From the NCBI GenBank assembly GCA_947561715.1, contig OX387198.1, positions 16,182,001-16,246,000 on the forward strand: DNA of 64,000 nt. Direction: 5' to 3'. The translations under genes and the position numbers were made by a program. Positions within the stretch are counted from its first letter, which is position 1; each line of letters starts with the position of its first letter. Below the pieces are notes generated by a model, which worked only from the letters and a program-made list of their open reading frames with translations, had not been told where the DNA came from and made no database searches. Origin of the DNA: Ascidia mentula (taxonomy: Eukaryota > Chordata > Ascidiacea > Phlebobranchia > Ascidiidae). Shown piece after piece: positions 1-64,000 of this stretch.

Positions 1-257
1 ACCGAGGTTAAAGAGTATTGAGCATCACTTCTATCTCTTCGTCCAAAGAGAGAACGACCAGTAAGAAATGACATATTTCTATTCAACTCAGAAGTGAACA
101 AACCGAAAGCCTTGACAGTCACAACTCTTTTATACCATCTAGTGACCAGTGCTCATTCAAAAAACTTCTCACTTGGGTTTACGTCCTTATTCGACCAACT
201 CATTCAACAAATGAACCAATCTAAGTTATATTTCCTACAATATGGGACCAATCCCAT

Positions 258-571
258 ATAAGTGAACAGTGCCCGATCCCACAGAACAGTGCGCGATTCC
301 ACAGAACAGTGCGCGATCTCAAACCAAGTGAAGAGTGCCCGATCCCACAGAACAGTGCCCGATCCCACAGAACAGTGCGCGATTCCACAGAACAGTGCGC
401 GATCTCAAACCAAGTGAAGAGTGCCCGATCCCACAGAACAGTGCGCGATTCCACAGAACAGTGCGCGATCTCAAACCAAGTGAGGAGTGCCCGATCTCAG
501 ACCAAGTGAAGAGTGCCCGATCCCACATAAGTGAAGAGTGCCCGATCCCTTATAAGTGAAGAGTGATAGCG
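258..571. repeat. Minisatellite with 66-bp higher-order unit
   Basis: Tandem array of 20-26 bp monomers of the form CCCGATCCCACAGAACAGTG, with variants reading CGCGATTCC and CGCGATCTCAAACCAAGTGAAGAGTG-like. Three monomer types recur in fixed order, giving a higher-order period of about 66 bp. Because 66 is divisible by three, both strands stay open for 60-77 codons, but the repetitive peptides are a by-product of the repeat and not genes. Confidence 0.9.
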
Positions 572-1692
572 TTCACGGGCTGGACTCTACTACTTACCTG
601 GCTTTTCAGTGGAATTGTACTAAAAAGGGTTATTTTATTCCCTGTAATGTTTGCTTTAAGTATTACAAGAATGTTTCTCACTGAGATCAACTTGATTCAG
701 CGAAGATCCAATAACCTAACCTGAAATCCAAAGTGACACGAATGGTGCTCGGGCTGGCTTAATCGACCGTTAAAGCGGATATTAGCTGGATATTATTGTC
801 ACCGTTTAGTGAGGTCGCTTGTAGCAATAAACCTCATGTGAGTCTGTGACGTCGGTCAAGTACACCAATCGCGTCATTTATACTGATAATGACATAAGTT
901 TTTGTCGAAACGTCTTATTTTAAAATGATAGTGTTAATAACAATATGGGCCAGTCTCTTTATACTCAGAAGAACGAAAAAGTTTTTTAAAATGGCTATCC
1001 GCAGTGACGTATATCCACAACGTGATCAATTTCAAACGCAGAAGATGAAACAAAGCGTAGCGGCGGTTACGCCTAAACGTGTTTGTCTGTAACGCCCACC
1101 GCTTGTAATTTTAGTTGAGCGTATGGGACTTGTCGTAGACTGCAGTGCATAGTAAGTAAGGCACGTATGGAATCTGAGGCCCATGCATGAAAGCTTGTAG
1201 AATAAAACCGGTTTAAATCGGCTAAAAGAAAGGACGAAATTTTTTTCGGACTGGTTTTAAAGCCAGCACTTTATAACAATACAATTAGCAAAATGCAACT
1301 GTTAAAATTCGAACTGCAAAACAATAATTTTTAGTGAACGCTCAGTATATGCCTAGTTCATAATCAACGTCTGTTTCTCTTGGCTGTTAATGCTTTTATG
1401 ATTCGTGTGGGTGATGTAAAAGCAACACAGAGACAAGCTATAATTCTTTGCTACATTGCTAGTTGCGGAAGTACGTGACAAATTATTGTAACGTGACACC
1501 CAACACAGTTGGCATATCACGAAGTTGCAACAAGTACAGCTCACCGCGGAAACAGTGTTAAGAGCCTCAGTAACGTACAAATAGTCCCATGTTTCAGATA
1601 CAACCACATTATTTTATTGTCACGATCTTTCAAAAATCAGCTTTTGTATGAATACTGAAATGGAAACCTCAATTTTTCTGTTGCAGATAAAC
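572..1692. other. Intergenic region upstream of the P450 gene
   Basis: No coding exon, RNA gene or clear repeat seen. The P450 promoter should lie here. I could not pick a convincing TATA box or transcription start. A possible acceptor (TTGCAG) ends at 1686, just before the P450 start codon, so a 5' non-coding exon may lie in this stretch. Confidence 0.5.
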
Positions 1693-4442
1693 ATGATTGA
1701 ATATCTGAGTATCAATGGTGCTACTGCGTTTTTTGCTGTTGCATTGGGCCTTTTGTATTGGTATTGCAGACCTAAAAACATGCCACCTGGTCCCAGGGGA
1801 ATACCTTTGTTAGGAGTTATCCCCTTTCGCGGTTCACATTTTGCAAATAAACTTGCGAGGTGGGGAAAGACATACGGTCCCATCATGTCGGTACGGTTTG
1901 GTCGACAGGATTGGATTGTTCTCAACAACTACGATGCCATAAACGAGGTAAAGTGCTCACAACTGTAGTGGTTCAAATCTGATGAAAACTTGTTTATTTT
2001 TCAGGCCTTGGTAAAGTGCCACGAATCCTTTTCTGGACGTCCTAAAGTGCCGGTGATCGAAGTAATTTCACGTGGAAACGGAGTAATTCTCACCGATGGA
2101 AAGAAATGGAAAGCTCAACGAAAGTTTGGACTGATGACGCTTCGAGAGTAAGAATGTATTGTTGTAAAATAGGATATGCCTAAATGCATCAGTACGCTTT
2201 ATGGTAAATCATGATAAAATATTTCCATGTATATGTTTTTACACTTTTATCATGAACACATCGGACAACTGTTATTCATGATAAAGGTATTAAAAGGACA
2301 AATTATAGTGTATGAAAATTTCACCTCCAAGGAATTTATGTCATGGTTAAAGCAAAAGTAAAAACACATAATGTAAAAAAAACATTGATTTTGATTCGTT
2401 TTGAACACACGCAGCAAATTAATAACACTCACATAAACATTATACATAAAATGTTCAGTTTCGGAATGGGAAAACACAGCATGGAGGTTCGTGTTTTGGA
2501 AGAAGTCGAATATATGAACGAAGAAATAAGAAAACATCAAGGAAATCCATTTTTTATTAAAGTAAACAATTCTCAATGGTTTATTCACGTATAAACTAAA
2601 GTTTCGCCAACCAAAATAATTCGATCTTGGCAATAATTTAGAAACATAACTTTTACATTCCAGGAAATTTTGGAGAATACTGTTTCAAACGTGATATGCA
2701 AGGTTGTATTTGGAGTACGCTTCCACTATAACGACCCATGGTTTACAACTTTATTGCACATCATACAAAAATGGTGGGTGGCATCGAGTAGAAGAAATTT
2801 TAATGTTCTTGATTTATTTGACCTCGAGTATTCGACTTTATTTTGAATTTCCAATATGCACAATTATTTACAGGTTGACAGACCCGAAAATGAGCGGTGT
2901 AATGGGTACCTTTGCATTTGCACCATGGTTGCAGTACATTCCACCTTTTTCCTGGTATATGAACAAACTTGTGGAGGACATCGCTTTTGAGACAAGTTAG
3001 TCGTATACTTTTGGGCCAAAAATGTTGGTTCCTGGGCATTCGAAATTCATGATAACAAGAGAGTTTTTTTCTGAGACTTCAGCGGTGGTTGTTTTAGTTG
3101 AATTTTGAAATAGTTGAAAAGACAAAAGTATAACCAAAAATTACCACCATGTTACAAAACGTGGTTTTTTGGTATCATGCAATGTTGCAAAAAAATCCCT
3201 CTGGCAGAGGATGAAAGGGGCATGGTTAATTTTGATTTTACCGCAAATTTTACTATCATGGCGGCACAAAACTCTTTCGCAAGAACGAATTTGTATTTAA
3301 TTCAATGCAGGTGAATTTGAAAAGAAAGTGAAAGAGCACGAGGAAAATTTCCAGAAAGATGAGTTGCGTGATTTTATTGACGCTTTTCTTGTGGAGATGC
3401 GAGAGGGCAAGGATACTTTTACTGTGAGAATTTACACTTTGCTTTTGAAGTACTTGAATACGCGCCTCACTTAACAAATTGCTGCAAACTGGCTTTATGC
3501 AGCTGCTTCACTACATACGAGACTTGTTTGTGGCCGGCACTGAAACAACATCAAGTTCTCTTGCTTGGGCTGTTCTTTGTCTTGTTCATTATCCAGAAAC
3601 ACAGACAAAGTTGTACAAAGAAATCATCAATGTTATTGGTACAGTTTACTCGTCAATTAATTATATGTTTACATTTCTCAACGTATTTGAATTTACGCTG
3701 GTACGTCAATGCCATGTTTTCTTTAAACCACAAACAATTACAACTTTGTGGTAGCATTTCATGTAAGTTATTTTGAATTTAGTTGTTTAAAGAAAACATG
3801 GCATTGACGTATTCCCTGCTGTGCAGAGGAGTGCAACAGATTGAAAATCTAATTGAACATTTCCAATTGTCCTAATACTTGTTGTGGCGCAGGAGAAAGT
3901 GGCAAACCTTCCATGTCATTGAAAGGCGACACGCCTTACGTATCTGCATTCATACAAGAACTTCAGAGATACCGTACGTTGGTTCCTTTAAGGCTACCTC
4001 ATTCAACATCGAATAATACGAACGTGGGAGAATTTCATATTCCGAAAGGCACTACAGTAAGATCGCATCCTAATAAACTTAAAAGCCATAATTCTATCCA
4101 TGAAAACTACAGTCATCAATTCCATTGCAGGTTATTCCGAATATCTGGGCTGTTCATAACGACCCAAACCTTTGGGACGAACCGGAAAAGTTCAAACCAG
4201 AGCGGCACTTGGACGCCGACGGTCGATTCGTCAAATCAAATTACGTCATACCGTTTTCAGTAGGACCACGACATTGCCTCGGAAAACTTTTGGCTCAAAT
4301 TGAACTTTTTGCATTTTTGATTTCAATGGTTCAAAACTTCGAATTTTCACCTGCACCTGAAAATCTTCCTGATATCGATAAAGGCTCCAAAGGAACTGTG
4401 TTCTCACCGTATGCTTATGAAATTGTAGCCAATGAAAGATAA
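1693..4442 (+). CDS. Cytochrome P450, CYP2-clan monooxygenase (9 exons)
   Basis: Haem-thiolate monooxygenase expected to be anchored in the ER membrane and to use NADPH-P450 reductase. Exons are 1693-1947, 2005-2147, 2459-2561, 2664-2773, 2874-2995, 3311-3423, 3503-3638, 3893-4056 and 4131-4442. All introns are GT-AG, the phases agree, and the sum is 1,458 nt, giving 485 aa. An N-terminal hydrophobic anchor is followed by the PPGPRG hinge (about residue 35). Exon 2 has the FSGRP and WKAQRKFGLMTLR blocks typical of CYP2. The I-helix AGTETTS lies near residue 293, the K-helix ELQR (ExxR) near 352, a PERH motif near 405, and the haem loop FSVGPRHCLG has its Cys at about 431. The nine-exon layout, including the exon 2/3 junction inside LRDFGMGK, matches vertebrate CYP2 genes. 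No inactivating change was seen. The substrate cannot be told from sequence. An upstream ATG at 1648 is in frame but precedes a likely acceptor, so I prefer 1693. Confidence 0.93.
3702..3811. repeat. Perfect 27-bp inverted repeat in P450 intron 7
   Basis: 3702-3728 is the exact reverse complement of 3785-3811, with a 56-bp loop that itself contains a shorter CCACAAA/TTTGTGG stem. The whole forms a nested hairpin inside the intron between exons 7 and 8. It may be a tiny fold-back element. No target duplication was recognised. Confidence 0.85.
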
Positions 4443-4990
4443 TTGTAAATATAAGTTTGGGAATTCCAAACATCTTATTGTGTTTAATACAAAGTTTCCG
4501 CTATGTGGCTTGAGTTATTTTATGATTCAATTTGTTGTTTGCTGCATATTATTTCAATTGTTAGTGCATGGAGCAGAAATGAATATTATTTAAAGAATTT
4601 CTTTATGCGGCAAACCTCATTAAAAACTGTGGGTTTTTGAATTGTCGTTGTACAACGCTTCGGTCAATTCGTTTGTAAAGTAATTCTTAGCCAGTGATTT
4701 TGTTTCAATCTACGAAATATATTTGTTGTTTTCATTTTTCGCTTTGCAATCAAAAAAAAGTTTTTGATGGCTTGTCTGATATCTACAAAAAATTGAGCGC
4801 ATTTCGCCAATATCAAGGGCGACCATTTGGCAGATAAGGAACTTCATTCAAGAACGTTTTAACAATGCTATTAGCACAATGGGTTAAATCTGTTGGCCAT
4901 TAAAGCTGCGAAACAACAAAAAGGTTTGCAAAGACCCGAAATGTCATCTTACTTTTCTTATCGACAAATTTGTTAGTATTTTGTTTGCAG
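4443..4990. other. 3' flank of the P450 gene
   Basis: No coding sequence seen. An AT-rich 3' UTR or spacer is expected. No canonical AATAAA was found close behind the stop codon. Confidence 0.4.
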
Positions 4991-5044
4991 GTTGTCCCGA
5001 ATACCAGGGCAGTTCACAACGACCGCAACTTATGGGACGAATAG
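4991..5044 (+). pseudogene. Remnant of a duplicated P450 last exon
   Basis: Directly after an acceptor-like TTTGCAG the sequence encodes VVPNTRAVHNDRNLWDE and then a stop. This is a diverged copy of the start of exon 9 of the P450 gene at 1693-4442 (VIPNIWAVHNDPNLWDE). Nothing of the haem loop follows. It shows that a second CYP2 copy once stood here and has been erased except for about 50 bp. Confidence 0.8.
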
Positions 5045-5266
5045 CGAAGGAACAGCAAACGTAAACCAACCAAAAACTGTTGTGCAAATGGGGATTACGA
5101 AGCAAAAACATATTTTTGGGATTTCCTCAAACAATTTCCGACAAAGAAATTAAAATTTTTATTTACCATAGTTTCAGAAGTCACATTAAAATTGCAAGAT
5201 ATTTCTTGCAGCGTGCCTCATTCCTCAACTATTGGTCCGCTACTGTTTCCCATTTACATAAATGAT

Positions 5267-5675
5267 AACGCAGTAATATTTCATGCAATGGCATGATTGC
5301 CCCACTGCGCAGGTCCTTGCTTGGCGATCACAGCTATCGTATCGCGATCATTAGGTTTGCAGGCTTGGCAACCCAGGCATTGCAGCCCAGCTGGATCAGC
5401 CACTTTTTTCCGACAAGTCGGAGCAAGATTTGAAAAATCAAGCTCCCGGTGAGGTTTGAACTCACGACCCTGGGCTAACCAGGCCCAACGCTCTACCAAC
5501 TGAGCTACAGGAGCTCAGTGGTTTCACGGGGTATACTGTGGCCAAGGTACACTGGTGCGCAAGCGCACAACTTGCCAGGCAACCTTCACATATACGTAGG
5601 GGATCTCTACCACCGTATCAGATAACGCAGTAATATTCCATACAATGGCATGATTGGCAGGATCGCCCCACTGCG
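5267..5675 (-). mobile_element. tRNA-derived SINE with 10-bp target duplication
   Basis: Read on the minus strand there is a tRNA-like head with an A-box-like TAGCTCAGTTGG and a B-box-like GTGAGTTCAAACC (about 5451-5512), preceded and followed by non-tRNA body sequence. The flanks CATAAATGAT at 5257-5266 and 5676-5685 are an exact 10-bp target duplication inside the LINE. The two ends of the insert share a 45-54 bp direct repeat (AACGCAGTAATATT ... CCCCACTGCGC). Related copies lie at 18.64, 19.61 and 57.62 kb. Confidence 0.85.
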
Positions 5676-5860
5676 CATAAATGATCTGCCAAATTAAAGC
5701 TCCTTCAACACAACATTTTTTGCAGATGATACACGTCTGTGAATGTCTGGCAAAAATATGCATTCACTGCAACAATCTGTAAACAGTGAAACAAAAAAAG
5801 TTAGCATTTGGCTTGATACAAACAAACTATCATTACATTGTAGTAAAACAAAATACATAC

Positions 5861-5892
5861 TGTTTCGACCTAAAAGGTCTCATCAGTGCAGC
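5861..5892 (-). ncRNA. Partial hammerhead ribozyme in the inverted 5' end
   Basis: The minus strand reads GCTGCACTGATGAG, then the stem II hairpin and CGAAACA, but the distal stem III strand and the cleavage site are missing, because the sequence runs into the left target duplication. It cannot self-cleave in cis. The last six bases (CTGTTT on the plus strand) overlap the target duplication. Confidence 0.8.
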
Positions 5893-5966
5893 TGGTGTGA
5901 CTGTCAGACGACTTTGCTGACCAAACGGCCAAGCAAAGTCAGCAAAGTCGTCTGACAGTCACACCA

Positions 5967-6017
5967 GCTGCACTGATGAGACCTTTTAGGTCGAAACAGT
6001 GGCCATCTGTCTGCAGC
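5967..6017 (+). ncRNA. Type I hammerhead ribozyme, copy 1 of dimer
   Basis: Stem I is GCTGCA/TGCAGC. The core CTGATGA is followed by stem II GACC-TTTTA-GGTC, then GAAA, and stem III ACAG/CTGT closed by a short TGGCCAT loop. The cleavage triplet is GTC with the scissile bond after C6011. All conserved core nucleotides are present. Confidence 0.92.
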
Positions 6018-6250
6018 TTATACACAAATTCATATTATTGGCTCCACATTGCTTATCATATGATTATTGTGACACGGGGCCTGACGGCACTATTGGTTGA
6101 GCTTGCTTGGCCGTAGTGTTTCCACCTTGTTTGCTCCGTAAGGTTGCACCTAGTTTGGTGCCCAACGGATGACGGTGACTGTATAGTCACCACAAAGTGG
6201 AAGTCTTTGCTTGGCCGTTTGGTCAGCAAAGTCGTCTGACAGTCACACCA

Positions 6251-6301
6251 GCTGCACTGATGAGACCTTTTAGGTCGAAACAGTGGCCATCTGTCTGCAG
6301 C
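6251..6301 (+). ncRNA. Type I hammerhead ribozyme, copy 2 of dimer
   Basis: Identical in core and stems to the copy at 5967-6017, exactly 284 nt downstream. The predicted scissile bond follows C6295. Confidence 0.92.
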
Positions 6302-6650
6302 TTATACACAAATTCATATTATTGGCTCCACATTGCTTAAAATACATACTGTTTGGAAACCATCGCCCAAAATCCAACTTCAGGTTACTTCTCAAGGGCC
6401 ATCCAATAGAAGTAGTAACAACTGTGAAATACCTAGGAATCATAATTGGCCATAACCTCACATGGACACAGCACATTGAATCAGTTTGTGGCAAAGTGGC
6501 AAGAGTAACTGGTGCCCTGGCAAAATTAACATATATTATCAACCAGCATAAAGTTTGATCTGTGTCGCCTTATTTGGAATTGTGAATTGAAAAAAAATAT
6601 TTGTGGTGGGGAAAATATTGTAAGCGTATAAAATGGTCAAAAATCGTAAT

Positions 6651-6733
6651 TGGCCAGTACGGGGCTCGAACCCGCGACATTCGCGTTATTCGCGTTATTA
6701 GCACGACGCTCTAACCAACTGAGCTAACCGGCC
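6651..6733 (-). tRNA. tRNA-Ile (AAT) with 9-nt insertion
   Basis: It is the same tRNA as at 7483-7556 but 83 nt long, because nine bases (CGCGTTATT on the plus strand) are tandemly repeated at the 3' side of the anticodon loop. The duplication can be placed exactly between positions 37 and 38, the canonical intron site. Acceptor, D and T arms are intact, and a T5 run lies just downstream on the minus strand. It is either a minimally intron-bearing gene or, more likely, a pseudogene. Confidence 0.75.
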
Positions 6734-7482
6734 GGACGGCCGTCATCACCGAACACGTGAAATTGCTTGAGTTTATGTATGTAACGCCTTGATTTTTTCC
6801 TGTTTCTTGATAAATACTTAATAATGTGTAATGCGAACAAATGTTTTTTTGCAGTCATAAGCAGATGGCGCCGCACAAATACATGCAATTGGAACAAAAA
6901 CTGAGACAAGATCCAAGGCTATCGCTTTATTTCTAATTCCTTCATCGTTTTTTAAAGCGAAATGTTTTTTGTAGACTGTTCACTGTTGGAATGAATAAAT
7001 ATTTTTGTAATGGTCGTGCTAAAATGTTCAGAGATATTTTTGTGTTGCAATTTAAAAAGCGATTGTTTTTTAGTCATATAATTCACCACCGAGCGTGATC
7101 AAGTTCAAGAAATTGCTACAAGACTGAACATTATTGTTCAAATATGTTTTTTAATTTAAGCAACGACTGTTTATGACACACTTAATTCTCTTCTATGTAA
7201 ACATATCTTTGTAAACAATATATGACATGACCGGATATAACTGCACGAAAGCATAAAAATGTGTATATTGTGTTATGTTTGGTCTTCAACACAAAACTAG
7301 GCAGTGGAACACCATAGTTGTCACATAAAACCGAATCGCCAATCAGGCACGAAAAATATTCCAACGTTATTGTGGCAGTGTTTTATGAGCAAATACATAT
7401 TGGTCTTTATCTCGTTGCAACGAAAAGCACACATATGGGAAAATTGAGTAAAATTAATAAAATGTTCATACCTAATAAAAGC

Positions 7483-7556
7483 TGGCCAGTACGGGGCTCG
7501 AACCCGCGACATTCGCGTTATTAGCACGACGCTCTAACCAACTGAGCTAACCGGCC
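7483..7556 (-). tRNA. tRNA-Ile (anticodon AAT)
   Basis: A 74-nt cloverleaf. The acceptor stem is GGCCGGT/ACTGGCC with an A discriminator. The D arm contains TAGCTCAGTTGGTTA, the anticodon stem TCGTG/CGCGA carries the loop CTAATAA (anticodon AAT), and the T arm is GCGGG-TTCGAGC-CCCGT. A TTTT stretch follows on the minus strand within a few bases, as expected for Pol III termination. No defect seen. Confidence 0.95.
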
Positions 7557-8112
7557 GGACGACCGTCATCACCAAACACGTGAAAACCTGGTACGAGTAA
7601 CTGCAGGGCAGCACACGGCTTGGTAACATTTTTTACCTCTATTTGTGTACCTTTGTTTTCACCTTTGTGTTCAAGCATTTTTTTACATATATTGCCTTTC
7701 AACAAGGAAAATTCTTACTCTACAAACATATAAGCCGGTAGCGGCGCACAACTGGAACAGAAACTGAAGTAAAGGCAGAAATGTTGAATCCCTTATTGTG
7801 AATGTGCCATCGTATGCTGCTCGTCACAAGGTTAAATAATATGATAAAATATATTCAAAAGATCATCATGTTTTTACAAAATGCAGCAACACAGAGGGCA
7901 AAAGGTTTTTTTTTTCTTTCGTCCTTATTTTCGGTTACACCTCCATGGCAACCCTGTTTATTGGTCAGTTTGTTGAATATTCGCTCATTTGCACGATGTG
8001 GCAACAACGTTTCGAAAACCAAAAATTTTTAACCAGGTTGAAAATGCCAGCAATTCGTGGAAAATAGGAATTCGTGGAAATAAGGTTGGTATGGTTTTTC
8101 AAACGTTTTTAA

Positions 8113-8468
8113 GAGATTTTTGCCCGATTTGGTCAAAAAACTTCGTTCCTTACTTCAACGCCTAAAAGTCGTGACGTAATAACCTACTTACTAAAGCATG
8201 TCAGCCATAATGATCAGTTAGATATATTTGCTAACAAAATTTGTGGTCGAGAACAATCTAACCAAGCAAAACTAACACGCGATGCAGTCAGTGAAAAAAA
8301 TATCGTTTCAAACGTCGACTTCTTTCAGGAAACTTCTGAACTCCATAAGAAACAACAAGATTATCAACAGAAACAGGTGGCGATGACCAAAGAAGATGAA
8401 GAACAATATTTTAACTACTGCTCTGAGGCTATGTTCCGAATCCATATTCTAGAACTTCGACTGAACAG
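8113..8468 (+). CDS. Unrecognised candidate exon ending at a GTGAGT donor
   Basis: An open stretch of 118 codons follows a TAA at 8110-8112 and ends with CAG followed by GTGAGT, a strong donor. The peptide is hydrophilic with a Gln/Lys-rich probable helix (HKKQQDYQQKQVAMTKEDEE) followed by EAMFRIHILELRLNR. No in-frame ATG lies near the beginning, and I see no downstream partner exon before unrelated repeats. I do not recognise the family. Codon content and the donor make a real or formerly real exon more likely than chance. Its 5' flank is duplicated at 12.8-12.9 kb, but the exon is not. Confidence 0.45.
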
Positions 8469-8756
8469 GTGAGTCCAGTATTATTACAGAAGACAGTGGT
8501 TGATAACCGCTAATAAAAAGCAGATCCGGTTGATCACAAGCAACAAAGTATACAACAGACGTTTTGTTGTTTAAGTTACGTTTTGTAGCGGCATAATTAT
8601 TGAGGTTTTTTGGGGAATTCTTGATAATCTTTCATGGTAGTGTATAAAGTTTGAGCTGTGTCGCCTTATTTGGAATTGTGAATTGAAAAAAACTATTTGT
8701 TGTATTACGTTGTAGGGAAAATATTGTAAGCGAATAAAATGGTCAAAAATCGTAAT

Positions 8757-8830
8757 TGGCCAGTACGGGGCTCGAACCCGCGACATTCGCGTTATTAGCA
8801 CGACGCTCTAACCAACTGAGCTAACCGGCC
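8757..8830 (-). tRNA. tRNA-Ile (anticodon AAT)
   Basis: Identical 74-nt cloverleaf to the gene at 7483-7556, with loop CTAATAA. A T5 run lies about 9 nt downstream on the minus strand. The flanks duplicate those of the tRNA at 6651. No defect seen. Confidence 0.95.
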
Positions 8831-9628
8831 GGACGCTTGTCATCACCAAATGCGTAAGGTTGTTTGAGTTTACGTATGTAACGCCTTCCGCTTTGCTGAT
8901 GAATGGCAAATACGTAATGTGTAATGCGAACAAACGTTTTTTTGCAGACATAAGCAGATGGCGCCGCACAAATACATGCAATTGGAACAAAAACTGAGAC
9001 AAGATCCAAGGCTATCGCTTTATTTCTAATTCCTTTATCGTTTTTTAAAGCGAAAAGTTTTTTGTAGACTGTTCACTGTTGTAATGAATAAATATTTTTA
9101 TAATGGTCGTGCTAAAATGTTCAAAGATGTAATTCACCGCCGTGCGCGATCAAGTTTAAGATATTGCTACAAGTCTGAAAATTATTGCTTAAATATATTT
9201 TGCAATTTAATGGCATTTTTCAAACATATTTTGGAATACCGATAACACTAACTTATCCTACTTTGAGTGAAACCGGCAATCCATGTAATACTACATGGTA
9301 AGCAAAGCTCAGTTTTGCAGAGTGTGTGCTATAACACCGTGCGCAGACAACGTGCAAAATAATCGTTGACAAAAATTACAACAAACGTTAATCGACGCAA
9401 ACAACATCGGTAAATATGGTTGCTGGCATGTTTACAAGTTGCGGTGACAAAAAAATTTTCGAGCAATGGATGGCAAGATTTATGACTTAAACTTTTATGG
9501 AAGTGAAATGTTGTGTGTGAGGCATGTTGTCAGTTAAAAGTTATCTTTTATGCCATTTACACTTTATAAAGTTTTAACGGCAGCGACAGTGCGGTATTTT
9601 ATTATAAAGTATGTAGATATATCAATTT

Positions 9629-9806
9629 TCTCCGTGAGGTTTCACCTATTTTGGTTCCCAACGAATGAAGGTGATTGTAAAGTCACCACAAAGTGGAAGT
9701 CTTTGCTTGGCCGTTTGGTCAGCAAAGTCGTCTGAAAGTCACACCAGCTGCACTGATGGGACCTTTTAGGTCGAAACAGTGGCCATCTGTCTGCAGCTTA
9801 CACAAT
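9629..9806 (+). mobile_element. 178-bp hammerhead-carrying insertion with 11-bp target duplication
   Basis: Flanked by TATATCAATTT at 9618-9628 and 9807-9817. The insert matches the body of the dimeric element at 5866-6338 (the run AAGTGGAAGTCTTTGCTTGG, then GGCCGTTTGGTCAGCAAAG) and ends just after its single hammerhead. It contains less than one full monomer. No coding capacity. Confidence 0.85.
9747..9797 (+). ncRNA. Hammerhead ribozyme with core substitution A9 to G
   Basis: Stems I, II and III and the GTC cleavage triplet match the copies at 5967 and 6251, but the invariant CTGATGA reads CTGATGG. A9 contributes to the catalytic core, so activity should be strongly reduced. The predicted bond would follow C9791. 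Confidence 0.88.
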
Positions 9807-10108
9807 TATATCAATTTCGCCTAAACGGCTTCGTCAATTTCTGTACAGAATAGAATAAAAACACGAATATGAAAAGGTCAATATTCATTTCTGGGTAAAA
9901 TTTACGCAACTCCAAAACCAAGACGTTCGTTTTTGTTCATTGTTCTTTGTGTGCTGGGGGTGACAGTAACCCTTCTATTTTTAACCTTTTCTTTTTCTTT
10001 TTTGGACCCTAACGATCCTCCTTTTTATCGAAGTATATTTTTCATGAGTAAGCAAGCTGTCTCGTTTTTGCCTACGGAAATAAACGTTTTCATACCGCCA
10101 ATTTAATC

Positions 10109-11675
10109 ATGGTTTATTCGACCTGTTTTTTTGTGGCCCTGACTCTACTGGCAAAAGTGGAGGAGATGAACAATACGGAAATGTTCAACGCCACTGACGA
10201 TTCCAATGCAACTTCATGTGATGATATGATGACACACGTACCAGCAAGTAGGTATTTTAAGGTAAAGGAAGTGAAGAACAAATTGCTTTCATCATCGTAT
10301 GTTTGGTCTGTTAATCCTATTAAAAAATTCTTTAATTTAAAGCAAGTTTGAAAATATGCTATAGCCAAAACTTGCTAATTCGATACCATGCATAAGACCA
10401 TTGTCAATTTTTCTCCAAAACCAGCAGAACTTCTTATAAAAGGTTGATATATCTGGAGTGCAATCCATACGTAGATATGAAGAAGTAAATACTCACAAAT
10501 ATGTTTCGACAATCCAAAAGTTGAAAAGCTCAACACAACATCACTAATTTATTCACCGGTGTAAATTGCTGTTTTTTTTCTAGAATACAACACCAGCTTT
10601 GAAGTTCTGTGGAGCTTTGAAGGTCAAGGGAGTTGGATTAACACAGGCGACAAATACTGGAGTCGAATATATGACTCAACACCAACTTTTGGAACTGGGC
10701 CAATTGCAGCCGAACATGGTAACATAACATAACGACGCAAGGAAAATTCAGATTCATGCACTATCCCATGAGTGTTGTAAAAGAGTGCCTGGCATCAGCG
10801 TGTTATAATTTATTTGGTTCGGGTTGACACTCTTATATTTGGTTGAATATCAGTGAAAATGTATTTACAAAATTGTACTAAATAACATAAATCAATGCCC
10901 AAATTAGTTTGGATTCATATAAAGCCGATTTATATGTACTTATTCTTTTTTCCAAATGAAGCTTCAAAACAAATATTTACCATTGAAATAGAACTTTGTT
11001 TAAATTTTAGGAACGTTTTATCTTTACACGGAGGCATCAAACGTTGACTCTGGTACTCAATTTGTTCTGGAAACTGTCGGAGAATTAGTCGGATGTTTTT
11101 GTTTTCACTTTCTGCAACAACACAACGTGGTTAATGACGGGATGCCACATCACATATTCCGTGTTTTCGTTAATGACGAGAAAATGTTGGAAATTGTCAA
11201 CGAAACTTCAGTGTGGAAACGTTATCACATTCAAGTGAAATCGGTCGAACCTGTGAAGGTACGCGAGTGTCTCTGCATGTTCACTGTCTGTAATTGATGG
11301 CATTCATCGAGATTCTAAATAAATATTTATGTTTGGCGATAATTAAATGTGTAGACTTGCGATATAACAAAAGAAAGGGAAAAAATAAACAACTTCTTTC
11401 GGAAATTTGTTAATTAATATACTTTATGGGACCTTTTTCGCCACATTGCTATTCGAGGACAAAATATCGTCGTCACAAATTCCGGTCGGATTTTCTTCTC
11501 ATGCTGGGTCCTATAACCCACCGTGCGACTAATACGGTTTACGGTGATAAATTTTTGTTAATGCCTGTTTTTTTAGATCAAGCTTGTTGGTATCCGTGGA
11601 GTGAACATCATGGGTGATATGGCAGTTGATGACTTGTTTTTCACCACAGGAAAATGCCCAGATTATGAGAATTAA
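10109..11675 (+). CDS. Secreted single-MAM-domain protein (4 exons)
   Basis: Exons 10109-10247, 10584-10718, 11011-11258 and 11577-11675 sum to 621 nt, giving 206 aa, with GT-AG introns and consistent phases. Residues 1 to about 18 form a signal peptide. A short Asn/Thr-rich linker containing SCDDMMTHVP follows, then one MAM domain of about 160 aa, from YNTSFEVLWSFEGQGSW through TFYLYTEAS and LVGCFCFHFL to GDMAVDDLFFTTGKC. MAM domains mediate extracellular adhesion or oligomerisation. The protein is a paralog of the 14149-17686 gene but lacks its Reeler domain: exon 1 joins the signal peptide straight to the linker. Several Asn-x-Ser/Thr sites suggest glycosylation. The function is not determinable beyond secretion. 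Confidence 0.85.
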
Positions 11676-11879
11676 CGGCTGATCCTGATGTAAAAAAATT
11701 ATAAGACCTAACAGTTTATTGTGTTTAAATATTACTACGTAATAATATAAGAATTGTTTGAAGTTATTATTTCTTATGTCCACGTCTGCTGAATTTCAAA
11801 CTATATTAAAATTAAATTCCAGTCAATGTCAGGATATGTGAATTGTAGAATGTGTCATCGTATGTGAATCTTTGTTGAG

Positions 11880-12904
11880 CTTCTTTAAGCAACGACTGTT
11901 TATTAAATACATTATGTACCGGTCACAAACTCTTCTATGTAAACATATCTATGTAAACAATATATCGTATGACCGGATATAACCGCACCAAATATTCTCA
12001 TCGAACAAGCAGTAGCGAAATCATAAAGATGTGTATATTGTGTTATGTTTGGTCTTCAACACAGAACTAAGCAGTGGAACACCACAGTTGTCACAAAAAA
12101 CCCAATCGCCAATCAGGCATGGAAAATCTCTTCTGAACGACGCCCTTACAGCTTTTCTGTAATATAGACATGGAGTAAAATTGATCGGAATTTTAAATCA
12201 CTGCTGGTCTAAATCAAAGTTATTGTGGCAGTGTTTTATGAACAACTACAAATTGGTCTTTATCTCGTTGCAACAAAAAGCACACCCATGGGAAAAAGAG
12301 TAAAAGGTATAAAATGTTCATACCTAATAAAAGCTGGCCAGTACGGGGCTCGAACCCGCGACATTCGCGGTTTTAGCACGACGCTCTAACCAACTGAGCT
12401 AACCGGCCGGACGTTCGTCATCACCAAATGCATGAGAAGTTTGTTCGACTAACCGCAGGGCAGCACAGGACAATGTTTTACTTCTGTTTGAGGGCCTTTG
12501 TTATCATATTTTCACATATATCTTTGTTGCCTTTTAACGAATAAAGAACAATTCTTATTTCACGAGCAATTAAGCCGGTAGCGGCGCAAAAATATATGCA
12601 ACTGGAACAGAAACTAAAATAAAGGCAGAAATTTGGAACCCCTTGTTATGAAAGTGCCACTGTATGATGCTCGTCACAAGGTTAAATAATATGCAGCAAC
12701 ACAGAGGGTAAAAACGTTTTATTTCTCTGTCGTCCTTATTTTCGGTTGCACCTCGATGGCAACCCTGTTTATTGGTCAGTTTGTTAAATATTCGCTCATT
12801 TGCACGATTTGACACCAACATTTCGAAAACAAAAAAAATGTAACCAGGTTCAAAATGCCAGCAATTCGTGGAAAATAAGAACTCGTGGAAATAAGGTTGG
12901 TATG
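11880..12904. repeat. Second copy of the 7.15-8.10 kb segment
   Basis: From the ACGACTGTTTAT region through the tRNA gene and on to AAGGTTGGTATG this repeats about 7150-8099, with small indels. The copy includes the variant tRNA at 12335. Its right end is interrupted by a hammerhead palindrome, and the first copy preserves the empty site. Confidence 0.8.
12335..12408 (-). tRNA. tRNA-Ile body with AAA anticodon
   Basis: A 74-nt cloverleaf with the acceptor, D, T and anticodon stems of the tRNA-Ile genes at 7483 and 8757. The anticodon loop reads CTAAAAC instead of CTAATAA, so the anticodon is AAA (Phe codon UUU). Two substitutions separate it from the Ile copies, both in the loop, and none disrupts a stem. 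A Pol III terminator-like TTTT is retained. It may be an Ile-charged mis-decoder, a neutral derivative, or a silent pseudogene. Confidence 0.8.
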
Positions 12905-13061
12905 TAAGTGCAGAAAAAGCCATAATATTGGAGAGCTGCAGACAGATTGTGTACACGCACTGTTTCGACCTGTAAGGTCTGACACACCACTGTCAACGGC
13001 TGCACTGATGAGACCTTACAGGTCGAAACAGTGCGTGTACATACTCTGTCTGCAACTCTCC
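12905..13061. mobile_element. Palindromic hammerhead element, 12-bp target duplication
   Basis: A 157-bp insert lies between AAGGTTGGTATG (12893-12904) and AAGGTTGTTATG (13062-13073). The paralogous segment has one copy only (8082-8093), so it is the empty site. Arms of about 51 bp (12930-12980 and 13011-13061) are inverted repeats around a 30-bp spacer. The right arm plus spacer forms a complete hammerhead. The left arm, on the minus strand, holds only stem II, GAAA and stem III. Confidence 0.85.
13001..13054 (+). ncRNA. Type I hammerhead ribozyme, divergent subfamily
   Basis: Core CTGATGA, stem II GACC-TTACA-GGTC, GAAA, stem III ACAG/CTGT with a longer 13-nt loop (TGCGTGTACATACT-like), cleavage triplet GTC with the bond after C13050, and a 4-bp stem I TGCA/TGCA. 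The body differs from the 5.9 kb family, so this is a second ribozyme lineage. Confidence 0.85.
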
Positions 13062-13073
13062 AAGGTTGTTATG

Positions 13074-14148
13074 GTTTTTGGAACACAGAGGTTTTTTAGG
13101 GGTCAGATCGCGTGACAGAACACGACCAACTTCCACGAATTATGAGGCTCAGCTCCAGCTCAGTCCAAAGACCTCAAGCGAAGATTGATAAAATGTCAGG
13201 AAATCCCGTAATCTCCAACTTTTCGATTACAAATAAGTTTTTGTGATGTTTCGTTGATTTTGTTTAGTTTCTGAAATAAAGTTGTTGACCAATGACCAAC
13301 ACTTTTTTTTTATATGTATTTTTTCTTTATATTTATCCTACATGATTTTGCAGGGGCATTTATTTCCAGTTCATAAAACGCACAGCAATATATCTTGTTC
13401 AAAAAGTATACTTTAATTGCAAATATTCAAACTTTTACTTAAAATTTGTGCAGTTTCCTAATCACTATCGTCATTGCCTGTTTGCTGCAAGGACAGCAGC
13501 AATAGGCTGTGGTTGATCATTAGCATCGACCGGTACTTTCCTGTTAAAACCGGTTCTTGGCTCATTCACATCAATTACTTTGTAATGAATATTAACAGAG
13601 TGTGATATAACATCGTGTGCAGACAACGTGCAGAATGGTCGTTAACAAAAATGACACAAAAGCGTTTCCGAATCAACCAACTTCGGACAAAATACTTCGG
13701 TCTTACAAGTCTCCAGACTATAGTTGCAAGTTTTCTTGCGGGTGTTACGAAAAATAGTGATGTAGATTATGAGGTTTTTGAGAGTTTATACAATTATTGA
13801 AAATTGAATAATCTGAAAATAATTGAAAAACAAGTAACCACACTTTTGTTATCGGATTGAAAGGTTGTGTTTTCTATTTAAGCGGGTAAACGTTACTTGC
13901 ATAAAGCCTACTGGTACCTTAAATATCATTATAACAATCGATATAGTGAATTGCTGTGTTTGTTTTTAAAGCGGAGACTTTTCACTGTATTTTCGCAACA
14001 AAATCGTTCTGACGTTGTGAGGTTGAACAAACACGGTAAAATCCCAAACGTAAAAATATAAAAAATCTGTTTTTCCAACGGACGACAAAACTAGCGTACG
14101 GATTAATAAATGTAATGGTGTTTTTCATTAGCGTCATTAATTTCAATC
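13074..14148. other. Intergenic and probable promoter of the Reeler-MAM gene
   Basis: About 13600-13660 matches about 9331-9390 upstream of the MAM-only gene (shared GCAGACAACGTGCA and following). The two secreted-protein genes were therefore duplicated together with upstream sequence. No coding exon is recognised. A 60-codon open stretch at 13615-13800 lies in this conserved upstream region and is not supported as a gene. Confidence 0.45.
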
Positions 14149-17100
14149 ATGTTGCACTCTGCGTGGTTAATTGGAGCGTTAACACTGCTTGTAACAGTGG
14201 AGGGCAGAAGCAGGGGACCACCAAGATCATCTTGTGCTTCAATGAGACCTTTGGGTCATCGTGGTGGAGGAAGGTCAAGTTCACCACTCGGTTTCGCAAT
14301 CAAAGCACCAAACACAATTGCTCCAGGGGGAAAAATATCAAGTACGTATATGAATAGATTTATGTGATCCAATTATAACTGAGTTATTTTGTGTTGAAAG
14401 GATTTAGGCACCAAAAAATATTTACTTTGACACCTATTTTGTCTTTACGTAAGCAATTTGTACGAAAACGTAAGATTTAGGCAGAGTCGCAAACTATTAA
14501 ACTCGCCGAACAAAATCATATCCCGTCCTGAGTCACAAAACCGTTGCGGACTTGTTGTTCAGGCCGTCGATAATCTCCATAAAATTATGACTTCGGACTA
14601 AATATACGAATGTACCGAAAATACAGAGTTTGAACCGACATTTGCTCCGCACAAATTAATTCAAACGAAATTATTGTTTTCTTGTTTTTCAGTCGAGGTT
14701 CATGGACCAGAACAGTTCAAGGGTGTTTTCATTCAAGTACGCAAAGGAAATGCTGCAATATCTGTCGGAAAGTTTTCCAATCCTCCTCCCGGTTATCAGC
14801 TCATGAGTTGTTTTTGTGGTCCACCCAACAGCGGATGTAATGACGCGTTCGGACATAGCAACGGGGCATTTAAAGGAATGTCTGTGAAGGCCGAGTGGAC
14901 AGCTCCTGCCAACTGCAAAGGCGACCATGTCATAATGTATGAAAACTTACGTTTAGTTTTAAACATGACTTCTAATATTGAAAAATTGGGATCTTAACCA
15001 TAGACCGCATATGCTGGTCTAGCGATCACTGTACCTTCCGTAATCACAATACGCACACAAAGCACTTTTAATAACAGGATCAGCCCGGCTGTGCGATAAT
15101 ATATTCCTGCCTGGTCCTGTTTTTAAAACCCAGTGATTTGTGGGCGTTTAGTGTTGAATTATTTGTTTTCCAATTACACGGTTTGATTAAAGAATGGGTT
15201 TAGTACGTTTAAATTGCAACTAAATGGTCATCTTACAGATATCAAGTACATTACAACAGGGTTTAAATGTAACATGCATTTTCTTTCCCACACAGATTTT
15301 CTGAAACATTTCTTTTTTCAAACATACATAAATTTTGTAAAGCAATAAACGATGTACGACCTAATCAGATATGAAATTTTCCGCTGCACATTTTGCATCT
15401 GCAATTAGAATATGGTTTCTTTTCTGTACAGGGCGACAGTGGTCGTACGGAAGGCAAAATATCAGACTGATATTACGAAAAGCATCCGCTGTGTTCCAAC
15501 CCCACCTCCACCTCCACCACCACCAGCACCAACAAGCACGCAAAACGTAACTACGACACCTATGCCAACACCATCACAAGAACCACCTCCTGTTTCAAGC
15601 ACGGGAATGTCCAACACCACTATGGCTTCTAATACAACTTCATGCGAGGATATGATGACACACGTACCACCGAGTGGGTATCTTTATGATAAATGTACTA
15701 TAAGAACCAAATTAGTTTAGCGACCCTGTAATTCTTCCCAAAGAAGGCCATATTAACATTTTAAAAATCTGTCCTTCTGGCACAAATAAATGTAACTTTT
15801 ATTCACCGACGTTTCACCTGCCTGATCATGATACGTTTAATTGTGCCAAAAGGCCAGATTTTTTAAATATAATATGCCTGGCAGCAAAAGCAACATAATA
15901 TGATAACAGTCTGAACAAATAGCTTTCCCAAACAAAACTGCGATTTTAAGCATGGTCACCAACCTCAATTTGGCAAAACGGCCAGGATACCCTGCACTAA
16001 CCGCCCATAGGTAAAACCTAGAGCCACGCAAGGAATTACTATTATATTTAAAGGAGGGACACTAATACGCAGAAACAGTCTCCACTCTCTACACACAAGA
16101 ATACAGCGTATTAAATATCCTCCAACAAACAACCGCCCCAACATGAGATCTGCATGGTTTTGCCACTAATTTCGCCCGTCGGCATTCAGTTTGTCACACG
16201 CCAACCACGCAACCAAATCTACTTGGGCGTATAAAAATAAACCTTAAATGAGGATAATACATAAAAATGTATGTGAGTAATAAACAACAAAAATATTGCA
16301 TAATGAAAGTGAATACTGAGGTGAAGTGAATATAAAGATATGCAAATACAATGTGCAAAAAATAAAACTACAAGTCGTGTAAAGAGTTAATTTTTAACTT
16401 CTCAAATTTTAAACCGCAATGCAAATTTAAGTTTTTCAAAATGAATATAGATCTAAAATGCAAAATACAAATAGTTTCCATCTAGATATTTTACCAATCT
16501 AGTTTTTTTGCGATGACGCACTGGTCATCTACTTAAGCGATTCTGATTATTTTTTGCTAAAACGAATTTTGTGCACAATATTTTGTTCTTCAGCTTACAT
16601 TGCATTTGTAATTTAACAGCTTACAACACTAGCTTTGAAACACGCAATTTGGGAAAGTGGAAAAACACCGGAGTTAGAAAGTGGATAAGGAGGTCTGGCA
16701 GAACCCCATCCTTTAACACGGGACCCAACTCTGCGGGACATGGTAACCTAATTTACAATAAAAAAAGGAAATTATTTTCACATAATTTCGTGACTTTTGT
16801 TAAACTATTTTCTCAAGTATATGAGCTGCTAATTCAGTTGCATGGGACTGCAAGCGTGTTGCGAGATTATTTCAATTAGAACTAAAAAGAGAGTTGAACA
16901 AACGCAGAAATACTTATTCTGTAGTTGTAACTTATTCTGTTGAATTACTATAAAAATATAATTCTGACAGATTTTGGTAAGTTAAAAATAAACCCTTAAC
17001 ATCCTTTTACCCAAAAATCTTTTGAATATTTTAACACTTTATCCCAAATGTTTAGGAAGGTATTACCTTTACACCGAGACGTCGTTTATGCCATCTGGAG

Positions 17101-17686
17101 TCCGGTTTGTTCTGGAAACTTCCAGAGATTTAGTCGGATGTTTTTGTTTTCACTTTCTGCAACAACACAACGTGAATAACATGAGGATGCCACATCACAT
17201 ATTCCGTGTGTTCGTTAATAAAGAGAAAAAGTTGGAAATTGTCAAACGAAATACAATGTGGAAACGTTATTACGTTCAAGTGAAATCGGCCGAACCTGTG
17301 AAGGTACACGAGTGTCTTCTGCATATTCACTGTCTGTAAATGAAATAATGTGGGAGACGAAAAAATGCATGTCTTGGGACGCCCAGAAAAATATGTTGCA
17401 TTCTTACCTAAATAGGGGGAATTTAACACACCGTGTTAAAGAAGTCAAGTAATTTGGAAAACTAATTTAAATACAACGTCCTGACGCCTACTCCCTTGGA
17501 GTTGATGAGGAATTTGAGTATCAATATAAATAATACTTTATATTTATCTATTTTTTACTTAAAATGATCCAAGCACTTTTGTTTTAGATCAAACTTGTTG
17601 GAATCCGTGGAAGAAACTTCATGGGAGATATGGCAGTGGATGACTTGTTTTTCACCCACGGAAAATGCCCAGATTATGGGAATTGA
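14149..17686 (+). CDS. Secreted Reeler + Pro/Thr linker + MAM protein (6 exons)
   Basis: Exons 14149-14341, 14693-14936, 15432-15673, 16620-16742, 17056-17303 and 17588-17686 sum to 1,149 nt, giving 382 aa, with GT-AG introns and agreeing phases. Residues 1-19 form a signal peptide. The Reeler domain spans about 35-160 (FKGVFIQVRKG, LMSCFCGPPNSGC, VKAEWTAP, GDHVIMATVVV). A Pro/Thr-rich linker with an eight-proline run and SCEDMMTHVPP follows. One MAM domain fills the C-terminal half (YNTSFETRNLGKW, LVGCFCFHFL, GDMAVDDLFF). Reeler domains occur in reelin, in F-spondin and in short insect immune proteins of the Noduler/Hdd11 type. An extracellular role, perhaps recognition or matrix, is an inference. 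Exon 2 ends at a GTATGA donor. Reading on past that donor would meet a premature stop, so it was chosen. Confidence 0.87.
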
Positions 17687-18639
17687 CGGCTGATCCTGAT
17701 GTAAATAAATACTGCATGGAGAATAAATTGCAGTAATTTGAAAGAAATATGTCTTGTGAATTTCCATGTTACATTACAAAACGATCATGAGAAAATAAAT
17801 AGTCGCAAATATTCATCTATTATTGGAAGTATGAGGCCAGCCAGGGTGCCTTTTGGGACAAAAACCTTTTGGCAAGACGTATATTTTATCATATTTCGCT
17901 TATCATCGGACACTTTAACGGTTTTATCCTCAAACCCAAGTATCACCGAGCGAAAGTAATTTCTAATGTTAAATTCACTTCCTAAAACAGTAGCAGTTTA
18001 CACCTCATCAGCAATAATAACCGACCGTGCAGGATTTTTCGGCAAAATATTCAACAATTGTCTCTTTTATTAAACAACTTTTTTATTTAGGCGTGTTAGT
18101 ATTATCAACGTTTTGCAAAATAAAAATTAGAATGACATACTTCATTTGAAATGGAGGCATTCTGTACAAAAATAATCAGGTTTTAAAATGATATCCTATG
18201 TTCATAAACAAGTTTGTGCTTTTGCCGTTAAATAATCTTTTATTTTTACTAGATTCGAGCATATCCTCGAAACAAAATAGCTATTATCAAAACGGATATT
18301 TGATGAAAAATATAAAATTTTAGTGAGGTTTCAAATTTCTTTCAGAGAAAAACAGTTATTTTGTTGTTGTGCCCTGCTTTTGAAGTTAGTTTTTTCTCAT
18401 TTTTTTTAGCTTTTTTCCATTTCTCTCTTAGGCGAAACTGCTGTATCGCAGTAAGTCAGTTTACGTGCCGTACAAGTCAGTAGCCTGAAACATAATGACC
18501 TTATTAACTTTGTTTTTAACCAAATGCGTTTTCGAGTCTAGGAAAGTTTATATATGCTTCAAGTTCCGGTAAACACAATCTTATGAATGTCAAATAGAAT
18601 GCTAGAGACTATTAGTATTATTTCCAAAGGAAAATTTAC
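17687..18639. other. Intergenic, no feature recognised
   Basis: AT-rich sequence without a credible exon, RNA gene or repeat boundary. It is absent from the 57.6 kb duplicate. Confidence 0.5.
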
Positions 18640-18940
18640 AAGTTCAGGTTCACAGTCTTCGCAGCCAAGGCATTGCAGTCAAGCTGGATTATTTACTCTC
18701 CCAGTGAGGTTTGGACTCACGACCCTGGGCTAACCAGGCCCAACGCTCTGCCGACTGAGCTACAGAAGCTCTAGTTTCACGTGGTATATTGTGACCAAGG
18801 TACACTGATGCTCGAGCGCACAACTCAGGCGACCTTCACATACGTAGAGGATCTCCACCACCGTAATCAGACAACGCAGAGGTGATACCATGCTTTGGCA
18901 TAGAAAGGCAGGACCTAACGCTCTGCCTTGGCTGCGTAGC
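18640..18940 (-). mobile_element. tRNA-derived SINE copy
   Basis: The minus strand carries GTAGCTCAGTCGGCAGAGCG and GGGTCGTGAGTCCAAACC (A- and B-box-like) plus body sequence matching the SINE at 5267-5675. It is diverged, with the tail partly lost. Confidence 0.75.
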
Positions 18941-19573
18941 CTTTGAACTGTGTGGCCTTAATTCGGAAAATCCAGAAGGCCCAAATTGTATAAAATATAG
19001 ATGCAAACATACTGCAACCACGGAATAAATTTCATTACTTGGTCGAAAACCCCAGTAAATTGGAAAACTGGTTTTGACAAAGTGAGATACCCACAGCATG
19101 TAATGATAATGTGAACTTTTTTACTATTTCGAAACCTTTCGATAAAAATTGTCGAAGTAATAATCCGAAACCTTCGAAACCTTGCGCGTTTCGATAAAAA
19201 TTGACCTTTTTACTTTTACAATCCAGTAACAGCATATCATGGAGCCACATGTAAAATACGTATGTCACAAACCTTATCCAAATTATAATTACTTATATTC
19301 TAAATTATTGGACACTATTTTGTAGACATTCCAAAAACAACTGACCAAAATACACTCAATTTGACGTTTCAATACGTTGAACTTCACATGGTAACGCAAC
19401 CAATTATTTTGTTTCACTTTTAACGAAATATATATGAGAGGCAAATAAGAACTTTTCAACTAAACAATGTTGGTCTCTGTTTTTTTTATTGCGTAACGCA
19501 TTGGGATCACGAGTTCTGATGGATTAAAAATTTCCTGGCCAGGACAGTTTACAGAACAACCCATGCAAAAGAG

Positions 19574-19581
19574 TGACGTCA
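19574..19581. promoter_or_regulatory. TGACGTCA palindrome (CRE/ATF-type)
   Basis: A perfect 8-bp palindrome in a truncated relic of the module found upstream of the zinc-finger genes. Confidence 0.5.
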
Positions 19582-19610
19582 CATCTTGTAATAGCTTTTT
19601 ACTTCAAAAG

Positions 19611-19822
19611 GTTCACAGGCCAAGGCATTGCAGCCAATGCTGGATCAGTCACTTTTCCCGACAAATAGAAGCGAGATCTAAAAAATCAAGCCACGGAGAG
19701 GGTTAAACTCAAGACCCTGGGCAAATCAGGCCAAACGCTCTACCAATTAAGCTAACCAGACAAACGCAGAAGTGATACATTTCGCATAGCAAGGCACAAT
19801 CGCCGCACAGTGCAGGCCCTTT
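19611..19822 (-). mobile_element. SINE copy with internal deletion
   Basis: Same family as 5267-5675. About 110 bp of the head-flanking part present in the partner at 57621-57932 is missing after about 19754, so the partner shows the older state. Confidence 0.75.
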
Positions 19823-20226
19823 ATATTTGTACTTTTAATTTAGTTTTGCGAATAAACTGAGTTGAATTTGTGTAAGTGTAATCAACATATCAATCACAAG
19901 GTATTAAATATGATACTTTCATTAAGTTTTTGCGCAAAGCAACAAAAAACAACGAAGAAGCAAATTACTGTCATCGCTTAAATAAACGAAATGTAAAATT
20001 CTATGGACATTGCTATTCGAGTCAGAGGTAGGTCATTATTATATTATGCCTTGCATACCCAACCGTAATAAGTTGCACACATTTGCTGATAGTTTGTGGT
20101 ATGTTGACATTGAGTAAAGTGCAAATATAAATTATTATCACAAAATGACATTTCAGAAAAAGCATTAAAAAGCAAAAAAACAGTTTAGTATTTGTGCATG
20201 CATTACTGCGCAACATAATCAGACAC

Positions 20227-20307
20227 AAAGTCGTCTGATAGTCACACCAGCTGCACTGATGAGATCTTTTAGGTCGAAACAGTGGCCATCTGTCTGCAGC
20301 TTAAACA
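20227..20307 (+). mobile_element. Minimal 81-bp hammerhead insertion in zinc-finger upstream block
   Basis: Flanked by ATAATCAGACAC at 20215-20226 and 20308-20319. The same block without the insert is seen at about 22070 and 30470, which gives the empty site. Duplicates of this insertion are at 58345, 50560 and 53462. Confidence 0.85.
20250..20300 (+). ncRNA. Type I hammerhead ribozyme
   Basis: Core and cleavage triplet are intact. Stem II is GATC/GGTC with one wobble pair, and stem I is GCTGCA/TGCAGC. The predicted bond follows C20294. Confidence 0.88.
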
Positions 20308-20402
20308 ATAATCAGACACGATTGATAATTTCCTGTCCAACATAGCAGCAACGATTGAGGGCAAACAGAACATCAAACTGTGTAAAAAGAGTTCACTCTC
20401 GA

Positions 20403-21392
20403 CTGTTTTCACACATTAAAACCACATTTACCAACAACATTTTGGGACTCCCATGGGCTCTATGTCGATGACATGTACGTCATCATAGCGAAAGACGAGG
20501 TCGCAGGGTTTCATAATCATGTCGAACAGTATCGAAACCACAATTAAGTTTACCCGAAAAACGCAACAAGACCAGATCATTCTTGGACGTAAATGTCACT
20601 GCACAACCAGACGGGAAATTCACCTCCTCAATTTTTTCAAGCCTACACACAAACCGCTACCTACAATACACCTCACACCATCCGAAACATCAAAAGCTCA
20701 TTGTAACAAAACCTTATATAACAGAACGATTACACATAATGGCGATCCACACACTCGGAGAGCTGAACGCAAACACATTCGGAACGTCTTACAACTAAAC
20801 ACGTTCCACACTAACCTAAATCTCACACCCCACATACACAACAAACATACACAGTACTTTAGAAAACATGTTTCCCAAACCAAAAGACTGTAATTCCATG
20901 CTTCAAATTACCGGTGTGGTTCACTTAATACCTTGACTTGATTGCAACACAGTTTACATTGGCCAGACTAAACGTAATTTGACGTCTCGTATTAAGCAGC
21001 CGCAGGCAATATGGAACCCAATAAATCTGATCTATGTGCCCACATGCTTGACACCGACCACCGTATCAATTGGAAGGGGACAAAAGAATTGAAACAAGAA
21101 ACAATTCTGGCAAAACGGTTGGTCGTGGAAAATTATTTTATTAATTCGCTTCCAGATATGTTGAATCGTTTTAATAGAAAATTACTTTCGCCCGTGTTTC
21201 GCAATTTTGCCTGTAACCATTCTTGACTCTTGTTTCCCATGTTTGGCCGTTTGACCCGTGATTGATGTTGTCCTGCTGTGTTTTAGCTGTTGCGCCCCTA
21301 TGTACTTTTTCGTCGCTAAATTACTTGCCCTTGGGTTTGCTACAGTGTTTGTTTTATGCTCTGAAGAAGTCTAGTCGTTGGTACAGGCGAAA
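20403..21392 (+). mobile_element. Penelope-like element, 5'-truncated (RT end + GIY-YIG)
   Basis: Inserted in the 5' exon of a zinc-finger-type upstream block: the block sequence breaks off after GAGTTCACTC at about 20400. It contains the catalytic YVDD of the reverse transcriptase (20461-20472), then an LDVNVTAQPDGKF-like block followed by THTNRYL and HHPKHQK with frameshifts. The GIY-YIG endonuclease region follows, with TVYIGQTKRNLTSR (about 20945-20990) and a downstream open segment at 21011-21226 ending FRNFACNHS. It ends near CTGAAGAAGTCTAGTCG...CAGGCGAAA. Multiple frame breaks make it inactive. Confidence 0.85.
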
Positions 21393-21623
21393 TCCGCACA
21401 TATTTACATGGCGCTTTCCACGTTAAACTTTAACATGGTTGCGCAACCAATTTTTTTTCAGTGTTAACGAAATGTGTATGAGTGACAAATAAGGATATTT
21501 CAACTAAAAAACGTTGGTCAATGTTTTGCTTATGGCGTAACACATTGGGCTCGCCTGTATGAGTGCTGATGGATTAACAATTTCCTTGCAAGCAAAGTTT
21601 ATTTTACAACCCATGCAAAAGCG

Positions 21624-21631
21624 TGACGTCA
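21624..21631. promoter_or_regulatory. TGACGTCA palindrome upstream of zinc-finger gene 1
   Basis: A CRE/ATF-type 8-bp palindrome in the conserved module, about 550 bp before the splice donor of the putative 5' exon. Confidence 0.55.
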
Positions 21632-22516
21632 CATCTTATAATTGCCTTTTACTTCAATGACGTTTCAATGTCGTTTACCTACAATAAAAAAATTAAATAT
21701 ATGACATCTTCCCCACAATCACAGTATATTCCATACCTGACTATTGTGGTATTCTGGCTTACATACAAATGACTTTCCCGGCATCGCTCACGAAAAACTT
21801 TCAACTCATACAGTTTTCGAGTGAACTTATAATTTTGTTTTGTGGATAAACTGAGCCGAATTTGTGTAAGTGTAATCAATATATCAATCACAAGGCAATA
21901 AATATGATACTTATCAAAGTTGTTTTGTTTCCTATTTGTTTGTGTGACGTTTTTGCGCAAAACAACAAAAAACAACGAAGACACAAATTACTGTCATCGC
22001 TTACAAGTGAAATGAAATATTAAACAGCAAAAAACAGTTTGATGTTTGTCCATGCATTACTGCACAACATAATCAGACACGATTGATAATTTCCTGTCCA
22101 GCATAGCTGCAACGATTGTGGGCAAACAGAACGTCAAACTGTGTGAAAAGAGTTCACTCAACTGCGTGAACGAAAGGAAATCAGCTGTAAGTATCAAACT
22201 TGTTGAACAGAAAACAATTTACTTTGTTCCTGAGGCAACACAGAATTTCTGAAAACCACCTATAAATATTTTCAATTTGCGAGATATGTGAGATTAATCT
22301 ACATTTAACTGCGTGTTATATAGTTTTGTGCACAAACAACAACAGTTATTGCAGTTTTGTACAGAAAAGAAGACCAACCGTTTAAAAAACTTAGATGTTA
22401 TTGTGGTTTCTGAAACAAGAAAGACAGACAAAACAATAAACTAAAAAGAAACCCCCAAAAAGCAGCAGAATATTCATACAGGGTTTGTGTATAGTTGTTG
22501 CGCCAAACAGGTAGTC

Positions 22517-23080
22517 ATGAAATGTGATCAAGACGAAAGAGTACGGACACAAAGAGGAGAAAAACATTTCAAATGCACAATTTGCAAAAAATGTTTCAAA
22601 ACTGCTACGGAAGTCAAAATCCACGTACGATCACATACTGGAGAGAAACCTTACAAGTGCACGATTTGTTCAAGAGAATTTAGCATTGCAGCCAACCGAA
22701 AGAGGCATGAACGAATTCACAATGGAGAGAAGTCGTTTCGGTGCGATGTTTGCGAAAAATGTTTCAGAACTTCTACGGATGTCAAAATCCACAGACGAAC
22801 TCATACTGGAGAAAAACCCTACAAGTGCACGATTTGCGAAAAACTATTCACTCAAAAAGGACATCTAGGAGTTCATCTCCAAATTCATACTGGAGAGAAA
22901 CCTTTTCGTTGCGATATTTGTGAAAAATGTTTTAGAACAAAGTTTGAGGTCAAAATCCATGCACGATCACATACTGGAGAGAAACCATACAAGTGCACAA
23001 TTTGTTCAAGAGGATTTAGCAATGTAAGCAATCGAAACAGGCACCTCCTTATTCACACTAAGAAGAAGTCGTTGAAATAA
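22517..23080 (+). CDS. C2H2 zinc-finger protein 1 (6 fingers)
   Basis: 187 aa starting MKCDQDERVRTQ, then six C2H2 fingers joined by HTGEKPYKC-type linkers to the C-terminus, with no other domain. A nuclear DNA-binding role is expected. The finger helices use unusual residues (for example FRTSTDVKIH, FSIAANRKRH) with Val or Gln/Arg where Leu is usual. The linker after finger 2 is HNGEKSF. An upstream non-coding exon probably ends at the GTAAGT at 22187, with an acceptor ending at 22481 (TTCATACAG). The ATG at 22517 is the first in the last exon. The near-identical paralog at 60637-61200 lies in the partner duplication. Confidence 0.85.
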   Translation: MKCDQDERVRTQRGEKHFKCTICKKCFKTATEVKIHVRSHTGEKPYKCTICSREFSIAANRKRHERIHNGEKSFRCDVCEKCFRTSTDVKIHRRTHTGEKPYKCTICEKLFTQKGHLGVHLQIHTGEKPFRCDICEKCFRTKFEVKIHARSHTGEKPYKCTICSRGFSNVSNRNRHLLIHTKKKSLK

Positions 23081-24161
23081 ATTAAATTGTCGGGAATCCT
23101 GAAGATCGATCGAACAAGCAAATTTGAAGCAATGCAGTCGTCTCCATTACATAAATAAGTTGTGTAAAATTCTGTAAAAGTGTATGTTTTAATGTTGCTT
23201 TAAGAACTCTTGTCTTGTTTTCACCATGTTACGTACTGGAACATTCATAGACTTCAGTTCGTGTCGCTCACTGATACGTCAGGGCACGATTTTAAGTGTA
23301 CCGCGGTGTGCACAAGACAATATATTATTTCATTCTTCTGAAAAATCTGTCATCGTCACCGTTGGATAACTTGTTACGATCCAAGTTGTTTAACAGATTA
23401 ACCCGCTGTAAATTAATTTAGTTTAAGGACGAAATGTTTTTTGAAAACCACGCTCTTATTGTAACGAGTGCCAGTTTCAATGCTTTAACTCACAAATATT
23501 GAAGTCACGTGCAAGATATTGTTCGGAGTAGTTCCCCTAGTGTTTTGTAGGCTTTTATGACAGAAATTATGAAGTTTTGTTTTACTTGTGATATCTTGGT
23601 GTTTGTAGATTTAAAGTTTTGCTATACTGGTGTAGATGTTAAATGTTATCCCCTTAGCAGGAAATGTATAATCTGTTAGGAACAGTGTTACGTGAAATCA
23701 ATTCGTCATCTACGTAATATAGAATGCAGCAGTATCTCTGTTTGCAGGTCACTATAAAGGTATCACTTTACATGACGCGGTAATCTGGTCTGGTAATTTG
23801 AGCCAAAACTTGATCAGTCTCTGTCGAATTTGGATCAAATGGCGGATTAAGTTTCAATTTGCGATGTGCAGTGTAGCCGAGCAAGATGTTGTTCTACTGT
23901 GTTTTGATTCATTTTAGAGCACTTAGGGGCAAAATAGGATGTCACACAAATGAAGCAATTGAATCTCCAGTAAAAAAAGTTCAGTTGTGCTGGCGAAGCT
24001 TCAAACTTAGCTGGCCAGCCAAGTAGAAGCAAGCGGTGACAAGGAATTGCAGATAAGTTAAAGCCTAAAGTGTATTTGTTTTAGCCAAAGGTATGTTGTA
24101 TGTATTTTTTTATAAGTTGTCAGCATTTTTCGCAGTAGGAACATGGTTTAAATGTACATTT

Positions 24162-24310
24162 TTATACAGGGTTTGTGCTTGTACAGGATCCGGACAAGCC
24201 ACCGGCGAGGGCAATGGTTAGACAACTCAGTATGTTTATAATATGCGATAATTGAAGTGTTTTCTTGAAAAGAAATTGAGCATCAGCTTCAATGTGAATC
24301 CACATAAAAA
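24162..24310 (-). pseudogene. SLC2-type sugar transporter exon remnant
   Basis: The minus strand reads an isolated fragment resembling the TM2-TM3 exon of the transporter copy at 41296-41559 (LQLSHIINILSCLTIALAGG versus LQLSHILKILGCLTIALADG), with the remainder shuffled or out of frame. No other exon is nearby. The same relic is at 62282-62430. Confidence 0.7.
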
Positions 24311-24603
24311 GGCACAGACAAGCATTACTGAACCGGACTTTTTCTGGCATTGGCACTCCGTTGCGATACAAATTGATGTCTATAATACAAATTGCCTGAT
24401 TAACCAATTATTTTTTGTTTTTCATGCAATCATATTGCTCCATAATTACGAAAGTGTTCAAACTCAAATGGTTGTATATTGACTGATGAGATTTTATTCC
24501 TATTTTTGTTTTACAGGTTGATATATTAAAGCACAGAAAACTTCGGTAGGTTTTTCCCTGTGACGCTCAAAAACGTGACAACCTCTATTCCAACAACAAT
24601 ATG

Positions 24604-25682
24604 ACAAGCAGTTATTTTTAAGGCAGTTTAATTCAACACAGGCACGAAGCTGAAAGTTTTTGTATCCGGTTGATGAAACGTGGTTTGCCCAACCTGCCTT
24701 CATCATCTTTCATTTAACCATTCTGGGATGGAAACCCATAGAATTCCCAGCAAGTATCTTCGAGGTGTTTCTTCACCATGCATACAATTCACCATCCTTC
24801 ATATATGTTTCCATTATAGGTGATACTTTTGACCAGCCTTACAACGTGCTGAATTGCAGTTAAACGCCAATATTTCTTGCTTGCCTATCTTTCGTATTTA
24901 ATTCTTAAGCAATGTAGGTATGTGAAAGCATATTGGGGTTGTTTGAACAACCGCTTGGCGGTTCATGTTCCTTCTTTCGTATAAAAGTTGGTTGTTTTGT
25001 TTCACTGCGATTTGTTGTTGTTTTTTTTCAACAGCGTAATAATAGTATTCGTGCAGTGAAGCTGTTTCCTACTGCTCTGAGCCCACTACGTTTTGTAATT
25101 TTTTTCGGGCTGTTAAACTACTTTCTGCAACAAAAATTACTGTTTCTTAAATTGCTGTGGCAAACAGCATGGGTTTATCGAACAAATCGGTAAGGTTATA
25201 CCGATGTGTAATTTTCAGTATATGGTTCGGGCGTTTTTTACGAAGTGATGTAAGCCTACCCCCTTAAGGATGTGCAGCCTAGTCGGTTGCCTAGTTCGAC
25301 TAATGGACGCGCCGGCCCTGAGCTCTGGTTCAACGACAATAAGGTTGTTACCTTATCCATATCTCGGTGGAAAACAGTGCTGGAAGCTGCGACAGCATCT
25401 GCCAGTTTTTTTGTTAGCTGACTAAAGTTCCTTGCAAGACTTGAATGTTTTTTTATCGCACGACAATGGCAAATGATGTTGATTTTTCTTGAAGTTTTTG
25501 GTTTGACGATGTCCTTGGATATTTGGTAAGAACTATCGTCACTGCAAGTCAGAAGAATTTGTTCACTCCGTTAAGATAAAAACACTAACCAAGATGGTCA
25601 CCAATGTGATTATGAATGAAACCTGGATCGATTTAAAACCAAAGGCCCCTGGCAGGCTGTCGATCGCTCACCGTATCGATAT
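24604..25682. other. Non-coding duplicated sequence
   Basis: From about 24830 on this matches 37877-38718. No gene was recognised in it. Confidence 0.5.
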
Positions 25683-25882
25683 AATTATATATTAAATTTC
25701 GCAAAACAATCTGTGGACAGCTCAGATGAATTTTTTGCGTAGGTGCTTAACTTTTTCTTTCTGTGTTTCCTTTTTGGCAGTTGGAGAAACTGATGATGCT
25801 TTTTTAGGCGAAATATATATTTCACATTACAAAATCCATCTGAGCTGTCCACAGATTGCTTTGCGAAATTTAATATATAATT
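25683..25882. mobile_element. 200-bp fold-back (MITE-like) element
   Basis: Ends are inverted repeats of about 50 bp (AATTATATATTAAATTTCGC inward to AGCTCAGATG). No ORF. Copies lie at 38719-38921 and, with the right end lost and the interior inverted, at 42897-43050. The interior has CTGATGATGC, a T-run and AGGCGAAA, which resembles part of a hammerhead core. Confidence 0.75.
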
Positions 25883-26442
25883 AACCAAATTGGTTTTAGT
25901 TATTTGGAAATGTTGTGAAAGCTCGTGCCAAATTCTTTGCTCCCTTGGCAATGCGGATGACAAGAGGTTAAAAGAAAAAGGTACTTGCCACGTAGACCTA
26001 CATACCAGGTACGAAATCGTAAATTCAGCAGGACTGACACGTGAGCGCTCATTATACAAATAGTGTTTTGGTTTAAGTAATGACGAAACCCTTTGAGTTT
26101 TTAAGTGGGTGGTAATCACATAACCTCACATAAAGGCTACTTTACATCGTTTGCCACTTTAATAATAACCGACATACAATTTTTATCAGTGTAATTTTTT
26201 TGGGAAATGGCAGCGAAACATTATACCACGTGTATTGGTACCGCACAACAAAGAGCAAAATGTGGGCATTAAGTGGTTTCAAATCGGTAAATCTCCTTTG
26301 GTAAATTATTTTTTCTTGTAGGTCCTGGTTGATCATTTGCGTATGGCATGTATTTTACTGTAACTGAAAGTATAGGGGACTAAATGCAACACAACAACAA
26401 AAAAGATGAGGATTTGTATACGTTTCTTTCATGGCCCTTCTT

Positions 26443-27861
26443 CTAACACAACTTTTTAAAATAAGCTTGAATTTGGTCGACAGTTTTATCTTTTGTATCT
26501 GGCAAGTAAAAGAACTGAAACAGCAAAAAGAGAATTGATGCTCCAATCCAAATTACCATCGCGTAAGCTCCAAGACCAACCTGAAAGACCACGTGATCGA
26601 AATTACTTTGGAAACGAATTAAGATACCTACTTTTTTGATATAATCCGCGAAATACGATTAAAAACTTCAATAACTTGTACATGTTCTTGAAGCAGCAAT
26701 AAAGTTTCTATTTTGAGCTGCGGGCAGGGCCACATGTTTCTCAGTAATGTCACTTCGGTGCACTTTTGAGGGGATTTTGTTTGCTGATTAGCCAACCAAG
26801 ACCTCAATGATTCGATAGATTGGCGAAGGTTTCAACACTGACAAAGATAGCAAACTTTCATACATGTGCATTTTTCTACCCTAAGCGCATTTATTGTTTT
26901 GCAAAAGGTTGTTCTGTGAAAGTTTTCACGCAAATTCAAGCTGTTTGATTATCCACATCAACGTAATGCGATGAAATTCAGCAGTTGTGAGAAATACATG
27001 CAATTGGTTCTGATTTTGATGGATGAGAAATACAACAATTTTCACAACAAAGTTTCTAAACCTTTATCGCTAAAATAATTTGTAATTGATTGGTCAACAG
27101 AAATGTGTTGCCCTTTGATTTTTGTGACTTGTTTGTTTTCATATCTCTAAATAAGGCGGGACAAAGCCGGTGGTCCAAGCCATGACCCATAATAGAGTTG
27201 ACCCGAGGGCGATAACAGATGGTCTGGACGCTTCTGTGGTCAGTTCACCCAATAAAACCAACGATGTAAGCTGAATGCCAGCATAAAATCTACAGACAAG
27301 TTCCGGTCAAAATAAAAATCGGAAACTGAACCAGAGACAGAGTCTTACCCCATAAGATAAATGTCAATTGAAATCAAAGCAATATACGGCATGACGTATT
27401 GGAAAAGAAATTTAGCATCAGCTTCAATGTGATCCCGCCAAGAAAAGCTCCGGCAATCATCATCGACATTGTAAGTGAAAGTAAAGGCAACCAAACGTTT
27501 TCTGGCAGTAAAACGCCGGAGCGAGCCTGGAAATAACAATTGTTTGATGAGTTTTTGTTGTAAATTATACTTACATGCAGTTGTATATCATTTTCAAAGT
27601 AACATGAACTTTTAACTTAAAAGTTTTAAGACTTTTTCAAAATGTTTGTTTTGGTAATGTGATATTCATGCTGATTGATCTTGGGCACATGCTTAAGCTA
27701 GTCATCCCTAAATTTAACAAAAACAAGCTTACTTGACACGACGCATTGTAAACATTCCTTCAAACCGGAATTACAGGTCCCATCATTGTGTGATGCAACG
27801 CTAGATTGTAGAAAGATAGCGAACTGCTCATAAAAAGTGCCGGGTGGCCACCTACCGTCAT
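26443..27861 (-). pseudogene. SLC2-type sugar transporter, copy 1, middle exons deleted
   Basis: Exons recognised in transcription order are: 27733-27861 (MTVGGHPALFM, TM1), part of the TM2-TM3 exon ending in a fusion at about 27400, 27140-27290 (TM10-TM11 equivalent of 38975-39119), and the last exon 26443-26580 (FFYLPDTKDKTVDQIQAYF, stop). The fusion at about 27396-27402 joins TM2 coding directly to the end of the TM9 exon, out of frame, and removes the middle of the protein. The donor after the TM10-11 exon reads AT instead of GT. It is a pseudogene. The intact family is a 12-TM facilitative sugar transporter. Confidence 0.8.
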
Positions 27862-28736
27862 ATGTTACCTGTCGCAACCCATCACCTCCCAGTTCGACTG
27901 GCGATATACGGTGATATTTCGTGAGGAGATCACCTTTAACATGGGCGCCCGACTTGTTGACCTTTATGGCTTTGTCGGTGCCCATGCCATTTTATTTCTG
28001 TTGTATATTGTTCACTATTTTACATTTTATTTTGTACGCTTGAGCAGTCGCGCTTGTATTTCAGATGTGTGATGCGCTGATTGGTTGAGTTGCTGGCGGG
28101 GGAAATAATCGTGTAGTGGTGAAAACAGACTGTTTGTTGAGCGCTGTGGTCTCGTATATGAAGACTTAAACGATGGAGTGCAGTATTATGTGGTGTAAAC
28201 GTATCACCAACATTTTCAAAGCGTTTTTCATCATTTTTAGACTTTTAAATGTACTAGAGTCCGTTTTTAAAAAAAAGTAGACACCTTGACCGCGCGCTTT
28301 CAGGTCGTTGTGGTACACCGTCAGTGCAGGGTAACCTTGACCTTTACCAAGTTGACGTTGGCGACTCTCTTTAAAATCGCAGTTCGGGTTGAGTAAACTG
28401 TTTGTTTAGACCCCTAATAACTCGCCAACTTTTTTTTTCCTAGAAATCAGAGCAAATGAAAGATGCTGAAGACTATATATTAGGGGTTTCATTGCAATGC
28501 TGCCACCATTTTCTGCATGCATTGCTTTACATAATATTTAATTTATCTACAGTCATTACATTTTTTGCAATAACATTGCAACAAAAATTAACATTGAAAA
28601 AATAAACCTCCATTTTTGTGCACAAATATGTAAAATAGTGCAAATACGTAAAGAACGATTAATAAAACCAGAGGAAGAATAGGTCATGTGTCTAAGCTGA
28701 GTTGCATGATGTTATGTTCACTATACATTTAAAAGC
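27862..28736. other. Upstream region of SLC2 copy 1
   Basis: Closely matches 41933-42830 upstream of copy 2, so the promoter side was duplicated with the gene. No other feature seen. An additional ATG frame at about 27985 is open into the first exon but not in its coding frame. Confidence 0.5.
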
Positions 28737-29405
28737 CCAACATACTGGGCTCCGCATGTTTTGCACGAGGCCACATATATCCCATAGTCGCGGCATGTTA
28801 ATCTCTGACGCAACATTATTGTGCCTTTGGGAGTACACAGGAAGGAAGTCGTTGGTACCATGGGCTCGTGGTTACCATGGTGCCCACACAGCGCACAGTG
28901 GCCAAAAAGGGCCGATTGGCAAGTGTCCAGAGGCTTGGCGTGATGGACAAGCTGCTTGTAATGACATACTTACTTAAACATCTTTTGTCCTCTCCGATAA
29001 ACGATAGAAGCATTGGCCTGCAGGCTTAATTCCTTAGGCAAAAGACGCAGAATAGGAATGCTGTTGCCCAGATGAGTTTGTGCCTTGGAAACGAGTCTAC
29101 CGACTTGTGGAAAAATCTAGTCGTCCAAGTGCTGGCTGTTGCCAACACAACGCAAGTCATCCTCACCGGAAGATATCGCAAGTCATCCTCACTGGATTTC
29201 ACAGCTTTATCTTTCAGCCACAATAGGGCCTTTTTGTAGTCGCTATCCTTCACGTTTAAGCGCCGCATCCGTATGGCTTCAGAAAACACAATTGATTTAA
29301 CAACATGGATCGGATGGTGAGAACGCCCATAAGAAAACAACGGTCAACTGACGTGGGCTTAGTGTAATTGGTGGTTTTGAAGCCCGCCAGTGAGACGGTG
29401 TCGAT
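28737..29405 (-). mobile_element. Penelope-like element fragment (RT C-terminus to GIY-YIG)
   Basis: The minus strand encodes TTNYTKPTSVD, SYGRSHHPIHVVKSIVFSEA-like RT thumb sequence and IRMRRLNVKDSDY, and then continues toward the Cys/His segment and GIY-YIG region that is longer at 44040-44735. It is interrupted by frameshifts and cut at about 28737. Confidence 0.75.
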
Positions 29406-29559
29406 GATGTGGGAAACATCGAGAAATTCAAAACCAGTGCATGGCTTAGCAGTTGTGGCTTGGCGGGAAAGTTACTTCCAAGCCTGCGTTACAAAAGCAT
29501 TCCACCAACATATGTTGTATAGCATTAGTGGTTTTAACATCAAGCGACACCCATTTAAT

Positions 29560-29780
29560 GTCATCACTAAACCTTTTAAATATGTACGCAAGATTTCCTG
29601 TAACCATTCTTCACCCTTGTTTCCCATGTTTGGCCGTTTGAACGGTGATTGATTAATGTCCAGCTGTGTTTTAGCTGTTGCGCCCCTTTGTACTTTTTCG
29701 TTGCTAAATTACTTGCCCTTGGGTTTGCTACAGTGTTTGTTTTATGCTCTGAAGAAGTCTAGTCGTTGGTACAGGCGAAA
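29560..29780 (+). mobile_element. 3' end of a second Penelope-like element
   Basis: Plus-strand match to the last part of the elements at 21230-21392 and 59350-59512, ending CTGAAGAAGTCTAGTCG...CAGGCGAAA. It is placed next to an opposite-strand fragment of a different Penelope-like element. Confidence 0.7.
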
Positions 29781-30012
29781 TCCGCACATATTTTCATGGC
29801 GCTTTCCACGTTAAACTTTAACATGGTTGCGCAACCAATTATTTTTTCACTATTAACGAAATGTATATTAGTGACAAATAAGGATTTTTCAACTGAAAAA
29901 CCTCGGTCAATGTTTTGCTCATGGCGTAACACATTGGGCTCGCCTGTATGAGTGCTGATGGATTAACAATTTCCTGGCCAGCAAAGTTTATTTAACAACC
30001 CATGCAAACGCG

Positions 30013-30020
30013 TGACGTCA
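30013..30020. promoter_or_regulatory. TGACGTCA palindrome upstream of zinc-finger gene 2
   Basis: Same position within the conserved module as at 21624. Confidence 0.55.
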
Positions 30021-30911
30021 CATCTTGTAATTGCTTTTTCCTTCAATGACGTTTCAATGTCGTTTACCTTCAATAAAAAAATTAAATATATGAGATCTTC
30101 CCCACAATCACAGTTTATTCCATACCAGATTATTGTGGTATTCTGGCTTACATACAGATGACTTTCCCGGAATCGCTCACGAAAAACATTCGACTCGTAC
30201 AGTTTTCGAGTGTACTTTTAATTCAGTTTTGTGGATAAACTGAGTTGAATTTGTGTAAGTGTAATCAATATATCAATCACAAAATAATTAATATGACACT
30301 TCAAATTTTATCAAAGTTGCTTTGTTTCCTGTTTGTTTGCATGTCGTTTTTTCGCAAAGCAAAATAAAACAACGAAGAAACAAATTACTGTCATCGCTGA
30401 CAAATCAAATAAATTACTAAACAGCAAAAAACAGTTCAGTATTTGTGCATACATTACTGCGCAACATAATCAGACACGATTGATAATTTCTTGTCCAGCA
30501 CAGCAGCAATGATTGTGGGCAAACAGAACGTCAAACTGTGTGAAAACGGTTCACGATACTGGGTGAACGAAAGGAAATCAGCTGTAAGTAACAAACGTGT
30601 TAAACAGAATACAATTTACTTGGTTCATGAGGCAACACAGAATTCTGAAAACCACCCATAAATATTTTCAATTTGCGAGATATGTGAGATTAATCTACAT
30701 TTAACTGCGTGTTATATTGTTTTGTGCTCAAACAACAATAGTTATTGCAGTTTTGTACAGAAAAGACGACCAACCTTTTAAAAAACTTAGATATTATTGT
30801 GGTTTCTGAAACAAAAAAGACAGACAAAACAATCAACCAAAAAGGAACCCAAAAAAGCAGCAAAATATTCATACAGGGTTTGTGTATAGTTGTTGCGCCA
30901 AACAGTTAGTC

Positions 30912-31979
30912 ATGAAACGTGATCAAGACGAAAGAGTACGGACACAAGGAGGAAAAAAACATTTCAAATGCACAATTTGCGAAAAATGTTTCAAAATTGC
31001 TACGGAAGTCAAAATCCACAGACGAACTCATACTGGGGAAAAACCTTATAAGTGCACAATTTGCGAAAAAGTATTCACTCAAAAAGGAAATCTAAGCGCT
31101 CATCTTCAAATTCATACTGGAAAAAAGCCTTTTCGTTGCGATATTTGCAAAAAATTTTTTCGAACAAAGTCTGACGTCAAAACCCATAGACGATCACATA
31201 CTGGAGAGAAACCATACAAGTGCACATTTTGTTCAAAAGAATTTAGCATTGCAGCCAACCAAAACAGGCATGAACGAATTCACACTGGAGAGAAGTCGTT
31301 TCGGTGCGATGTTTGCGAAAAATGTTTCAGAACTTCTACGGAAGTCAAAATCCACAGACGAACTCATACTGGGGAAAAACCTTATAAGTGCACAATTTGC
31401 GAAAAAGTATTCACTCAAAAAGGAAATCTAAGCGCTCATCTTCAAATTCATACTGGAAAAAAGCCTTTTCGTTGCGATATTTGCGAAAAATTTTTTCGAA
31501 CAAAGTCTGACGTCAAAACCCATAGACGATCACATACTGGAGAGAAACCATACAAGTGCACATTTTGTTCAAAAGAATTTAGCATTGCAGCCAACCAAAA
31601 CAGGCATGAACGAATTCACACTGGAGAGAAGTCGTTTCGGTGCGATGTTTGCGAAAAATGTTTCAGAACTTCTACGGAAGTCAAAATCCACAGACGAACT
31701 CATACTGGGGAAAAACCTTATAAGTGCACGATTTGCGAAAAAGTATTCACTCAAAAAGGAAATCTAAGCGCTCATCTTCAAATTCATACTGGAAAAAAGC
31801 CTTTTCGTTGCGATATTTGCGAAAAATTTTTTAGAACAAAGTCTGACGTCAAAACCCATAGACGATCACATACTGGAGAGAAACCATACAAGTGCACATT
31901 TTGTTCAAAACTGTTTAGCATTATAAGCAATCGAAACAGGCACCTCCTTATTCACACTAAAAGGAAGTCGTTGAAATAA
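30912..31979 (+). CDS. C2H2 zinc-finger protein 2 (12 fingers, 3 x 4-finger repeat)
   Basis: 355 aa, start MKRDQDERVRTQ, then 12 fingers. Four finger types (FRTSTEVKIH, FTQKGNLSAH, FRTKSDVKTH, FSIAANQNRH) recur in the same order three times with a 336-bp period, nearly identical at the nucleotide level. The last finger is exchanged for the SNRNRHLLIH type that ends most paralogs. A putative 5' intron is 30594-30876. No frame damage was seen, and this is the longest array in the cluster. DNA-binding nuclear function is expected from the family. Confidence 0.88.
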   Translation: MKRDQDERVRTQGGKKHFKCTICEKCFKIATEVKIHRRTHTGEKPYKCTICEKVFTQKGNLSAHLQIHTGKKPFRCDICKKFFRTKSDVKTHRRSHTGEKPYKCTFCSKEFSIAANQNRHERIHTGEKSFRCDVCEKCFRTSTEVKIHRRTHTGEKPYKCTICEKVFTQKGNLSAHLQIHTGKKPFRCDICEKFFRTKSDVKTHRRSHTGEKPYKCTFCSKEFSIAANQNRHERIHTGEKSFRCDVCEKCFRTSTEVKIHRRTHTGEKPYKCTICEKVFTQKGNLSAHLQIHTGKKPFRCDICEKFFRTKSDVKTHRRSHTGEKPYKCTFCSKLFSIISNRNRHLLIHTKRKSLK

Positions 31980-32289
31980 ATTAAATTGTCAGGAATCCTG
32001 AAGATTGAGCAAACAGATTTGATCACGAACGCAGTCGTCTCCATTACTTTCTTATCCACACAAATAAAATGTCTAAATTTGTGTAAACGTGCATTTTTAC
32101 ATTTAGCTCTAATAACACTTGTCTTGTTTTCACCATGTTCCATACGATTATTTCTGATTAATAATTACTAACGCATTAGCGTCAAGTATCGTTCAATGTC
32201 GTTAGTCAGTTTACGTCAACTCCGACAGATGTTGCGCTCAGGATCACCCAAGACAAATTACAAAAATACACAACACTGCATGAACTCCC

Positions 32290-33255
32290 GATAGACAAGG
32301 TCACAGGGTATCGTAATCATGTCGAACCATTTCGAATCCACAATTTAAGTTTAGAGAAACACAACAAGACCAGCATTTATCATTCTTGGACGTAAATGTC
32401 ACTGCACAACCACACAGGAAACTCACCACCTCAATTTGTTCAAGCCTGCACACACAAACCGCTAGCTACAATACACCTCATATCATCCGAAACATCATAA
32501 ACACACCGTGACCGGAACCTTATATAACAGAACGTATTGGCGATCAACGCAATCGAAGGGTTCAACGCAAACACATTCGGAACGTTTTAAAAATAAACAA
32601 GTTCCACACTAACCTAAATCTCACACCCCACATACACAACATACCCACATAAACACACACAGCATTCACTAACATACCATATGTACAAGGAGTTTGTGAG
32701 CGGAAATTAAGAATACGTAACGCCACTGAAGCAAAAGTGGCCGCGAAACCGTTGTGTACTTGCTTCCCAACCAAATACTGTAATTCCATGCTCAAATTAC
32801 CGGCGTGGTTCACCTTGACGTGATTGCAACACAGTTTACATTGGCCAGACTAAACGTATTTTGACGTCCCGTATAAAGCAGCCGTAGGCAATATGGAACC
32901 CAATAAATCTGCTCTATATGCCAACATGCTTGAAACTGACCACCGTATTAATTGGAAGGAAGCAAAAGAATTGAAACAAGAAACAATTCTGGTAAAACGG
33001 TTGGTCATGGAAAATTATTTTATTAATTCGCTTCCTAATGTGTTAAATCGTATTGATAGAAAAATACTTTCGCCCGTGTTCCGCAATTTTGTCTGTAATC
33101 ATTCTTGACTCTTGTTTCCCATGTTTGGCCGTTTGACCCGTGATTGTTGTTGTCCATCAGCTGTTGCGCCCCTTTGTACTTTTTCGTCGCTAAATTACTT
33201 GCCCTTGTGTTCGTTTTGTTCTTTGAAGAACCTTAGTCGTTCGCACAGGCGAAAC
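32290..33255 (+). mobile_element. Penelope-like element fragment
   Basis: Frameshifted RT end (THTNR-type block, then a region near VQGVCER) followed by the GIY-YIG-side segment 32893-33108 (MEPNKSALYANMLETDHRIN and on to FRNFVCNHS). Ends near CTTTGAAGAACC...CAGGCGAAAC. Inactive. Confidence 0.78.
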
Positions 33256-33713
33256 GTCAGGAAATACAGTATTTTTAACAAATGTATATATTTCTTGTTT
33301 TTCATCAGAAAACGTCAGATTTGTATTTCACAAAAAAATGCTTAAAACTACAGCAAAATGTCTTTATTATTTTGCTCAGGTTGAGAACCTACGTAATAGA
33401 TAGTAATAGACCCACGTAATAGATAAGGCTCTTTACATGGGCGTAAGCCCCTTTACATAGACAGATCAATTTTATTCTAAGAAAAAATCCGCACATATTT
33501 ACATGGCGCTCACTATGTTAAACTTCTACATGGTAACGCAACCAATTGTTTTTTCAATGTTAACGAAAAGTATATGAAATAAGGATTTTTCAACTCCAAA
33601 ACGTTGGTCAATGTTTTGCTCATGACGTAACACATTGGGATCGCCTGTACCAGTGCTGATGGAATAACAATTTCCTGGCCAGCAAAGTTTATTTAGCAGC
33701 CCATGCAAAAACG

Positions 33714-33721
33714 TGACGTCA
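33714..33721. promoter_or_regulatory. TGACGTCA palindrome upstream of zinc-finger gene 3
   Basis: Same module position as at 21624. Confidence 0.55.
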
Positions 33722-34540
33722 TATCTTGTAATTGCTCTTTACTTCAATGACGTTTTAATGTCGTTTAACTACAATAAAAAAAGAAATAGTTGAGATCTTC
33801 CCCACAAATATTCTATGCCTAATTATTGTGGTATTCTGGCTTACATACAAATAACTTTCCCGGTATCGCTCACGAACAATATTCGACTCATAGAGTTTTC
33901 GAGTGTACTTTTAATTTAGTTTTGCGGATAAACTGAGTTGAATTTGTGGAAGTTTAATCAATATAACAATAACAAGGTAATAAATATGATAATTTGACTT
34001 TTAACCGAAAAAAGCAACAAAAAACATCGAAGACTCAAATTACTGTCATCGCTTAAATAAGGGTCAAGTAATATTATGTTGACATTGCTATTCGAGTCAA
34101 ACCTAGGTCATTATTATATCATGCCTTGCATATTTAACCGTAACAAGTGGCACACATTTGCTGACAGATTGATAATTTCCTGTCCAACACAGCAGCAACG
34201 ATTGTAGGAAAACAGTACGTCAAACTGTGTGAAAAGAGTTCACTCAACTGCGTGAACGAAAGGAAATCAGCTGTAAGTAACAAACTTGTTGAACAGAATA
34301 AAATTTACTTGGTTTCTGAGGCAACACAGAATTTCTACAAGGAAACCACTTGTAAATATTTGCGAGATACAACAGTTGTTACAGTTTTGTTCAGAAAAGA
34401 CGACCAACCTAATAAAAAACTTACATGTTTTTGTGGTTTCTGGCACAAGGGAGACAAAAGAATAAATCAAAAAGAAACCAGAAGAGCAGCAGAATATTCA
34501 TACAGGATTTGTGTATAATTGTTGCACCAAACAGTTAGTC

Positions 34541-35440
34541 ATGAAAAGTGATCAAGACGAAAGAGTACAGACACAAAGAGGAGAAAAACATTTCAAATGC
34601 ACAATTTGCGAAAAATGTTTCAAAACTGCTACGAAAGTCAAAATCCACAGTCGGTCTCATACTGGAGAAAAACCTTACAAGTGCAAATTTTGTTCAAAAG
34701 GATTCAGCAATATATCTAATCGAAACCGGCACCTTCTGATTCATACTGGAAAAAAACCTTTTCGGTGCACAATTTGCGAAAAATGTTTCAGAACTTCTAC
34801 GGAAATCAAAATCCACAGACGAACTCATACTGGAGAAAAACCCTACAAGTGTACAGTTTGCGAAAAATGTTTCAAAACTGCTTCGGAAGTCAAAATCCAC
34901 AGTCGAACTCATACTGGAGAAAAACGCTACAAGTGCACAGTTTGCGAAAAATGTTTCAGAACTGCTTCGGCAGTCAAAATCCACAATCGAACTCATACTG
35001 GAGAAAAACCTTACAAATGCACAATTTGCGAAAAAAGTTTCAGAACTGCTTCGGAAGTCAAAATCCACAGTCGAACACATACTGGAGAAAAACCCTACAA
35101 ATGCACAGTTTGCGAAAAATTTTTCAGAACTGCTACGGCAGTCAAAATCCACAGTCGAATTCATACTGGAGAAAAACCTTACAAATGCACAATTTGCGAT
35201 AAATCATTCGCTCGAAACGGAAATCTAAGCACTCATCTTCGAATTCATTCTGCAGAGAAGCCTTTTAGGTGCGACATTTGTGAAAAATATTTTAGAACAA
35301 AGTCTGAGGTCAAAATCCATAGACGAACTCATACTGGAGAGAAACCATACAAGTGCACATTTTGTCCAAAACTGTTGAGCAGTACGAGCAATCGAAACAG
35401 GCACCTCCTTATTCACACTAAAAGGAAGTCGTTGAAATAA
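34541..35440 (+). CDS. C2H2 zinc-finger protein 3 (10 fingers)
   Basis: 299 aa, start MKSDQDERVQTQ, then ten fingers. Fingers 4-7 are near-copies of one another (FRTASEVKIH-like), a local 84-bp expansion. The last finger has Leu in place of the conserved Phe (CPKLLSS). Linkers are HTGEKPYKC, with one HTGEKRYKC and one HSAEKPFRC. The putative 5' intron is 34273-34505. No frame damage. Confidence 0.87.
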   Translation: MKSDQDERVQTQRGEKHFKCTICEKCFKTATKVKIHSRSHTGEKPYKCKFCSKGFSNISNRNRHLLIHTGKKPFRCTICEKCFRTSTEIKIHRRTHTGEKPYKCTVCEKCFKTASEVKIHSRTHTGEKRYKCTVCEKCFRTASAVKIHNRTHTGEKPYKCTICEKSFRTASEVKIHSRTHTGEKPYKCTVCEKFFRTATAVKIHSRIHTGEKPYKCTICDKSFARNGNLSTHLRIHSAEKPFRCDICEKYFRTKSEVKIHRRTHTGEKPYKCTFCPKLLSSTSNRNRHLLIHTKRKSLK

Positions 35441-35779
35441 ATTAAATTGTCAGGAATCCTGAAGTTCGTACAAACAGATTTGATCACGAACGCAGTCGTC
35501 TCCATTACTTTCTTATCCACATAAAGAAGATGTCTAAATTTGTGTAAAAGTGTATTTTTACGTTTAGCTCTAATAACACTTGTTTTGTTTTCACCATTTT
35601 CCGTACGATTATTTCGAATTAATAATTACTAACGCACGATTGTCAAGTATCGTTTATGACGTTAGTCAGTTCACGTTTATTTCGACCAATTTTGCGCTCA
35701 GAATCGCCTAAGACAAATTACAATAAGACACAACACTGCATGAACTCACTAAGCTTATGTTATCAAACATTAAATATAC

Positions 35780-36795
35780 ATTACAAGTGTGTTGAGACTC
35801 GACGTCTTCACATCTTGAAACAACATTTACCAACAATTGTTTGGCACTCCTGTGTGCTCTAGGTCGATGACACGTCCGTTGTCATGGTGAAAGACGATGT
35901 CACAGGGTATCATAATCATGTCGAACCATTTCGAACCCACAATTAAGTTTAGAGAAACACAACAAGATTTATCATTCTTGGACGTAAATGTCACTGCACA
36001 ACCGCACGGGAAATTTACCTCCTCAATTTTTTCAAGCCTACACACAAACCGCTACCTACAATACACCTCACAACATCCGAAACATCAAAAACACACTGTG
36101 GCCAGAACCTTATATAAAAAAACGATTACACATATTGCCGATCCACAAATTCGGAGGGTTGAACGCAAACACATTCGCAACGTCTTGAAACTAAACAAGT
36201 TCCACACTAACCTAAATCTTAAACCCCACATACACAACATGCCCACATTAACATACACAGCATTCACTAACATACCATATGTACAAAGAGTTTTTGAGCG
36301 GATTTCAAAAATAACTAACCCCACTGAAGTAAAAGTGGCGACGAAACCGTTATGTACTTTACAAAACATGCTTCCCAAACCAAAAGACTGTGATTCCATG
36401 CCTTAAATGACAGGCGGTTTGCTAAATTCCTTACATTGATTGCAACACAGTTTACATTGTCCAGACTAAATGTATTTGGACGTACCGTATTAAGCAGCCG
36501 TAGGCAATATGGAACCCAATAAATTTGCTCTATGTGCCCACATACTTAAAACTGACCACCGTATCAATTGGAAGGAAGCAAAAGAATTGAAACAAGAAAC
36601 AATTCTGGCAAAACGGTTGGTCGTGGAAAATTATTTTAATAATTCGCTTCCTAATGTGTTAAATCGTATTGATAGAAAAGTACTTTCGCCCGTGTTCCGC
36701 AATTTTGCCTGCAACCATTCTTGACTCTTGTTTCCCATGTTTGGCCGTTTGACCCGTGATCGATGTTGTCCAGTTGTGTTTTAGCTGTTGCGCCT
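35780..36795 (+). mobile_element. Penelope-like element, longest RT fragment
   Basis: The catalytic YVDD position reads stop-VDD (TAG GTC GAT GAC at about 35861). The RT is then open at 35897-36406 with FLDVNVTAQPHGKF, HTNRYLQYTSQHPKHQK, IPYVQRVFERISKI and TKPLCTLQNMLPKPKDC, the usual Penelope thumb and post-RT signature. The GIY-YIG-side segment is 36509-36724. Inactive. Confidence 0.85.
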
Positions 36796-36892
36796 CTTTT
36801 TTTGCGTAACACATTGGGCTCGCCTGTGCGAGTGCTGATGGATTAACAATTTCCTGGCCAGCAAAGTTTATTTAACAACCCATGCAAATGCG

Positions 36893-36900
36893 TGACGTCA
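36893..36900. promoter_or_regulatory. TGACGTCA palindrome upstream of zinc-finger remnant
   Basis: Same module, here leading to the truncated finger gene at 37774. Confidence 0.5.
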
Positions 36901-37773
36901 TATCTTGTAATTGCTCTTTACTTCAATGACGTTTCAATGTCTTTTACCAACAATAAAAAAAAATGAAATAGATGAGATCTTCCCCACAATCACAGTTTAT
37001 TCCATACAGGATTACTGTGGTATTCTGGCTTACATACAAATAACTTTCCCGGTATCGCTCACGAAAAACACACGACTCATACAGTTTACGAGTGTACATT
37101 TAACTTAGTTTTGCAGATAAACATAGCTGAATTTGTGTAAGTGTAATCAATATATCAATCACAAGGTATTAAATATGATGCTTTCACTAATATCAAAGTT
37201 GTTTTGTTTCCTATTTGTTTGTATGAAGTTTATGTGCAAAACAACACAAATCAACGAAGATGCAATTACTGTCATCGCTTACAAGTGAAATAAAATATTA
37301 AAAAGCACAAAACAATTTACTATTTCTTCATGCATTACTGCGCAAGATAATCCGACACAATTGATAATTTCCTGTGGGCAAACAGAACGTCAAACTGTGT
37401 GAAAAGAGTTCACGAAACTACGTGAATGAAACGAAATCAGCTGTGAGTAACAAACTTGTTGAACAGAATACAATTTACTTGGTTCCTGAGGCAACACAGA
37501 ATTTAAAAAAGAAACCAATTATAAATATTTTCAATTTGCGATATATGTGAGATTAATTTACATTTAACTGCGTGTTATATTGTTTTGTGCACAAACAACA
37601 ACAGTTATTACAGTTTAATGCAGAAAAGACGACCAACCTAACAAAAACTTACAAATTATTGTGGTTTCTGACACAAGGAATCCAGATAAAACATTAAACC
37701 AAAAAGGAACCCAAAAGAGCAGCAGCATATTCATACGGGGTTTGTGGATAGTTGTTGCACCAAACAGTTAGTC

Positions 37774-37876
37774 ATGAAAAGTGATCAAGACGAAAGAGTA
37801 CGAACACCAAGTGGAGAAAAAGATTTCAAATGCACAATTTGCGAAAAATGTTTCAGAACTTCTACGGAAGTCAAAA
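37774..37876 (+). pseudogene. Truncated zinc-finger gene start
   Basis: Encodes MKSDQDERVRTPSGEKDF and the first half of one finger (CTICEKCFRTSTEVKI), then joins abruptly at 37877 to the duplicated non-coding sequence seen at 24830. The upstream module is still present, so the breakpoint of the segmental duplication removed the array. Confidence 0.88.
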
Positions 37877-38718
37877 TTTTGACCAGCCTTACAACGTGCT
37901 GACTTGCCGTTAAACGCCAATATTTCTTGCTTGCCTATCTTTCGTATTAAATTCTCAAGCAATGTAGGTATGTGAAAGCACATTGGGGTTGTTTGAACAA
38001 CCACTTGGCGGCTCATGGCTCATGTCCCTTCTTTCGTATAAAAGTTGGTTGTTTTGTTTCACTGCGATTTGTTGTTGTTTTTCCAACAGCGTAATAATAG
38101 TATTCGTGCAGTGAAGCTGTTTCCTACTGCTCTGAGCCCACTACGTTTGTATAATTTTTTTCGGGCTGTTAAACTACTTTCTGCAACAAAAATTGCTGAT
38201 TATTAATTGCTGTGGCAAACAGCATGGGTTTATTGAACAAATCGGTAAAGTTATCCCGATGTGTAATTTTCAGTATATGGTTCGGGCGTTTTTTACGAAG
38301 TGATGTAAGCCTACCCCCTTAAGAATGTGCTGTTCGCCTAATGGACGCGCCGGCCCTGAGCTCTGGTTCAACGACAATAAGGTTGTTACTTTATCCATAT
38401 CTCGGCGGAAAACAGTGCTGGAAGCTTCGACAGCATCTGCCAGTTTTTTGTTAGCTGACTAAAGTTCCTTGCAAGACTTGAATGATTTTTTATCGCACGA
38501 CAACGGCAAATGATGTTGACTTTTCTTGAAGTTTTTGGTTTGACGATGTCCTTGGATATTTGGTAAGAACTATCGTCACAGCAAGTCAGAAGAATTGGTT
38601 CACTCCGTTAAGATAAAAACACTAACCAAATTGGTCACCAATGTGATTATGAATGAAACCTGGATCAATTTAAAACCAAAGGCCCCTTGCAGGCTGTCGA
38701 TCGCTCACCGTGTCGATA

Positions 38719-38921
38719 TAATTAAAAATTAAATTTCGCAAAGCAATCTGTACACAGTTCAGATGGATTTTTTGCGTGGGTACTTAATTTTTCCTTTCTG
38801 TGTTTCCTTTTTGGCAGTTGGAGACACTGGTGGTGCCTTTTTAGGCGAAATATATTTTTCTCATTACAAAATCCATCCGAGCTGTCCACAGATTGCTTTG
38901 CGAAATTTAATACATAATTAA
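38719..38921. mobile_element. Fold-back (MITE-like) element, second copy
   Basis: Same element as 25683-25882, carried by the 24.8/37.9 kb duplication. Confidence 0.7.
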
Positions 38922-38974
38922 CCAACTTGGTTTTAGTTATTTCTTTGCTTTTTGTGACTTGTTAGTTTTCATAC

Positions 38975-41932
38975 CTCTAAATAAGGCGGGACAAAGCCGG
39001 TGGTCCAAGCCATGACCCATAATAGAGTTGACCCGAGGGCGAGAACAGATGGTCTGGACGCTTCTGTGGTGATTTCACCCAATAAAACCAACGATGTAAG
39101 CTGAATGCCAGCATAAAATCTACATACAAGCTCCTGTCAAAATAAAAATCTAAACCAAACTAAACCAGAGACAGAGTTTTACCCTACAAGATAAATGCCA
39201 ATTGAAACCAAAGCAATATACAGCATGACGTTTGTTGCTTGACCATGGGCTGCCTGACTGATTGTAAAGAGAATCATGGAAAAAATTAGGATGATTGTAG
39301 AAGCTTTGTTCACTTTCAAACTTCCGAAAAGATCAACCAGATGCAAGACCCAACATAAGACATGAGTTTTTTTATGGAGGCAACAATTTGCTTTACTATA
39401 TTACTATGTGTACAATTTTAAAACCTAAGCTACAGGCAACGGTGTGTGTTACAGCGAGGATTAAGTTGTCCATATTTCCCGCCACTTTCTTTGTGACGCT
39501 TGGCGTCTATGACGTAATATTGCCCCGTACTGGCCACGCTTTGCAGTGAATGTGATGTATTTTGTATGGTTCAAGTAGAATTTACTGTGTCTCTTTGTAG
39601 CCAGCTGTTAATGAAACTAAGTTGTAATAATTAAGGAAAATGGTTTAATTTGGACCTGGACTCCGAAAAGTTGGTACGTTGTCGTTATGGTTGTAGACAT
39701 TATGTGTTGTGTTGACATTAAGTGTATGTTCGTTTACAACAGAGAACCGATGTTGTTGAGTCAAGTCGCGTTTTCTTCGGGAAAAATATAATGTGGTAGC
39801 TGGCACGCTCCAGGCCGTGCAAGTTCTACAAGGCGGACAACAGCTGTTACAGTGTGTACACTGCATTGTTTGATCTATAATATCACGCCAGTGCGGCTTG
39901 TGTCTGTTGGACTTGCTGGTACGCTAGTCAGGAGCAGATTCTTACATTATGTGGCGGTACGGTCCGTTGAGTACACTCAACTAAACGTATTGAACAACAG
40001 GGACGAACCAAGTGGCGGGCGCTATGGCCAAACTAAACTGCTTGGCAACCAATAGTGCTATTGGCTCGGGTGTCACACAAGTTTTGAAAGCATCTTACAC
40101 AAAAGTAAAATAATTGCACTTGCAATTAGTTCCAAAAATACGTACCCCAGAAAATACAAAGACAAATTGTATTCCAACAACGCCCACAGTAGCAGATGTT
40201 ACATGTTCCGATTCTATGCCTGCACTTAACAGTGTTTGATCCGTGTAGTGGTTTATTCCAGTCAACGCCAGATCGCCGTATATCACAGCCACGGCAATGA
40301 GTTGTCTCCTAGAAAAAAATGACCTTGGGATTTTCAGTATTGTTTATATCGTGTGTTTGTTTAATAAAGACACCTGTATTGCTTTGTTGATAATATTTTC
40401 TTCACACCAACCACTGTCTTACTTTTGTTGACTTCTGCTTTGATTTCGTTTAACTCCCGTTGAAGATCAGCCTATAAAATATATCAACAGTCGAGATGTT
40501 GATGATATTTAATTTTACTCCACCGACATTGTTTCTTGTCCTCATATTTTGAAGGGTATTTAAATCTTCATTGTTTCTCCCTTCTCGTACAAGATATAAA
40601 GAAGTTTCAGGAATCCAAAACTTGCAATTAAGTACATGATTGAAGGGATGCAGGGAAAGGCAATGGCAACGGGCCAAAGAAGTTCGGTTCCAAGTACCTT
40701 CAACAAAAATGTAAACCACAAATGCTTATCTACCAAATACTATACCTGCGATTCGTAATTTAGTCTATTGTTTACTGCAGACCATTGATATACTATAACT
40801 TTTCTGTCTGTACAGTTATATCCCATCATCACCAGACAGGTACCAGTAACAGTACGTGTTTTATTTGCTTGAGAATTCATATAAATAATAAAATTTAACT
40901 TTACTACTTTACTTTATGAATTGCCTCACAAACAATATTCATTGCAATAAGAATGGCTGCTAGACAACTAAAACCTTTTCAAAGATAACTGTAGATTCAT
41001 GCAAACGAGTTTTGTTGTTTATAAAAAAAAAACACATTTTTTCCCTTTGGGTGGGTTAACACAGGTCCACACAACGGTCCAAACGATATGGCAATAGAAC
41101 CAGTGCGTTGCCAAACTGTCTGACTGCTTCTACTGCTCATCTCAACCACCATCAATGGAACGAGACCTAAAATAAATTTGTTAACATCGAAATGATTTAT
41201 AGAGCAAATTATACCGAAATAAACAATAAAAACTTAATCTTTCTTGTCCGAGAATGATGGTGGTTAAAATTTTTCCATGAGAGGAACCTACTCTAATAAA
41301 TTCCTATTGGGAAACCAATTACAAATCTTCCAATAATTACGGCTTCATACGATCCAGAAAAGCCATCGGCGAGAGCAATGGTTAGACAACCCAGTATCTT
41401 TAGAATATGGGATAACTGAAGATAGTTTTTCCTTGAAAAGAAATTTAGCATCAGCTTCAATGTGATCCCGCCAAGAAAAGCTCCGGCAATCATCATCGAC
41501 ATTGTAAGTGAAAGTAAAAGCAACCAAACGTTTTCTGGCAGTAAAACGCCGGAGCGAGCCTGGAAATACCAATTGCTTGATGAGTTTTTGTCATAAATTT
41601 TACTTACATGCAGTTGTTCACTTCATATTGTAATTTTATTACAACCAGAAAAAGGTGTTGCGCACTTCGAAGGCAAATTATATATCATTTTCAAAGTAAC
41701 ATGACCTTTTAAGCCTTTTTTAAAATGTTTGTTTTGTTAATGTGATATTCATGCTGATTGATCTTGGGCTAGTCATCCCTAAACTTAACAAAAACAAGCT
41801 TACTTGATACGACGCATTGTAAACATTCCTTAAAACCGGAATTACAGGTCCCATCATTGTGTGATGTAACGCTAGATTGTAAAAAGATAACGAGGTGCTC
41901 ATAAAAAGTGCCGGGTGGCCACCTACCGTCAT
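38975..41932 (-). pseudogene. SLC2-type sugar transporter, copy 2, damaged and lacking last exon
   Basis: Exons in order are: 41804-41932 (TM1), about 41296-41559 (LEENVW-like TM2, TM3-4, IIGRFVIGFPIGI), about 41042-41166 (GLVPLMVVEMSS), one ending near 40747, one starting at 40697 (LGTELLWPVAIAFPCIP), 40423-40471, 40146-40308 (LIAVAVIYGDLALTGINHYT, TM7), one ending at 39183 (TM8-9) and 38975-39119 (LLGEITTEASRPSVLALGST). These follow the GLUT family order. Damage: a stop directly after FPIGIY, a one-base frameshift between FPCIPSIMY and the PETSLYLVREG motif (about 40635), and no C-terminal exon. That exon survives only in copy 1 at 26443-26580. The non-canonical PETS motif and missing GRR loops suggest a fast-evolving SLC2 relative. 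Confidence 0.8.
39345..40145. other. Large intron of SLC2 copy 2
   Basis: Contains unassigned sequence without a credible exon. A 73-codon minus-strand frame with several Cys residues (39645-39866) has no splice or family support. Confidence 0.4.
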
Positions 41933-42059
41933 ATGTTACCTGTCGCAACCCATCACCTCCTAGTTCGACTGGCGATATACGGTGATATTTCGTGAGGAGA
42001 TCACCTTTAACATGGGCGCCCGACTTGTTGACCTTTATGGCTTTGTCGGTGCCCATGCC

Positions 42060-42840
42060 ATTTTATTTCTGTTGTATATTGTTCACTATTTTACATTTTA
42101 TTTTGTACGCTTGAGCAGTCGCGCTTGTATTTCAGATGTGCGATGCGCTGATTGGTTGAGTGCTGGCGGGGGAAATAATCGTGTAGTGGTGAAAACAGAT
42201 TGTTTGTTGAGCGCTGTGGTCTCGTATATGAAGACTTTACGATGGAGTGCAGTATTAAGTGGTGTAAACGTAACACCAACAGTTTCAAAGCGTTTTTCAT
42301 CATTTTTAGACTTTTAAATGTACTAGAGTCCGTTTTTCAAAAAAAGTAGACACCTTGACCGCGCGGTTTCAGGTCTTTGTGGTACACCGTCAGTACAGGG
42401 TAACCTTGACCTTTACCAAGTTGACGTTGACGACTCTCTTTAAAATCGCAGTTCGGGTTGAGTAAACTGTTTGTTTAGACCCCTAATAACTCGCCAACTT
42501 TTTTTTTCCTAGAAATCAGAGCAAATGAAAGACGCTGAAGACTATATATTAAGGTTTTCATTGCAATGCTGCCACCATTTTCTGCATGCATTGCTTTACA
42601 TAATATTTAATTTATCTACAAATTATCTAAATTTATCGTCATCACATTTTTTGCAATAACATTGCATTAAAAGTTAACATAGAAAAAATAAACCTCCATT
42701 TTGTGCACAAATATGTAAAATAGTGCAAATACGTAAAGAACGATTAATAAAACTAGAGGAAGAAAAGGTCATGTGTCTAAGCTAAGTTGCATGATGTTAT
42801 GTTCAATATACATTTAAAAGCCAAATAAAGAATGCTCAAT
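42060..42840. other. Upstream region of SLC2 copy 2
   Basis: Duplicate of about 27980-28730. No gene is recognised. Confidence 0.5.
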
Positions 42841-42896
42841 AGTTATTTGAAGAAGACTTACAATATGGCTTTAGCAAAAACAAATACACTTTATGC

Positions 42897-43050
42897 AATT
42901 ATATATTAAATTTCGCAAAGCAATGTGTGGACAGCTCAGATGGATTTTTTAATGAGAAAAATATATTTCGCCTAAAAAGGCATCATCAGTTTCTCCAACT
43001 GCCAAACAGGAAAAACAGAAAGGATAAAGTTAATATCCCTACGCAAAAAG
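42897..43050. mobile_element. Partial fold-back element
   Basis: One terminal repeat of the 25683-25882 element followed by its interior in opposite orientation. The other end is missing. Confidence 0.6.
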
Positions 43051-44039
43051 TTACGGAAAAAAAAGAATAAAAATATTCGGTTTTCAAGCAATAACTAAGA
43101 AATAATAAAAGTATGAATTAATTGCATGGGTTTAAACCCGTTTGTACTCCTGTACTATCAAAACCACTGGCACTGACACCGAGTAAGCACACGAACAAAC
43201 AGAAGCAACTGAATGTAAAAACAGAAAAAAGTGGAAGGGAAATGGACGTCGCGAACTGCAGGCATTCTGCTTGTGGGCGAACAGATGTGACCGATAAGAC
43301 TCGGTGAATGATAAAATTGATAAAAACAGGTTAACGACAAACAACACAAAAACATCAACCCGTTACAATGCAAACATAAACCTGCGGGCGGGAAATAGTG
43401 AACCAAGCTATTTACATGATGGTGTTTGTCACAAATGTGTTATAGATCGACCTAATGCGATAGTCTATGGCCTAATTCCCATGCGACGATATCTCGCAAC
43501 CACCGGACGTTTACTGTGCGTATCAAATCTTTTGTTTCGAACGGTTTCTTTTGTTTTAGTCCCGAATGTGCCAGTTTTATCGCGTCGCCCGTTACTTGCT
43601 GCAGCCACCATTGTTGATACTGCTGGGAAAAAAGTTAACGCTTTGACCCCAGTCATTGTTACCCAAACGATATAAGTAGCACTCTGTTTTATAAAACAAT
43701 TCATTTTAGTACAAACCCGCGCTGGTAAAAGTTTACACGTAAAAGCATTTAGCGTATGTGTAGTTACAAAAGTGTAGTTCAGTGTATTGGTTAAATTTAT
43801 AACCGTGTTACTACGTCTGTAAGTAATCGTATTTTGTGTGTTGCATTCTATTTAAATAAGACAACAAAGGTGTAGGAAAAGGTTTATTGCTGATCAGGGT
43901 ACAAGTGCGTTGCTGTTAAGGAACTTCCAATAGTCAGACCCATCTTTTGCGTAACCGTTAAAACGGAACGTGACAGTGTTACCATGGTTTGCACATTGAT
44001 TTGTGCCCGTATTCTGTGCAAACATAAGTCCTCATACAG
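43051..44039. other. Unassigned sequence
   Basis: A 123-codon plus-strand frame (43304-43675) has no motif I recognise. It may be mobile-element debris. Nothing else seen. Confidence 0.35.
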
Positions 44040-44735
44040 GTCCAAACACCCTGCAGGTGGTTCTGCACGAACGTCTCGTCATAGCAACTTGGCAATGTGG
44101 GTCTTTACTGGAAGGTTTCGCTATGTTTGTTCAGGTAGTGGTTGCCTAGCGCCGTAGCATCGCTATCTAACGAGCACTCGAACTGGTACCAAGTAGACCT
44201 GTGGGCATTCCAGTCGGTGGAAAAATTGTTTTTTGTCTGCCCAACATACTGGGCTCCGCATGTTTTGCACGAGGCCACATATATCCCATAGTCGCGGCAT
44301 GTTAATCTCTGACGCAACATTATTGTGCCTTTGGGAGTACACAGGAAGGTAGTCGTTGGTACCATGGGCTCGTGGTTACCATGGCGCCCACACAGCGCAC
44401 AGTGGCCAAAAAGGGCCGATTGGCAAGTGTCCAGAGGCTTGGCGTGATGGACAAGCTGCTTGTAATGACATACTTACTTAAACATCTTTTGTCCTCTCCG
44501 ATAAACGATAGAAGCATTGGCCTGCAGGCTTAATTCCTTAGGCAAAAGACGCAGAATAGGAATGCTGTTGCCCAGATGAGTTTGTGCCTTGTAAACGAGT
44601 CTACCGACTTGTTGTGGAAAAATCATAGTCGTCCAAGTGCTGGCTGTTGCCAACATATCGCAAATCATTCTCACCGAAAGATATCGCAAGTCATCCTCAC
44701 TGGATTTCACAGCTTTATCTTTCAGCCACAATGGC
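44040..44735 (-). mobile_element. Penelope-like element fragment with GIY-YIG domain
   Basis: The minus strand encodes the tail of the RT, a Cys/His segment (LFGHCALCGRHGNH) and a GIY-YIG nuclease domain (GIYVASCKTCGAQYVGQTK). It is the duplicate of 28737-29220 but extends further and shows the GIY-YIG motif clearly. Frameshifted. Confidence 0.82.
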
Positions 44736-44884
44736 TTAGCAGTTGTGGCTTGGCGGGAAAGTTACTTCCAAGCCTGCGTTACAAAAGCATTCCACCAACT
44801 TATGTTGTATAGCATTAGTGGTTTTAACATCAAGCGACACCCATTTAATGTCATCACTAAACCTTTTAAATGTGTACGCAAGTT

Positions 44885-45070
44885 TTCCTGTAACCATTCT
44901 TCACCCTTGTTTCCCATGTTTGGAGGTTTGACCGGTGATTGATTAATGTCCAGCTGTGTTTTAGCTGTTGCGCCCCTTTGTACTTTTTCGTTGCTAAATT
45001 ACTTGCCCTTGGGTTTGCTACAGTGTTTGTTTTATTCTCTGAAGAAGTCTAGTCGTTGGTACAGGCGAAA
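44885..45070 (+). mobile_element. 3' end of a Penelope-like element
   Basis: Duplicate of 29600-29780, ending GTACAGGCGAAA. Same head-to-head arrangement with the preceding fragment. Confidence 0.65.
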
Positions 45071-45595
45071 TCCGCACATATTTTCATGGCGCTTTCCACG
45101 TTAAACTTTCACATGGTTGCGCAACCAATTATTTTTTCACTATAAACGAAATGTATATTAGTGACAAATAAGGATTTTTCAACTGAAAAACCTCGGTCAA
45201 TGTTTTGCTCATGGCGTAACACATTGGGCTCGCCTGTATGAGTGCTGATGGATTAACAATTTCCTGGCCAGCAAAGTTTATTTAACAACCCATGCAAACG
45301 CGTGACGTAACATCTTGTAATTGCTTTTTCCTTCAATGACGTTTCAATGTCGTTTACCTTCAATTAAAAAATGAAATATATGAGATCTTCCCCACAATCA
45401 CAATTTATTCCATACCAGATTATTGTGGTATTCTGGCTTACATACAAATGACTTTCCCGGCATCGCTCACGAAAAACATTCGACTCGTACAGTTTTCGAG
45501 TGAACTTTTAATTTCGTTTTGCGGATAAACTGAGTTGAATTTGTGTAAGTGTAATTAATATATTAATCACAAGGTAATAAATATGACACTTTGAC

Positions 45596-47665
45596 CATAG
45601 AATACTAAAACATGGAATGGAAACTCCGCTGAAAGTGCGCCGTCACGCATGAGTAACACTTTACGCAAAATGAAAAATGCATTGGGTTAAATGCGATTTT
45701 GGTGTTTTCTAAGGGGCTTAAAAACCCATTAAATAGAACAAAATTTAAAACTTTTTCAAAGAAACAGGAAGTTTGGTCCCTCGTCTTTTGAAATATGTTG
45801 ATGATTTTGAATAAATCGCGTCGCATCATTTTTTACGGCGATTTGCTGTCTACTGCCTTTTGGGTCAAACTATGAACAAATAATTGCGCGCTTTTGCTGT
45901 TTGCAAGCAGTGGGAGGCTAAATCGAGTAATATTATCAACTACTATGCTTGTTATGTGAAATCAACTACTTGCTTATTATGTTTTTTTCTAGGACAGTAT
46001 CTCTGCACACAGTAATGCGATTGTTTGGGAATATTTATTTTGCAAAAACAGGGCATTTGACAAACAGTTGACAAACGATAGTATGACTGCTTTTTTTCTG
46101 CGATTTCTGTATCTTGATGAAGATGGAGATGAAGATATTATAATGAACCAAATTATTAAAATCAGTTGATATCAGGAAATACCTTGCCAACACCATGTTC
46201 ATACTGCTGAGTGCAAATGTTTTCAGTAAAGTTCAACACAAAACAACATTTTTGTGCATAATATGGGTTTGAAAAAGCTAAGCCTTGACAAAATATATGT
46301 TGATTGCTTGCAAATACTCAAAGGCAGTGGGAATACTTCCAATATAAACCAACTATAATTTGTTTTTAAGTGTTTGCATACGAGCAAATTCTGAAAACTT
46401 TCATCTTTTTCTTCAACATGACATGTCTCCTCAGAAGCATTTTAATACATATCTAAATCAAATTCTGTTGTGTTTTATTTAAAACTAATCTGCGAAGAAA
46501 AAAAAATGACTAGTGAAAAAGGTTATTAATATGTTAAGGTCCAATTTTGCTGAAACAAAAGGCAATTATGTTTAGTTCAACAAAACATTACATATTTTCA
46601 ACTGTGTCAGGAGCATTCAACCAAGTGTTATGATAAGAGTAAAAAAATATACTTCTGTTATGTATGCAATAGTTTGACAAAAATAATTTCCATCAAATTT
46701 GTTTTCTTCTCAGGGATATTGGATTAATCAACACTTAAAGGCGAACTTTCGGACAAAAATGCCAATATACAACCAAATATTTACAATGAAATCAAATAGA
46801 AAACTCAGATGTGTGGGAAAAATGTATAAAGTAGATTACTAGTACAACAAAAGCAAGTTCATTAATATTTACAGAGCATCGGCTCATATGTGGCATGAAT
46901 TGCTCAAAACCAATGGAATATAAAAAATGACACAATAATTTATTTGATGGTATGTCAATATTTTTTAGATAGCTACCACTATTTATTTATCATTTAATAT
47001 TATTTGCATAAAAGATGAAAAACGGCCAGATTTAAGTATGGTTAACCAAATAAATACAATCTTTAAAATTAAGCAGCAAAATTTGGCCCTATCTTATCTG
47101 GTTTACAAAGGCTACAATCTGACATTTTGGGCCAAAAACTACTTCATGTAGTACTGCACTATCTGTCCAACATATGTCTTTACAAAAAGAGGAGCTATGA
47201 AACATTTTGATACATACCCAATAATGACTGCAAAAATGTGACCTCTGGGTCAGACTGTTTTGTTCAAATATTAGGTTTCTGAATCCAATGATTGCTTTTT
47301 AGGCAGATATGCAAATATAAAACATTACGTCATTACTTGAATGACGTAATTACATGTCTTACGTAATCTTTGAGGTTGACGCGATGACGTATTAAAATTT
47401 TTTTAGTCAGTAAGGTGACTTGTAACACACGGTTAAAAAGTGTATTAGAGCGCGTCATAATTAAAATCATCCACATATTTTAAAACATTAAGGATGAAAC
47501 TACTTGAATTACATTCAAATAAATTCTTGTGGTTACATTAACTTGGAGTTTTTGGCCGCCGAAAAACGCCAAAATCGCATTTAACCCAATGCATTTTTCA
47601 TTTTGCGTAAAGTGTTACTCATGCGTGACGAAAAGAGTTTCCATTCCATGTTTTAGTATTCTATG
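45596..47665. mobile_element. 2,070-bp non-autonomous DNA transposon with long TIRs
   Basis: The terminal inverted repeats are about 110-120 bp and begin CATAGAATACTAAAACATGG. They are flanked by the 7-bp direct repeat CTTTGAC (45589-45595 and 47666-47672; eight bases match at seven). The interior is very AT-rich without a transposase frame. It sits inside the upstream module of zinc-finger gene 4, whose continuity is restored across the insertion. The 7-8 bp target duplication suggests a hAT-like mobilising enzyme, an inference. Confidence 0.85.
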
Positions 47666-48281
47666 CTTTGACTTAACAAAGTTGTTTTGTTTCCTATTTG
47701 TTTGCATGACGTTTTTTCGCAAAGCAAAAAAAAAACAACGAAGAAACAAATTACTGTCATCGCTGACAAGTCAAATAAAATATCAAAAAGAAAAAACAGT
47801 TCAGTATTTGAACATACATAACTGCGCAACATAATCAGACACGATTGATAATTTCCTGACCAGCACAGCAGCAATGATTGTGGGCAAACAGAATGTCAAA
47901 CTGTGTGAAAACGGTTCACGATACTGGGTGAACGAAAGGAAATCAGCTGTAAGTAACAAACGTGTTAAACAGAATACAATTTACTTGGTTCATGAGGCAA
48001 CACAGAATTTCTGCAAGAAAACGACTTATAAATATTTTCAATTTGCGAGATATGTGAGATTAATCTACATTTAACTGCGTGTTATATTGTTTTGCGTACA
48101 AACAACAACAGTTATCACAGTTTTGTACAGAAAAGACGACCAAGCTAATCAAAAACTTAGATATTACTGTGATTTCTGAAACAAGAAAGACAGACAAAAC
48201 AATAAACCTAAAAGGAACCCAAAAAAGCAGTGGAATATTCATACAGGGTTTGTGTATAGTTGTTGCGCCAAACAGTCAGTC

Positions 48282-49013
48282 ATGAAAAGTGATCAAGACG
48301 AAAGAATACGGACACAAAGCGGAGAAAAACATTTCAAATGCACAATTTGCGAAAAATGTTTCAGAACTGCTACGGAAGTAAAAAGCCACAGACGAACTCA
48401 TACTGGAGAGAAACCCTACAAGTGCACATTTTGTTCAAATAGATTTAGCAATGCAGGCAACCGAAATAGGCATGTACGAATTCATACTGGAGAGAAGCCT
48501 TTTCGGTGCAAATTTTGCGAAAAATGTTTCAGAACTTCTACGGATGTCAAAATCCACAGACGAACTCATACTGGAGAAAAACCCTACAAGTGCACGATTT
48601 GCGAAAAACTATTTGCTCAAAAAGGAAATCTAAGCGCTCATCTTCGAATTCATACTGGAGAGAAGCCTTTTCGGTGCGACATTTGCGAAAAATATTTTAG
48701 AACAGAGTCTGACGTCAAAACCCATGGACGATCACATACTGGAGAGAAACCATACAAGTGCACATTTTGTTCAAGAGGATTTAGCAATTTAAGCAACCAA
48801 AAGAGACACGTTCGAATTCATACTGGACAGAAGCCTTTTCGATGCGATATTTGTGAAAAATCTTTCACAACAAAGTTTGAGGTCAAAATCTATAGACGAT
48901 CACACACTGGAGAGAAACCATACAAGTGCACATTTTGTTCAAAAATGTTTAGCAATTCAAGCATTCGAAACAAGCACCTACTTATTCATACTAAAAAGAA
49001 GCCGTTCAAATGA
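48282..49013 (+). CDS. C2H2 zinc-finger protein 4 (8 fingers)
   Basis: 243 aa, start MKSDQDERIRTQ, then eight fingers ending in SIRNKHLLIHTKKKPFK. In finger 7 the first zinc-binding His is Tyr (EVKIYRRSH), so that finger should fold poorly. The putative 5' intron is 47949-48246. The upstream module is split by the 2.07 kb transposon, and its palindrome at 45303 reads TGACGTAA, so regulation may differ. The last three fingers are identical to those of gene 6. Confidence 0.85.
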   Translation: MKSDQDERIRTQSGEKHFKCTICEKCFRTATEVKSHRRTHTGEKPYKCTFCSNRFSNAGNRNRHVRIHTGEKPFRCKFCEKCFRTSTDVKIHRRTHTGEKPYKCTICEKLFAQKGNLSAHLRIHTGEKPFRCDICEKYFRTESDVKTHGRSHTGEKPYKCTFCSRGFSNLSNQKRHVRIHTGQKPFRCDICEKSFTTKFEVKIYRRSHTGEKPYKCTFCSKMFSNSSIRNKHLLIHTKKKPFK

Positions 49014-49453
49014 TATAATTTTTCAGGAATCCTGAAGATCGAACAAACAGATTTGATCACGAACGCAATCGTCTCCATTACTTTCTCATGCACATAAATG
49101 AGATATCTATATTTGTGTCACAATGTATTTTGCATTTAGCTCTAATACATTTTGCCTTGTTTTTACCATGTTACGTACTGGAACATTCATAGATTTCAGT
49201 TCGTGCCGCACACTGATATGTCACGTCACGATTTCAAGTGTACGGCGGTATGCAGAACACCCGACACTATATTATTTCATTCTTCTAAAAAATTTGTCAT
49301 TGCCTCTGTTAGGACTAATCCAATAATCTTCATTATTAGATCCCATAATTTTTCAAGAAAGACAGACAAAACAATAAACCAAAAAAGAACCCAAAAAAGC
49401 AGCGGAATGTTCATACAGGGTTTGTGTATAGTTGTTGCACCAAACAGTTGGTC

Positions 49454-49891
49454 ATGAAAAGTGATCAAGACGAAAGAGTACGGACACAAAGCGAAGAAAA
49501 ACATTTCAAATGCACAATTTGCGAAAAATGTTTCAGAACTGCTACGGAAGTCAAAATCCACAGTCGAACTCATACTGGAGAAAAACCTTACAAGTGCAAA
49601 TTTTGTACAAAAGGATTCAGCAATATATCTAATCGAAACCGGCACGTTCTGATTCATACTGGAGAAAAACCTTTTCGGTGCACAATTTGCAAAAAGTGTT
49701 TCAGAATTGCTACGGAAGTCAAAATCCACAGTCGAACTCATACTGGAGAAAAACCCTACAAGAGCACAATTTGCGAAAAGTGTTTCAGAACTGCTTCGGA
49801 AGTCAAAATCCACAGTCGATTTCATACTGGAGAGAAACCCTACAAGTGCACAATTGGTAAAAAATTGTTCAGCCAAATACTGATGGATTAA
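49454..49891 (+). pseudogene. C2H2 zinc-finger 5, truncated (3-4 fingers)
   Basis: 145 aa. Fingers 1-3 are intact, finger 4 has lost its first Cys (YKSTICEKC), and finger 5 has Cys to Gly and runs into the upstream module of the next gene at about 49880 (FSQILMD, stop). There is no upstream palindrome or 5' exon: 3' sequence of gene 4 is joined directly to intron sequence at about 49350. Probably not expressed from its own promoter. Confidence 0.82.
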
Positions 49892-49937
49892 CAGTTTCCT
49901 GGCCAGCAAAGTTTATTTAAAAACCCATCCAAAAGCG

Positions 49938-49945
49938 TGACGTCA
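49938..49945. promoter_or_regulatory. TGACGTCA palindrome upstream of zinc-finger gene 6
   Basis: Same module as at 21624. Confidence 0.55.
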
Positions 49946-50582
49946 CATCTTGCAATTGTTTTATACAATGACGTTTCAATGCCGTTTACCTAAACAAATG
50001 AAATATATGAGATCTTCCCCACAATCACAGTTTATACCTGATTTTTGTGGTATTCTGGCTTACATACAAATAACTTTCCCGGTATAACTCACGAAAAACA
50101 TTCAACTCATACAGTTATTGAGTGAACTTTTAATTTAGTTTTACAGATAAACTGAGTTGAATTCGTGTAAGTGTAATCAATATATCAATCACAAGGTATT
50201 AAATATGACACTTTCACAAATATCAAAGTTGTTTTGTTTCCTATTTGTTTGCATGAAGTTTTTGCGCAAAGCAACAAAAAACAACGAAGAAGCAAATTAC
50301 TGTCATCGCTTAAATAAACGTCAAGTAATATTATGTTGACATTGCTATTCGAGTCAGAGGTAGGTCATTATTATATTATGCCTTGCATACCCAACCGTAA
50401 TAAGTTGCACACATTTACTGTTAGTTTGTGGTATGTTGACATTGAGTGAAGTGCAAATATAAATTATTATTACAAAATGACTTTTCAGGAAAAACATTAA
50501 AAAGCAAAAAACAGTTTAGTATTTGTGCATGCGTTACTGCGCAACATAATCAGACACATAAAGTCGTCTGATAGTCACACCA

Positions 50583-50633
50583 GCTACACTGATGAGACCT
50601 TTTAGGTCGAAACAGTGGCCATCTGTCTGCAGC
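50583..50633 (+). ncRNA. Hammerhead ribozyme with stem I mismatch
   Basis: Core, stem II, stem III and cleavage triplet are intact (bond after C50627). Stem I is GCTACA against TGCAGC, with one A-C mismatch. It lies about 125 bp upstream of the splice donor of the putative 5' exon of gene 6, same strand. Confidence 0.87.
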
Positions 50634-51015
50634 TTACACAATAATCAACACGATTGATAATTTCCTGTCCTACATAGCAGCAACGATTGTGGGCAAACAG
50701 AACATCAAACTGTGTGAAAAGAGTCCACTTAACTGCGTGAATGAAAGGAAATCAGCTGCAAGTATCAGACTTGTCAATCAGAATACAATTTACTTGGTTC
50801 CTGAGGCAACAAAGAATTTCTGCAAGAAAACCACTTATAAATATTTTCAATTTGCGAGATATGTGAAATTAATCTACATTTAACTGCGTGATATATTGTT
50901 ATGTTGGTTTCTGAAACAAGAAAGACCGACAAAACAATAAACCAAAAACGAACCAAAAGAGCAGCGGAATATTCATACAGGGTTTGTGCATAGTTGTTGC
51001 GCCAAACAGTTAGCC

Positions 51016-51915
51016 ATGAAAAATGATCAAGACGAAAAAGTACGAACACAAAGAGGAGAAAAACATTTCAAATGCACAATTTGCGAAAAATGTTTCAAAA
51101 CTGCTACGGAAGTCAAAATCCACAGTCGAACTCATACTGGAGAGAAACCTTACAAGTGCAAATTTTGTTCAAAAGGATTCAGCAATATATCTCATCGAAA
51201 CCGGCACCTTCTGATTCATACTGGAGAAAAACCTTTTCGGTGCGATGTTTGCGAAAAATCTTTCAGAACTTCTATGGAAATCAAAATCCACAGACGAACT
51301 CATACTGGAGAAAAACCTTACAAATGCAAAATTTGCGAAAAATGTTTCAGAATTGCTACGGACGTCAAAATCCACAGTCGAACTCATACTGGAGAAAAAC
51401 CTTACAAGTGCACATTTTGTTCACAACTGTTCAGCCATATTGGAAGTCGAAATGCACACGCACGATCACATACTGGAGAGAAACCTTACAAGTGCACAAT
51501 TTGCGAAAAATTATTCGCTCGAAAAGGAAATCTAAGAGTTCATCTTCGAATTCATTCTGGAGAGAAGCCTTTTAGGTGCGATATTTGCGAAAAATGTTTT
51601 AGAACAAAGTCTGACGTCAAAACCCATGGACGATCACATACTGGAGAGAAACCATACAAGTGCACATTTTGTTCAAGAGGATTTAGCAATTTAAGCAACC
51701 AAAAGAGACACGTTCGAATTCATACTGGACAGAAGCCTTTTCGATGCGATATTTGTGAAAAATCTTTCACAACAAAGTTTGAGGTCAAAATCTATAGACG
51801 ATCACACACTGGAGAGAAACCATACAAGTGCACATTTTGTTCAAAAATGTTTAGCAATTCAAGCATTCGAAACAAGCACCTACTTATTCATACTAAAAAG
51901 AAGCCGTTCAAATGA
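51016..51915 (+). CDS. C2H2 zinc-finger protein 6 (10 fingers, chimeric)
   Basis: 299 aa, start MKNDQDEKVRTQ, ten fingers. The first part is identical to gene 8 (53918), and from about 51608 on it is identical to gene 4, so the gene is a hybrid created by the unequal crossover. It inherits the Tyr-for-His finger of gene 4 (finger 9). The putative 5' intron would use a GC donor (GCAAGT at 50758) in place of the GTAAGT found in the other genes. Confidence 0.88.
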   Translation: MKNDQDEKVRTQRGEKHFKCTICEKCFKTATEVKIHSRTHTGEKPYKCKFCSKGFSNISHRNRHLLIHTGEKPFRCDVCEKSFRTSMEIKIHRRTHTGEKPYKCKICEKCFRIATDVKIHSRTHTGEKPYKCTFCSQLFSHIGSRNAHARSHTGEKPYKCTICEKLFARKGNLRVHLRIHSGEKPFRCDICEKCFRTKSDVKTHGRSHTGEKPYKCTFCSRGFSNLSNQKRHVRIHTGQKPFRCDICEKSFTTKFEVKIYRRSHTGEKPYKCTFCSKMFSNSSIRNKHLLIHTKKKPFK

Positions 51916-52355
51916 TATAATTTTTCAGGAATCCTGAAGATCGAACAAACAGATTTGATCACGAACGCAATCGTCTCCATTACTTTCTCATGCACATAAA
52001 TGAGATATCTATATTTGTGTCACAATGTATTTTGCATTTAGCTCTAATACATTTTGCCTTGTTTTTACCATGTTACGTACTGGAACATTCATAGATTTCA
52101 GTTCGTGCCGCACACTGATATGTCACGTCACGATTTCAAGTGTACGGCGGTATGCAGAACACCCGACACTATATTATTTCATTCTTCTAAAAAATTTGTC
52201 ATTGCCTCTGTTAGGACTAATCCAATAATCTTCATTATTAGATCCCATAATTTTTCAAGAAAGACAGACAAAACAATAAACCAAAAAAGAACCCAAAAAA
52301 GCAGCGGAATGTTCATACAGGGTTTGTGTATAGTTGTTGCACCAAACAGTTAGTC

Positions 52356-52793
52356 ATGAAAATTGATCAAGACGAAAGAGTACGAACACAAAGAGGAGAA
52401 AAACATTTCAAATGCACAATTTGCGAAAAATGTTTCAAAAATGCTACGGAAGTCAAAATCCACAGTCGAACTCATACTGGAGAAAAACCTTACAAGTGCA
52501 AATTTTGTTCAAAAGGATTCAGCAATATATCTAATCGAAACCGGCACGTTCTGATTCATACTGGAGAAAAACCTTTTCGGTGCACAATTTGCAAAAAGTG
52601 TTTCAGAATTGCTACGGAAGTCAAAATCCACAGTCGAACTCATACTGGAGAAAAACCCTACAAGAGCACAATTTGCGAAAAGTGTTTCAGAACTGCTTCG
52701 GAAGTCAAAATCCACAGTCGATTTCATACTGGAGAGAAACCCTACAAGTGCACAATTGGTAAAAAATTGTTCAGCCAAATACTGATGGATTAA
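52356..52793 (+). pseudogene. C2H2 zinc-finger 7, truncated, duplicate of 5
   Basis: 145 aa. Same truncation and lost Cys residues as 49454-49891. It differs only near the N-terminus (MKIDQDERVRTQRG, CFKNATEVK), where it resembles other paralogs more than its sister. Confidence 0.82.
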
Positions 52794-52839
52794 CAGTTTC
52801 CTGGCCAGCAAAGTTTATTTAAAAACCCATCCAAAAGCG

Positions 52840-52847
52840 TGACGTCA
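52840..52847. promoter_or_regulatory. TGACGTCA palindrome upstream of zinc-finger gene 8
   Basis: Tandem copy of 49938-49945. Confidence 0.55.
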
Positions 52848-53484
52848 CATCTTGCAATTGTTTTATACAATGACGTTTCAATGCCGTTTACCTAAACAAA
52901 TGAAATATATGAGATCTTCCCCACAATCACAGTTTATACCTGATTTTTGTGGTATTCTGGCTTACATACAAATAACTTTCCCGGTATAACTCACGAAAAA
53001 CATTCAACTCATACAGTTATTGAGTGAACTTTTAATTTAGTTTTACAGATAAACTGAGTTGAATTCGTGTAAGTGTAATCAATATATCAATCACAAGGTA
53101 TTAAATATGACACTTTCACAAATATCAAAGTTGTTTTGTTTCCTATTTGTTTGCATGAAGTTTTTGCGCAAAGCAACAAAAAACAACGAAGAAGCAAATT
53201 ACTGTCATCGCTTAAATAAACGTCAAGTAATATTATGTTGACATTGCTATTCGAGTCAGAGGTAGGTCATTATTATATTATGCCTTGCATACCCAACCGT
53301 AATAAGTTGCACACATTTACTGTTAGTTTGTGGTATGTTGACATTGAGTGAAGTGCAAATATAAATTATTATTACAAAATGACTTTTCAGGAAAAACATT
53401 AAAAAGCAAAAAACAGTTTAGTATTTGTGCATGCGTTACTGCGCAACATAATCAGACACATAAAGTCGTCTGATAGTCACACCA

Positions 53485-53535
53485 GCTACACTGATGAGAC
53501 CTTTTAGGTCGAAACAGTGGCCATCTGTCTGCAGC
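53485..53535 (+). ncRNA. Hammerhead ribozyme, tandem copy
   Basis: Exact copy of 50583-50633 at offset 2,902, including the stem I mismatch. Bond after C53529. Confidence 0.87.
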
Positions 53536-53917
53536 TTACACAATAATCAACACGATTGATAATTTCCTGTCCTACATAGCAGCAACGATTGTGGGCAAAC
53601 AGAACATCAAACTGTGTGAAAAGAGTCCACTTAACTGCGTGAATGAAAGGAAATCAGCTGCAAGTATCAGACTTGTCAATCAGAATACAATTTACTTGGT
53701 TCCTGAGGCAACAAAGAATTTCTGCAAGAAAACCACTTATAAATATTTTCAATTTGCGAGATATGTGAAATTAATCTACATTTAACTGCGTGATATATTG
53801 TTATGTTGGTTTCTGAAACAAGAAAGACCGACAAAACAATAAACCAAAAACGAACCAAAAGAGCAGCGGAATATTCATACAGGGTTTGTGCATAGTTGTT
53901 GCGCCAAACAGTTAGCC

Positions 53918-54553
53918 ATGAAAAATGATCAAGACGAAAAAGTACGAACACAAAGAGGAGAAAAACATTTCAAATGCACAATTTGCGAAAAATGTTTCAA
54001 AACTGCTACGGAAGTCAAAATCCACAGTCGAACTCATACTGGAGAGAAACCTTACAAGTGCAAATTTTGTTCAAAAGGATTCAGCAATATATCTCATCGA
54101 AACCGGCACCTTCTGATTCATACTGGAGAAAAACCTTTTCGGTGCGATGTTTGCGAAAAATCTTTCAGAACTTCTATGGAAATCAAAATCCACAGACGAA
54201 CTCATACTGGAGAAAAACCTTACAAATGCAAAATTTGCGAAAAATGTTTCAGAATTGCTACGGACGTCAAAATCCACAGTCGAACTCATACTGGAGAAAA
54301 ACCTTACAAGTGCACATTTTGTTCACAACTGTTCAGCCATATTGGAAGTCGAAATGCACACGCACGATCACATACTGGAGAGAAACCTTACAAGTGCACA
54401 ATTTGCGAAAAATTATTCGCTCGAAAAGGAAATCTAAGAGTTCATCTTCGAATTCATTCTGGAGAGAAGCCTTTTAGGTGCGATATTTGCGAAAAATGTT
54501 TTAGAACAAAGTCTGACGTCAAAACCCATGGACGAACCCATACTGGAGAGTAA
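53918..54553 (+). CDS. C2H2 zinc-finger protein 8, last finger cut off by a stop
   Basis: 211 aa, seven fingers. AAA (Lys) of the HTGEKPYKC linker reads TAA at 54551-54553. The same frame continues to 54648 with one more finger that has also lost its first zinc-binding His (NRNRYHLIH). Otherwise it is identical to the N-terminal part of gene 6. It may still make a seven-finger protein. The putative 5' intron again starts with GC. Confidence 0.82.
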   Translation: MKNDQDEKVRTQRGEKHFKCTICEKCFKTATEVKIHSRTHTGEKPYKCKFCSKGFSNISHRNRHLLIHTGEKPFRCDVCEKSFRTSMEIKIHRRTHTGEKPYKCKICEKCFRIATDVKIHSRTHTGEKPYKCTFCSQLFSHIGSRNAHARSHTGEKPYKCTICEKLFARKGNLRVHLRIHSGEKPFRCDICEKCFRTKSDVKTHGRTHTGE

Positions 54554-54649
54554 CCATACAAGTGCACTTTTTGCGAAAAACTGTTCAGCATTATAGGCAA
54601 TCGAAACAGGTACCACCTTATTCACACTAAGAAGAAGTCGTTTAAATAA

Positions 54650-55922
54650 ATTAAATTATCAGGAATAGCCGGGAATACTGAAGATCGATCGAACCAAGAG
54701 ATTTTATCACGAACGGAGTCGTCTCCATTACTTTCTTATCCACATAAATAGGATGTCTAAATTTGTGTAAAAGTGTATTCTTTAATTTAGCTCTAATAAA
54801 TCTTGTCTTGTCTTCACCATGTTACGTACTGGAACATTCATAGACTTCAGTTCATGTCGTACACAGATAAGCCACGACACGATTTCAAGTGCACCGCGGT
54901 ATGCAGAACACCTGACTGTATATTATTTCATTCTTCTGAAAAATTTGTCATCGCCACCGTTGGATAACTTATTAGGATTAATCCAATAATCTCCGTCATT
55001 AGATCCCATACTTTTTTAACTGCACCAGTTAATGTTCTATATCATATTAATGAATCTTAAACGATATAATTGTTTTTGACCAAATAATTGTAATGATGTG
55101 ACAAATTTCTTCAAATTTCTTCAAAACAGATTAACCCGTCGTAAATTAATTTAGTTTAAGGACGAACATTTTTTGAAAACCACACTATTATTATGACGAG
55201 TGCCAGTTTCAATGCTTTTACTCACAAATATTGAAGTCACGTACAAGACGATCCACATGCGCATATATTGTTTGGAGTAGTTTCCCAAGTGTAGGCATAT
55301 AGGGCAGAAATTATGAAGTTTTGTATCACTCGTGATATCTTGATGTTTGTGGATTTAAAGTTTTGCTATACTGGTGTAGATGTTAAATGTTATCCCCATA
55401 ACAGGAAATATCTGTTAGGACCAAGCGGCCAAAGTGAATGTTGAAAGTTCTTATATCAGTATATTTCTGTTAAATAGTGTTACGTGAAAACAACACTACA
55501 TCTACGTAATAAAGAATGCAGCAGTGTCTCTGGTTGCAGGTCACTAAAAAGGTATCACTTTATATGATGCGTTAATTTGGTAATTTGAGCCAAAACTTGA
55601 TGAGCCTCTGTCTTTGGATCAAATGCCGGATTAAGTTGCGATGTGCGATGTGCAGTGTAGCCGAGCAAGATGATGAGCAAATTGTGTTTAGACTCATTTT
55701 AGAGCACTTAGGGCAAAATAGGATATCACACAAATGAAACAATTGAATTACCAGTAAAAAATGTTTTAGTTATGTTGGCGAAGCTTCAAACTTAGCTGAC
55801 CAGCCAAGTAGAAGCAAGAGGTGACAAGGAATTGCAGGTATCATAATGCCCAAAGTGTATTTGTTTTACCTCAAGGTATATTGTAAGTCTTTCTTCCTAT
55901 GATTTTACTTCAGTCATTTTTT
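54650..55922. other. 3' flank of zinc-finger gene 8
   Basis: Matches 23080-24090 behind gene 1, moderately diverged. No further gene. Confidence 0.5.
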
Positions 55923-56751
55923 GTGCCAAAAGGACAGATTTTTTAAATATGATATGTTTGGCTGCAAGAGCAACATTAAATGATAACAGTCTGAACAAAT
56001 AGCTTACCCAAACCGAACTGCGATTTTTAGCAGGGTCGCCAACCTCAAATTGGCTAAACGTCCAGGTTACCCTGCACTAACCGCCCATAGGTAAAACCTA
56101 GAGCAGCACAAGGGGTTACTATTATATTTAAAAGGTAGGACACTAATACGCATAAACAGTCTCAACTCTCTCTACACACAAGAATACAGCGTATCAAAAA
56201 TCCTCCAACAAACAACCGCCACCACATGAGATCTGCATGGTTTTGCCACTAATTTCACCCGTCGGCATTCAGTTTGTCACACGGCAACCACACAACCAAA
56301 TGTACTTGGGCGTATAACAATAAACCTTAAATGAGGATAATACATAAAAATGTATGTGGGTAATAAACAACAAAAATATTTGATAACAAAAGTGAATACA
56401 GAGGTAAAGTGAATATAAAGGTATGCAGACAAAATGTGCAAACAATAAAACTACAAGTCGTTTACAACTAAACGTTACATGATAAAAACAATTGTGGTAC
56501 TAATCAGGCAAAAATTGTCTGTAAAGAGTTAATTTTTAACATCTCAAATTTTAATCCGCAATGCAAATTAACGTCTTTCAAAATGAATATATATCTAAAA
56601 TGCAAAATACGAATAGTATATTTTACCAATCTAGTTTTTTGGCGATGACGTACTAGTCATCTACATAGGCGAAACTGATAATTTTTTACTAAAACGAATT
56701 TTGAGCCATTTATTTTGTTCTTCAGCGTACGTTGCATTTGTAATTTTACAG

Positions 56752-57459
56752 CTTACAACACTAGCTTTGAAACACATAATTTGGGAAATTGGAAAAACAC
56801 CGGAGTTAGAAAGTGGATAAGGAGGTCTGGCCGCACCCCATCCGTTAACACGGGACCCAACTCTGCGGGACATGGTGACCTGATTTATGATAATGAAAGG
56901 AAATTAGTTTCACATAATTTCGTGACTTTTTTTAAACTATTTTCTCAAGTATATGAGCTGCTAATTCAGTTGCATGGTATGCATACTGGAAGCGTTTTTC
57001 GAGATTATTTCAACTAGAACTAAAAGATTGGAGTTTACCAAACGCAGAAATACTTATTCTGTTGTTGTATCAGACGAACATATTCTGCTGAACTACTATA
57101 AAATATATTGCTGACAGATTTTCGTTAGTTTTAAATAAACCCTCAACTTCATTTTACCAAAAAATCTTTTGAATATTTTAACATTACAAAAACTTTGTCC
57201 GAAATGTTTAGGAAGGTATTACCTTTACACTGAGACGTCGTTTATGCCACCTGGAGTCCGGTTTGTTCTGGAAACTTTCAGAGATTTAGTCGGATGTTTT
57301 TGTTTTCACTTTCTGCAACAACACAACGTGAATAACATGAGGATGCCACATCACATATTCCGTGTGTTCGTTAATAAAGAGAAAAAGTTGGAAATTGTCA
57401 AACGAAATACAATGTGGAAACGTTATTACGTTCAAGTGAAATCGGCCGAACCTGTGAAG
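56752..57459 (+). pseudogene. MAM-domain pseudogene (two exons only)
   Basis: Exons 56752-56874 and 57212-57459 correspond to exons 4 and 5 of the Reeler-MAM gene (YNTSFETHNLGNW, LVGCFCFHFL). The signal peptide, Reeler and linker exons were outside the duplicated block, and the last MAM exon was removed by the deletion at about 57595. No start or end codon in context. The second exon is nearly unchanged. Confidence 0.85.
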
Positions 57460-57620
57460 GTACACGAGTATCTTCTGCATATTCACTGTCTGTAAATGAA
57501 ATAATGTGGGAGACGAAAAAATGCATGTCTTGAGACGCCCAGAAAAATATGTTGCATTCTTACCAAAATAGGGGGAATTTAACACACCGTGTCATACTTC
57601 ATAATAGCTTTTTACTTCAA

Positions 57621-57932
57621 AAGGTTCACAGGCCAAGGCATTGCAGCCAATGCTGGATCAGTCACTTTTCCCGACAAATAGAAGCGAAATCTAAAAAATC
57701 AAGCCACGGAGAGGGTTAAACTCAAGACCCTGGGCAAATCAGGCCAAACGCTCTACCAATTAAGCTACGAAAGCTAAGTTATTTTACGTGGTATATTGTG
57801 GCCAAGGTACACTGGTGCGCAAGCGCACAACTTGCCTGGCGATCTTCACATACGTAGGAGATCTCCACCACCGTAACCAGACAACGCAGAAGTGATACAT
57901 TTCGCATAGCAAGGCACAATCGCCGCACAGCG
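57621..57932 (-). mobile_element. tRNA-derived SINE, fuller copy
   Basis: Duplicate of 19611-19822 that retains the part deleted there, including the section with GGTACACTGGTGCGCAAGCG also present at 5550-5570. Confidence 0.78.
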
Positions 57933-58344
57933 CAGGCCCTTTATATTTGTACTTTTAATTTAGTTTTGCGAATAAACTGAGTTGAATTTGTGTAAGTGTA
58001 ATCAACATATCAATCACAAGGCACAAATATGATACTTTCATTAAGTTTTTGCGCAAAGCAACAAAAAACAACGAAAAAGCAAATTACTCTCATCGCTTAA
58101 ATAAACGAAATGTAAAATTCTATGGACATTGCTATTCGAGTCAGAGGTAGGTCATTATTATATTATGCCTTGCATACCCAACCGTAATAAGTTGCACACA
58201 TTTGCTGATAGTTTGTGGTATGTTGACATTGAGTAAAGTGCAAATATAAATTATTATCACAAAATGACATTTCAGAAAAAACATTAAAAAGCAAAAAAAC
58301 AGTTTAGTATTTGTGCATGCATTACTGCGCAACATAATCAGACA

Positions 58345-58427
58345 CAAAGTCGTCTGATAGTCACACCAGCTGCACTGATGAGATCTTTTAGGTCGAAACA
58401 GTGGCCATCTGTCTGCAGCTTACACAA
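58345..58427 (+). mobile_element. Minimal hammerhead insertion, duplicate of 20227
   Basis: Same insertion as at 20227-20307, carried by the segmental duplication. The right target copy has decayed (ACAATCAACACG). Confidence 0.8.
58369..58419 (+). ncRNA. Type I hammerhead ribozyme
   Basis: Same sequence as 20250-20300, all core bases intact. Bond after C58413. Confidence 0.88.
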
Positions 58428-58522
58428 CAATCAACACGATTGATAATTTCCTGTCCAACATAGCAGCAACGATTGAGGGCAAACAGAACATCAAACTGTG
58501 TAAAAAGAGTTCACTCTCGACT

Positions 58523-59512
58523 GTTTTCACACATTAAAACCACATTTACCAACAACATTTTGGGACTCCCATGGGCTCTATGTCGATGACATGTACGTCA
58601 TCATAGCGAAAGACGAGGTCGCAGGGTTTCATAATCATGTCGAACAGTATCGAAACCACAATTAAGTTTACCCGAAAAACGCAACAAGACCAGATCATTC
58701 TTGGACGTAAATGTCACTGCACAACCAGACGGGAAATTCACCACCTCAATTTTTTCAAGCCTGCACACACAAACCGCTACCTACAATACACCTCACAACA
58801 TCCGAAACATCAAAAACTCATTGTAACAAAACCTTATATAACAGAACGATTACACATAATGGCGATCCACACACTCGGAGGGCTGAACGCAAACACATTC
58901 GGAACGTCTTAAAACTAAACAAGTTCCACACTAACCTAAATCTCACACCCCACATACACAACAAACATACACAGTACTTTAGAAAACATGTTTCCCAAAC
59001 CAAAAGACTGTAATTCCATGCTTCAAATTACCGGTGTGGTTCACTTAATACCTTGACTTGATTGCAACACAGTTTACATTGGCCAGACTAAACGTAATTT
59101 GACGTCTCGTATTAAGCAGCCGCAGGCAATATGGAACCCAATAAATCTGATCTATGTGCCCACATGCTTGACACCGACCACCGTATCAATTGGAAGGGGA
59201 CAAAAGAATTGAAACAAGAAACAATTCTGGCGAAACGGTTGGTCGTGGAAAATTATTTTATTAATTCGCTTCCAGATATGTTGAATCGTTTTAATAGAAA
59301 ATTACTTTCGCCCGTGTTTCGCAATTTTGCCTGTAACCATTCTTGACTCTTGTTTCCCATGTTTGGCCGTTTGACCCGTGATTGATGTTGTCCTGCTGTG
59401 TTTTAGCTGTTGCGCCCCTATGTACTTTTTCGTCGCTAAATTACTTGCCCTTGGGTTTGCTACAGTGTTTGTTTTATTCTCTGAAGAAGTCTAGTCGTTG
59501 GTACAGGCGAAA
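58523..59512 (+). mobile_element. Penelope-like element, duplicate of 20403
   Basis: Near-identical to 20403-21392, with the same truncation point, YVDD motif and frame breaks. The GIY-YIG-side open segment is 59131-59346. Confidence 0.85.
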
Positions 59513-59743
59513 TCCGCACATATTTTCATGGCGCTTTCCACGCTAAACTTTCACATGGTAGCGCAACCAATTATTTTTCAGTGTTAACGAAATGTGTATG
59601 AGTGACAAATAAGGATTTTTCAACTAAAAAACGTTGGTCAATGTTTTGCTTATGGCGTAACACATTGGGCTCGCCTGTATGAGTGCTGATGGATTAACAA
59701 TTTCCTTGCAAGCAAAGTTTATTTTACAACCCATGCAAAAGCG

Positions 59744-59751
59744 TGACGTCA
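59744..59751. promoter_or_regulatory. TGACGTCA palindrome upstream of zinc-finger gene 9
   Basis: Duplicate of 21624-21631. Confidence 0.55.
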
Positions 59752-60636
59752 CATCTTACAATTACCTTTTACTTCAATGACATTTCAATGTCGTTTACCT
59801 ACAATAAAAAAATTAAATATATGACATCTTCCCCACAATCACAGTATATTCCATACCTGACTATTGTGGTATTCTGGCTTACATACAAATGACTTTCCCG
59901 GCATCGCTCACGAAAAACTTTCAACTCATACAGTTTTCGAGTGAACTTATAATTTTGTTTTGTGGATAAACTGAGCCGAATTTGTGTAAGTGTAATGAAT
60001 ATATCAATCACAAGGCAATAAATATGAAAATATGATACTTATCAAAGTTGTTTTGTTTCCTATTTGTTTGTGTGACGTTTTTGCGCAAAACAACAAAAAA
60101 CAACGAAGACACAAATTACTGTCATCGCTTACAAGTGAAATGAAATATTAAACAGCAAAAAACAGTTTGATGTTTGTCCATGCATTACTGCACAACATAA
60201 TCAGACACGATTGATAATTTCCTGTCCAGCATAGCTGCAACGATTGTGGGCAAACAGAACGTCAAACTGTGTGAAAAGAGTTCACTCAACTGCGTGAACG
60301 AAAGGAAATCAGCTGTAAGTATCAAACTTGTTGAACAGAAAATAATTTACTTAGGCAACACAGAATTTCTGAAAACCACCTATAAATATTTTCAATTTGC
60401 GAGATATGTGAGATTAATCTACATTTAACTGCGTGTTATATAGTTTTGTGCACAAACAACAACAGTTATTGCAGTTTTGTACAGAAAAGAAGACCAACCG
60501 TTTAAAAAACTTAGATGTTATTGTGGTTTCTGAAACAAGAAAGACAGACAAAACAATAAACTAAAAAGAAACCCCCAAAAAGCAGCAGAATATTCATACA
60601 GGGTTTGTGTATAGTTGTTGCGCCAAACAGGTAGTC

Positions 60637-61200
60637 ATGAAATGTGATCAAGACGAAAGAGTACGGACACAAAGAGGAGAAAAACATTTCAAATGCACAA
60701 TTTGCAAAAAATGTTTTAAAACTGCTACGGAAGTCAAAATCCACGTACGATCACATACTGGAGAGAAACCTTACAAGTGCACGATTTGTTCAAGAGAATT
60801 TAGCATTGCAGCCAACCGAAAGAGGCATGAACGAATTCACAATGGAGAGAAGTCGTTTCGGTGCGATGTTTGCGAAAAATGTTTCAGAACTTCTACGGAT
60901 GTCAAAATCCACAGACGAACTCATACTGGAGAAAAACCCTACAAGTGCACAATTTGCGAAAAACTATTCACTCAAAAAGGACATCTAGGAGTTCATCTCC
61001 AAATTCATACTGGAAAAAAGCCTTTTCGTTGCGATATTTGCGAAAAATGTTTTAGAACAAAGTTTGAGGTCAAAATCCATGCACGATCACATACTGGAGA
61101 GAAACCATACAAGTGCACAATTTGTTCAAGAGGATTTAGCAATGTAAGCAATCGAAACAGGCATCTCCTTATTCACACTAAGAAGAAGTCGTTGAAATAA
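60637..61200 (+). CDS. C2H2 zinc-finger protein 9 (6 fingers)
   Basis: 187 aa, six fingers, differing from gene 1 (22517-23080) by a linker change (HTGKKPF for HTGEKPF) and a few silent changes. The putative 5' intron is 60315-60601. The reading frame is intact, so two almost identical six-finger genes are maintained 38 kb apart. Confidence 0.86.
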   Translation: MKCDQDERVRTQRGEKHFKCTICKKCFKTATEVKIHVRSHTGEKPYKCTICSREFSIAANRKRHERIHNGEKSFRCDVCEKCFRTSTDVKIHRRTHTGEKPYKCTICEKLFTQKGHLGVHLQIHTGKKPFRCDICEKCFRTKFEVKIHARSHTGEKPYKCTICSRGFSNVSNRNRHLLIHTKKKSLK

Positions 61201-62281
61201 ATTAAATTGTCGGGAATCCTGAAGATCGATCGAACAAGCAAATTTGAAGCAATGCAGTCGTCTCCATTACATAAATAAGTTGTGTAAAATTCTGTAAAAG
61301 TGTATGTTTTAATGTTGCTTTAAGAACTCTTGTTTTGTTTTCACCATGTTACGTACTGGAACATTCATAGACTTCAGTTCGTGTCGCTCACTGATACGTC
61401 AGGGCACGATTTTAAGTGTACCGCGGTATGCACAAGACAATATATTATTTCATTCTTCTGAAAAATTTGTCATCGTCACCGTTGGATAACTTGTTACGAT
61501 CCAAGTTGTTTAACAGATTAACCCGCTGTAAATTAATTTAGTTTAAGGACGAAATGTTTTTTGAAAACCACGCTCTTATTGTAACGAGTGCCAGTTTCAA
61601 TGCTTTAACTCACAAATATTGAAGTCACGTGCAAGATATTGTTCGGAGTAGTTTTCCTAGTGTTTTGTAGGCTTTTATGACAAAAATTATGAAGTTTTGT
61701 TTTACTTGTAATATCTTGGTGTTTGTAGATTTAAAGTTTTGCTATACTGGTGTAGATGTTAAATGTTATCCCCTTAGCAGGAAATGTATAATCTGTTAGG
61801 AACAGTGTTACGTGAAATCAATTCGTCATCTACGTAATATAGAATGCAGCAGTATCTCTGTTTGCAGGTCACTATAAACGTATCACTTTACATGACGCGG
61901 TAATCTGGTCTGGTAATTTGAGCCAAAACTTAATCAGTCTCTGTCGAATTTGGATCAAATGGCGGATTAAGTTTCAATTTGCGATGTGCAGTGTAGCCGA
62001 GCAAGATGTTGTTCTACTGTGTTTTGATTCATTTTAGAGCACTTAGAGGCAAAATAGGATGTCACACAAATGAAACAATTGAATCTCCAGTAAAAAAAGT
62101 TCAGTTGTGCTGGCGAAGCTTCAAACTTAGCTGACCAGCCAAGTAGAAGCAAGCGGTGACAAGGAATTGCAGATAAGTTAATGCCTAAAGTGTATTTGTT
62201 TTAGCCAAAGGTATGTTGTATGTATTTTTTTATAAGTTGTCAGCATTTTTCGCAGTAGGAACATGGTTTAAATGTACATTT

Positions 62282-62430
62282 TTATACAGGGTTTGTGCTT
62301 GTACAGGATCCAGACAAGCCACCGGCGAGGGCAATGGTTAGACAACTCAGTATGTTTATAATATGCGATAATTGAAGTGTTTTCTTGAAAAGAAATTGAG
62401 CATCAGCTTCAATGTGAATCCACATAAAAA
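62282..62430 (-). pseudogene. SLC2-type exon remnant, duplicate of 24162
   Basis: Same relic as 24162-24310, carried by the segmental duplication. Confidence 0.7.
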
Positions 62431-62722
62431 GGCACAGACAAGCATTATTGAACCGGACTTTTTCTGGCATTGGCACTCCGTTGCGATACAAATTGATGTC
62501 TATAATACAAATTGCCTGATTAACCAATTATTTTTTGTTTTTCATGCAATCATATTGCTCCATAATTACGAAAGTGTTCAAACTCAAATGGTTGTATATT
62601 GACTGATGAGATTTGATTCCTATTTTTGTTTTACAGGTTGATATATTAAAGCACAGAAAACTTCGGTAGGTTTTTCCCTGTGACGCTCAAAAACGTAACA
62701 AACTCTATTCCAACAAGAATAT

Positions 62723-64000
62723 TACTATGTTTCCATGTCGCGATTTGGCTTAGCCCAAAATGTTTGGTCCATGTTTTACGTTTTGGTCCTAAAACGGGTC
62801 GTGTTTCCATGTCGCGTACGCATTCAAGCGTAACAATTTTTCGCCCTTCACTGATCGTGTCGCGGGGTTTTTGAAAGTGCGAAAACCTGACAAATCGTCT
62901 CTATCGGACGCTTGTGTCTCAAAAAAGTTGAATTCGAACTGTGTGGCAGTTGTTTTAGTGTCTTTCCGCACTTTTAATTTTTTTTTTTCCAGTTGTGTGC
63001 ATAGTACAATAACCATGGTTCAACCTTGAAAACAGATTGGCAAAGTTCTTCCAAACAACACAAGAGGTTTGTTTAACTTGACTTTTATTACTAATAATGA
63101 AAAAAACAACCACTGTCAATCTTACAGATATTTGAGAATCACTGGAGAGAGATGATTACTGCCATACAAGTGCAAAACTGGACAAAATTATGAATGTTTT
63201 ACATTGTCCTTTACTTGTTGAATGAGCAAAGCTTTATTGCAAAAAAAAATAAACAAAATGGTCAGAACATGTTGTCACAGTCCTTGCTTGTCGGGCCACA
63301 ACTTCTAATCCTGGTTCTTTTTTAAGAGTATTTGTGCATCTTCACAAGGGTAATGGAAATGTAGCATGTTCAACAATTTAAATGAACTTTGACTTCCAGA
63401 ACTATTTTCTTGCATAACTCATTAATAAGTGTATTTCAACAACAGTTGGTCATTGTTCTAGCTGTGGATCTGGGAAAATGACACAAAAAAATCATTCTAT
63501 GTGTTTTATCTCTAAAGCTATTAAGTACCTAATCTGATGCAGTTATCTAGAATGTGGAAAAGCTATTGTGTTCACCAATTTGTAATACCATATATTGCAT
63601 GAACATGCAAAAACTTTTATATGGTTATCAATGCATCCACAGCACTCTTGTCCACTTTCTAAGTTAAATTTATGCACAAAACTTACCATCAAAATGTTAC
63701 ATTTAAAACTGCAGTTTAACATAACATCCATGCATAAAAGGATGAGAAAGGCCTATATAATCCACTTGCAAAGTAATAAAACGCCCCTTGCTACCCATCA
63801 AAAAAGAAATATATTCACAATAAAAGCGATTAACGGAGGCTGTAAGTGACTGAGGACATTCATTTAAACACCGTGCAAAACGCGCGTTAAATTAATCGAA
63901 AAAGCTGCTGTTTACTGCGCAAAAAACTACTAAACCCTGCAGCAGTCATTACATGGCCGAAAAATTACTTGGCCAAAGTCAGTTAAGGACCACCTATTTT
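62723..64000. other. Right flank, no gene recognised
   Basis: The duplication ends near 62722. Beyond it there is AT-rich single-copy-looking sequence with no supported exon, RNA gene or element. A short inexact repeat (CATGTCGCGATTTGG / CATGTCGCGTACG) occurs at 62733-62820. Confidence 0.45.

Follow-up and report, generated by a model that had tools for sequence, protein, structure and literature searches.

The window, a stretch of 64,000 nucleotides of the Ascidia mentula genome, carries a small element with two hammerhead ribozymes whose insertion site is an older LINE-like reverse transcriptase fragment (Table 1). This fragment continues after 6350, and joining 5700-5849 to 6339-6560 gives a single frame open over ~100 codons, with a stop upstream of the frame. 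Such rejoining of the flanks into one open frame is expected for an insertion with target duplication. The target is an exact AAAC-N12-GTTT whose duplication measures 12 nt, or 16 nt with the shared bases, the identity of its two copies extending over four more bases (GTTT). The element has two arms of opposite orientation: 5859-5938 and 6205-6284 are exact reverse complements of each other, and the target sequence runs to 5865. No ORF of at least 200 aa overlapping 5866-6338 was found among the ORFs of the window. A preliminary description, made from the sequence alone, had presented 5866-6338 as dimeric. The part on the + strand (5938-6338) is a direct arm of ~1.4 units and the remainder on the - strand (5866-5937) an inverted arm, so that the element is no plain dimer. 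What the preliminary description missed is that the first arm is inverted, that the target is duplicated at a symmetric site and that the insertion carries a Penelope-like footprint.

The two type I hammerheads that it had placed in the same orientation, with cleavage bonds 284 nt apart (after 6011 and 6295), were confirmed. The sequence following each ribozyme is the same, as claimed, the copies being identical over 5938-6054 and 6222-6338. Helices I/II/III of both hammerheads have 7/5/4 bp, their order is that of type I, and the cleavage context is CATCTGTC^TGCAGCT. Note that “phase” identifies the RNA position counted after the hammerhead cleavage bond.

Table 1. Features of the retrozyme insertion and its target site (window positions).
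Feature	Position	Strand	Remarks
Left flank, older LINE-like reverse transcriptase fragment	5700..5849	+	LINE-like called by eye
AAAC, left half of target motif	5846-5849		
Target-site duplication, left copy AAAATACATACT	5850..5861		equals 6339-6350
7-nt microhomology ACTGTTT, target versus ribozyme complement	5859..5865		start of inverted arm
Inverted arm	5866..5937	-	unit phases 266 down to ~195
Direct arm, ~1.4 units of 284 nt	5938..6338	+	ends at long start site, phase 43
Type I hammerhead 1	5966..6018	+	core CTGATGA at 5973, cleavage after 6011
284-nt unit between cleavage bonds, predicted monomer or circle	6012..6295	+	
Putative short reverse-transcription start region, phases 11-19	6022..6030	+	deduced from the ends of other copies
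Putative long reverse-transcription start region, phases 40-49	6051..6060	+	deduced from the ends of other copies
Type I hammerhead 2	6250..6302	+	core CTGATGA at 6257, cleavage after 6295
Target-site duplication, right copy AAAATACATACT	6339..6350		followed by GTTT at 6351-6354, right half of target motif

One fixed rule identified five complete hammerheads on the + strand of the window and none on its - strand; scanning of the + strand of 40 random 64-kb sequences with the dinucleotide statistics of the window gave none. The 44-nt ribozyme core has seven matches in the window at up to three mismatches and none in 100 shuffles. Across the genome (195.8 Mb in 79 contigs), a 45-nt version of the ribozyme has 1,366 matches at up to three mismatches (723 + 643), against none for the reversed control, and a wider core pattern has 1,852 (923 + 929), its control again giving none. 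No hammerhead family reached the Rfam gathering score in the window or in nine other loci. The best matches at E<=10 on 5800-6400 were RF03152 at 25.1 bits, against a cut-off of 56.3, and RF00008 at 22.6 bits, against a cut-off of 48.5; the type I hammerhead model was absent from the matches at this E-value. Both copies of the ribozyme therefore score below threshold, which is formally an outcome that the preliminary description had named as refuting its reading. Since the motif has 1,366 occurrences at up to three mismatches, the shortfall is judged to mean that the Rfam models cover it poorly. Other sub-threshold Rfam matches, mostly to microRNA families on the hairpin of the inverted arm, were dismissed as a product of the palindrome. 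In nearest-neighbour folding, which does not count tertiary contacts, the best fold of the isolated 53-nt ribozyme has -17.4 kcal/mol and the hammerhead fold -16.0 kcal/mol, that is 1.4 kcal/mol above the best predicted one. The 284-nt unit, when folded as a circle, has a computed energy of -94.1 kcal/mol with 68% of bases paired; one of 100 dinucleotide shuffles is as low (z -2.56).

The genome has at least three related families of this retrozyme that differ in loop II and body (A, TTTTA; B, TTACA; C, TGACA). The window unit belongs to family A, and two family B pairs, L177 and L178, share 99% identity. In viral contigs a 32-nt core had no exact match. The window has further members of these families. 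At 9626-9804 lies an older single-armed family A copy that ends near phase 13 and is flanked by an apparent 11-nt duplication, TATATCAATTT (by eye). Short family A copies are found at 20226-20312, 50560-50656, 53462-53558 and 58345-58442, and look like one ancient insertion carried in repeated blocks beside zinc-finger genes; ATAATCAGACAC occurs twice, flanking 20226-20312 (by eye). A near-perfect inverted repeat at 12935-13065, with a family B hammerhead whose core is at 13005, is a small fold-back relative.

The organization of the insertions was defined at the best 40 scored of 2,116 first-look candidates, which are the best-matching copies. Thirty-two of these loci are two-armed, with a (-) arm before a (+) arm, seven are single-armed and one is complex (L054, + - + +). 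A clean duplication flanks 29 of the 32 two-armed loci, the window locus (L078) included. Judged from these sequences, long copies of the family typically consist of two arms joined head-to-head at their 5' ends between target duplications of ~12 nt. Among 30 ribozymes picked by position alone, two loci being counted twice (L014/L015, L016/L017), 13 have an inverted repeat of at least 30 nt, with the inverted partner 1.4 kb away in one of them (L024); single-armed or decayed copies are therefore common. Palindromes are hard to assemble, and the head-to-head copies could in principle be misassembled or recombined tandem repeats. Such an assembly artefact or satellite rearrangement is extremely improbable: one duplication flanks the arm pair at each of 28 loci, arm lengths are unequal, the 40 loci are spread over 8 of 9 large contigs and the Ascidia mentula assembly is reported with a QV of 64.9 (PMC11109543). 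In addition, among the 100-odd matches listed, ten (-)(+) neighbours and no (+)(-) neighbours were counted by eye within 2 kb.

The outer ends of the two arms differ in a regular manner. In 28 of the 29 two-armed loci with a clean duplication the two arms start at different phases, one at ~16 and one at ~44, the exception being the window copy. With the window locus excluded, one outer end falls at phases 11-19 and the other at phases 40-49 in 28/28 loci, an outcome with a chance of ~2^-28 under free choice of either site by each end. The ends of the arms and their inner overlaps were taken from BLAST alignment ends, and the duplication carries one mismatch in two of the 28 loci (L051, L075). 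The loci left out of the 28 are single-armed with a 12-13-nt duplication (L042, L069, L072), single-armed without a clean duplication (L050, L057, L074, L077), complex (L054), two-armed with a poor or short duplication (L058, L062, L070; raw end phases 28/38, 49/29 and 50/33) or the window locus itself (L078), with one long and one atypical end. A second set, chosen as (-)(+) pairs from a position-ordered list, gave one short and one long end in 5/5 resolved insertions (L014 and L016 share one duplication and were counted once; L182, L009 and L010 are outside the count). Arms with the short and with the long tail showed no difference in length (Wilcoxon p 0.55). Where the arms meet at the inner joint, 18 of the 28 loci have at least one shared base and 8 have at least four, while 10 have none or carry extra bases. 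The arms cross the cleavage junction, the longest holding ~5.9 units (L052).

These ends bear on snap-back self-priming, an idea put forward for Penelope-like elements (PLEs) (PMC3846280), in which one cDNA folds back and copies its own arm to form an inverted repeat. The arms are indeed inverted and nearly identical. Copying of its own arm would give equal outer ends, however, while the ends are unequal in 28/28 loci and arm lengths differ within a locus. The combination of one short and one long end therefore disfavours snap-back priming, which is considered highly improbable.

The target-site duplication has 12 nt in 18 of the 28 loci, 13 in 6, 14 in 2, 15 in 1 and 17 in 1. Outward from the duplication, the 56 flanks have G at +1 in 28 cases and T at +2, +3 and +4 in 45, 44 and 32, respectively. 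As deduced from these flanks, the retrozyme target is a symmetric AAAC-N12-GTTT. The geometry of the arms and duplications therefore suggests nicks that leave 12-nt 3' overhangs on both strands. Taken alone, the window copy resembles a product of LINE-mediated insertion with twin priming, in which synthesis of the main arm starts from the RNA 3' end and that of the inverted arm at an internal position where the second nick happens to pair: the inverted arm of this copy begins at a 7-nt microhomology. Plain twin priming was the first reading drawn from this copy, and it was overturned by the other loci. Twin priming calls for one variable internal end, whereas both arms end at fixed RNA positions in the 28 loci; moreover, the target is symmetric instead of a single preferred nick, and the same pattern of ends is found in PLEs. 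LINE-mediated insertion is thus improbable. On the circle, the inverted arm of the window copy starts ~34 nt upstream of the usual short site, at phase ~266, and its outer end is atypical when set against starts at phase ~16 or ~44 in other copies. This start is read as priming by an overhang that paired over 7 nt with the RNA, inside the ribozyme.

Comparison of 69 complete units showed a mean of 1.07 differences within an arm (43 pairs), 0.71 between opposite arms of a locus (24 pairs) and 5.00 between different loci (2,279 pairs, of which 67 are identical). Forty-three of 44 columns that vary within a locus are private to that locus, 16 of them representing one deletion, and none of 2,000 permutations gave units as similar as those observed within loci. 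A single RNA sequence appears to be the source of both arms of an insertion, because units within a locus, those of opposite arms included, are far more alike than units of different loci. Gene conversion may add to this likeness. A single RNA circle, the probable template, would explain in a simple way the multi-unit arms that cross the junction. Two-strand priming by a PLE protein could also use as template a linear multimeric transcript of a genomic array. Homogeneous arrays are present in the genome and would give identical units as well, and the insertion of an anole PLE in vitro is reported to proceed without need for hammerhead cleavage, unprocessed RNA being the main substrate (PMC11167929). 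The finding of one RNA sequence for both arms counts against a linear template, as two linear molecules from mixed sources would differ more often; a single homogeneous array may be the source. A linear template is considered unlikely overall.

Insertions of the same design are made by PLEs of this genome. A search for GIY-YIG endonuclease domains scored 150 matches of 382 candidates, many in (-)(+) pairs and with open frames of up to 953 aa. The ORFs of L090 and L093 exceed the Pfam cut-offs for both RVT_1 and GIY-YIG, in that of L092 RVT_1 is just below the cut-off, and in that of L176, the PLE D frame at 317-2680, GIY-YIG is above and RVT_1 below. The first PLE insertions examined are all two-armed (6/6); one of their ends is short and the other long, and their duplications measure 12-14 nt. 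Thirty further pairs of PLE ends were fetched and 26 resolved (those outside the 26 are the pairs of L099, L101, L117 and L157), of which 25 again combine a short with a long end; L113/L114 and L115/L116 seem to be duplicates of a single insertion. The exception, L147/L148 (G000:C67:6425440-6429690), has two short ends and a target region that forms a perfect palindrome, and may be part of a larger inverted duplication. In four PLE families the start sites are preceded by a hammerhead-like CTGANGA..CGAAA, a looser pattern; no hammerhead was found in PLE units under a stricter rule, nor in GIY-YIG matches L079-L088 under the rule applied to the window hammerheads. Two PLE insertions (G000:C52:9243186-9260452 and C67:6133759-6147185, with ends in L089-L092) have several equally spaced units in each arm, on both sides, with spacings of 3,493 and 2,870 nt, as expected from rolling-circle copying of full-length PLE RNA or from a tandem transcript.

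The target preference distinguishes the PLE families. TT at +2,+3 is found in 35/56 retrozyme ends, 9/14 ends of PLE D, 1/18 of PLE A and 0/14 of PLE B. Fisher p-values for retrozyme versus PLE are 1.9e-5 (A), 2.4e-5 (B) and 1.0 (D), and are approximate since each insertion contributes two non-independent ends. The comparison used 7/12 D, 7/10 B and 9/13 A insertions, namely those with a duplication of at least 12 nt plus the first five; L147/L148 (by hand) and PLE52a are outside the set. PLE D is the best candidate partner of the three families tested because its target preference matches that of the retrozyme. Similarity between the tails of retrozyme and PLE is weak (p 0.023 for D, 0.063 for B and 0.87 for A) and carries little of the argument.

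The element agrees with the preliminary description in being of the metazoan retrozyme kind: it is small, occurs in many dispersed copies and has type I hammerheads in tandem. It has an intact type I core with three helices, 284-nt units, a GC content below 50% and duplications of 12-17 nt. Metazoan non-LTR retrozymes (Cervera and de la Pena 2020, PMC7229834) likewise have type I hammerheads, short tandem units (170-400 nt as published), no protein of their own, dispersed multiple copies and target duplications of more than 4 bp. Their GC content is given as below 50%, and as below 45% in a figure legend; the value of 0.479 found here lies below the first limit and not below the second. They are described as tandem repeats, the main text of PMC7229834 having no occurrence of “inverted”, while long copies of the family reported here typically have head-to-head arms, each arm beginning at its own one of two fixed start sites, and a target that is symmetric. 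The elements of that study were shown to give circular RNA, whereas here such RNA is predicted from sequence. In another tunicate, Didemnum vexillum, nine type I hammerhead loci were reported (PMC8704543). Plant LTR retrozymes (PMC7761336) are similar in being non-autonomous, with paired hammerheads and circular RNA as a proposed intermediate, but are described with type III hammerheads, LTRs, PBS, PPT and 4-bp duplications, in contrast to type I and 12 nt here. PLEs, as described in PMC3846280 and PMC11167929, resemble the Ascidia retrozyme in having inverted arms placed head-to-head, a short tail at one of the termini, short duplications of the target, an internal start of reverse transcription and a hammerhead motif. 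Their hammerheads are minimal, whereas the retrozyme has a 4-bp helix III. PLEs encode reverse transcriptase and a GIY-YIG endonuclease, for which a 284-nt unit is far too short; the element is therefore not a PLE, but is inserted like one. The PLE insertion footprint of head-to-head arms, one tail and a short duplication is found in 28/28 loci analysed; the window locus has the arms and the duplication, with an atypical inverted-arm end. The retrozyme itself is of a known kind and the new part is its two-armed, PLE-like architecture. The literature searched (subscription papers, supplements and preprints being outside it) gave no description of retrozyme arms in inverted orientation or of a separate start site for each strand.

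This footprint, common to retrozymes and PLEs of one genome, points to the PLE machinery as the mover. The marks that they share are the head-to-head arms, one start site per arm and a ~12-nt duplication. Mobilisation of retrozymes by PLEs had been proposed from their co-occurrence, common hammerheads and tandem copies (PMC7229834), and from co-occurrence also in PMC7761336 and PMC8969392. The element is probably a metazoan (type I, non-LTR) retrozyme mobilised by PLEs. At the level of DNA sequence, the case for this mobilisation is made by the arms, their ends, the duplications, the target motif, the single RNA sequence per insertion and the PLE footprint. RNA cleavage, the circle, the protein dimer and the identity of the enzyme are parts of a model in which transcripts of multi-unit copies would be cleaved at their hammerheads and then circularise. 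A PLE protein, probably as a dimer, would cut the symmetric AAAC-N12-GTTT on both strands to leave the 12-nt 3' overhangs. Reverse transcription would be primed within the RNA by the 3' ends of the two strands, at phase ~16 for one strand and at phase ~44 for the other, and each cDNA would cross the cleavage junction, often for several turns. Once the two cDNA ends were joined, often at a few shared bases, the insertion would have two head-to-head arms, of which only one bears the longer tail, and a duplication of 12 nt. The window copy fits this model except for the start of its inverted arm, since it has no regular short end.

The PLE protein of anole is reported to cut and extend both DNA strands from two adjacent internal RNA sites, which bound the PLE tail (PMC11167929). 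Two outward arms are therefore predicted from this reaction. The two strands are reported there not to differ in start site in vitro, and strict use of one site per strand is therefore not predicted by the anole assay. The regularity that this genome would add is that the two start sites are used one per strand. A broader reading, advanced tentatively and with its four parts taken jointly, is that PLE insertion in general would be a two-strand reaction on one RNA circle; that a dimer would cut a two-fold symmetric target with obligatory use of one RNA start site per strand, giving two rolling-circle arms and exactly one tail; that retrozymes would ride on this reaction as minimal RNA passengers, in this genome on that of PLE family D; and that the tandem arms of full-length PLEs (units of ~2,870 or 3,493 nt) would be made likewise from circular PLE RNA. 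If true, it would explain at once why PLEs have inverted repeats, single tails and tandem copies. The rule of one site per strand offers an explanation for the presence of a tail on one PLE terminus. The mover of animal retrozymes had been an open question, and the PLE proposal now has a testable pair of partners.

Other features of the window are a minisatellite at 260-565, with GAACAGTGCCCGATCCCACA-like units of ~20, 26, 66 and 86 nt, and an exon at 1693-1944 that matches Pfam cytochrome P450, with similar exons on to ~4443 (by eye). Four near-identical tRNA genes are found on the - strand (6651-6733, 7483-7556, 8757-8830 and 12335-12408). Three read Ile(AAU) and one Phe(AAA), and the copy at 6651 has extra bases near the variable region. 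C2H2 zinc-finger genes form a tandem array region at 22580-61179, where the repeat period is 84 nt and the frames are long.
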